Assembly (NCBI GenBank): GCA_015059445.1
Contig: SVAK01000004.1
Span: forward strand, 77,551 to 113,121
Direction: 5' to 3'
DNA: 35,571 nt
Source of the DNA: Bacillota bacterium
Lineage (GTDB): Bacteria; Bacillota_I; Bacilli_A; RF39; UBA660
A model generated the notes under the pieces. That model did not search any database and was not told where the DNA came from. It saw only the letters and a program-made list of their open reading frames with translations. Positions within the stretch are counted from its first letter, which is position 1. Each line of letters opens with the position of its first letter. Positions 1 to 35,571 of this stretch are shown in pieces. The translations under genes were made by a program, and so were the position numbers.

Positions 1-362
1 GTATTCGTAATGCTAATATCATGAGATATGCAACTGTTGAAGTAGTTGGAACTAAAATGACATTAGGTATTGCCGAAATATTAAAAAGAGAAGGTTACAT
101 AGCAGATTTTAATTATGAAAAAAGTACTAAAGGTGATAAATTGACTTTAACACTTAAGTATAGTGCTAAAAAAGAAAGAGTTATTACTGGATTAAAAAGA
201 ATTAGTAAATCTGGTTTGCGTGTATATGCTAAAGCTGATGAAGTTCCTCGTGTTCTTAACGGCTTGGGTATTGCAATTATTTCTACTTCTCAAGGTTTAA
301 TGACTGATAAAGAAGCTAGAAGTGCTAAGTTAGGAGGCGAAGTCCTTGCCTATATTTGGTAA
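1..362 (+). CDS. rpsH: 30S ribosomal protein uS8 (5' truncated by window edge)
   Basis: uS8 binds the central domain of 16S rRNA early in small-subunit assembly. The frame is open from base 3 and reads [14 protein letters not shown], matching the N-terminal region just after the usual TDPIADMLTR stretch, so roughly the first 10-15 codons lie upstream of the window. The ATG at 21 is therefore an internal methionine, not the start. The C-terminal signature ([13 protein letters not shown] followed by GGEVLAYIW) is intact, and 119 residues are visible. It is followed after 6 bases by rplF, in the standard order of the large ribosomal protein operon. Confidence 0.97.
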
Positions 363-368
363 GTAATT

Positions 369-905
369 ATGAGTAGAATCGGAAATAGAAAATTAAATAT
401 ACCAGAAGGTGTAACAGTTACAGTTGAAGAAAATTTAGTTACTATTAAAGGTACTAAAGGTGAACTTAAATTAAATGTTAATCCTTTAGTAGAAGTAACA
501 GTTTCAGACAATACTTTAGTGACTACTCAAAGAAAAGAGTCAAAAGAAGCTAATATGATGCAAGGTACAACAAATTCATTAATAAATGGAATGCTTACTG
601 GTGTGTCTGCTGGTTTTGAAAAAGGATTAGAAGCTGTTGGTGTAGGATATCGTTTCAATGTTCAAGGAAACAAAGTAGTTGTAAGTGCTGGTTACTCTCA
701 TCCAGTAGAAATGGTAATTCCAGAAGGACTTTCAGTTGAACTTGTAAGTAACACTGAAATTACAGTTAAAGGAACTGATAAACAAAGAGTATCAGAATTT
801 GCAGCAAATATTAGAAAAGTAAGAGAACCAGAACCATATAAAGGTAAAGGTATTCGTTACAAAGGCGAATTTGTTCGTCGTAAAGAAGGAAAGAAAGCGG
901 CTTAA
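369..905 (+). CDS. rplF: 50S ribosomal protein uL6
   Basis: uL6 sits near the GTPase-associated region of the large subunit. At 178 residues it has the usual length, starts MSRIGNRKLNIPEGV, and ends with the conserved KVREPEPYKGKGIRY motif. The ATG lies 6 bases after the rpsH stop without a clear Shine-Dalgarno sequence (only a weak AAGTAAT), so it is probably translated by coupling with rpsH. It is in the same operon as its neighbours, 11 bases before rplR. Confidence 0.98.
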   Translation: MSRIGNRKLNIPEGVTVTVEENLVTIKGTKGELKLNVNPLVEVTVSDNTLVTTQRKESKEANMMQGTTNSLINGMLTGVSAGFEKGLEAVGVGYRFNVQGNKVVVSAGYSHPVEMVIPEGLSVELVSNTEITVKGTDKQRVSEFAANIRKVREPEPYKGKGIRYKGEFVRRKEGKKAA

Positions 906-916
906 GGAGGTAAAAT

Positions 917-1273
917 ATGATAAGAAAAGAATCAAGAAATGAAACTCGTTTAATTAGACATAAAAGAGTAAGAAAAAATATCAGTGGTACTAAAGAAATG
1001 CCTAGACTTAACGTATTCCGTTCAAATAATGGAATTTATGCTCAAGTTATTGACGATGCAACTGGTACTACATTAGTAAGCTCTTCAAGTCGTAGTCTTA
1101 AACTATCTAATGGAGGTAATATTGATGCAGCTAAATTAGTTGGTAAAGATATTGCTGAAAAATGTAAAAAAGCGAAAATTAACAAAGTAGTTTTTGACCG
1201 TGGTGGTTACTTATATCATGGTCGTGTAAGTGCTTTAGCAGATGCTGCTAGAGAAGCAGGATTAGAGATATAA
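917..1273 (+). CDS. rplR: 50S ribosomal protein uL18
   Basis: uL18 is a 5S rRNA-binding protein of the large subunit. The 118-residue product has the typical basic N-terminus ([12 protein letters not shown]), the [18 protein letters not shown] strand region, and the C-terminal [20 protein letters not shown] segment that is diagnostic for the family. A strong AAGGAGG ribosome binding site lies 7 bases before the ATG. It follows rplF and precedes rpsE in canonical order. Confidence 0.98.
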
Positions 1274-1282
1274 GGAGGACGT

Positions 1283-1798
1283 ATGGATAAGAAAGTTGTT
1301 AGAAAAAATAATGATGCTAAGAAAAACTTATTAGAAGAAAAAGTTATATCTATATCTAAGGTAACAAAAGTTACTAAAGGTGGTAGACATTTTCGTTTCA
1401 AAGCAGATGTAGCAGTCGGAAATAGAAAAGGTCTAGTAGGTATTGGTACTGGAAAAGCTAATGAAGTTTCTGAAGCAATCAAAAAAGCAATTCAAGCTGC
1501 TAATAAAAACGTTGTAAAAATATCTTTAATTGATAATAGAACTATACCTCATGAAGAAACTGGTAAAGTTGGTAGAAGTATAGTATTAGTAAAACCTGCA
1601 AAAGAAGGTCGCGGAATTATTGCTGGTGGAGCAGCTCGTGCTGTTTTAGAACTAGCTGGTGTAAAAGATATAGTTGCTAAGAGTTTAGGAGCAAACACTC
1701 AAATAAATGTTGCTAAAGCTACATTAGAAGCTTTACAAGCTCAAAGAACTCCAGAACATATTGCAGAATTACGTGGCAAAAAAGTGGAGGAATTATAA
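1283..1798 (+). CDS. rpsE: 30S ribosomal protein uS5
   Basis: uS5 is a small-subunit protein at the mRNA entry site involved in decoding fidelity. The 171-residue product contains the double-stranded RNA-binding-like N domain ([18 protein letters not shown]) and the C-terminal domain with [13 protein letters not shown]. An AAGGAGG site precedes the ATG. It is followed directly by rplO: the rpmD gene for uL30, which sits between rpsE and rplO in most bacteria, is absent, a loss also seen in Mollicutes and other reduced lineages. Confidence 0.98.
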
Positions 1799-1799
1799 T

Positions 1800-2243
1800 A
1801 TGAGATTAGAAAATTTACCAAAATCTAAAGAAACAAAAAGTATAAAAAGAGTTGGTAGAGGTCCAGGATCTGGAATGGGTAAAACATCAACTCGTGGAGA
1901 AAATGGTCAAAAATCTAGAAGTGGTGCATCAATTCCTGCATGGTTCCAAGGTGGTCAATCTCCATTATATAGAAGACTTCCAAAAAGAGGATTTAACAAT
2001 GCAAGATTTAGAAGTGAATTTGCAACAATTAATCTTGACGCATTAAATAAATTCTTTAATGATGGTGATGTAGTAACGCCAGAAATCTTAAAAGAAAGAG
2101 GAATAATAAAGAACAGTTTGTGTGGTATTAAAGTATTAGCTAATGGTAATTTAGATAAAAAATTAACTATTAAAGCACACAGATTTTCAAGTAAGGCTGT
2201 AACTAAAATAGAAGACGCCGGTGGCAAAGCTGAGGTGATTTAG
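1800..2243 (+). CDS. rplO: 50S ribosomal protein uL15
   Basis: uL15 is a late-assembly large-subunit protein. I place the start at the ATG at 1800 ([11 protein letters not shown]), giving 147 residues. A longer reading from 1761 would only add 13 residues inside rpsE. A GTGGAGGAA site lies just upstream, within the end of rpsE. The glycine-rich basic N-terminal region ([20 protein letters not shown]), which threads through rRNA, is intact. It abuts secY: the stop TAG at 2241-2243 is followed immediately by the secY ATG. Confidence 0.97.
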
Positions 2244-3506
2244 ATGTTTCGTGGGTTTTCCCAACTTTTTAATAAATCTAATAAAGATTTAAGAAAAAGA
2301 ATATATTTTACTTTAGCTTGTTTAGGCTTGTTCTGTTTGGGAACAACTGTTACGATACCTTGGGCTTCTAGAATATACCAAGATCTTCATTTTTTAGAAA
2401 TATTTAATTTGATGAGTGGTGGCGGTTTACAAAATTTTTCAATTTTTGCTTTAGGAGTTTCTCCTTACATAACTGCTTCCATTATAACTCAATTATTACA
2501 AATGGATATTATTCCATATTTTAAAGAATTGAAAGATCAAGGTTATGTTGGAAGACAAAAAATAAATAAAATCACAAGATATTTAGCGATAGTACTTGCA
2601 TTTGTTCAAGCATATGCCTTATGTATTTTCTATATGAAATCCATGGGTACTATGGAAATGATTAAAACAGCATTGGTAATGACTGCTGGAACAAGTTTCT
2701 GTTTGTGGTTAGGTGATCAAATTACTAAAAAAGGTATTGGTAATGGATCATCTATGATAATACTAGCAGGTATCATTCAAAGTATGCCTGGAATATTCAC
2801 TGGAGCATATAATTCATTTATAAATGGAGAATTTGCTTTGGGATTAGGCATTACATTATTCATAGTATATATCTTAATTTATATTTTAGTATTAGTTGGA
2901 ATAATTTATATTCAACTTGCTGAAAGAAGAATTCCAATTCAATACGCTAATAGAACTACTAGTGCATATGGTGCCCAACAAAGTTATTTACCTATAAAAA
3001 TCAATTCAGCAGGAGTTATACCAGTAATATTCGCTCAAATATTACTTACTGTACCTTCTACTATTGTTGCTTTTACCGGTAATGAGGCTGCTATTAATTT
3101 TGTAAATAATTATATTGTTTATACTTCTAATACAGGTCTTATACTTTATTTAATTCTTATTTTATTCTTTGGATATTTTTATACATTTATGGTAATGAAT
3201 CCAGATGAAATGAGTAAGAACTTAAATGAAAGAGGAGGATATATTCCAGGAATCAGACCAGGAGAAGACACTTCTAAATATATTAGTTCATCAATTAGTA
3301 AGCTTACAATTGTTGGTAGTATATTCTTAATGATTATAGCAGTACTTCCAGTGCTAATTAGCAAGTTCTCAGGATTGCCTAGTACCGTTACTATTGGCGG
3401 AACTGGACTTTTAATTGTAGTAGGTGTCGCTATTGAAACTTATAAGCAAATTGAAAGTAGTTTACTTGCAAGAAGTTATAAAGAAAAGAGAAAAAGAATA
3501 AGATGA
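2244..3506 (+). CDS. secY: Preprotein translocase channel subunit SecY
   Basis: SecY forms the membrane channel through which SecA or ribosomes export proteins. The 420-residue product has the expected ten hydrophobic segments, the plug/TM2 region around SGGGLQNFSIFALGVSPYI, and the conserved cytoplasmic loop with NLNERGGYIPGIRPGE. The C-terminus is basic (KEKRKRIR). The GAGGTGA ribosome binding site lies inside the end of rplO. The stop codon overlaps the adk start by four bases (ATGA), so secY and adk are translationally coupled. Confidence 0.98.
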   Translation: MFRGFSQLFNKSNKDLRKRIYFTLACLGLFCLGTTVTIPWASRIYQDLHFLEIFNLMSGGGLQNFSIFALGVSPYITASIITQLLQMDIIPYFKELKDQGYVGRQKINKITRYLAIVLAFVQAYALCIFYMKSMGTMEMIKTALVMTAGTSFCLWLGDQITKKGIGNGSSMIILAGIIQSMPGIFTGAYNSFINGEFALGLGITLFIVYILIYILVLVGIIYIQLAERRIPIQYANRTTSAYGAQQSYLPIKINSAGVIPVIFAQILLTVPSTIVAFTGNEAAINFVNNYIVYTSNTGLILYLILILFFGYFYTFMVMNPDEMSKNLNERGGYIPGIRPGEDTSKYISSSISKLTIVGSIFLMIIAVLPVLISKFSGLPSTVTIGGTGLLIVVGVAIETYKQIESSLLARSYKEKRKRIR

Positions 3507-4141
3507 AAAATCTAGTTTTATATGCTCCGCCAGCTGCTGGTAAAGGAACGCAATGTGAGTTACTAGCACAAAATTTTGGATATAAAATTTTATCAATAGG
3601 TCAAATTTTACGTAATGCGCGTTCTAGGGAATCCGAAGTTGGTAGAATTATTATTGAAACTCAAGATAAGGGGATATTAACACCAGACAATATAGTTGCA
3701 ACTGTGTTAAATGATGAATTAAAAAAATATCAGGGCAATCATATTATAATTGATGGTTATCCAAGGAATATAGAACAAGCGAAATTGTTAGATTCGATAT
3801 TTGATAATTATTTAGTAATTAATTTAAGTATTGATAGAGAATTTGCTAAAAAGCGCACATTAGGGAGAATAAATTGTAAAGGATGTAACAAAGTTTATAA
3901 TATTTTCTTTGAAGACATGAGTCCTAAAATTGAAGGTAAATGTGATATTTGTGGTGCAGAATTAAAAAGTCGAACTGATGATAATGAAAATTCATTTAAT
4001 GTTAGATATGATGTATATGAACAAAATGCACCTGAAATATTAGAATATTATGAAAGAAAAGGTATTTTAAACATAGTTGATTGTTCTGTCACTAAAGAAG
4101 AAATTTATTCAAAAATTGTAGAAATAATAAAGGGCATATAA
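3503..4141 (+). CDS. adk: Adenylate kinase, zinc-type lid, divergent nucleotide site
   Basis: Adenylate kinase interconverts ATP plus AMP and two ADP in the cytosol. The 212-residue product has the CORE/NMP/LID layout: P-loop near residues 8-16, GYPR at 85-88, and a zinc lid with Cys125, Cys128, Cys147 and Cys150. Arg122, Arg157 and Arg168 match the usual lid and catalytic arginines. Two features are odd. The P-loop reads APPAAGKGT rather than GAPGAGKGT, losing the first glycine, and the AMP-site TGD motif reads IGQ (residues 32-34). It occupies the canonical secY-adk-map position, so it is probably the cell's Adk, but its activity may be altered. Confidence 0.9.
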   Translation: MKNLVLYAPPAAGKGTQCELLAQNFGYKILSIGQILRNARSRESEVGRIIIETQDKGILTPDNIVATVLNDELKKYQGNHIIIDGYPRNIEQAKLLDSIFDNYLVINLSIDREFAKKRTLGRINCKGCNKVYNIFFEDMSPKIEGKCDICGAELKSRTDDNENSFNVRYDVYEQNAPEILEYYERKGILNIVDCSVTKEEIYSKIVEIIKGI

Positions 4142-4142
4142 A

Positions 4143-4886
4143 ATGATAAGTATTAAAAGTAAAAGAGAAATAGAATTAATGAAACATGCTGGACATATAA
4201 ATTATTTAACGCATTTAGAAGTTGCTAAAAATATAAAAGCTGGAATTTCTACTAAAGCATTAAATGATATAGCGCATAAATTTATTTTAGATAATGATTG
4301 CAAGCCTTCGTTTTTGAATTACGAAGGCTATCCAGCTAGTATTTGTATTTCCGTTAATGACGAGGTAGTACATGGTATCCCTTCTAAGAGAAAACTTAAA
4401 GATGGTGATGTAGTATCTGTGGACATTGGCGTTGAATATAAAGGATATCATTCAGATTCCGCTAATACATATATAGTCGGACATGCATCAAAAGAAATCG
4501 AAGATTTAGTTGAAAACACTAAAAAATCTTTATACGAAGGCTTGAGTGTTATCAAAGATGGTGTTAAAATAAGTGATATTGGGAGCAAAATTGAAAGTTT
4601 TGCAAAAAATAGCAACTTAGGAGTTGTTCGTGAATTAGTAGGACATGGAGTTGGATCAAGTATTCATGAAGATCCAGATGTACCAAATTACTATACGAAT
4701 GATAATACAAGATTAAGAAGTGGAATGGTAATTGCTGTTGAACCTATGTTAAATTTGGGATCTCGCCATATATATATGGAAGAAGATGAGTGGACAATAA
4801 AAACAGAAGATGGTTTACCTAGTGCTCATTTTGAACATACAGTATTAGTTACCAAAGATGGATATGTGATATTAACAGGAGAGTGA
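4143..4886 (+). CDS. map: Type I methionine aminopeptidase
   Basis: This enzyme removes the initiator methionine from nascent proteins, using two metal ions. The 247-residue pita-bread-fold protein shows the expected ligands: the two aspartates in [15 protein letters not shown], the histidine in [12 protein letters not shown], the glutamate in VIAVEPM and the glutamate in AHFEHTVLV. Length and N-terminus ([17 protein letters not shown]) are standard for the family. It begins one base after adk, and its TGA stop overlaps the ribosome binding region of infA. Use of TGA as a stop here argues against the Mycoplasma genetic code. Confidence 0.97.
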
Positions 4887-4891
4887 GAAAA

Positions 4892-5137
4892 TTGGCAGAA
4901 TCCAAAAAGAATGTTGATTCTAAAAAGAATGATAAGATTGAAGTAGAAGGCAAAGTTATAGAAGTTTTAAAAGGTTCAGATTACCTAGTAGAACTTCCAA
5001 ACGGACATACTGTAAAAGCCTACGTTTCTGGTAAAATGCGCATTAACATGATACGTATTCTACCAGGTGATACAGTTACAGTACAATTGTCGCCTTACGA
5101 TTTAACACGTGGGATAATAACATGGAACAAAAGATAA
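4892..5137 (+). CDS. infA: Translation initiation factor IF-1 with N-terminal extension, TTG start
   Basis: IF-1 occupies the ribosomal A site during initiation. The OB-fold core is clear: [19 protein letters not shown], then [15 protein letters not shown] and SPYDLTRG. I place the start at the TTG at 4892 because AGGAGAG at 4877-4883 lies 8 bases before it. The GTG at 4883 lies directly against that site and cannot use it. The resulting 81-residue protein begins [20 protein letters not shown], a lysine-rich extension of about ten residues compared with the usual MAKDDVIEVEG type. It lies between map and rpmJ, the standard place. Confidence 0.93.
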
Positions 5138-5149
5138 TGGAGGGAATTT

Positions 5150-5263
5150 ATGAAAGTTAGACCATCAGTAAAAAAAATATGTAAAAAATGTAAAATAATT
5201 AGAAGAAACGGCAAAGTTATGGTTATCTGTGATAATCCTAAACATAAGCAAGTTCAAGGTTAG
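5150..5263 (+). CDS. rpmJ: 50S ribosomal protein bL36
   Basis: This short gene encodes a 37-residue zinc-binding protein of the large subunit, starting [14 protein letters not shown]. The zinc ligands are Cys11, Cys14, Cys27 and His32, so this is the zinc-containing form. TGGAGGGAATTT provides the ribosome binding site, 13 bases after the infA stop. It ends 9 bases before rpsM, with AGGAGG in that gap. Confidence 0.97.
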
Positions 5264-5272
5264 GAGGAAATT

Positions 5273-5647
5273 ATGGCAAGAATTAAGAATATTGATTTAC
5301 CAGGTGAAAAACATACTTGTATAGGACTTACTGCTATTTATGGTATAGGTCGTCCACTTGCAAAAACAATTTGTAAGGATGCAAAAGTAGATGAAACAAA
5401 AAAAATAAAAGATTTAACAGAGGATGAAATTACAGCATTACGTAAAGAAGTTGATAAATATGTAGTTGAAGGAGATTTACGTAGAGATGTTCAAATGAGC
5501 ATTAAAAACAAAATGGAAATCAACTGTTATGAAGGTGTTAGACATAAAAAAGGTTTACCAGTAAGAGGACAAAGAACTAGTAGAAATGCTAAAACTCGTA
5601 AAGGTAAAGGAAAAGTTGTAGCTAACAAGAAAAAGGTTGGAAAGTAG
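5273..5647 (+). CDS. rpsM: 30S ribosomal protein uS13
   Basis: uS13 lies in the head of the small subunit and contacts tRNA and the large subunit. The 124-residue product has the helix-hairpin region [14 protein letters not shown] and the C-terminal basic tail with [21 protein letters not shown]. The N-terminus, [13 protein letters not shown], differs slightly from the common MARIAGVDIP. TAGGAGG lies 5 bases before the start. It belongs to the rpmJ-rpsM-rpsK-rpoA-rplQ run. Confidence 0.98.
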
Positions 5648-5657
5648 AGGTTAACTT

Positions 5658-6041
5658 ATGGCATATAATAGAAGAAAAAGAAAAATTAAGAAGAATATTC
5701 CAGAAGCTGTTGCTCATATCCATTCAACATACAATAACACAATAGTTACTATTAGTGATAAAGATGGAAATGCTATTAGTTGGTCAAGTGCTGGAAGAAT
5801 AGGTTACCTTGGTTCAAAAAAGAAAACTCCATTTGCTGCTGGACTTACAGCTGAGGCTGCCGCTGCTGCTGCAATTGAACAAGGTGTTAAAAAAGTTGAA
5901 GTATATGTTAAAGGTTTAGGGCCAGGACGTGAAAATGCAATTAGATCACTTCAAAGTGCTGGATTAGAAGTTACAAGCATTATTGATGAAACTCCAATTC
6001 CTCACAATGGATGTCGTCCACCTAAAAGACCTAGAAATTAA
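5658..6041 (+). CDS. rpsK: 30S ribosomal protein uS11
   Basis: uS11 forms part of the platform of the small subunit and lines the mRNA exit path. The 127-residue product shows the family core [16 protein letters not shown], the [20 protein letters not shown] segment and the C-terminal [14 protein letters not shown]. The ribosome binding site is GAGG, overlapping the rpsM stop. The gene is 23 bases upstream of rpoA. Confidence 0.98.
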
Positions 6042-6064
6042 CTTTAAGAAAGGAATATTGTATT

Positions 6065-7009
6065 ATGATAAAATTTGAAAAACCAGAATACAAAATTACT
6101 GAATACATCGAAAGCAATCATTTTGGAAAATTTGAAATTGATCCGTTAGAAAGAGGATTTGGAACTACAATAGGAAATGCATTACGTAGAGTACTATTAT
6201 CTAGTTTACCAGGAAGTGCTGTAACAAGCATTAAGATTGATGGAGTTTTACATGAATTTCAAAAAATCGAAGGAGTAGTTGAAGACGTTACTGCAATCGT
6301 TTTAGCAGTTAAGAATTTAGTTGTTAAAAATCATTCAAATGAAATGAAAACAATTAGATTATATGCTGATACTGAAGGGCCAGTTACTGCTGGTATGATT
6401 GAAAAAGACGCTGACGTAGAGATTATTAATTCTGATCTAGTTATTTGTAACTTAGTTAGTGGTGGAAAAATTGATATTGAAATGACTGTTGAAAATGGTC
6501 GTGGATATGTTGATGCAAAAGAAAATAAAAAGAGACTAGAGGATGCAAAAGTTGGTACTATTGCTATTGACTCTTCATATTCTCCTATAGAACTTGTGAA
6601 ATACGAAGTTGTAGATACTCGTGTTGGGCAAAATGAAAATTATGATAAATTAATTATGGAAGTTTCTACTAATGGTAGCATAACCCCAGAAGAGGCACTT
6701 TCGTTAGCTGCTAAAATCTTAGTTGAACATTTCAACATTGTAGCAGACTTAAATGCTATTAGTGATTTTTCCGGGTTAATGCAAGAAAAGAAAGTAGATA
6801 CAATTACTAAAACACTTGAAACTCCAATTGAAGAAGTTGAATTCAGTGTCAGAGCATATAATTGTTTAAAGAGAGCTGGTATACATACAGTTCAAGATTT
6901 AGTTGATAAAAGAGAAGTAGAAGTTACTAAGATTAGAAACTTAGGCAAGAAATCTTTAAAAGAAGTTCTTGATAAAGTTGCTGATTTAGGACTTACATTT
7001 AAGGAGTAA
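6065..7009 (+). CDS. rpoA: RNA polymerase alpha subunit
   Basis: The alpha subunit dimerises to nucleate RNA polymerase assembly. The 314-residue protein has the N-terminal dimerisation domain (HFGKFEIDPLERGFGTTIGN, LRRVLLSSLPG), a linker near residues 230-245, and a complete C-terminal domain with the helix-hairpin-helix LKRAGIHTVQDLVDKR and IRNLGKKSLKEV. The presence of the C-terminal domain means UP-element and activator contacts remain possible. AAAGGA precedes the start. It is followed by rplQ after 6 bases. Confidence 0.98.
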   Translation: MIKFEKPEYKITEYIESNHFGKFEIDPLERGFGTTIGNALRRVLLSSLPGSAVTSIKIDGVLHEFQKIEGVVEDVTAIVLAVKNLVVKNHSNEMKTIRLYADTEGPVTAGMIEKDADVEIINSDLVICNLVSGGKIDIEMTVENGRGYVDAKENKKRLEDAKVGTIAIDSSYSPIELVKYEVVDTRVGQNENYDKLIMEVSTNGSITPEEALSLAAKILVEHFNIVADLNAISDFSGLMQEKKVDTITKTLETPIEEVEFSVRAYNCLKRAGIHTVQDLVDKREVEVTKIRNLGKKSLKEVLDKVADLGLTFKE

Positions 7010-7015
7010 TGGATT

Positions 7016-7357
7016 ATGGCATACAGAAAATTAGGAAGAGAAACACGTATAAGAAGAAGCATTTTAGCAGGATTAACTAAAGATGTTATAATGCATGAAT
7101 CTGTTGTTACAACTGAAGCAAGAGCTAAAGAAGTACGTAAATTTGTTGATAAAATGATTACTTACGGAAAAAGGGGAACATTAGTATCTCGTCGTAAAGC
7201 ATTAGCATTTTTACATAATGACAAAGATGTTACTAATAAAATCTTTAATGAACTTGCGAAAAGATATGAAACTCGTAATGGTGGATACACAAGACTAATT
7301 AAATTAAGTGAACGCCGTGGCGATGATGCTTTAGAAGTTAAAATTGAATTAGTATAA
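7016..7357 (+). CDS. rplQ: 50S ribosomal protein bL17
   Basis: bL17 lies near the peptide exit tunnel. The 113-residue product starts MAYRKLGRETRIRRS and contains the conserved VTTEARAKEVRKFVDKMIT segment and the C-terminal RRGDDALEVKIELV. AAGGAG overlaps the end of rpoA. This is the last gene of the ribosomal operon: a perfect 16-bp hairpin terminator follows at once. In many Firmicutes ecfA1, ecfA2, ecfT and truA come next; here those functions have moved or been lost (see 30636-32349). Confidence 0.98.
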   Translation: MAYRKLGRETRIRRSILAGLTKDVIMHESVVTTEARAKEVRKFVDKMITYGKRGTLVSRRKALAFLHNDKDVTNKIFNELAKRYETRNGGYTRLIKLSERRGDDALEVKIELV

Positions 7358-7395
7358 AAATAAACAAAGAACCATTAAAGGTTCTTTGTTTATTT
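7358..7395 (+). terminator. Terminator of the ribosomal protein operon
   Basis: A perfect 16-bp inverted repeat (left arm 7358-7373, right arm 7380-7395) with a 6-base loop immediately follows rplQ. The right arm ends in TTTATTT. Being symmetric, it could also stop transcripts arriving from the minus strand. Confidence 0.9.
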
Positions 7396-7451
7396 AATTT
7401 ATTGATTATATGCAATATACTTTAGTTAAAGAAATAAAATTGATTATTAAT

Positions 7452-7519
7452 AAAAAAGTAGAGAATATTTATAATGTACATCATTGGGGTTTACATCATA
7501 TATATTAACTACTTTTTTT
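7452..7519 (-). terminator. Probable terminator of the minus-strand pair; long-range hairpin
   Basis: Arms AAAAAAGTAG (7452-7461) and CTACTTTTTT (7509-7518) are fully complementary around a 47-base interior that can pair further (ATGTA at about 7474-7478 with TACAT at 7492-7496). On the minus strand this lies just downstream of the gene ending at 7545, and its 3' arm ends in a U-tract. It may also act on the plus strand. The long interior is unusual for a simple terminator. Confidence 0.5.
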
Positions 7520-7544
7520 AGTATAATTTTTTTTAAATAGATAT

Positions 7545-8252
7545 TTAATATATTAATCCTTTCTTTTTAACTTTTTTATATACAATAAATATGATACTTA
7601 AAACACTAATTATTATAATTATATTTTTTAGAATTGTCCAAAAGTTGTTTTCTTTTTTTTCATTATAAACTACTTGGTCCATATCACTGTATTTTCTTTG
7701 AATTTTATATTTTATATTAGTATTATTTTTGTTCTGTTGATTAATTTCCCATAAATATTTATTTTTTGTTTTATTACCATTAGAATATAAAACTGGATGT
7801 TTTGTACTAATACTAATTTTTAATGTTTTGTCTTCTAGACAGTAAAATTTCCCGCTTAAACTTAGTTCTAAATAATCATTTGTACTATTAATTTTGTATT
7901 TTTCAAAACAATTAATAATATAATTTGAGTTTATGAAATCATTTTCTTTATAATTATAATTTAAAGATACTAAAACAAAGTTTTTCTTGTTTTTAATAGT
8001 TTTATTATAAAAGTAAGAGTGGTTTGAATGAATTGGTTCCTGATTTTCATATAATAAGCTATATTCCATATTTGTGCTTGAGTCATATTTATTTTGCAAT
8101 GCAATATCATATGCATTATTTTGTAGCACAATATCAATTTTTTCTTGAAAATAATAAGATATATCTAAATTATAGTAAATTATATTAATATCTTTATTAC
8201 TATAGCCCATACAAAAAACCATTCCAAGCATTATAATAAATATTTTTTTCAT
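7545..8252 (-). CDS. Membrane-anchored extracytoplasmic protein, unknown function
   Basis: I do not recognise this 235-residue protein. It starts MKKIFIIMLGMVFCMGYS, a signal-peptide-like segment without a good lipobox, continues as an Asn/Lys/Tyr-rich domain with short beta-strand-like stretches (for example YLELSLSGKFYCLED, TLKISISTKHPVLYS), and ends with one transmembrane helix (around WTILKNIIIIISVLSIIFI) and a basic tail. This implies an outside domain tethered at the C-terminus. The ATG at 8252 is chosen because AAAGGGG precedes it and it follows the upstream stop by one base. A 47-residue upstream extension would lie inside that gene. It is almost certainly co-transcribed and translationally coupled with the pilin-C39 fusion gene. 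Confidence 0.75.
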   Translation of the reverse strand: MKKIFIIMLGMVFCMGYSNKDINIIYYNLDISYYFQEKIDIVLQNNAYDIALQNKYDSSTNMEYSLLYENQEPIHSNHSYFYNKTIKNKKNFVLVSLNYNYKENDFINSNYIINCFEKYKINSTNDYLELSLSGKFYCLEDKTLKISISTKHPVLYSNGNKTKNKYLWEINQQNKNNTNIKYKIQRKYSDMDQVVYNEKKENNFWTILKNIIIIISVLSIIFIVYKKVKKKGLIY

Positions 8253-8253
8253 T

Positions 8254-9282
8254 TTAACCCCTTTCTTCAAATGCCCAAGCGCCTTTCCAACCACAATTAT
8301 TACTATCTGCGCAACGATTTTTGTTATTGTATGTTTTTTCAAACAACTCTTTCGGAGTGTAACATCCATTTTTCTTTTTATTTCCAACATCATATAAATA
8401 AACTTGCGAAGAATTACAAGTACTATGTTGTCCTAATGCTACATAATGACCAGGTATATACAGTATTACTCCCTTTCCTTCTTTTACTTTGCTTAAAATT
8501 ATATTTCCTTTTGATTCATTATAGGTTTTATCATATGAGTTACTAAATAATTTTGTTACTGATATATTAAGATATTCTAATAATTTTTTATTTGTGAAAT
8601 AAGAGTATGATAAGCCACCGTTACTACGGGTATTATTGCATATCCAACTAGCTACAATATTTGGAGTGTATTTTTTTGATGAGAAAGTGCTAGCCATAAC
8701 TGCTAGAGATGTTGCTCCACAGCCTGATGAGCAAAGTGTATTTTCGTTTTTACAAAAAGGTGTGGATCCCCATGAAGAGTTGCATTGATTATAATAAACT
8801 AATTCATTAGCATATTTTGTAATTGGATAGGTAGTATTATTATCAGGAGTTTCTATTACTATATTTTGAGATGATATAACTTGGCAAGATAATAATTGTT
8901 CTGACCATTTTAAATTTTCTCCGTTGCATTCTTTTATAGCTTGTTCCTTTTTATCTTCAAATTCTTTTTCCGTAATATTTAAGCATGATGTTAAATTGGT
9001 ACTATTTGAAGGTATTAGAAAAGAAATTATACTAACCATTAAAGTAGGAAGTAAAATAACCACTATTGCTGCAATTACTCTTTTTACCGCATTTGTACAA
9101 CTTTTTTTAATTGCAACATCATCGTTTGCAATTGAACTTTTCCCAAAGTCAATCACCGTTATAATTATTAATATTACAGGTAATATATACATAATTAAAT
9201 TGAAAATTTTTTTAATAAGTAACATAATCCTTAATATATTTAAATTATTACAAAATTGTGTTGCAAATAATAAATTTAACAT
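8254..9282 (-). CDS. Two-helix pilin-like membrane domain fused to a C39-like cysteine peptidase
   Basis: The 342-residue protein has two parts. Residues 1-90 hold a short amphipathic start and two hydrophobic helices (about 27-45 and 68-90) around a charged loop with IDFGKS and KRVIAAIVVILLPT. This pattern resembles small TrbC/VirB2-like membrane proteins. Residues about 160-340 resemble the papain-fold peptidase C39-like family: YYNQCNSSWG, then SSGCGATSLAVM with Cys188, GHYVALG with His279, and YDVG with Asp298 as a plausible catalytic triad. About fourteen cysteines suggest disulfides outside the cell. I start at the ATG at 9282, which follows GAGGTGG; a GTG at 9294 overlaps that site. 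Function, substrate and partner are unknown; the gene just downstream is coupled to it. Confidence 0.75.
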   Translation of the reverse strand: MLNLLFATQFCNNLNILRIMLLIKKIFNLIMYILPVILIIITVIDFGKSSIANDDVAIKKSCTNAVKRVIAAIVVILLPTLMVSIISFLIPSNSTNLTSCLNITEKEFEDKKEQAIKECNGENLKWSEQLLSCQVISSQNIVIETPDNNTTYPITKYANELVYYNQCNSSWGSTPFCKNENTLCSSGCGATSLAVMASTFSSKKYTPNIVASWICNNTRSNGGLSYSYFTNKKLLEYLNISVTKLFSNSYDKTYNESKGNIILSKVKEGKGVILYIPGHYVALGQHSTCNSSQVYLYDVGNKKKNGCYTPKELFEKTYNNKNRCADSNNCGWKGAWAFEERG

Positions 9283-9303
9283 TTTCCACCTCACATTAAT
9301 TAT

Positions 9304-9332
9304 ATTATATAAGTAATTACAATTATTAGCAA
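9304..9332 (-). promoter_or_regulatory. Sigma-A-type promoter for the pilin-C39 gene pair
   Basis: On the minus strand TTGCTA (9327-9332) and TATAAT (9304-9309) are spaced by 17 bases, about 22 bases before the start at 9282. Confidence 0.65.
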
Positions 9333-9707
9333 GAAAATGGCTTATTTTAATATTGATTAATTAAAACATAAAAAGACATATGTATTTTAGTTATTAAATA
9401 ATAATTTTTTTGATAAATGTATATTTAATATTTTGCATTTTATTAAAAATACATTTATCTGTACTTTAATTCAAATTTTTATAATATTTATTAATGATTC
9501 TAGAGTAGTGGCTAAATTTTTAGATTCATCTAAACCAGTACATTTTAAGTAATATAGTATTAATAAGTATTAGATTTTAAATTGCTATCGCTGTACCTTT
9601 AAATAATCCAGAGTTTTCCATAATTTATCCATTATACTCAAATTACATCAAAATAATATTATTTAATATTTTGTTATTTTGTTCTACAATAATTGTACTT
9701 TATATGT
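9333..9707. other. AT-rich intergenic region with a long inverted repeat, no gene seen
   Basis: About 375 bases between the divergent promoters of the pilin-C39 gene and soj. I see no plausible coding frame with a ribosome binding site. It holds an 11-bp perfect inverted repeat at 9412-9459 and one weak DnaA-box-like TTATCCATT near 9624. No canonical parS and no clustered DnaA boxes are visible, so I do not call an origin. Confidence 0.6.
9412..9459. repeat. Long inverted repeat, 11-bp perfect arms
   Basis: GATAAATGTAT (9412-9422) and ATACATTTATC (9449-9459) are exact reverse complements. Inner TTAATA and TATTAA extend the pairing with a small bulge, leaving a short loop around TTTTGCATTT. 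Neither strand has a U-tract after the hairpin, so it is not a normal terminator. It could be a structured RNA, a cruciform or a protein-binding site. Confidence 0.55.
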
Positions 9708-9713
9708 TAAAAT
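9706..9713 (+). promoter_or_regulatory. Extended -10 promoter for soj
   Basis: TGTTAAAAT forms an extended -10 (TG-N-TAAAAT, hexamer 9708-9713) about 38 bases before the soj ATG. The matching -35 region (TACAAT) is weak. Confidence 0.45.
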
Positions 9714-9750
9714 ATTAATTAGTGGAAATATATAAAAATAGAGGTGTGTT

Positions 9751-10536
9751 ATGGCTAAAGTTATTTCATTAGTTAATCAAAAGGGTGGCGTTGGAAAAAC
9801 TACAACAAGTATTAATCTTGCTGCAGCATTAGGAAAAGAAGGCAAAAAGGTTTTATTAATAGATTTAGATCCGCAAAGTAATGCTACAACGGGTCTTGGT
9901 TTAAATTCTAATGATTTTGAACATGACATTTATGAAGTTATTACTGGTAAATGTACAATAGAAGAAGGTATAAAAAAGACTAAATTTGAAAATTTAGCCA
10001 TAGTGCCTTCAACATTAAATTTAGCAGGTGTTGATGTGGAATTTGTTAAAAGAATGTTAGAAGATCAAACATTTAGACAAAACGAACAATTAAAAGATGC
10101 AATTAATAAAGTGAGACATATTTTTGATTATGTTATTATAGATTGTCAACCATCATTAGGATTAGGTACCATGAATGCATTAGTAGCTAGCGATTCAGTA
10201 ATTATTCCTGTTCAATGCGAATTCTTTGCCTTAGATGGAATTACTCAATTATTAAATTCTATTATAATGATACAAAATAGTATGAATCCAACATTAAGAA
10301 TAGAAGGAGTGTTACTTACAATGTTAGATGGAAGAACTAATATTGGATTAGAAGTAATTGAAGAAATTAGAAAATACTTTAAAGATAAAGTCTTTAACAC
10401 AATTATTCCAAGATTAGTAAGACTAGTTGAAGCGCCTTCTCATGGTAAACCAATTAATGAATATGATCCTACAAGTAGAGCTACTGAAGCTTATCGTAAT
10501 TTAGCAAAGGAAGTGATTGGTAGAAATGGAAAATAA
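9751..10536 (+). CDS. soj: Chromosome segregation ATPase ParA/Soj
   Basis: Soj is a Walker-type ATPase that works with ParB/Spo0J in chromosome segregation and regulation of initiation. The 261-residue product has the deviant Walker A motif KGGVGKTTTSINLA (signature lysine present), Walker A' DLDPQSNATTGLG, and Walker B YVIIDCQPSLG. Length is typical for the short chromosomal ParA type without an N-terminal DNA-binding domain. GAGGTG lies 4 bases before the ATG. It overlaps the start of spo0J, the usual arrangement. Confidence 0.97.
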   Translation: MAKVISLVNQKGGVGKTTTSINLAAALGKEGKKVLLIDLDPQSNATTGLGLNSNDFEHDIYEVITGKCTIEEGIKKTKFENLAIVPSTLNLAGVDVEFVKRMLEDQTFRQNEQLKDAINKVRHIFDYVIIDCQPSLGLGTMNALVASDSVIIPVQCEFFALDGITQLLNSIIMIQNSMNPTLRIEGVLLTMLDGRTNIGLEVIEEIRKYFKDKVFNTIIPRLVRLVEAPSHGKPINEYDPTSRATEAYRNLAKEVIGRNGK

Positions 10537-11407
10537 GAAAAAAGCTTTAGGAAGAGGTTTAGAGCAATTATTTACTAATAATGTTATTGATTTTGACAAC
10601 TTTGAAAAAGAAATTGTAACTGAAAATAAAAATGATGTTACTATGATCAAACTTGATGATATTAGAAGTAATCCATATCAACCTAGAAAAACATTTAATG
10701 AAGATAGTTTAAGAGAATTAGCTGTATCCATTAAAGAATATGGAGTAGTTCAACCTGTTATTGTAAAAAAAAGTATTAAAGGATACGAGTTAATTGCGGG
10801 TGAACGTCGTTGTAAAGCATCAAGACTGGCAGGACTTACTGAAATACCAGCTATTATCAAAGATTTTACTGATCAAGAAATGATGGAAATTGCTTTAATT
10901 GAAAATATTCAAAGAGAAGATTTAAATGCAATAGATGAAGCAAAAAGCGTTTTAAATATCATTAAACTAAGAGGTTGGACTCAAGAAGAGTTTGCAGTAA
11001 AATTTGGTAAAAGTAGGAGTTATATTACTAATTTAATTGGCCTTTTAAAATTACCTGAAAATATTCAAATGATGTTGATAAATAAAGAGTTATCAACATC
11101 GCACGCCAGAGTTCTAAGTAAATTAGAAGATAATACTCAAATAGAGGAATTTGCAGCAAGAATTATAAAAGAAAATTTAAATGTTAGAGAATTAGAACAA
11201 ATTGTTAGCAATAAAGAGGTAGTAAAAAGAAAACCTATAACAATTCAAGCAAGAGAGCCAAAATTATATATGTATGAAAATATTATAAGTGATAAAATTG
11301 GTAATAAAGTTAGAATAAATAAAAATAAAATTGAGATTACATTTGATTCAGTAAAAGATTTAGAAAGAATTATGGAAATATTAAATATTTCTGTTGGAGA
11401 TGAATAA
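10526..11407 (+). CDS. spo0J: Chromosome partitioning protein ParB/Spo0J
   Basis: ParB binds parS, uses CTP to form a sliding clamp, and loads SMC. The 293-residue protein shows KALGRGLEQLF at the N-terminus, the CTPase/ParB box with SNPYQPRKTF and ELIAGERRCKASRLAG, the IQREDLNAIDEA segment, and a helix-turn-helix around TQEEFAVKFGKSRSYITNLI. The C-terminal dimerisation region follows. I start at the ATG at 10526, inside the end of soj; a TTG at 10517 with AAGGA before it is a possible alternative adding three residues. I found no canonical parS in the window. Confidence 0.96.
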   Translation: MENKKKALGRGLEQLFTNNVIDFDNFEKEIVTENKNDVTMIKLDDIRSNPYQPRKTFNEDSLRELAVSIKEYGVVQPVIVKKSIKGYELIAGERRCKASRLAGLTEIPAIIKDFTDQEMMEIALIENIQREDLNAIDEAKSVLNIIKLRGWTQEEFAVKFGKSRSYITNLIGLLKLPENIQMMLINKELSTSHARVLSKLEDNTQIEEFAARIIKENLNVRELEQIVSNKEVVKRKPITIQAREPKLYMYENIISDKIGNKVRINKNKIEITFDSVKDLERIMEILNISVGDE

Positions 11408-11410
11408 TCT

Positions 11411-11614
11411 ATGGATAAATCCTTTAATTTAAATGACCAAGTAATAATGCGAAAACAACATGCTTGTGGTACTAATTTGTGGACTATAACAAGAATGGGT
11501 GTAGATATCAAAATTAAGTGTAATAATTGTGGTAGAGAAATAATGATGGATAGGTTAGAATTCCAAAAAAAGCTTAAGAAGGTGCTGAAAAATGAAGAGA
11601 TTAAAGAAGTCTAG
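11411..11614 (+). CDS. DUF951 family small zinc-ribbon-like protein
   Basis: The 67-residue product matches the DUF951 pattern RKQHACGTNLWTITRMGVD followed by KCNNCGREIMMDR. The cysteines (CG plus CxxC) suggest a metal site. The function is not established; the family commonly lies near soj/spo0J or ychF in Firmicutes, as here. It follows spo0J by three bases, and its last 23 bases overlap the start of the transporter gene, so the three are probably one transcription unit. Confidence 0.88.
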   Translation: MDKSFNLNDQVIMRKQHACGTNLWTITRMGVDIKIKCNNCGREIMMDRLEFQKKLKKVLKNEEIKEV

Positions 11615-13130
11615 ACAAGGCCTACATCCACTTATGACGTATGTTTTACTTATTTTAGGAGCAGTAGTTCTAAGTGGTTTTTTAAAAGTTTTAGATACAC
11701 AAGCAACATTTTATAAAATAAATAGAGTTACATTTGAGTTATTACCAGAGACTGAAATTGTTAAATCATTATTTAATTTAAGTGGCTTAAAGTATATTTT
11801 TACTAATACTGTATCTAACTTTGCTAATTTTACAGTATTATCAAATTTAATTATTATTCTTATGGGAATTAGTATTATGGATAAGAGTGGTTTTTTACAA
11901 ACCGCAATTACCTTGACTACTAAAAAGTTAAAGAAAAAAACAGTTACTTTTATATTTGTTTTAATATGCATATTATCAAGTGTGTTTGGAGATTTGTCTT
12001 ATTTAATATTTATACCTTTAGGAGCGTTACTGTTCTATTATGGAAAAAGAAATCCTGCAATAGGGATAATTTCTTCTTTCGCAGCTTTATCTTGTGGAAG
12101 TGGTATCAATATAATATTTACTAGTAGTGACTCAGGATTATTAAGTTATACTAAACTTGCTGCACAAACAATTAATGCTAGTTATACTGATGATTCATTA
12201 GCATTTATATTTATTATGATAGCTGCTGTATTCTTAGTAACTTATATAATAACAATTGTTACCGAAAACATAATTGTAAGAAAGCTACCTAAATATGAAT
12301 TTACAGAAACTGAATTAGAAGAGGATATTGTCACTAGAGGCGAACAAAAAGGAATGGTGTATGCCTGTGGTAGTGCAGTTATATATTTAATTATTTTTAT
12401 ATATAATATTATTCCTGGACTCCCCTTAAGTGGAGCACTTCTAGATAATAGTCAAGTAGCATATATTGATAAATTATTTAGTGTTAATTCTTTCTTTAGT
12501 AATGGATTTGTCTTCATTATTACTATATTATTTATAATTTTAGGATTATTTTATGGTATAGGAGTTAAATCAATAAAAAATCATAAAGATTTCTGTGATG
12601 ATTTAGGGCATTCTTTAGATGGAATTGGTAATGTGTTAGTTATGATATTCCTAGCTTCAGCTTTTATTAGTATATTTAAACAAACTAATATAGGAAATGT
12701 TATAGTAGCTTTCGTTGGTGATATTATTGGTAATTCAGGCTTTGTTGGATTGCCATTGATAATATTAGTATTTATTGGGGTTGTCATATGTACGTTATTT
12801 GTACCATCACCACAATTAAAGTGGTATATGTTATCTTCTACAGTGGTACCAGTTATGATGCAAGCTGAAATGACACCAGCTTTTGCCCAAATTGTTTTCC
12901 GGTTTGCAGAAACTAGTATAATTAATATAACGCCATTGCTTGCTTATTTTATTGTTTATTTAGCATTTTTGGAAAAATATAATCAAAGTGATAAAAAGAT
13001 TAAATTGTCAGAATCAATAAAATATCAATTACCATACACTTTTATAATTGGACTAACATTATTAATATTATTAGTAATATGGTATATTATTGGAATGCCA
13101 TTGGGAGTAAATAGTTTCCCAACAATGTAG
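11592..13130 (+). CDS. AbgT-family membrane transporter
   Basis: A 512-residue integral membrane protein with about a dozen hydrophobic segments. The C-terminal region (PSPQLKWYMLSSTVVPVMMQ, then EMTPAFAQIVFRFAETS and NITPLLAYF) resembles the AbgT family, whose known members import p-aminobenzoyl-glutamate or export antifolate sulfonamides. The hairpin region LSCGSGINIIFTSSDSGLLS also fits. The substrate here is unknown. Its ATG lies inside the DUF951 gene, with AAGGTG upstream, which implies translational coupling. Presence between DUF951 and ychF has no obvious functional link. Family assignment is by eye and could be a related ion-transporter-superfamily member. Confidence 0.78.
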   Translation: MKRLKKSRQGLHPLMTYVLLILGAVVLSGFLKVLDTQATFYKINRVTFELLPETEIVKSLFNLSGLKYIFTNTVSNFANFTVLSNLIIILMGISIMDKSGFLQTAITLTTKKLKKKTVTFIFVLICILSSVFGDLSYLIFIPLGALLFYYGKRNPAIGIISSFAALSCGSGINIIFTSSDSGLLSYTKLAAQTINASYTDDSLAFIFIMIAAVFLVTYIITIVTENIIVRKLPKYEFTETELEEDIVTRGEQKGMVYACGSAVIYLIIFIYNIIPGLPLSGALLDNSQVAYIDKLFSVNSFFSNGFVFIITILFIILGLFYGIGVKSIKNHKDFCDDLGHSLDGIGNVLVMIFLASAFISIFKQTNIGNVIVAFVGDIIGNSGFVGLPLIILVFIGVVICTLFVPSPQLKWYMLSSTVVPVMMQAEMTPAFAQIVFRFAETSIINITPLLAYFIVYLAFLEKYNQSDKKIKLSESIKYQLPYTFIIGLTLLILLVIWYIIGMPLGVNSFPTM

Positions 13131-13142
13131 GAGGTTTTAGAA

Positions 13143-14243
13143 TTGAGTTTAAAAGCAGGAATTGTTGGCTTGCCAAATGTTGGCAAATCAACTTTATTTA
13201 ATGCCATTACAAAAAAGCATATTTTAGCAGCAAACTATCCGTTTGCTACAATTGAGCCAAATGTTGGTGTTGTCACTGTACCAGATACAAGATTAGATTA
13301 TTTAGTTAGCTTATATAATCCTAAAAGCATTGTTCCTACAACATTTGAATTCATAGATATTGCAGGACTTGTCAGCGGTGCTAGTAATGGTGAAGGTTTA
13401 GGAAACAAATTTCTATCCCATATTAGAGAAGTTGATGCGATTGTTGAAGTAGTAAGATGTTTTGATGATGAAAATATAACTCATGTTGAAGGAAAAACCG
13501 ACCCAATAAGAGATATCGAAATAATTAATACCGAACTTATATTAGCGGATTTAGAAATTATTTTAAATAGATTAGGTAAAATTGAAAAAAAAGCAGAAAC
13601 TACTAAAGATAAAGAAGCTTTATTAGAAGTAAATGTATTGAAAAAGGCAAAAGAGAGTTTAGAAAAAAGCATACCTTTAAGATTAATTGAGTTTAATGAA
13701 GATGAATTATTAATTTTAAGAAATTTTAATTTTATTACTTTAAAGAGTATAATTTATGTAGCAAATGTTGATGAAGTATCAGCATCAACTGGAGATAATG
13801 AATATTCTCTAAAATTAAAAAAATATGCTGAAGAAGATGGCGCATCTGTAGTGGTAATGTGTGCTAAATTAGAAAGCGAACTCGCTGATTTAGACGAAGA
13901 AGAAAAGAAAGTGTTTTTACAAGATGTTGGGATTACTAATAGTGGATTAGATAAATTAATATTTGCTACTTATGATTTATTGGGTCTTGCAACCTTCTTT
14001 ACTTCTGGAACTGATGAATGTAGGGCTTGGACATTTAGAAAAGGAATGAAAGCTCCAGAATGTGCGGGAATTATCCATAGCGATTTTGAAAAAGGTTTTA
14101 TAAAAGCAGAGATAATGAGTTTTGAAGATTTGCAAATGTCAGGTAGTGAGCTTAAAGTTAAAGAAAATGGAAAATTGCGTTTAGAAGGTAAAGAATATTT
14201 AATGCAAGACGGTGACATTTGTTACTTTAGATTCAATGTTTAG
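13143..14243 (+). CDS. ychF: Ribosome-associated ATPase YchF (OLA1 family), TTG start
   Basis: YchF is an Obg-superfamily P-loop protein that prefers ATP and associates with ribosomes. The 366-residue length is exactly usual. Motifs are GLPNVGKSTLFNAIT (P-loop), FIDIAGLVSGASNGEGLGNK (G3 region), ANVDE in place of NKxD, and the C-terminal TGS domain with TFFTSGTDECRAWTFRKGM. The start is a TTG at 13143, well supported by TAGGAGG about 8 bases upstream and by the conserved N-terminus; no ATG is available. It follows the AbgT gene by 12 bases. Confidence 0.97.
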   Translation: MSLKAGIVGLPNVGKSTLFNAITKKHILAANYPFATIEPNVGVVTVPDTRLDYLVSLYNPKSIVPTTFEFIDIAGLVSGASNGEGLGNKFLSHIREVDAIVEVVRCFDDENITHVEGKTDPIRDIEIINTELILADLEIILNRLGKIEKKAETTKDKEALLEVNVLKKAKESLEKSIPLRLIEFNEDELLILRNFNFITLKSIIYVANVDEVSASTGDNEYSLKLKKYAEEDGASVVVMCAKLESELADLDEEEKKVFLQDVGITNSGLDKLIFATYDLLGLATFFTSGTDECRAWTFRKGMKAPECAGIIHSDFEKGFIKAEIMSFEDLQMSGSELKVKENGKLRLEGKEYLMQDGDICYFRFNV

Positions 14244-14258
14244 AAAGGGGCATAAAAA

Positions 14259-15272
14259 ATGACTTATGGCAGTATAATGGCTAGAATTGCAGAATTAATT
14301 CAAAAAGGCCAAAATGGAAAAATTAACGGTATGAGTAATATTGGTTCAGTAAGAGGGTATTCTATTATAGAAGAAGATATTACAGAATTTTCTGAGTTAT
14401 TAGAATTAGAAAATACATTTTATTTGTTGAATACGGAGGAAACACCAACCCTTAACAATGATGGTCTTTTGAAATTATGTCAGGAAAGAGCAAGTGTAAG
14501 TAATGAATATACAAATGATTATCTTGCGTTAATAGAAATTCTAAATAATGCTTACGGGAAAACTGCTAGTGAATTATCAGAACATTTAGGATATTATATA
14601 CCTAAAGAAAGCATTGTTTCATTTTACAATTTATGTAATAAATTAAAAGTAGGCCCATGTACCATTATTAAAAGTATGACTCCAGAGGTAGCGAAGGGAG
14701 CAATAAGCAATTCACTAACAGGTAAAAGACTACAATTTGAAAGAATTAAAAATTATATGTTAAAACATTTTGATTGTGTTGTAGAAAGAGCATCGCTAAT
14801 TCCAGAGAAAAATAATTCTAGAGATTTTATGGAAATTGTTAGTTTAGGTATAGATGGACTTTTAACTAAAGAAATGGTTGCTTCTCTTAAAGCTCGTTTA
14901 TCTAAAAGTGATTTTCAAAAATTATTGGATAGATTGGTAGCTTTTAATGTGTTTACTAATAAAGAAATTTTAAGAATTGAATCGCTAGTAAATTCCGGAA
15001 AAAAAGAAAGTTTGGATTTAGATGAATTAGTTGTATTTTTAGCAGGTAGAAAACAATTAGAGATAGAATCTTTAAAATATCTAATACCAGAAATAGGTAT
15101 TTATAATTACCATTATGTTATTGATGAACTGTTTAAGTTAGGGGTAATTAAAATTGATGAGTATATTAAAGTTATAAAAGGTTATCTAAGTGATACTCCT
15201 GTGGGTAATATACCTGTAGAGAATTATGTTGGTGTAATTGAAGAATATGCAGGTATCGATCCCAAAAGATAA
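14259..15272 (+). CDS. Unknown cytoplasmic protein, 337 residues
   Basis: I do not recognise this protein. It is soluble, acidic and leucine-rich, mostly helical by pattern, with no transmembrane segment or signal peptide. Repeated helical stretches of similar size in the second half (for example KARLSKSDFQKLLDRLVAF and the LAGRKQLEIESLKYL region) suggest an alpha-solenoid-like or scaffold protein, but no motif supports an enzyme. AAAGGGG lies before the ATG, 15 bases after ychF, so it is co-transcribed with ychF. A strong terminator overlaps its stop codon, marking the end of the soj-ychF transcription unit. Confidence 0.75.
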   Translation: MTYGSIMARIAELIQKGQNGKINGMSNIGSVRGYSIIEEDITEFSELLELENTFYLLNTEETPTLNNDGLLKLCQERASVSNEYTNDYLALIEILNNAYGKTASELSEHLGYYIPKESIVSFYNLCNKLKVGPCTIIKSMTPEVAKGAISNSLTGKRLQFERIKNYMLKHFDCVVERASLIPEKNNSRDFMEIVSLGIDGLLTKEMVASLKARLSKSDFQKLLDRLVAFNVFTNKEILRIESLVNSGKKESLDLDELVVFLAGRKQLEIESLKYLIPEIGIYNYHYVIDELFKLGVIKIDEYIKVIKGYLSDTPVGNIPVENYVGVIEEYAGIDPKR

Positions 15273-15296
15273 AGTTTATACATCTTTATCTTTTTT
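15264..15296 (+). terminator. Terminator after the soj-ychF unit
   Basis: AAAAGATAAAG (15264-15274) pairs perfectly with CTTTATCTTTT (15284-15294) around a 9-base loop and runs into a U-tract. The stop codon of the preceding gene lies inside the left arm. Confidence 0.88.
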
Positions 15297-15362
15297 AATA
15301 TTATCTTTTTGATTTCATATATTTAAATATAGGAAATAATAAAACTATATTGAATTAAATTA

Positions 15363-15391
15363 TTTACTTTTAAAATGTTTTTTGATATACT
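15363..15391 (+). promoter_or_regulatory. Sigma-A-type promoter for rpsF-ssb-rpsR
   Basis: TTTACT (15363-15368) and TATACT (15386-15391) with a 17-base spacer, preceded by TTTGA. Transcription would start near 15398, just before a hairpin-containing leader. Confidence 0.75.
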
Positions 15392-15398
15392 ATTACAC

Positions 15399-15461
15399 GA
15401 GTAAATTTATTACTCCTTGCTTCGTATATGAAGCCAAAAGACCATAAGGAGGTGGAAAAAG
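15399..15461 (+). promoter_or_regulatory. Structured leader of rpsF, candidate S6:S18 autoregulatory site
   Basis: Two short hairpins precede the strong AAGGAGGTG site: GAGTAA/TTACTC (15399-15404 with 15410-15415) and GCTTC/GAAGC (15419-15423 with 15430-15434). Leaders of rpsF in many bacteria bind the S6:S18 complex. I do not see the hallmark CCG bulge, so this is a positional guess. Confidence 0.35.
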
Positions 15462-15752
15462 ATGACTAAATATGAAATTATGTTTATTGTTAAAGCTACA
15501 TTAGAAGAAACTGCTTTAAATAATATTACTAAAGAAGTGCAAAAGCTAATAACAGACAATAATTCAAAAGTTATCGAATTCAAAGACATGGGTAGAAAAA
15601 AATTAGCTTATCCAATTAATAAAGAAATAAATGGTTTCTATTATTTAATGAATGTTGAAGCTACAACTGAAGCTATCCAAGAATTCGATAGAAGAGTAAA
15701 AATTAATGAAAATATATTAAGACATTTAATATTAAAAACAGAAAGTGAGTAG
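15462..15752 (+). CDS. rpsF: 30S ribosomal protein bS6
   Basis: bS6 binds the platform of the small subunit together with S18. The 96-residue product starts MTKYEIMFIVKATLEE and contains the conserved GRKKLAYPINKEINGFYYLMN strand pair and FDRRVKINENILRHLILK. AAGGAGGTG precedes the ATG. It heads the rpsF-ssb-rpsR unit with its own promoter at 15363-15391. Confidence 0.97.
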   Translation: MTKYEIMFIVKATLEETALNNITKEVQKLITDNNSKVIEFKDMGRKKLAYPINKEINGFYYLMNVEATTEAIQEFDRRVKINENILRHLILKTESE

Positions 15753-15755
15753 TAC

Positions 15756-16223
15756 ATGAATAAAGTATTATTAGTAGGAAGACTAACAAGGGATCCTGAG
15801 TTAAGAACAACACCAAGTGGAATGGCAGTTACAAGATTTACAATTGCTGTTTCACAAAATTTTACAAACAAAAATGGTGAAAGAGGAGCAGATTTCATAA
15901 ATTGTAGCGCTTGGGGAAGACAAGCAGATAATATTTCAAAATATTGTCATAAAGGTTCCTTGGTATCTGCTGAAGGACGCATAAGAACAAGCAGTTATGA
16001 TGCTCAAGATGGAACAAAGAGATACACAACAGAGGTTGTATGTGATACAGTTAATTTCTTAAGTTCTAGAAGCGGAAGTTCTGAATCAAGTTCAAGAGAT
16101 GAATTTATTCCAGACACAAATGATATGCCAGGTATGCCAATGGAAACTGCTGATTTAACAGAAGACCCTTTTAAAAGTTTTGGCGAAGAAATTACTTTAA
16201 GTAGTGACGATTTACCATTCTAA
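15756..16223 (+). CDS. ssb: Single-stranded DNA-binding protein
   Basis: SSB coats single-stranded DNA at replication forks. The 155-residue protein has the OB-fold N-terminal domain ([35 protein letters not shown]), a Ser/Asp/Glu-rich linker from about residue 108, and the C-terminal acidic tip ending SSDDLPF that recruits replication and repair partners. It begins three bases after rpsF and is followed by rpsR, the usual operon. Confidence 0.98.
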
Positions 16224-16239
16224 AAAGGAGGATTATAAA

Positions 16240-16455
16240 ATGGCAGAATTTTATCGTAAGAAAAAGAAAATATGTCAAATGTGCGCAGGTAAAAGCGTTG
16301 ATTATAAAGATGTTATGATTATTAACAAATATATTAACGAAAAAGGTAAAATATTACCTAGAAGAGTAACTGGAGCTTGTGCTAAACACCAAAGACATAT
16401 AGCTGAACAAATTAAATATGCAAGATTTATGGCTTTAATACCATATGTTAAATAA
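16240..16455 (+). CDS. rpsR: 30S ribosomal protein bS18, cysteine (zinc) form
   Basis: bS18 pairs with S6 in the small-subunit platform. I start at ATG 16240, which has AAAAGGAGG upstream; a longer reading from 16204 would only extend into ssb. The 71-residue product contains KKKICQMC, the [19 protein letters not shown] core and [20 protein letters not shown]. The CxxC and CxxH pairs identify the zinc-binding form. A terminator overlaps its stop codon. Confidence 0.98.
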
Positions 16456-16481
16456 AATTCACAATGTTGTGAATTTTTTTT
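16454..16481 (+). terminator. Terminator after rpsR
   Basis: AAAATTCACA (16454-16463) pairs with TGTGAATTTT (16468-16477) around an ATGT loop and continues into T residues. It starts inside the rpsR stop codon. Confidence 0.9.
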
Positions 16482-16511
16482 CATGAAAAAAAGGAAATTA
16501 ACTACTTAGTG

Positions 16512-16527
16512 CACTATATATATAGTG
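16512..16527. promoter_or_regulatory. Perfect 16-bp palindrome, candidate operator of the mini HTH gene
   Basis: CACTATATATATAGTG is its own reverse complement. It lies directly before the AAGGAG ribosome binding site of the HTH gene at 16543, where a bound dimer could block transcription. The size and position fit an autoregulatory operator; this is inference. Confidence 0.5.
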
Positions 16528-16542
16528 TAAGGAGCAGTTTTT

Positions 16543-16740
16543 GTGCAAACATTAAATGAAGAATTATTAAAAATGATTTTATTAGAAATAAAAAACAACT
16601 CTAAGGTTACACAGGTAGAACTTGCTAAAAAATATTTTTATAGCGAGAGAACAATTAGAAGATATTTTAAAGTTTTGAAGAATAGTGGTAAAATAAAATT
16701 AATTAATATTGCCAAAAAAAGGGCGTGGAAGATTCTGTGA
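16543..16740 (+). CDS. Mini winged-helix DNA-binding protein, GTG start
   Basis: A 65-residue protein that consists of little more than one helix-turn-helix: VTQVELAKKYFYSERTIRRYFKVLKNSGKIKLI (written here as a region, residues about 21-53) has the pattern of HTH_11/DeoR-like winged helices, with a C-terminal basic wing (KKRAWKIL). The start is GTG at 16543, with AAGGAG 8 bases upstream. It has no effector domain, so it would act as a simple DNA binder or depend on a partner. It stands alone between the rpsR terminator and the rplI promoter. The palindrome at 16512-16527 is its most likely target. Confidence 0.72.
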   Translation: MQTLNEELLKMILLEIKNNSKVTQVELAKKYFYSERTIRRYFKVLKNSGKIKLINIAKKRAWKIL

Positions 16741-16747
16741 TGATATG

Positions 16748-16776
16748 TTCAATTTAAATAAATTATATGGTATAAT
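16748..16776 (+). promoter_or_regulatory. Promoter for the rplI-dnaB unit
   Basis: TTCAAT (16748-16753) and TATAAT (16771-16776) have a 17-base spacer, and TGG before the -10 gives an extended form. It lies about 27 bases before the rplI start. Confidence 0.7.
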
Positions 16777-16802
16777 ATAATCAACGTTTTAGGAGGAAAT
16801 TT

Positions 16803-17243
16803 ATGAAAGTGATTTTACTTAAAGATGTTAAAGGAAAAGGAAAAAAAGATGATATCATTGAAGTAAGTGACGGCTATGGAAATAATTATCTAATTAAAAA
16901 TAAATTAGGAGTTTTATATACTAAGGGGAGTAAAACTATTTTGGATAAAGAATTAAATTTAAGGCAAGAAAAAGAAGCTGCTTTAGTTAGCGAATTAAAT
17001 GAGATAAAAAAGAAATTAGAAAATACAAATATAAAATTTAAAGTTAACACCGGCAAAGATGGTCGAGTATTTGGTAATGTTTCTACTAAACAAATATGTG
17101 ATGAATTAAAGAAAAAAGGATATAACATTGACAAAAAATGTATTAAGACAAATAGTAACATAGATTCTTTGGGAGTGCATAAAGTCTTAATCGAATTACA
17201 TAAAAAAGTTAGTTTCTTTATAAACGTGGTAGTAGATAAGTAG
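16803..17243 (+). CDS. rplI: 50S ribosomal protein bL9
   Basis: bL9 binds near the L1 stalk and helps reading-frame maintenance. The 146-residue protein has the N-terminal domain MKVILLKDVKGKGKKDDIIEV with GYGNNYLI, a long charged connecting helix (about residues 50-78), and a C-terminal domain with KDGRVFGNVSTKQI. TAGGAGG precedes the ATG by 6 bases. dnaB follows directly, the common rplI-dnaB arrangement. Confidence 0.97.
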   Translation: MKVILLKDVKGKGKKDDIIEVSDGYGNNYLIKNKLGVLYTKGSKTILDKELNLRQEKEAALVSELNEIKKKLENTNIKFKVNTGKDGRVFGNVSTKQICDELKKKGYNIDKKCIKTNSNIDSLGVHKVLIELHKKVSFFINVVVDK

Positions 17244-17252
17244 GTGAATAAT

Positions 17253-18596
17253 ATGGCTCGTGTAATGCCTTCAAACAAAGAAGCAGAAATGAGTGTTTTA
17301 GGAGTAACATTTATTGATAATAGTTTAGTTGATAATATTTGCGAAGAAGTTAATGCAGATATGTTTTTTGATGAGCGAAATAGATTTTTATTCGAGGCAA
17401 TAAATGAACTTCATAAAAATGGCTTGCCAATTGATGCTGGAATGATAAAAGAAGAACTTGATAAAAAGAAAAGACTTAATGCAGTTGGAGGAATTGAATA
17501 TATAAGTGAAGTAATTGACTCTGTAATCACTACAGCCAATTTAAGCTACTATATAGAAATCTTAAAAGAGCATTCAACAAGAAGAAACTTAATTAATGCT
17601 GCTACAGAAATTGTTACAGAAGCATACGAAGAAGAAAGTGTAACAACGGTATTAGATAACGCAGAAAGAAATATTTTAAATGTTGTCAAAGTAAGAACAG
17701 TTAGAGACTTTGTTCCTATTCATGAAATTTTGAGAAGAGCTCAAGCAAAATTAGAGGAATTAGCAAAATCAAAGAAATTAATCACAGGATTAGAAACTGG
17801 TTTTTATGACTTTGACAAAATTACAACCGGTTTTCAACCCGGAGAACTAATTATTTTAGCTGCTCGTCCTGGTATGGGTAAAACAGCTTTAGCCTTAAAT
17901 ATGGCGACTTATGCTGCTACTACTACAGATAAGGCAGTAGCAATATTCAACTTAGAAATGCCTGCTGAACAATTGGTAAATAGAATTATTAGTGCTCAAG
18001 GCGGTATAGATGCATATAAATTACAAACAGGTCAAATGCAAGAAAGAGATTGGAAAAGATATAATGAGGCAATGAATGAGCTTGCAGAGACAAATCTTTA
18101 TATTGAAGATAATTCTGGAGTAACGGTTGCTGAAATAAAAGCTAAATGTCGACGTTTGGCTAATATGCCTAAGGGATTAGGATTAGTAGTAATCGACTAT
18201 TTACAATTAGTAACTACTGGTAATAAAAGAATTGAATCAAGGCAAGTCGAAGTTTCAGAAATTTCTCGTAGTTTAAAAACAATGGCTTTAGAATTAGGCG
18301 TTCCAGTAATTGCCCTGTCACAATTATCAAGAAGTGCAGAAAAAAGAGAAAGTAACATGCCAATGTTAGCGGACTTAAGAGAATCTGGTTCTATTGAACA
18401 GGATGCAGATATGGTTTTATTTATTAATCGTAAAGATTATTATGAAGCAAAAAAAGATCAAAAAGAGAAAATTGTTCCTGCTGAACTAGTAATTGCAAAA
18501 CATCGTAAAGGGAGTTTGGGTACTATTGAATTATTATTTGAATTAAATATGAGTGCATTTAGAAGTGTTGCTAATGAAATTAAGGATGAGAATTAA
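17253..18596 (+). CDS. dnaB: Replicative DNA helicase DnaB/DnaC
   Basis: This hexameric helicase unwinds DNA ahead of the replication fork. The 447-residue protein has the N-terminal primase-interaction domain (PSNKEAEMSVLG) and the C-terminal RecA-like domain with Walker A ARPGMGKTALALNMA, Walker B LVVIDYLQLV, the DnaB motif with ALSQLSRSAEKRE, and ADLRESGSIEQDADMV. I start at ATG 17253, which has AGGTGA 5 bases upstream; a GTG at 17244 sits on that site. No intein is present. It overlaps the next gene by one base. Confidence 0.97.
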   Translation: MARVMPSNKEAEMSVLGVTFIDNSLVDNICEEVNADMFFDERNRFLFEAINELHKNGLPIDAGMIKEELDKKKRLNAVGGIEYISEVIDSVITTANLSYYIEILKEHSTRRNLINAATEIVTEAYEEESVTTVLDNAERNILNVVKVRTVRDFVPIHEILRRAQAKLEELAKSKKLITGLETGFYDFDKITTGFQPGELIILAARPGMGKTALALNMATYAATTTDKAVAIFNLEMPAEQLVNRIISAQGGIDAYKLQTGQMQERDWKRYNEAMNELAETNLYIEDNSGVTVAEIKAKCRRLANMPKGLGLVVIDYLQLVTTGNKRIESRQVEVSEISRSLKTMALELGVPVIALSQLSRSAEKRESNMPMLADLRESGSIEQDADMVLFINRKDYYEAKKDQKEKIVPAELVIAKHRKGSLGTIELLFELNMSAFRSVANEIKDEN

Positions 18597-20113
18597 TGAA
18601 AACTAAAGACAAATTTATAACATTTATATTATGTACAATAGTGCTTTGTATATATGTTGTGGCAAATAGTTATAGTTTAATAGACAAAAAGATAAATAGA
18701 GTATATAAAGTATATCTTGATGGCGAAGTAATTGGAACAATTGAAAATAAAGATGATCTGTATAGCTTAATAGATGAAAAACAACAATCGATAAAAGATA
18801 AATACGATGTTGAAAATGTATACCCTCCAAATGGTTTAGAAGTAATAGAAACATATTCATATAATGCTAATATTAGCAGCATAAATGATATTTATAATAA
18901 AATTGAGGAGTTACAAGATTTTACAATCTTTGGATATGAGGTTAAAGTTTCAGCTACTACAGATCATGAATCATATAGTATTTATATTCTTGATAAAGAA
19001 ATATTTAATAAGGCAATAAAAGACTTTATCTTAGCTTTTATTGATGAGGAAGGATATAATAATTATATAAATGCTACGCAAGGAGAACTTGAAGATGTTG
19101 GTATAACTTATAACGAAATGGGCTTTTTAGAAAATATTGTTATTAAAGAGAAATATATAAGTATTAATGATAAAATTTATGAAAATAGTGATGAGTTAGC
19201 TCAAGACTTATTGTTCGGATTTGATTATAAAGAAAGAAGCTATACAGTTAAAGCTGGGGATACTATTGAATCTGTTGCTGAAGATTTTGAATTAAATCCA
19301 CAGGAAATTTTAATTGCTAATTCCAAATATTCTAGTAAAGATAGCTTATTAACAATTGGTGATAAATTGATGATTGCTTATGTATTACCAGAATTATCTT
19401 TTAGTTATAAAGTTCAGGAAATGGAAGAAGAAGAGCAAGATTATAATAATGAAATAGTTAGAGATAATACAAAACCTTCTGGATACAGCGAAATTACAAC
19501 TCCTGGCGTTAAGGGATTAAATTTAGTTACCAAAGAATATACTGTTGTAAATGGCGAACTCGCAAGTACTGTAGAAATTATTAATCAAGAAGTAATAAGA
19601 GAAAAAGTTGATCAAGTAACCACAAAAGGAAAAAAAGCAGTTTCACTGGGATGGGAAATATTTCAAGATACCGGTTCAGGTTGGACATGGCCTACTATTG
19701 ATCGTTACGTTATTACTAGTGCCTTTGGATATCGTGAACTTGGTGGTGGAAAACAACATAATGGAATAGATATTTCAGGTACTCCATGGGGTTCAAATAT
19801 TTATGCAGCTAATGATGGCATAGTAACCTATATCTATAATGGGTGTCCAAATAATGGAAGTTATCCTAATAGTTGTGGTGGTGGATATGGTAATCAAGTA
19901 GTTATATACCATGACAATAACATTTACACAATTTATGCTCATATGATGAATGATATTCCAGTAAGTGTTGGTCAAACAGTTTCTAAAAAACAGGTAATTG
20001 GTCATATGGGAAATAGTGGGCAATCTACTGGTACACATTTACACTTTGGCGTATCGACTGGAGATCCACGAAAAGGTGGAAAATTCTATAACCCTAGAAA
20101 GTTGTATCAATAA
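18596..20113 (+). CDS. Membrane-anchored cell wall hydrolase: LysM, G5-like and M23 peptidase domains
   Basis: A 505-residue secreted or membrane-anchored peptidoglycan endopeptidase. An N-terminal hydrophobic segment (residues about 7-28) is followed by an unassigned region, a LysM domain (about 214-262, SYTVKAGDTIESVAEDFELN), a G5-like segment (about 300-347) and a zinc M23 domain (about 370-500) with His388, Asp392, His449, His481 and His483 in the HxxxD, AHM and HLH positions. M23 enzymes cleave cross-link peptides. The start overlaps the dnaB stop (TAATG), and the end overlaps yycJ in the same way. The place between dnaB and yycJ resembles that of wall-metabolism genes near walJ in other Firmicutes. 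Confidence 0.9.
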   Translation: MKTKDKFITFILCTIVLCIYVVANSYSLIDKKINRVYKVYLDGEVIGTIENKDDLYSLIDEKQQSIKDKYDVENVYPPNGLEVIETYSYNANISSINDIYNKIEELQDFTIFGYEVKVSATTDHESYSIYILDKEIFNKAIKDFILAFIDEEGYNNYINATQGELEDVGITYNEMGFLENIVIKEKYISINDKIYENSDELAQDLLFGFDYKERSYTVKAGDTIESVAEDFELNPQEILIANSKYSSKDSLLTIGDKLMIAYVLPELSFSYKVQEMEEEEQDYNNEIVRDNTKPSGYSEITTPGVKGLNLVTKEYTVVNGELASTVEIINQEVIREKVDQVTTKGKKAVSLGWEIFQDTGSGWTWPTIDRYVITSAFGYRELGGGKQHNGIDISGTPWGSNIYAANDGIVTYIYNGCPNNGSYPNSCGGGYGNQVVIYHDNNIYTIYAHMMNDIPVSVGQTVSKKQVIGHMGNSGQSTGTHLHFGVSTGDPRKGGKFYNPRKLYQ

Positions 20114-20877
20114 TGCGTGTATGTGTATTTGCAAGTGGTTCCAAAGGTAATGTTACTTATATCGAGACAGAAAAACATCGTATTTTGTTAGATATGGGAA
20201 AAAAGAAAAAATATATTGTTGATTCTTTAAAACAGATAGATGTTGATCCGGCATCAATTGATATTATATTAATAAGTCATTTACATACTGATCACATCTC
20301 TGCTTTAGAGACATTTATTAAAACATACAAGGTGACAGTTTGTATGCCACAAGAAATGTTTTCGAGTTTGGATAGCATAAAAAATTATGAACATATAAAA
20401 ATATATGATGATGAAATAATATTTGATGATTTAAAAATATATGCTATTAAGTCTAGTCATGATGCAATAGCATCGAGAAACTTTATTATTGAAGAAGGAA
20501 ATCATTCTATTGTTCAAATAACTGACACTGGATATATTAAAAGTAAATATTTTAATTTATTGAAAAATAGAGATGTTTATTTATTAGAAAGTAATCATGA
20601 TGTAGAAATGCTTCAGCATGGACCTTATCCTGATTGGTTAAAAAAGCGAGTCTTGAGTGATGAAGGGCATTTATCTAATCAAGCAGCTGGTTTTTATCTA
20701 TCTAAACTAATTGGAGAAAAGACAAAAAAAGTATTTTTAATGCATTTAAGTGAAGTAAATAATAAAAGTGATATTGCCTTAAAGACAGTTAATGACACAT
20801 TAAAAGAATATAAAATAGATTTTAATAATATAGAATGTGCTGAACAAGATAATATTAGTGAAGTGGTAAATGTATGA
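20113..20877 (+). CDS. walJ: Metallo-beta-lactamase-fold hydrolase YycJ/WalJ
   Basis: The 254-residue protein belongs to the YycJ group of metallo-beta-lactamase-fold proteins, probably a 5'-3' exonuclease linked to DNA repair or wall-signalling loci. The metal motif is HLHTDH at residues 56-61, preceded by FASGSKGNVTYIE; later ligands include the DTGY motif, the LLESNHD segment and HLSEVNN. It lies between an M23 hydrolase and rlmH, as in the classical yycFGHIJ-rlmH region, although no WalKR genes are in this window. Confidence 0.93.
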   Translation: MRVCVFASGSKGNVTYIETEKHRILLDMGKKKKYIVDSLKQIDVDPASIDIILISHLHTDHISALETFIKTYKVTVCMPQEMFSSLDSIKNYEHIKIYDDEIIFDDLKIYAIKSSHDAIASRNFIIEEGNHSIVQITDTGYIKSKYFNLLKNRDVYLLESNHDVEMLQHGPYPDWLKKRVLSDEGHLSNQAAGFYLSKLIGEKTKKVFLMHLSEVNNKSDIALKTVNDTLKEYKIDFNNIECAEQDNISEVVNV

Positions 20878-21311
20878 TAAAAATAATTTGTGTTGGAAAA
20901 ATAAAAGAAAATTATTTAAAAGAATTAATTAACGATTATAAAAATAGAATTAGTAAATATCATAAACTGGAAATAATTGAATTGAAAGATAATGATGATA
21001 TAAGAAAGGAAACTGTAGAATTATTAAAAGCCATTAATCCTAAAGATTATAACATTGCATTATGTATTAATGGTAATAGTTACAGTAGTTTGGAATTTTC
21101 TAACTATATAGATTACTTGTTTAATTATAATAGTACTATCGCTTTTATAATTGGCGGTTCCAATGGGTTAGAAGATGACATTATTAATATTTGCGATGAA
21201 AAATTAAGTTTTTCTAAATTTACTTTTCCCCATGGCTTGTTTAGAGGGATTTTATTAGAACAAATTTACAGAGCATTTAAAATAACTAATAACGAACGTT
21301 ATCATAAGTAG
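20874..21311 (+). CDS. rlmH: 23S rRNA (pseudouridine1915-N3)-methyltransferase RlmH
   Basis: RlmH is a SPOUT-class enzyme that methylates pseudouridine 1915 in helix 69. The 145-residue product has the SAM-binding trefoil-knot region with AFIIGGSNGLEDDI and the C-terminal FTFPHGLFRGILLEQIYRAF. The ATG overlaps the walJ stop (ATGATAA). The NNERYHK ending is typical of the family. Confidence 0.96.
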   Translation: MIKIICVGKIKENYLKELINDYKNRISKYHKLEIIELKDNDDIRKETVELLKAINPKDYNIALCINGNSYSSLEFSNYIDYLFNYNSTIAFIIGGSNGLEDDIINICDEKLSFSKFTFPHGLFRGILLEQIYRAFKITNNERYHK

Positions 21312-21319
21312 GAGAAAAT

Positions 21320-22516
21320 ATGAATAAAGAAGTTAAAAAGATATTTGTTGTATTAGCATTATATGCTTTATCAGGAGGAATTTTTTATAATTTTCAAGAA
21401 TTATGGATGGCTGAAAATAATTTATCGACTCAAACAATAGGCATAGTATATAGTTTATGTGCATTACTTTCTGTATCTACAATATTTTTATGTTCAAATT
21501 TGATTAGCAAAGAAAAATTAAAAAAATTTTCTTGTGTTCTCTTGTTATTAAAATTTATAATTCTATTAGCATTATTCTTTTTGAATAATACAGGTTTAAA
21601 CGTAATTATTAAATTTTTAATAATGTTGGACTATGTTATAGATGTTGAAATTTGGGCTTGTATTTATCCTATGATTACTCTTATTACCAAAAATGATAAA
21701 ATTTACGCTTTGAAAGATTTGATATATAGTTTTGCTTATTATGGAGGAATAATATTTACATCTTTCCTTTTAGGAACAACTATTTTAAAATTAAACATAA
21801 ATTTTAACTTTTATAATTTAATTGGTGGCATGTTAATGTTGATAGCATATTTAGTATTAAGAAGTACTAAATTAGAAAATTATTATAGTAAAAAAGAAAA
21901 TTCAAAAGTTAATTCGCTAAGTACAGTGTTGAAAATTATTAAGAAAGATAATGTTACTCAAAATTATCTGATGTATCATTTAACAAGTGCAATATCTTAT
22001 GCTTGTATTAATGGAATGATGATTACCTTACTTACGGCAAATTTAAATTTTAGTGCTTCAGCTGCCTCTTACTTTAAAATGATTTTAGGTATTGTTGCTG
22101 TTTTTATAGGAACTTTAATCTTAGAAAAATTAACTTTAAAAAATGATTACATAAATTTTTCAATTAAATTTATTGGAAGATTATTATTTTATATATTAGC
22201 ATTTATTTGCAATAATAAAATTGTTTTCTTAATTGCAATTGTGTTTATGAGGCTTTTATCTGAATCTTATTCTCATGTATCTGAAGCTCCTTATGTAAAT
22301 CGTTTTAGTAACGATAATCAGTTGGCATTTTGTAATTTAAGAGAAATGATAGGATATTTTTCCAAAGCTATAGGGAATTTATTGTGTGGTATAGCAATTA
22401 CTATGGGAACGCGTTATAATTTTCTTTTTGCAGCAATTTTTCTAATTCCTGCAATACTTTATTTATTTAATGCTTTAAGATTAAGATTAAAAGAAAAAGG
22501 AAAAATGGATTTATGA
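21320..22516 (+). CDS. Major facilitator superfamily-like membrane protein
   Basis: A 398-residue protein with about 12 hydrophobic segments. It resembles MFS transporters by length, topology and the loop after TM2, but the classical motif A is not clear, so I cannot name a substrate. AGGAG lies before the ATG, 8 bases after rlmH. Its TGA stop overlaps the ung start, making a rlmH-MFS-ung run that is probably co-transcribed. Confidence 0.75.
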   Translation: MNKEVKKIFVVLALYALSGGIFYNFQELWMAENNLSTQTIGIVYSLCALLSVSTIFLCSNLISKEKLKKFSCVLLLLKFIILLALFFLNNTGLNVIIKFLIMLDYVIDVEIWACIYPMITLITKNDKIYALKDLIYSFAYYGGIIFTSFLLGTTILKLNINFNFYNLIGGMLMLIAYLVLRSTKLENYYSKKENSKVNSLSTVLKIIKKDNVTQNYLMYHLTSAISYACINGMMITLLTANLNFSASAASYFKMILGIVAVFIGTLILEKLTLKNDYINFSIKFIGRLLFYILAFICNNKIVFLIAIVFMRLLSESYSHVSEAPYVNRFSNDNQLAFCNLREMIGYFSKAIGNLLCGIAITMGTRYNFLFAAIFLIPAILYLFNALRLRLKEKGKMDL

Positions 22517-23172
22517 TAGGAAACGATTGGGATAATGTTTTAAAAGTCATTGAGGAAAGTGCAGGATTTAAAAAATTTTTAAATATTATTAATGAAAAAT
22601 ATGCAAACTCTATCGTATTTCCTCCTAAAAACTATGTATTTAACGCTTTAAAGTTAACTAGTTTTAAAGATACTAAAGTTGTTATAGTTGGTCAGGATCC
22701 ATATCATGGTATTGGAGAAGCTCATGGGCTATCATTTAGTGTTCAAAAGGGAATAAAAATTCCCCCTTCTCTTCAAAACATATATAAAGAATTAGATAGC
22801 GACTTAGGTATTAAACCAAATGTTGATGGCGATTTGACCAAATGGGCGAAAGAGGGAGTTCTTTTGTTAAATGCTGTATTAACTGTTGAAAAAGATAAAC
22901 CGGCCTCTCATCGTAATTTAGGTTGGGAATTACTTACTGACTATATAATTAAAGCTTTAAACAAAAAAGAAGAAGCAATTGTATTTATATTATGGGGAAA
23001 TTTTGCTAAAGATAAAAAGAAATATATTACTAATCCGAATCATTTGGTGATAACCAGTCCCCATCCATCGCCTTTTTCAGCGCGTAACGGATTTTTTGGA
23101 TCTAAACCATTTTCTAAAACGAATGAATTTTTAGTAAAGAATAAAATAAAACCGATTGACTGGAAACTTTAA
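22513..23172 (+). CDS. ung: Uracil-DNA glycosylase, family 1
   Basis: Ung removes uracil from DNA to start base excision repair. The 219-residue product has the catalytic water-activating motif GQDPYHG (Asp62), FSVQKGIKIPPSLQNIYKE, a LLLNAVLTVE segment, the IFILWGNFAKDKK strand and the leucine-loop motif HPSPFSA. All family 1 landmarks are present. Its stop codon lies in the loop of a hairpin shared with the convergent LemA-like gene. Confidence 0.97.
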   Translation: MIGNDWDNVLKVIEESAGFKKFLNIINEKYANSIVFPPKNYVFNALKLTSFKDTKVVIVGQDPYHGIGEAHGLSFSVQKGIKIPPSLQNIYKELDSDLGIKPNVDGDLTKWAKEGVLLLNAVLTVEKDKPASHRNLGWELLTDYIIKALNKKEEAIVFILWGNFAKDKKKYITNPNHLVITSPHPSPFSARNGFFGSKPFSKTNEFLVKNKIKPIDWKL

Positions 23173-23198
23173 AACGTTTCTCCGTCATCGGTTTTATT
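23148..23198. terminator. Bidirectional terminator embedded in the ends of ung and the LemA-like gene
   Basis: Nested arms pair AAAACCGA (23148-23155) with TCGGTTTT (23188-23195), TGAC (23157-23160) with GTCA (23184-23187), and GAAAC (23163-23167) with GTTTC (23176-23180). U-tracts follow on both strands (TTTTATT on plus, TTTTATTTTAT on minus). Both stop codons sit in or near the loop, and the arms are coding sequence for both genes. Confidence 0.8.
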
Positions 23199-23699
23199 GT
23201 TGCTATAAAAACTTCTGATTCTGAATTTAGATATTTTAGCTACTATATTGTTTGGAAATGTTTTAATTAATTGATTAGATAGTACAGCATTCTGATTAAA
23301 CATGTTTTTAGCAGATACTAATATTTCATCAATATCTCTTAAATTTTTAATTAAATTATTAAATTCCACATCATTATTTAATTCAATAAAATCAGTCATT
23401 AAGTCATTTATTAGTTTTTCAGCTTCCTCTAATTTTAGGTCTTTTTCAATGTTTTGAATAATTAAATCTCTAATTGATATGTATTCTTTTAAATAATCTT
23501 TTTTGCCAGTTACTTTTTTTACTTCACTATTAATATTTATTATTAAGTCCAATTTTTTGTTTAAGTTGGTATCAATTAAACTTTCAGCTTTATCCATTTT
23601 TTCTTTGTATTTTTTTAGTTTGTTAAATCCACTGAAATATATTAAAGCCACAATGGCAATTATGGCAAAAATTATAAGTAAAACCAAATAAATATTCAT
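23169..23699 (-). CDS. LemA-like membrane-anchored coiled-coil protein
   Basis: A 176-residue protein with an N-terminal membrane anchor (residues about 3-24) followed by a helical domain. The run NKLKKYKEKMDKAESLIDTN, then NKKLDLIININSEVKK, matches the LemA family pattern (Asp/Ile-rich helix followed by a 'DLI-N' segment). LemA proteins form helical bundles at the membrane surface; their role is poorly understood. The ATG follows the flippase stop by two bases, with AAGGGA upstream, so the two are one unit. It overlaps ung by four bases at the 3' end. Confidence 0.72.
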   Translation of the reverse strand: MNIYLVLLIIFAIIAIVALIYFSGFNKLKKYKEKMDKAESLIDTNLNKKLDLIININSEVKKVTGKKDYLKEYISIRDLIIQNIEKDLKLEEAEKLINDLMTDFIELNNDVEFNNLIKNLRDIDEILVSAKNMFNQNAVLSNQLIKTFPNNIVAKISKFRIRSFYSNNKTDDGETF

Positions 23700-23701
23700 T
23701 A

Positions 23702-25318
23702 TTAATCCCTTTTCTTTCTTTTTAATATATCTTTAATCTTTTTTCCAGTTATTTCTTCTATTTCTTTTTTATTAATAGAGAAATAAATAAACACTAATAT
23801 AATTCCGATAATTCCTATTAGAGCTATTAATAAAATTCTACTTTCTACATTCTTTATTATACCACGATATATAAAAGATAAAAGTATCATTAAAGTGTAT
23901 ACGCTAAATAATTTTGGTAATTTTTTTCTTGTATTTGAATATTCTAATTTAAATTGTTTTTTCAGTGTGATTAAAGGGATAATTAAAGATATAGAGTAAC
24001 CTATTAAAGTTGCTGTAATTGCCCCATAATAAGGATAAATGCCTATTTTATTAAATAAAAACATAAGTGGTAAATCTAAACATAAATTAGTTAATAATCC
24101 AAGTCCCACAGCCAAATAAATTAGTTTGGTTTTATTTAGCCCTTGCAAACCATTACATATCATTATATATAATGCATCAGCGGCTGCGGTTAAAATTAAA
24201 AATCTAAAGATAATTGGTCCATAATGGACTTCGCTTCCATAAAAAATAGTCCATATTTCCCTAGCAAATATACTCATAAACAGAGCTATAGGAAGTGCTA
24301 CGTAGAAAAATATTTGCAATGTTTTATTAAACTTATCATTAATATCCTTATAATCGCCTTTGGCGTTGCTTTTGGCAATACTTGGTACTAAGCTTATAGC
24401 AATACCTGTAGCTATACTTGTAACTATTGTATTAAGTTTATGACCCCAAGTGGTAAAGACACTACTTATTGTTTCAATATCAGGGCCTGGAAAATTTAAA
24501 AGATCTAGCCCAGTTTTTAATAAAATCATATCGGTTGTATTATATAAAGAGTTAGCAACATTTGTTATTACAAATGGAATTGCATACAGAATAATCTTTT
24601 TAGTAATAGATTTTCTTTCTTCCTTGTTTAAATCGCTTATATCAACATTCTTTTCTCGTTTTATTTTCAACATCTTATTAACTAAGTAGATGTAAGCAAT
24701 AATTGCTCCGGCACAAGCTCCGAAAACTGCAATCCCGACTGCAGTTCTTAAACTTAGATTCAATATTTTAAGGGCAAAATAACTACCACCAATTACAACT
24801 GCAACCCGGACAATTTGTTCAATAACTTGACTGAATGATGCAGGTCTTATATAACCATGGCCTTGTAAGTATCCGCGACTTATTGCTAATACGGGCACAA
24901 CCAAAATGGCAAATGATACACAACGTATAACGATTGTTACATCTTCTGGAGTATTTCCGCCCTGGATATCTCCAACAATTATATTAGCAATTTGGGGGGC
25001 ACAGATAAAACAAATAAAAAAAGATACAATTGAAAAAATTAATATAATTTTTCTAGTAATTTTGAACATGTATTCTTTCTCTTTTAGTTTTCCCAAAGCG
25101 TTATATTCACTAGTTAATTTACTTATTGCTAAAGGAATTCCGGCACTAGAAATTATTAAAAATAAATTATATATATTATAAGCATAACCATAAAGCGCAC
25201 CACCTTGAGTGCCAATTATATTATAAAAAGGAATGACGTAAACAATACCAATAAACTTAGTTAAAAATATAGCTAAAGTAGCAATAATTGCTCCATCAAT
25301 AAAACCGCTTTTTTTCAT
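23702..25318 (-). CDS. MOP-superfamily flippase, SpoVB/MurJ-like
   Basis: A 538-residue integral membrane protein with about 14 hydrophobic segments. It starts MKKSGFIDGAIIATLAIFL, and contains GIPLAISKLTSEYNALGK, ISRGYLQGHGYIRPASFSQV and EQIVRVAVV, typical of the polysaccharide-biosynthesis/SpoVB branch of the MOP superfamily that includes lipid II flippases. It probably moves a lipid-linked cell wall precursor across the membrane, either in growth or in spore cortex synthesis; the two cannot be told apart here. AGGAGTGG precedes the ATG. It lies in an operon with the LemA-like gene and next to gerQ. Confidence 0.87.
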   Translation of the reverse strand: MKKSGFIDGAIIATLAIFLTKFIGIVYVIPFYNIIGTQGGALYGYAYNIYNLFLIISSAGIPLAISKLTSEYNALGKLKEKEYMFKITRKIILIFSIVSFFICFICAPQIANIIVGDIQGGNTPEDVTIVIRCVSFAILVVPVLAISRGYLQGHGYIRPASFSQVIEQIVRVAVVIGGSYFALKILNLSLRTAVGIAVFGACAGAIIAYIYLVNKMLKIKREKNVDISDLNKEERKSITKKIILYAIPFVITNVANSLYNTTDMILLKTGLDLLNFPGPDIETISSVFTTWGHKLNTIVTSIATGIAISLVPSIAKSNAKGDYKDINDKFNKTLQIFFYVALPIALFMSIFAREIWTIFYGSEVHYGPIIFRFLILTAAADALYIMICNGLQGLNKTKLIYLAVGLGLLTNLCLDLPLMFLFNKIGIYPYYGAITATLIGYSISLIIPLITLKKQFKLEYSNTRKKLPKLFSVYTLMILLSFIYRGIIKNVESRILLIALIGIIGIILVFIYFSINKKEIEEITGKKIKDILKRKKRD

Positions 25319-25337
25319 AAGACCACTCCTATATATT

Positions 25338-25367
25338 ATTATATTTTAGATTGCTACCTATTTACAA
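25338..25367 (-). promoter_or_regulatory. Promoter of the flippase-LemA unit, with an overlapping inverted repeat
   Basis: On the minus strand TTGTAA (25362-25367) and TATAAT (25338-25343) are spaced by 18 bases, about 20 bases before the start. The -35 overlaps a perfect inverted repeat CAAGAAT-T-ATTCTTG at 25365-25379, a candidate operator. Confidence 0.6.
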
Positions 25368-25410
25368 GAATTATTCTTGATTTTAGTAAAAGATTTGTAA
25401 AAAATTTTCA

Positions 25411-25440
25411 TTAAAAAAGAGGTTAATAATTAACCCCTTA
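25411..25440 (-). terminator. Terminator after gerQ
   Basis: On the minus strand a stem built on GGTTAA/TTAACC (plus-strand 25421-25426 and 25430-25435), extended past one mismatch, is followed by six U residues (25413-25418). It lies directly after the gerQ stop. Confidence 0.75.
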
Positions 25441-25446
25441 TTTCTA

Positions 25447-25815
25447 TTAGAATGTTTTATCTGAATAAGAGTGCGAGTAATTTATTTTTTCCATAAATTC
25501 AACGTAATCTAAATAAATCATTCTTATTAAATACCAATTACCATTGACTGGATCGCTTAGTATTAAATGATCTCTTCCTGCTTCTTCAATTATACCGGAA
25601 TATATTTTGTCGCGCCATTCATTACTATCAGGATATGATACATAGGCATTTACTCTTTTTCCTTTGTTTAATCTCAAAATGTTTTCGATATAACTTTGCT
25701 CCATAGGCATCATGCTGGATGATGAAATATTTCCGGGTGGTGATGTTGGCGTTTGACTTGGAACTGGATTTTGATTTGTTGGAAAAGTTGGATTTTGGTA
25801 AAAGTTACCGTTCAT
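25447..25815 (-). CDS. gerQ: GerQ-like spore coat protein
   Basis: The 122-residue product has a Pro/Asn/Gln/Thr-rich N-terminal third and a compact C-terminal domain. The domain, with SYIENILRLNKGKRVNAYVS, then WRDKIYSGIIEEAGRDHLIL and YLIRMIYLDYVEF, closely follows the pattern of Bacillus subtilis GerQ, a coat protein cross-linked by transglutaminase and needed for activity of the cortex hydrolase CwlJ. AGAGGTGAC precedes the ATG. It is monocistronic, with its own terminator, divergent from the YitT gene. Its presence suggests a sporulation programme or a remnant of one; a non-spore role cannot be excluded. Confidence 0.85.
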   Translation of the reverse strand: MNGNFYQNPTFPTNQNPVPSQTPTSPPGNISSSSMMPMEQSYIENILRLNKGKRVNAYVSYPDSNEWRDKIYSGIIEEAGRDHLILSDPVNGNWYLIRMIYLDYVEFMEKINYSHSYSDKTF

Positions 25816-25833
25816 TAAAAGTCACCTCTTTAA

Positions 25834-25863
25834 AATATATGTTCAATATAATAAATATTGCAA
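25834..25863 (-). promoter_or_regulatory. Candidate gerQ promoter
   Basis: On the minus strand TTGCAA (25858-25863) and TATATT (25834-25839) are spaced by 18 bases. The -10 region also reads CATATATT, near the sigma-E-type -10 consensus, so the sigma factor is uncertain. Confidence 0.4.
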
Positions 25864-25886
25864 CCAATTTTATAATTTTGTATAAT
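25858..25886 (+). promoter_or_regulatory. Promoter for the YitT-family gene, -35 shared with gerQ
   Basis: TTGCAA (25858-25863) and TATAAT (25881-25886) have a 17-base spacer. Because TTGCAA is self-complementary, the same six bases can serve as -35 for gerQ on the other strand. The resulting leader would be only about 15-30 bases. Confidence 0.65.
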
Positions 25887-25908
25887 TGTATTAGTAAGGT
25901 AGATATGA

Positions 25909-26802
25909 ATGAAAAAGGAAAAAATGGAAATTAGCAAGGATACTAAAGAATTAATTTTAACTGGTATATCATTTGTATTTGGAACATTTTGCTTAGCGTT
26001 GTGTTACAATTTATTTTTTGTTCCAAATGATATCGTTGTTGGGGGAATGTCGGGACTTGCCATGGTCGTTGAGGAGCTAACAGGTTTAAATTCACAAATA
26101 TTTATCTATGTCACTTCAATTGGCTTGCTTTTAATTAGTTATCTTTTTTTAGGAAAAGAGGAAACTAAAAGAACAGTAGTTGGCTCATTATTATATCCAA
26201 TATTTGTTACATTTACTGAACCAATTGCAAAATTTTTATTAATTTACTTATCGTTTAAAGAAATATTGGTTACAGTGGTTTTAGCAAGTTTGTTATACGG
26301 TTTTAGTAATGGAATTATTTATAAATTTGGATATACAACCGGTGGTAGTGATGTTATAATGAAACTCTTGTGTAAGTATTTTCATATAAGTGAGGGTAAA
26401 AGCTCGGTTATATTTAATGTAATAATTATATTATTAGGTTCGTTTGTATTCGGATTTGATATGGGAGCTTATGGTGTTATAATTTTAGTTGTTAGTTCAA
26501 TGCTAGTAGACAAAATTATAATTGGCATGTCTGATAGTAAGAAATTTATGATATATACTAGAGAATCAAAAAAAATAAAAATGCTAATTTCTGATGAATT
26601 TCAAGCGGGTTATACAATATTTCCAACGATAGGAGGATATTCTCATATTAAGGGAGCAATGATTATGTGTGTTATTAGAAATAGAGACGTTAATTTATTT
26701 AAAAAACGTATTAAAGATATTGATGCTACAGCATTTTTTGTTATTAGTGATTGTTATGAAGTTCAGGGCGGTGTAAAAAGGTCAAATTTACCATTTATAT
26801 AA
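25909..26802 (+). CDS. YitT family (DUF2179) membrane protein
   Basis: A 297-residue protein with five or six membrane helices and a C-terminal cytoplasmic DUF2179 domain (about residues 215-297). The FVPNDIVVGGMSGLAMVVEEL segment, the NGIIYKFGYTTGGSDVIMKL segment and the SHIKGAMIMCVIRNRDV region are family landmarks. Its function is unknown; it has been proposed to be a transporter. The start is either ATG 25909 or, with AAGGA 5 bases upstream, ATG 25924, which would remove five residues. It has its own promoter and a terminator overlapping the stop. Confidence 0.92.
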   Translation: MKKEKMEISKDTKELILTGISFVFGTFCLALCYNLFFVPNDIVVGGMSGLAMVVEELTGLNSQIFIYVTSIGLLLISYLFLGKEETKRTVVGSLLYPIFVTFTEPIAKFLLIYLSFKEILVTVVLASLLYGFSNGIIYKFGYTTGGSDVIMKLLCKYFHISEGKSSVIFNVIIILLGSFVFGFDMGAYGVIILVVSSMLVDKIIIGMSDSKKFMIYTRESKKIKMLISDEFQAGYTIFPTIGGYSHIKGAMIMCVIRNRDVNLFKKRIKDIDATAFFVISDCYEVQGGVKRSNLPFI

Positions 26803-26814
26803 TGGTTTTTTTTT
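26790..26814 (+). terminator. Terminator after the YitT-family gene
   Basis: ACCATT (26790-26795) pairs with AATGGT (26801-26806) around a 5-base loop, followed by eight more T residues. The stop codon of the preceding gene lies within the hairpin. Confidence 0.75.
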
Positions 26815-26822
26815 GATATAAT
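26815..26822 (+). promoter_or_regulatory. Extended -10 promoter for ftsE-ftsX
   Basis: The sequence TTGATATAAT gives an extended -10 (hexamer 26817-26822) straight after the terminator's T-tract and about 18 bases before the ftsE ATG. The matching -35 (TTTATA) is partial. A very short leader results. Confidence 0.45.
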
Positions 26823-26840
26823 TAATTAGGAGTCTAAGAT

Positions 26841-27542
26841 ATGAAGTTTATTGAATTAAAAAATGTTAATAAAACTTATTCAACCGGCGTAACTGCATTA
26901 GCAGATATGTCAGTGGTTATTGACAAAGGTGAATTTGTCTTTGTTATAGGTCATACTGCTAGTGGTAAATCAACATTTATTAAAATGTTATATAGAGAAG
27001 AAAAACCTACTAAAGGAAATGTTATAGTAGGTGGTATTAATGTTGCTAAATTAAGAAATGGAAGAGTTTATAAATTAAGAAGAAAAATAGGCGTTGTATT
27101 TCAAGATTTTAAATTACTTCCTAAACTAACAGTATATGAAAATGTAGCATTTGCTTTAGAATGTTTGGGTATGAAAGCTAAAGATATTAAACCAAAGGTT
27201 ATGAAAGCTATTGAAATCGTTGGTTTAAAAGAAAAAGTAAGAAGTTTTCCTCATCAATTATCTGGTGGAGAACAACAAAGAGTTTGTATAGCCCGAGCTA
27301 TAGTTAACGAACCAAAACTACTAATCTGTGATGAACCAACTGGAAACTTAGATCCAGATACAAGCAAAGAAATCATGAAGGTTATTGAAAATATTAATCA
27401 GGAGTTAAAGACTACAGTTATAATGGCAACTCACGATAAAGACATTGTTAATAGAATGAAGAAGAGAGTATTACTTATAGAGCATGGTGTATTAACTGGA
27501 GATTACTTGAAAGGAAGTTACAAATCACATGAAAGCGTTTAG
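26841..27542 (+). CDS. ftsE: Cell division ABC transporter ATPase FtsE
   Basis: FtsE is the ATPase that, with FtsX, switches on extracellular peptidoglycan hydrolases during division or elongation. The 233-residue product has Walker A GHTASGKST, Q-loop VVFQDFKLLPKLTV, signature LSGGEQQR, Walker B LLICDEPTGNLD and the switch histidine in ATHDKD. It is complete, unlike the two degenerate ATPases downstream. It overlaps the start of ftsX by 14 bases. Confidence 0.97.
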   Translation: MKFIELKNVNKTYSTGVTALADMSVVIDKGEFVFVIGHTASGKSTFIKMLYREEKPTKGNVIVGGINVAKLRNGRVYKLRRKIGVVFQDFKLLPKLTVYENVAFALECLGMKAKDIKPKVMKAIEIVGLKEKVRSFPHQLSGGEQQRVCIARAIVNEPKLLICDEPTGNLDPDTSKEIMKVIENINQELKTTVIMATHDKDIVNRMKKRVLLIEHGVLTGDYLKGSYKSHESV

Positions 27543-28422
27543 AATAATAGGTCGTAGTATTAGGGACGCTTTTAAGAGCGTATTCCGTAATTTTAGTTTA
27601 AGTATGGCATCAATTTTATGTGCTACTATTACACTTTTGGTTGTTTCTATTTCTTTAATTATTGCTGGTAATGTAAATAGCGCAACTAAAGACTTAGAAA
27701 GTGAATTAAGTATCGTAGTTTATTTAGAAAAAGATGCTAATGAAGAAGATGCAAACTTTTTAAAATCAGCAATAGAAAAAGTAGATGGTGTTAATACTGT
27801 TGTATATAAAAGTAAGAATGAATGGAAACTAGAAATGAGTGAATATAATTCATCAATCGGAATAATTTTTGATAGTTATGAAGATAATCCTTTATTAGAT
27901 TCATTCACTGTTACTGTAAATGATGTAAAAAGTTTAGATAGTATATCTGAATCAATCAGAAAGATGGATAAAGTTGAGAGTGCAAACTATGGAGAGGACA
28001 CTGTTGATACTTTAGTATCAGTATTTGATGTAGTTGAAAAAGCCACTATAGTTGTAGTTATTGCTTTGATATTTGTGACGGCTTTTTTAATTACTAATAC
28101 TATCAAATTAACAATTTATTCAAGAAGAAATGAAATAGAAATAATGCGTTTAGTTGGTGCTAGTAATACAGCAATTAAATTACCATTTGTATTTGAAGGA
28201 TTTATAATTGGTATATTAGGTTCTTTAATTCCTGTAATAATAACTATATATGGTTATATTATAGCTTATGAAAAATTAAATGGTCATATCTTAACTGATT
28301 TAATTAGCCTAATCAATCCATATAATTTCATTTTCTATATAGCTTTAATAGTTATAGGTTTGGGAGCATTAATTGGTATGTTTGGTAGTCTTCGAGCAGT
28401 TAGAAAGTACTTAAAGATATAA
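27529..28422 (+). CDS. ftsX: Cell division membrane protein FtsX
   Basis: FtsX is the four-helix membrane partner of FtsE. The 297-residue protein has a cytoplasmic N-terminus (RIIGRSIRDAFKSVFRN), TM1 around residues 22-46, an extracytoplasmic domain to about 170, and three more helices at about 172-295. The signature NEIEIMRLVGASNTAIKLPF lies between TM2 and TM3. ftsE, ftsX and the M23 gene overlap end to start, indicating coupled translation and a joint function: the FtsX outside domain probably activates the downstream hydrolase. Confidence 0.96.
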   Translation: MKAFRIIGRSIRDAFKSVFRNFSLSMASILCATITLLVVSISLIIAGNVNSATKDLESELSIVVYLEKDANEEDANFLKSAIEKVDGVNTVVYKSKNEWKLEMSEYNSSIGIIFDSYEDNPLLDSFTVTVNDVKSLDSISESIRKMDKVESANYGEDTVDTLVSVFDVVEKATIVVVIALIFVTAFLITNTIKLTIYSRRNEIEIMRLVGASNTAIKLPFVFEGFIIGILGSLIPVIITIYGYIIAYEKLNGHILTDLISLINPYNFIFYIALIVIGLGALIGMFGSLRAVRKYLKI

Positions 28423-29657
28423 TGAAAAATTTTATAAATAGTTTATATAGAAGTATTTTAATTATTTTAGTAGTATTTGGCTATATATTTCAACCAATAG
28501 GTGTCAATGCTGTTAGCGAAGAAAACAAGACTTTAGCTGATTTAAAATCTGAATTAAAAGTAATGCAAAATAAATTAAAGGAAAACGAAAACAAACAAGA
28601 TAAAACCAAAGAGGAAATAGAAGCTGCGGAAACTAATATTGGTAATACTAAATATGAAATAGAATCAGCTGAAAAACAAATTTCACTTTTGGAAGGAGAA
28701 ATTAAAAAAACTAATGAAGAAGTGGAAAAGTTAAAAGAAGAAAATGAAGGCTTATTAGTTCTATATCAAAAATTAGAAAATGAAAACATTTATTTATCTT
28801 ATATAACCGGTGCATCATCTATGACAGAGCTAATTATGAGAATGGATGCAATTAGCCAGTTAACAGAATATAATCAAGAAAAATTAAATAGTTTAGAATT
28901 GCTTATCAAAAGTAATGATAAAATGACAAAAGAACTCGCCAAGTACCAAGTTTCATTAAATAAAAAAATCACAGAATACGAAGCTCAAATAGAAAATCTT
29001 GGTGATGATTTGGCTAATCTTCTTGAAGGTGTTCCAACACTAGAGGATAATATTAATGACTTAAAGAAGTCTATAAAAATGTATGAAGATGCAGGTTGTA
29101 AAGATAATGATCGTTTGGCAACTTGTATGAATGTAGTAAATAATACTGGTTGGTTACGGCCACTTACAAAAGGAAAAATCACAAGTGCCTTTGGAATGCG
29201 TTTTCATCCAACAAAAAAAAGATGGCAAATGCATAATGGTATAGATATTGGAGTTGCCGAAGGAACTAAAGCTTATGCTCCGGCGAATGGTGTTGTCGGT
29301 GCTGTAGTTACAATAGATGAATGGAGTAAATATAAAAGTTCTTTAAAATGTGGTGGCCAAAAAATATATATTAATGTTTATGTAAATGGTATTGCTTATA
29401 CCGTTGTATACATGCACATGCTGGAAGTATATGTTGAAGTTGGCGATGTTGTAACTACTGGTACTGTTGTGGGATTAACAGGTGGAGGTAAAAAAACGCA
29501 ATCATACGATACTTGTACAACAGGGGCGCACTTACATTATGGTGTGTCTAAGGGAGTTCATTATAATGGTAGTTCATCATCAGCAACAAAACTTAATTCC
29601 AATTATATTAATCCCCCAGGATTTCCATCAAAGGGATCATGGTTCTATACAAGATAA
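28422..29657 (+). CDS. Secreted coiled-coil M23 endopeptidase, EnvC/CwlO-type FtsEX partner
   Basis: A 411-residue secreted protein: signal peptide (1-30, cleavage near VNA/VSEE), two coiled-coil stretches (about 34-120 and 150-225), and an M23 zinc peptidase domain (about 245-400) with His271, Asp275, His332, His370 and His372. Unlike E. coli EnvC, whose M23 domain is degenerate, the metal ligands here are intact, so it is probably an active peptidoglycan hydrolase autoinhibited by its coiled coil and released by FtsEX. The start overlaps the ftsX stop (TAATG). Cys226/Cys235 and Cys310/Cys365 may form disulfides. Confidence 0.92.
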   Translation: MKNFINSLYRSILIILVVFGYIFQPIGVNAVSEENKTLADLKSELKVMQNKLKENENKQDKTKEEIEAAETNIGNTKYEIESAEKQISLLEGEIKKTNEEVEKLKEENEGLLVLYQKLENENIYLSYITGASSMTELIMRMDAISQLTEYNQEKLNSLELLIKSNDKMTKELAKYQVSLNKKITEYEAQIENLGDDLANLLEGVPTLEDNINDLKKSIKMYEDAGCKDNDRLATCMNVVNNTGWLRPLTKGKITSAFGMRFHPTKKRWQMHNGIDIGVAEGTKAYAPANGVVGAVVTIDEWSKYKSSLKCGGQKIYINVYVNGIAYTVVYMHMLEVYVEVGDVVTTGTVVGLTGGGKKTQSYDTCTTGAHLHYGVSKGVHYNGSSSSATKLNSNYINPPGFPSKGSWFYTR

Positions 29658-29659
29658 TT

Positions 29660-29686
29660 AAGACTAGCTACTATGCTAGTTTTATT
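29660..29686 (+). terminator. Terminator after the ftsEX-M23 operon
   Basis: ACTAGC (29663-29668) pairs with GCTAGT (29675-29680) around TACTAT; flanking AAG and TTT residues extend the stem, and TTTATTATTT follows. Confidence 0.75.
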
Positions 29687-29726
29687 ATTTGTGGTAAAAT
29701 ACTATAAGTAATTGAAGGTGATTGTG

Positions 29727-30632
29727 ATGACTTTTACTACCAGATTAAAAGAAGAAATAAGCAAATTAGATAATAATGAAATAGAATCAAGAAATATAAT
29801 TGATTCCTTTTTGAGATATAATGCGTTAATAAACGGAAATATTGTTATAACTTTAGAAAATGCTTCAGTTACTAGATTTGTTTATAAATTATTAAAAGAA
29901 ATATTTGGAGTTTCTCCCAAGATTATTGTTCGAGTTCAAAAAAGATTTAGAATAAAACAAATTTATATATTAGAATTAAATGAGAAAGTAGATTTTATCA
30001 AAGAAACATTAAATATAGACTCATTACCTATGATTGATAGTGATGAGGAAAAAATCGCGTTTTTAAAAGGCGCATTTTTAGGGGTTGGGAATGTTTCTAA
30101 TCCTAAAACTAGCGGATACCATTTAGAATTCATCTTAAATAAAGAAGTTGATGCAGAGTATATTTGCAATTTACTTAATTATTTTAGATTAAATGCTAAA
30201 GTTATAAAAAGAGGCTATAAATTTATTGCTTATATAAAGATGAGTGAGAGTATTAGTGATTTAATAAAAATGTTTAAAGCCATTAATTCTTTGTTTGAAT
30301 TTGAAGACACAAGAATTTATCGTGATCATAAAAATATGGTTAATAGACTTAACAATTGTGAAATAGCTAATCAAGAAAAAACTATTAAAAGTGGTCTAAA
30401 TCAATTAGATGATATTAAATATTTAGAAGAAAATGATTTAATTAATTTAATAGATGAGAAAATGCAAATAGTAATAGAATATCGCAAAAAATATCCAGAA
30501 TCATCTTATCAAGAACTCGCTGAAATCATTAGCTTGGAAACGGATTATAAAGTAGGCAAATCTGGAGTAAACCACCATTTTATTAAGTTAAGAAAAATAA
30601 AGGAAAATCATTTAAATATAGGGAAGAAATAG
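29727..30632 (+). CDS. whiA: WhiA-family DNA-binding protein
   Basis: WhiA is a homing-endonuclease-like protein with a helix-turn-helix domain, involved in division and chromosome segregation in Gram-positive bacteria. The 301-residue product has the N-terminal extension (RLKEEISKLDNNEIESRN), the LAGLIDADG-like part (FLKGAFLGVGNVSNPKTSGY, catalytic acids absent as usual) and the C-terminal HTH with SSYQELAEII and KSGVNHHFIKLRKI. The ATG at 29727 has GAAGGTGAT upstream and is preferred over a TTG at 29712. It heads a unit with the two eroded EcfA-like genes and truA. Confidence 0.95.
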   Translation: MTFTTRLKEEISKLDNNEIESRNIIDSFLRYNALINGNIVITLENASVTRFVYKLLKEIFGVSPKIIVRVQKRFRIKQIYILELNEKVDFIKETLNIDSLPMIDSDEEKIAFLKGAFLGVGNVSNPKTSGYHLEFILNKEVDAEYICNLLNYFRLNAKVIKRGYKFIAYIKMSESISDLIKMFKAINSLFEFEDTRIYRDHKNMVNRLNNCEIANQEKTIKSGLNQLDDIKYLEENDLINLIDEKMQIVIEYRKKYPESSYQELAEIISLETDYKVGKSGVNHHFIKLRKIKENHLNIGKK

Positions 30633-30635
30633 ATT

Positions 30636-31088
30636 ATGAAAGAAATAACGAATGTTACCATAGTTAGTACTAATTTAAATAGGAGATTGTTAGAAAATTA
30701 TAAAGATTATTATGTTATTGAAAACAATTTTTCTTACGATGAATTACTTCAGAAAAAGAAAGTATTATTTTTTAATATTTTAAATAATTTAAGTGATGAA
30801 AAATTGCATAAACTATTTGAATATTTAAAAGATAATAATATTTTGTTTATAAATATTACTAATGATATTGAATTGTCATTATATACAGATTATTTAATGG
30901 TTTACGATGATTCTAAAATATTAATTGAAGGTCAAACTTTAGAAGTGTTGAAAAATGAAAAGTTGTTAAAGAGAATTGGACTTAATTTACCTTTTATGGT
31001 TGAATTATCTTTTCTTTTAAAAGATTATGATTTAATTAATGAAATACACTTAAATAAGGAAAGTTTAGTTGATGAATTATGGAAATAA
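30636..31088 (+). CDS. Degenerate EcfA1-like protein (pseudo-ATPase, C-terminal half)
   Basis: The 150-residue product matches the C-terminal half of the ECF transporter ATPase EcfA1. The best stretch is RIGLNLPFMVELSFLLKDYD then HLNKESLVDELWK (residues 113-150), which follows the EcfA1 C-terminal domain pattern RIGL-LPF-LS-LL...HL-E-LV-ELW. Upstream, ITNDIELSLYTDYLMVYDD aligns with the ITHDL switch region, with Asn for the histidine. VLFFNIL stands where Walker B plus DE should be. Walker A, Q-loop and LSGGQ are absent: the protein is about 130 residues shorter than EcfA1. It cannot be a working ATPase. The frame is intact and overlaps the next gene by 10 bases. The assignment is by eye. Confidence 0.75.
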   Translation: MKEITNVTIVSTNLNRRLLENYKDYYVIENNFSYDELLQKKKVLFFNILNNLSDEKLHKLFEYLKDNNILFINITNDIELSLYTDYLMVYDDSKILIEGQTLEVLKNEKLLKRIGLNLPFMVELSFLLKDYDLINEIHLNKESLVDELWK

Positions 31089-31642
31089 AAGATATATTAA
31101 AAGATGTTAAAATTGTAGGGATAGTTAGTAATTATCAAACAAATTTAAAAATAGAAGGTAAGGTAAAAGACTTAAAAATTAAAAATATTAGTAGTGCCCT
31201 AAAAATGGTAGGTTTGGGTGTAAACTCTTTAGAAAAAAGCATATCAGATTTATCAATAAGTGAACTATGGAAATTAGAATTAGCAAGTAAATTAGATAAT
31301 GATGTTATAATAATAGGAGATATTTATAATAGTTTAATTTATAAAGACAGAGAATACATGAAAAAATTATTTGTTAAATTAAGTAATGATTACCAAAAAA
31401 AAATAGTTATTATTGATAATAATATTAATTCTTTTATAGGGGTAGTAAAAAAAATATTTGTTATTAGAGATAAAAAAATTGTATATGAAACTGGGAATTT
31501 TTTTGACCAAGAGCTATATAAATATGTGAAAATGCCTAAAATAATAGATTTTATTAAATATGTTAATAGAGATAATAATAGATTAGAAAAAACTACAGAT
31601 ATTTATGAATTGATTAAAGATATTTATAGGAGAGTTTCATAA
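31079..31642 (+). CDS. Degenerate EcfA2-like protein (pseudo-ATPase)
   Basis: The 187-residue product aligns with EcfA2 from the Q-loop region onward. VGIVSNYQTNL resembles the VGIVFQ...QL region; ALKMVGLGVNSLEKSISDLS matches the ALKLVGL...SPFELS run before the ABC signature. The signature LSGGQ is LSISE (58-62), Walker B plus DE is VIIIGDI (76-82), the switch histidine region is IDNNI, and Walker A is missing with the first 90 or so residues. The C-terminal domain (KMPKIIDFIKYVNRD) persists. It overlaps the preceding gene and truA, and no ecfT is present, so no ECF transporter can be built from this locus. Loss of motifs with intact frames suggests a non-catalytic role. Confidence 0.75.
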   Translation: MEIKDILKDVKIVGIVSNYQTNLKIEGKVKDLKIKNISSALKMVGLGVNSLEKSISDLSISELWKLELASKLDNDVIIIGDIYNSLIYKDREYMKKLFVKLSNDYQKKIVIIDNNINSFIGVVKKIFVIRDKKIVYETGNFFDQELYKYVKMPKIIDFIKYVNRDNNRLEKTTDIYELIKDIYRRVS

Positions 31643-32349
31643 TGAAGTATATGATGGTAATTAAATATGATGGTTCTAAATTCTACGGTTTTCAAAGACA
31701 AAAGAATGTAAGAAATGTTCAAGGTTATTTAGAGGAAGAAATTAGTAATGCCTTAGGTGAAAAAGTTTTAATAAAAGGTGCAGGTAGAACAGATCGTGGT
31801 GTTCATGCCTATTGTCAAGTAATTCATTTTGAAACAATTAAAAAAATAAAGGGATTAAAAAAAATTTTAAATAAAAGATTAGTAGATTTAAAAGTAAAGA
31901 AAATAAAAAAAGCATCAAATATTTTTCATGCAAGACATAGTGTTAAGAATAAAATATATTTATACAAAATTGATTTATCTAATAAAAGAGATAAAAATTA
32001 TTATTTGAGTATGAATTATAAATTAGATTTAAAAAATATGAGGTTGGCAAGTAATATGTTTTTGGGAACTCATAATTTTAAAAACTTTGTTGCTGGCGAA
32101 AGAATAGATTATGTTGGGACTATCATAAATATTAAAATCTATAGATTTAACAAGATACTGTATTTAAAATTTAAAGGTATCGGATTCTATCGATATATGG
32201 TAAGAAATTTAGTCGGGGCATTAATTGAAGTTGGTAAAGGTAAAGTAAATAGAAGCATTATCAAAGAAATGATAAATCATCCAGAAATAGAAAAGAGATT
32301 ACCTACTAGTAGTCCTAATGGTCTATATTTGTTAAAAATAAATTACTAA
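31642..32349 (+). CDS. truA: tRNA pseudouridine(38-40) synthase TruA
   Basis: TruA makes pseudouridine in the anticodon arm of many tRNAs. The 235-residue protein has YDGSKFYGFQRQKNVRNVQG, the catalytic motif GAGRTDRGVHA (Asp51), HARHSVKNKIYLYKI, and the C-terminal GIGFYRYMVRNLVGALIEVGKG. AGGAGAG lies 8 bases before the start, which overlaps the stop of the EcfA2-like gene (TAATG). In other Firmicutes truA follows ecfT directly, which supports the identity of the two genes upstream. Confidence 0.97.
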   Translation: MKYMMVIKYDGSKFYGFQRQKNVRNVQGYLEEEISNALGEKVLIKGAGRTDRGVHAYCQVIHFETIKKIKGLKKILNKRLVDLKVKKIKKASNIFHARHSVKNKIYLYKIDLSNKRDKNYYLSMNYKLDLKNMRLASNMFLGTHNFKNFVAGERIDYVGTIINIKIYRFNKILYLKFKGIGFYRYMVRNLVGALIEVGKGKVNRSIIKEMINHPEIEKRLPTSSPNGLYLLKINY

Positions 32350-32367
32350 ATTTATGAATATTATTTA

Positions 32368-32396
32368 TTGACACTAAATATAAAATAATGTATGTT
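32368..32396 (+). promoter_or_regulatory. Promoter of the zinc ribbon membrane protein gene
   Basis: TTGACA (32368-32373) and TATGTT (32391-32396) have a 17-base spacer, about 25 bases before the ATG at 32421. Confidence 0.65.
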
Positions 32397-32420
32397 TAAA
32401 CTAGAAAAGGAGTGTTTTAA

Positions 32421-33140
32421 ATGGTTTGTAATGAGTGTAACGCAAAGAATTCTAAAAATGATAAATTTTGTCGGAATTGTGGTAAAAAATTATCTGAAGT
32501 CGCAGAAGTTAAAGCTTTTAACAATTTAGAAAGTTTTCTAAAAAATACTTGGAAAGATATAAAAGGTATGTTTATTAAGCCTGTGGATACCGCTGAAAGA
32601 TTTATTAAAGATGATAATTATGTAACTAGCCTAATTTATTTAAGTGCTAATATCCTAGTAATCGCATTGTCTATATTAATAGCAATAAAATGTACATCTG
32701 GAGTGTTTAATAGTTATTTAGGTTTAGATTATAGTTATATAGACGGTTTTTATGAAACAATAAAGATACCTTATTTTAGAATTTTTCTAGTAACTATTAT
32801 GACTTGTGTAATAATTTATGGACTAGTAGCAGGCGTATCGTATTTAGTTTGCAATTATTTATTTAAAAGTAATACTAGTTTTAAAAAAATGCTAACTTGG
32901 GTGGGAATTAATTCCCTATTTAACACAATAATTTGTTTAATTGTAGCATTAGGTGTTTTAATGAGTGCTAAGTTAGGTATTTTTCTATATCTAGTAGGTT
33001 CAATACTGTACGCGTATAATTTATTTAAAAGTTTAGAATATGTTACAGATACTGATAAAAATAAATTAGGTTATGTGTTAACAATTTCAATAATAACAAC
33101 ATTATTAGTAGTTGTAGTTATATTACCAAACATTTTTTAA
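32421..33140 (+). CDS. Zinc ribbon membrane protein, function unknown
   Basis: A 239-residue protein with an N-terminal zinc ribbon (CNECNAKNSKNDKFCRNCG, four cysteines as two CxxC pairs), a short linker (WKDIKGMFIKPVDTAERFI) and about five hydrophobic segments from residue 65 to the end. This layout occurs in many Firmicutes membrane proteins with a DZR/zinc ribbon head and a Yip1-like or DUF-type membrane part. I do not know its function. AAAAGGAG precedes the start, and it has its own promoter. It is followed by the separate transcription unit at 33145. Confidence 0.8.
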   Translation: MVCNECNAKNSKNDKFCRNCGKKLSEVAEVKAFNNLESFLKNTWKDIKGMFIKPVDTAERFIKDDNYVTSLIYLSANILVIALSILIAIKCTSGVFNSYLGLDYSYIDGFYETIKIPYFRIFLVTIMTCVIIYGLVAGVSYLVCNYLFKSNTSFKKMLTWVGINSLFNTIICLIVALGVLMSAKLGIFLYLVGSILYAYNLFKSLEYVTDTDKNKLGYVLTISIITTLLVVVVILPNIF

Positions 33141-33144
33141 AATT

Positions 33145-33172
33145 TTGACAAAATAACAAAATGTGCTATAAT
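33145..33172 (+). promoter_or_regulatory. Strong sigma-A promoter of the terminated leader
   Basis: Consensus TTGACA (33145-33150) and TATAAT (33167-33172) with a 16-base spacer, directly after the zinc ribbon gene. Transcription would start near 33179. Confidence 0.8.
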
Positions 33173-33178
33173 ACTTAA

Positions 33179-33279
33179 GCAAGTGATGAGATATAAGCAT
33201 TTTTAGTGAGCTATCTCAGATATATACTTACACAATTAAAAAATTGAAGTCACAAATAATTTAAATGTGACTTTTTTTT
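33179..33279 (+). ncRNA. Putative structured leader RNA or attenuator, about 100 nt
   Basis: Between a consensus promoter and an intrinsic terminator lies an RNA with a predicted stem GAGATA/TATCTC (33189-33194 with about 33212-33217), a possible outer stem AAGT/ACTT (about 33181-33184 with about 33226-33229), then the terminator hairpin. It precedes the unknown gene at 33303. It could be a riboswitch-like or protein-sensing attenuator or a free small RNA. I do not recognise a known class. Confidence 0.5.
33247..33279 (+). terminator. Intrinsic terminator upstream of the unknown gene at 33303
   Basis: AAGTCACA (33247-33254) pairs perfectly with TGTGACTT (33266-33273) around a 12-base AT-rich loop, followed by T residues to 33279. 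It lies in front of, not behind, a plus-strand gene, only 24 bases before the start codon. Confidence 0.85.
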
Positions 33280-33302
33280 AGCCAAAGAAGAGGAGAAAAT
33301 TG

Positions 33303-34190
33303 ATGATAAAATTAGAACAAGTATCAACTGCAAGATTAATAGATTATTTGAGGTATAGTTATGTTCATAATAGAAAACCACAAACACAACGAGAAATTGA
33401 AATAAACCGCTGTTATGAAGTGTTAATAAAATATAATATTACTAATTTCGGACAGTTAAAAGATTATATTGATAGTGGATTAGTCGAATTTCAGATAGAG
33501 TATTTAAAAAAATCTTTATTAGAAATAGAAATAGCTGTATTTGAAGCGGCAAGAACGGGAAATGAACCAGTTTTATATTCAGCTGATGATTATGCGGAAT
33601 TTGATACTGATAGAGAAACCCTGAATATTACTGACAAAGAAACAAATGGCGGAATTTTATTATGTGGAAATATATTATCAAGGAGAACCAGTCAGAGAAA
33701 TGTTTTGAAAACTTATTCTATATATGAATTAAAACAATTGTTAAATAATGTTGTCGTTACTAGGTGTAAATTCAGAGGAGAGAATGCTTTAGTTCATAAC
33801 TTAAAAGAGGTTAGCGATGAAGCTGCTTTAAGAGTTCGTGATGCTATTAATTTTTATGAAAGACAAGTTATAAGACAAGCTGATGAGTATCAATGGAGTA
33901 GAGGTGTAAATTTATTTAGAATCGATAAGGATTTAAAAATAGAAGCTATTAAAGAACAAATTTATGATGTGATAATGTATTTATTAGATAATGCCGAAGA
34001 ATGTGTATGGGGAACTTTTACCGCTAATCAAAAAAGGCTATTAGATAAATCAATTCATGGTTCAAGAAATTATGAAGCTCAAACTGCACATGACAATATG
34101 GTTGAAGCTATAAGTAATTATACGACTTTAGGAGAACTTGAAGAAGGTTTAGTAAGAACTAGAGTTATTAATAGATTTATCAAAAATTAG
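33303..34190 (+). CDS. Unknown soluble protein, 295 residues, behind an attenuator-like leader
   Basis: I do not recognise this protein. It is soluble, rich in Glu, Asn, Arg and Tyr, with no signal peptide or transmembrane helix. The first 85 residues are helical (LIDYLRYSYVHNRKPQTQRE, then CYEVLIKYNITNFGQLKDY); the central part has NITDKETNGGILLCGNILS, perhaps a beta segment; the rest is helical (INFYERQVIRQADEYQW). I choose the ATG at 33303, with AGAGGAG 7 bases upstream; a TTG at 33300 is the alternative. Because a strong terminator stands just before it, expression probably depends on read-through from 33145. It ends before the rplM promoter and has no obvious link to ribosomes beyond its location. 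Confidence 0.75.
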   Translation: MIKLEQVSTARLIDYLRYSYVHNRKPQTQREIEINRCYEVLIKYNITNFGQLKDYIDSGLVEFQIEYLKKSLLEIEIAVFEAARTGNEPVLYSADDYAEFDTDRETLNITDKETNGGILLCGNILSRRTSQRNVLKTYSIYELKQLLNNVVVTRCKFRGENALVHNLKEVSDEAALRVRDAINFYERQVIRQADEYQWSRGVNLFRIDKDLKIEAIKEQIYDVIMYLLDNAEECVWGTFTANQKRLLDKSIHGSRNYEAQTAHDNMVEAISNYTTLGELEEGLVRTRVINRFIKN

Positions 34191-34210
34191 TATATATAAT
34201 TCGATTTTAA

Positions 34211-34239
34211 TTGACAAAATGACCTTTTTTACATATAAT
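34211..34239 (+). promoter_or_regulatory. Promoter of rplM-rpsI
   Basis: TTGACA (34211-34216) and TATAAT (34234-34239) with an ideal 17-base spacer, about 80 bases before rplM. Confidence 0.85.
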
Positions 34240-34245
34240 TTTAAA

Positions 34246-34319
34246 TGGTACATTTTATTTATGAAATTTATTAAGCCCTGGGAAAGCTTAATAGATAACA
34301 TAATGAAAGGGAAAAAAAT
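34246..34319 (+). promoter_or_regulatory. Candidate L13 leader of rplM
   Basis: The untranslated leader contains a 7-bp perfect hairpin, ATTAAGC (34270-34276) with GCTTAAT (34286-34292), around the loop CCTGGGAAA, then the GAAAGGG ribosome binding site. Bacilli regulate rplM-rpsI through a structured L13-binding leader in this position; the specific match is unproven here. Confidence 0.45.
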
Positions 34320-34751
34320 ATGAAAACATTTATGCAAACAAAAGAAACAGTCGAAAGAAACTGGTATGTTATTGATGCAGCTGGTAAACCATTAGGTAGA
34401 GTTGCAACAAAAGCGGCACACATCTTACGCGGAAAGCACAAACCAACTTATACTCCACATGTTGATTGTGGCGATAATGTTATTATAATTAATGCTAAAG
34501 AAGTTGCATTAACTGGTAACAAATTAAAAGACAAAAAATATTATAATCACTCTGGATATCCAGGAGGATTAAGAGAAAGAAATGCTGAAGTTATGATTGA
34601 TAAATATCCTGAAGAAATGCTTGAAAGAGCAGTTAAGGGTATGCTTCCACATAATAGATTAGGTAGAGCTATGGGTAAAAAGTTATTTGTTTATGCTGGT
34701 TCAGAACATAAACATGAAGCTCAAAAACCAGTAGCAATGGAAATTGATTAG
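34320..34751 (+). CDS. rplM: 50S ribosomal protein uL13
   Basis: uL13 is an early-assembly large-subunit protein. The 143-residue product has [21 protein letters not shown], the [13 protein letters not shown] strand, [14 protein letters not shown] and the [20 protein letters not shown] segment. GAAAGGG lies before the ATG. The strong promoter at 34211 serves rplM and rpsI, which follows after 8 bases. Confidence 0.98.
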
Positions 34752-34759
34752 GAGGACTT

Positions 34760-35179
34760 ATGGCAAGTAAACAAGTATGGACTGCAACAGGTAGAAGAAA
34801 GAGTTCAGTAGCGCAAGTTAAATTAGTTGGTGGTACTGGTAAAATTACTGTTAATGGTGTTGACGTTGAAGAATATATGCCATTTGCTACATTAGTAATG
34901 GATTTAAAACAACCATTAGTAGCAACAAATAATGAAAATAGATTTGATATTGAAGTTAAAGTTACTGGTGGTGGATTCTCAGGACAAACCGGTGCTATAA
35001 GATTAGCTATTACTAGAGCATTATTAGAATTTGATGCAAATACTGATCAAACTAGAGAAGATAGTTATAGACATATTCTTAAAACAGCTGGTTTTGTTAC
35101 AAGAGACCCAAGAGTTAAAGAACGTAAAAAGTATGGTTTAAAGAAAGCACGTCGTGCTCCGCAATTTAGTAAACGTTAA
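34760..35179 (+). CDS. rpsI: 30S ribosomal protein uS9
   Basis: uS9 reaches the ribosomal P site with its basic tail. The 139-residue product starts [20 protein letters not shown], has [21 protein letters not shown], and ends in the conserved [18 protein letters not shown] tail. TTAGGAGG overlaps the rplM stop. It is the last gene of its unit; a strong terminator follows at 35224. Confidence 0.98.
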
Positions 35180-35223
35180 AAAAGTTCCAATATTGGTACA
35201 AAATTACGTATTTCAATGTTTCG

Positions 35224-35249
35224 AAAAGTCCGTATTTACGGGCTTTTTT
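35224..35249 (+). terminator. Terminator after rpsI
   Basis: AAAAGTCCGT (35224-35233) pairs with ACGGGCTTTT (35238-35247), one G-U pair, around the loop ATTT, and the T-run continues to 35249. Confidence 0.92.
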
Positions 35250-35298
35250 GCTGCAATAAAATATAAAAAATAGGCTAATTTTGCCCTAAAGATAACAC

Positions 35299-35319
35299 AC
35301 AGCATACATACAGCATACA
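35299..35319. repeat. 10-bp tandem direct repeat
   Basis: ACAGCATACA occurs at 35299-35308 and again at 35310-35319, an 11-base period close to one helical turn. It lies in the otherwise featureless spacer after rpsI, which is richer in GC than its surroundings around 35320-35380. Confidence 0.5.
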
Positions 35320-35387
35320 CGAGATTGAGCAAACCATTATAAAATCTTAAGCTAGTAGTTCTCGCGCTCTAATTTTCGGTGAATTTA

Positions 35388-35396
35388 TGATATAAT
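35388..35396 (+). promoter_or_regulatory. Extended -10 promoter of the HD-domain gene
   Basis: TGATATAAT (hexamer 35391-35396) lies about 27 bases before the ATG at 35423. No good -35 is seen. Confidence 0.5.
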
Positions 35397-35422
35397 ATTT
35401 ACAGTGGATTGAGGTGTAACAA

Positions 35423-35571
35423 ATGAATTATTTAGACAAATTAGATAAAAGAACTGAAGAATACTTTAAAATATTAGAACCTAATTTTCCTGAATGGTTA
35501 ATTGAATATATAAATACAGAAGAGATGTTAAAACAACAATACATAAGCATAACTTGTGGAACGATATATTC
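35423..35571 (+). CDS. HD-domain protein, 3' end beyond the window
   Basis: Only the first 49 residues are visible, starting MNYLDKLDKRTEEYFKILEP. The run FPEWLIEYINTEEMLKQQYI followed by SITCGTIY resembles the N-terminus of a group of Firmicutes HD-superfamily phosphohydrolases, in which the metal-binding HD region would follow outside the window. GAGGTG lies 6 bases before the ATG. The call rests on a short N-terminal match and should be treated as tentative; the reaction is unknown. Confidence 0.5.
   Translation, partial: MNYLDKLDKRTEEYFKILEPNFPEWLIEYINTEEMLKQQYISITCGTIY

Follow-up and report, generated by a model that had tools for sequence, protein, structure and literature searches.

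Conversion of both ECF motor ATPases into a conserved pair of pseudo-ATPases across a bacterial order

ECF ATPases are, to our knowledge, thought to serve only in powering vitamin uptake. What, then, maintains two genes derived from EcfA1 and EcfA2 in a genome from which the ATP-site motifs and EcfT have disappeared? The question is posed by two adjacent genes, hereafter A1' and A2', in the stretch of 35,571 nucleotides analysed here (the window; Table 1), which comes from a small-genome order of Bacilli. An earlier note on this DNA had read them as intact descendants of EcfA1 and EcfA2 standing in the ancestral order before truA, and ORFs, family models and Foldseek agree with that reading. 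A2' and truA have 1 bp in common.

Two descendants of ECF ATPases without ATP sites

A1' aligned to the C-terminal portion of EcfA1 models (PRK13635, E = 7.4e-14; ECF_ATPase_1, E = 4.3e-11) and A2' matched ECF_ATPase_2 (E = 9.4e-8), with scores of 51.6 and 31.5 bits that fall far short of the respective family cut-offs (392 and 330); Pfam ABC_tran matched neither protein. Solved EcfA1 chains were the top match of a profile of A1' relatives (E = 2.5e-16). The A2' profile matched ABC ATPases in general and, since it is unspecific, descent of A2' from EcfA2 was assigned from the NCBIfam match, Foldseek, gene position and intermediates. Single-chain AlphaFold2 models were obtained with pLDDT values of 92.1 (A1') and 91.6 (A2') and a pTM of 0.84 each, and ECF ATPases ranked first in Foldseek searches with both, the best match of A2' being EcfA2 4mki. 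Sequence and fold, intermediates included, confirm that A1' and A2' descend from EcfA1 and EcfA2. The EcfA C-terminal regions that the earlier note had recognized are indeed kept, but A1' is more than a C-terminal remnant, as it also retains the P-loop, Walker B and H-loop strands.

Family alignment showed that the Walker A, signature, Walker B and switch-His positions are replaced or deleted in both proteins, as had been proposed from the sequence. Walker A (GxxGxGK[ST]) is absent from both window proteins and from every genus member, and no LSGGQ-like signature is found in A1' (NFSYDELL) or A2' (SISDLSISE). The Walker B Asp-Glu and the switch His are likewise absent, the corresponding positions reading FFN and ITND in A1' and IIGD and IDNN in A2'. 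The A1' H-loop is ITNDIEL in place of the canonical ITHD, and A2' carries VGIV at the P-loop, SISDLSISE at the signature, DVIIIGDI at Walker B and IIDNNINS at the H-loop. The sequence that separates Walker A from the signature has shrunk from 79 residues in canonical relatives to a genus average of 9 in A1, and from 85 to 29 residues in A2. From what is known of ABC ATPases, this stretch is presumably the part that forms the EcfT-docking groove. In ECF structures, the coupling helices of EcfT are anchored in grooves of both ATPases (PMC10368641, PMC4820897), and each ATP site is made of the Walker motifs of one subunit and the signature of the other (PMC10368641). Because the motifs are missing, A1' and A2' would neither bind nor hydrolyse ATP, to judge from their sequences.

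Table 1. Coordinates of the genes and former motif positions at the A1'-A2' locus, numbered as in the window
Feature	Position	Strand	Description or basis
whiA	29712..30632	+	Upstream neighbour, in this clade only
A1'	30636..31088	+	EcfA1-derived pseudo-ATPase, 150 aa, intact ORF
A1' former P-loop strand	30654..30674	+	VTIVSTN; GxxGxGK loop deleted (family alignment)
A1' ABC signature position	30726..30749	+	NFSYDELL in place of LSGGQ (family alignment)
A1' Walker B position	30753..30788	+	KKKVLFFNILNN in place of hhhhDEA (family alignment)
A1' H-loop position	30840..30875	+	ILFINITNDIEL; switch His replaced by Asn; T75 and E79 nearly invariant (family alignment)
A1' C-terminal domain	30936..31085	+	LKRIGLNLPF...LS..LKDY...LVDELWK; region of highest conservation in the order; invariant G115, P119, L124, L128, Y131, L148, W149
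A1' stop / A2' start overlap	31079..31088	+	10 bp, from ORF coordinates
A2'	31079..31642	+	EcfA2-derived pseudo-ATPase, 187 aa, intact ORF
A2' ABC signature position	31238..31276	+	SISDLSISELWKL (family alignment)
A2' Walker B position	31298..31333	+	NDVIIIGDIYNS (family alignment)
A2' H-loop position	31397..31432	+	KKIVIIDNNINS (family alignment)
A2' C-terminal domain	31505..31639	+	Tail ELIKDIYR, order-specific; K180 and R184 invariant
truA	31642..32349	+	Constant neighbour downstream; the place of EcfT would be between A2' and truA

The shortened pair is present throughout the genus and in two related genera. Among 37 genus genomes, A1' was found in 36 and A2' in 35, all frames being open (no broken frame in 71 genus matches) and identities ranging from 52 to 71%; genomes without one member are fragmented or have the gene at a contig end. 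Such retention goes far beyond what chance would leave. Lengths are nearly constant, mostly 145–156 aa for A1' and 185–188 aa for A2', as are the isoelectric points of about 5 and 8.4, respectively, and at every genus locus the gap between A2 and truA is below 250 bp. EcfT (PF02361) was detected in 0 of the 37 genomes, in keeping with the loss claimed for the window, and no full-length ECF ATPase exceeded the ECF_ATPase_1 cut-off in 38 genus genomes, the best match near the locus being FtsE. One genus genome (L192, G020:C42) carries a second A1/A2 pair of 243 and 209 aa, 35–38% identical to the window pair; its place on the TruA tree is with another genus, and it is probably a bin contamination.

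Purifying selection and a shift of constraint

Pooled dN/dS from five close, independent species pairs, in which dS is unsaturated (about 0.22), was 0.120 (0.080–0.168) for A1' and 0.130 (0.090–0.182) for A2', as compared with 0.126 for truA and 0.033 for whiA. Genus-wide codon models, in which dS is saturated, gave omega values of 0.037 for A1' and 0.033 for A2', and of 0.044 for truA and 0.021 for whiA; omega = 1 was rejected at a cost of about 648 (A1') and 977 (A2') log-likelihood units. The pairwise and codon-model results both reject neutral decay and indicate that the pair is maintained as protein, so that the frames are held open by selection, as the earlier note had supposed. None of the outcomes that the note had named as contrary to its reading was observed, be it lack of a structural match to ECF ATPase C-terminal domains, frames broken or absent at random in relatives, or dN/dS near 1.

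Constraint has also moved along the two proteins. Since diversity is greater in the outgroup set than in the order, conservation of the signature-to-Walker B region and of the C-terminal domain was compared through within-group ratios. For A1 these went from 0.71/0.33 in outgroups to 0.49/0.47 in members of the order that have EcfT and 0.22/0.45 in those that lack it; for A2 they were 0.72/0.20, 0.56/0.38 and 0.32/0.33, respectively. In canonical outgroups the catalytic core is the most conserved part and the C-terminal domains the least; in EcfT-less members this pattern is reversed in A1 and level in A2. An A2 tail of the form K-x-I-[YF]-R occurs in none of 10 outgroups; in the order it is present in 11 of 33 members with EcfT and in 72 of 98 without. 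The intermediate ratios and the presence of the tail already in EcfT-bearing members indicate that the shift of constraint had begun by the time EcfT disappeared.

A graded series across the order

About 190 genomes were surveyed, some 140 loci of the order and of outgroups were retrieved and annotated with profiles, and all A1 and A2 proteins were aligned. The locus stands before truA in nearly all genomes of the order that have the pair, and its forms make up a series leading from a complete EcfA1-A2-T module, through damaged A1 and A2 with an eroded EcfT and loci from which EcfT is gone, to the short pair. At the intact stage, found in outgroups and some genera of the order, A1 (about 270 aa), A2 (about 283 aa) and EcfT are present and the motifs whole, and in other genera EcfT is kept and the signatures are altered. 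In one clade (G212, G076, G091, G080 and G232; loci L083, L136, L130, L112 and L070) A1 lacks Walker A and signature in the presence of EcfT; as the sites are composite, neither ATP site is complete, and these ECF modules may, on sequence grounds, hydrolyse no ATP. Eroded EcfT of 189–228 aa is found in other members, 9 of 14 such ORFs matching the EcfT profile of the order. By regex-based motif calls, which misjudge a few rows, Walker A is kept in A1 in 66 and in A2 in 12 of 99 rows without intact EcfT, and the A1 signature in 0 of these 99 rows versus 32 of 46 rows with intact EcfT. At the end of the series, with forms as in the window, the proteins measure 150–160 and 185–187 aa.

EcfT was found in 42 of 193 genomes of the order sample, of which 174 have A1, and in 212 of 214 genomes elsewhere in the class. 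Mapped on a 145-row TruA tree, the presence of EcfT changes at least 7 times if eroded genes are counted as absent, or 11 times if counted as present, numbers that depend on that treatment and on a tree from one short protein with many open forks; four independent contrasts lie on well-supported branches. EcfT is lost several times in the order, and a 53-row clade that includes the window genus lacks it throughout. The association between losing EcfT and losing motifs was not significant in independent-pair tests, which had only four well-supported pairs. Among the truA genes of four genus genomes (G035, G022, G011 and G016), that of G035 is nearly equal to that of G022 (dN 0.03), yet A1', A2' and whiA differ strongly (dN 0.17–0.36); this may reflect recombination or transfer of truA, or chimeric assembly.

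In a few genomes (e.g. L213, L218) the pair is cleanly missing before an assembled truA, and hence is not essential everywhere. Assembly gaps were rejected as the sole cause of missing pairs, since some losses at assembled truA loci are true; some genomes in which A1 is missing have no truA either and are uninformative on this point.

No constant upstream partner exists. Among annotated loci of the order, the gene preceding the pair is whiA in three related genera only and differs elsewhere, being by clade whiA, a short-chain dehydrogenase-like or a DivIC/YabQ-like gene (names assigned by eye). Downstream, rplM and rpsI follow A1-A2-(T)-truA in many relatives. In the window a zinc-ribbon and Yip1-domain membrane protein (32421–33140), seen in only 2 of 21 genus regions, is inserted between truA and rplM, as is a 296-aa ORF without Pfam match (33300–34190) found in the window genome only among those 21 regions. 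Two overlapping ORFs of 282 and 346 aa on the minus strand (7545–9294) also lack Pfam matches. The region contains no structured RNA at gathering scores, and a defence or phage origin was rejected for lack of PADLOC or PHROGs matches.

A putative scaffold and its rivals

Evolutionary rates were compared among seven neighbouring genes in 17 genus genomes. A1'-A2' ranked top of the 21 gene pairs (r = 0.77, p = 4.5e-7), followed by whiA-A1' (0.64) and whiA-A2' (0.60); pairs expected to interact gave 0.52 (ftsX-M23 peptidase) and 0.33 (ftsE-ftsX), and A1-truA and A2-truA gave 0.42 and 0.16. With ten genes in 12 genomes A1-A2 ranked second (r = 0.64) and whiA-A2 fell to 0.27, and in an earlier four-gene test A1-A2 was not separable from A2-whiA. 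Covariation supports A1' and A2' as a unit, and together with adjacency and conserved C-terminal domains it indirectly supports a physical heterodimer. A link of the pair to WhiA is possible, though inseparable from linkage, and TruA is a weak partner candidate.

In EcfA proteins the C-terminal domains contribute to keeping the dimer together. The explanation that we favour, with moderate confidence, is that A1' and A2' form an obligate, nucleotide-free heterodimer on these ancestral domains and are retained as a scaffold that works independently of ATP. The ATP sites, most of the Walker A-to-signature stretch and EcfT are gone, and the folds, adjacency and strong purifying selection are retained, with constraint moved to the C-terminal domains; the two proteins would pair via these domains in the manner of EcfA1 and EcfA2, and their dimer would act as an ATP-independent scaffold or adaptor for a putative cytosolic partner. 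Such a second role probably arose in the order's ancestor with EcfT still present; transport would then have been lost several times and the motor shrunk to the part needed for the second role.

Slow pseudogenisation, with remnants of a lost transporter that are still unbroken, would fit the stepwise loss of motifs and EcfT and the disappearance of the pair from a few genomes, but is hardly credible given a dN/dS equal to that of truA, the strong rejection of omega = 1, intact frames in all genus matches and near-constant lengths. Retention solely for translational coupling to truA, with the protein sequence irrelevant, is very unlikely: amino-acid constraint is as in truA, C-terminal residues are invariant and the predicted folds confident, and the gene directly before truA is a dehydrogenase-like one or another ORF in two lineages. 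In favour of coupling stand the overlapping stop-start junctions and the constant position of the pair before truA.

The ancestry of the proteins and the eroded EcfT still found in some relatives could also suggest that another membrane transporter, perhaps a leftover S-component-like protein, has recruited the pair as a non-catalytic subunit or regulator. This we consider unlikely, as the part removed is the stretch presumed to hold the EcfT-docking groove, and the S-component families PF12822 and PF07155, whose models do not cover all S-components, each exceeded the cut-off in only 2 of 193 genomes, none of them from the genus. A nucleic-acid- or translation-linked role, akin to the RNA/ribosome-linked factor that was one suggestion of the earlier note, is not supported. 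If the dimer served WhiA or TruA as partner or regulator, it would be encoded next to its target genes in the window, and the covariation of whiA with both members and of A1 with truA would be accounted for. However, whiA adjacency is confined to three related genera, covariation with whiA drops as control genes are added, that of A2' with TruA is close to nil, and in G106 the pair and an eroded EcfT persist where truA was not found; no fusions among A1, A2, EcfT, TruA and WhiA were found, and A1' is acidic. We regard it as distinctly improbable.

Across the order, both ECF motor subunits have indeed become a conserved pair of pseudo-ATPases, and the change is well documented. A1' and A2' resemble EcfA1 (TIGR04520, ECF_ATPase_1) and EcfA2 (TIGR04521, ECF_ATPase_2) of group II ECF transporters in descent, order before truA, ABC core strands, C-terminal domains and pairing, but differ from them in lacking all four motifs, the EcfT groove region and an EcfT in the genome, and in scoring far below the cut-offs. 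Unlike in the published deletion of the whole ecfA1A2T, only EcfT is removed in the window, the ATPases being shortened and non-catalytic and the A1-A2-(T)-truA order kept. TAP1/TAP2 exemplifies ABC heterodimers with one degenerate ATP site; catalytic residues are lost there too, but activity persists at one site and the membrane part is still present, whereas both sites are gone in A1'/A2'. HisZ is an example of a pseudoenzyme kept as a regulatory subunit, and likewise combines loss of catalytic residues with selection on the protein; in A1'/A2', however, both members of a heterodimeric motor were converted and a graded series is visible. No description of paired EcfA pseudo-ATPases was found in the open-access literature.

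The pair appears to have a second, ATP-free job hitherto undescribed, and points to an undescribed role of EcfA C-terminal domains. Enzyme function was lost in parallel in both motor subunits, together with the membrane scaffold, and nearly every intermediate is alive, providing a natural series in which to follow the change of an enzyme pair into a scaffold. More tentatively, and as a possibility we would not favour outright, EcfA1-EcfA2 may have been dual-purpose in the order, with an ATP- and EcfT-independent C-terminal function that preceded the loss of transport and led to a new protein family made up of paired pseudo-ATPases; in that case a second role might also be found for ordinary EcfA1A2 dimers elsewhere. 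The series has implications for vitamin supply, too: EcfT is kept by mycoplasma-like members of the class that have genomes of 0.7–0.8 Mb, but not by most of the order. The S-components covered by PF12822 and PF07155 are nearly absent from the order even where EcfA1-A2-T is complete. In G183 an EcfT-like gene with an in-frame stop lies beside an S-component-like gene (C9:7072-8933), on a contig other than that of the eroded pair, and perhaps represents a separately acquired ECF system.
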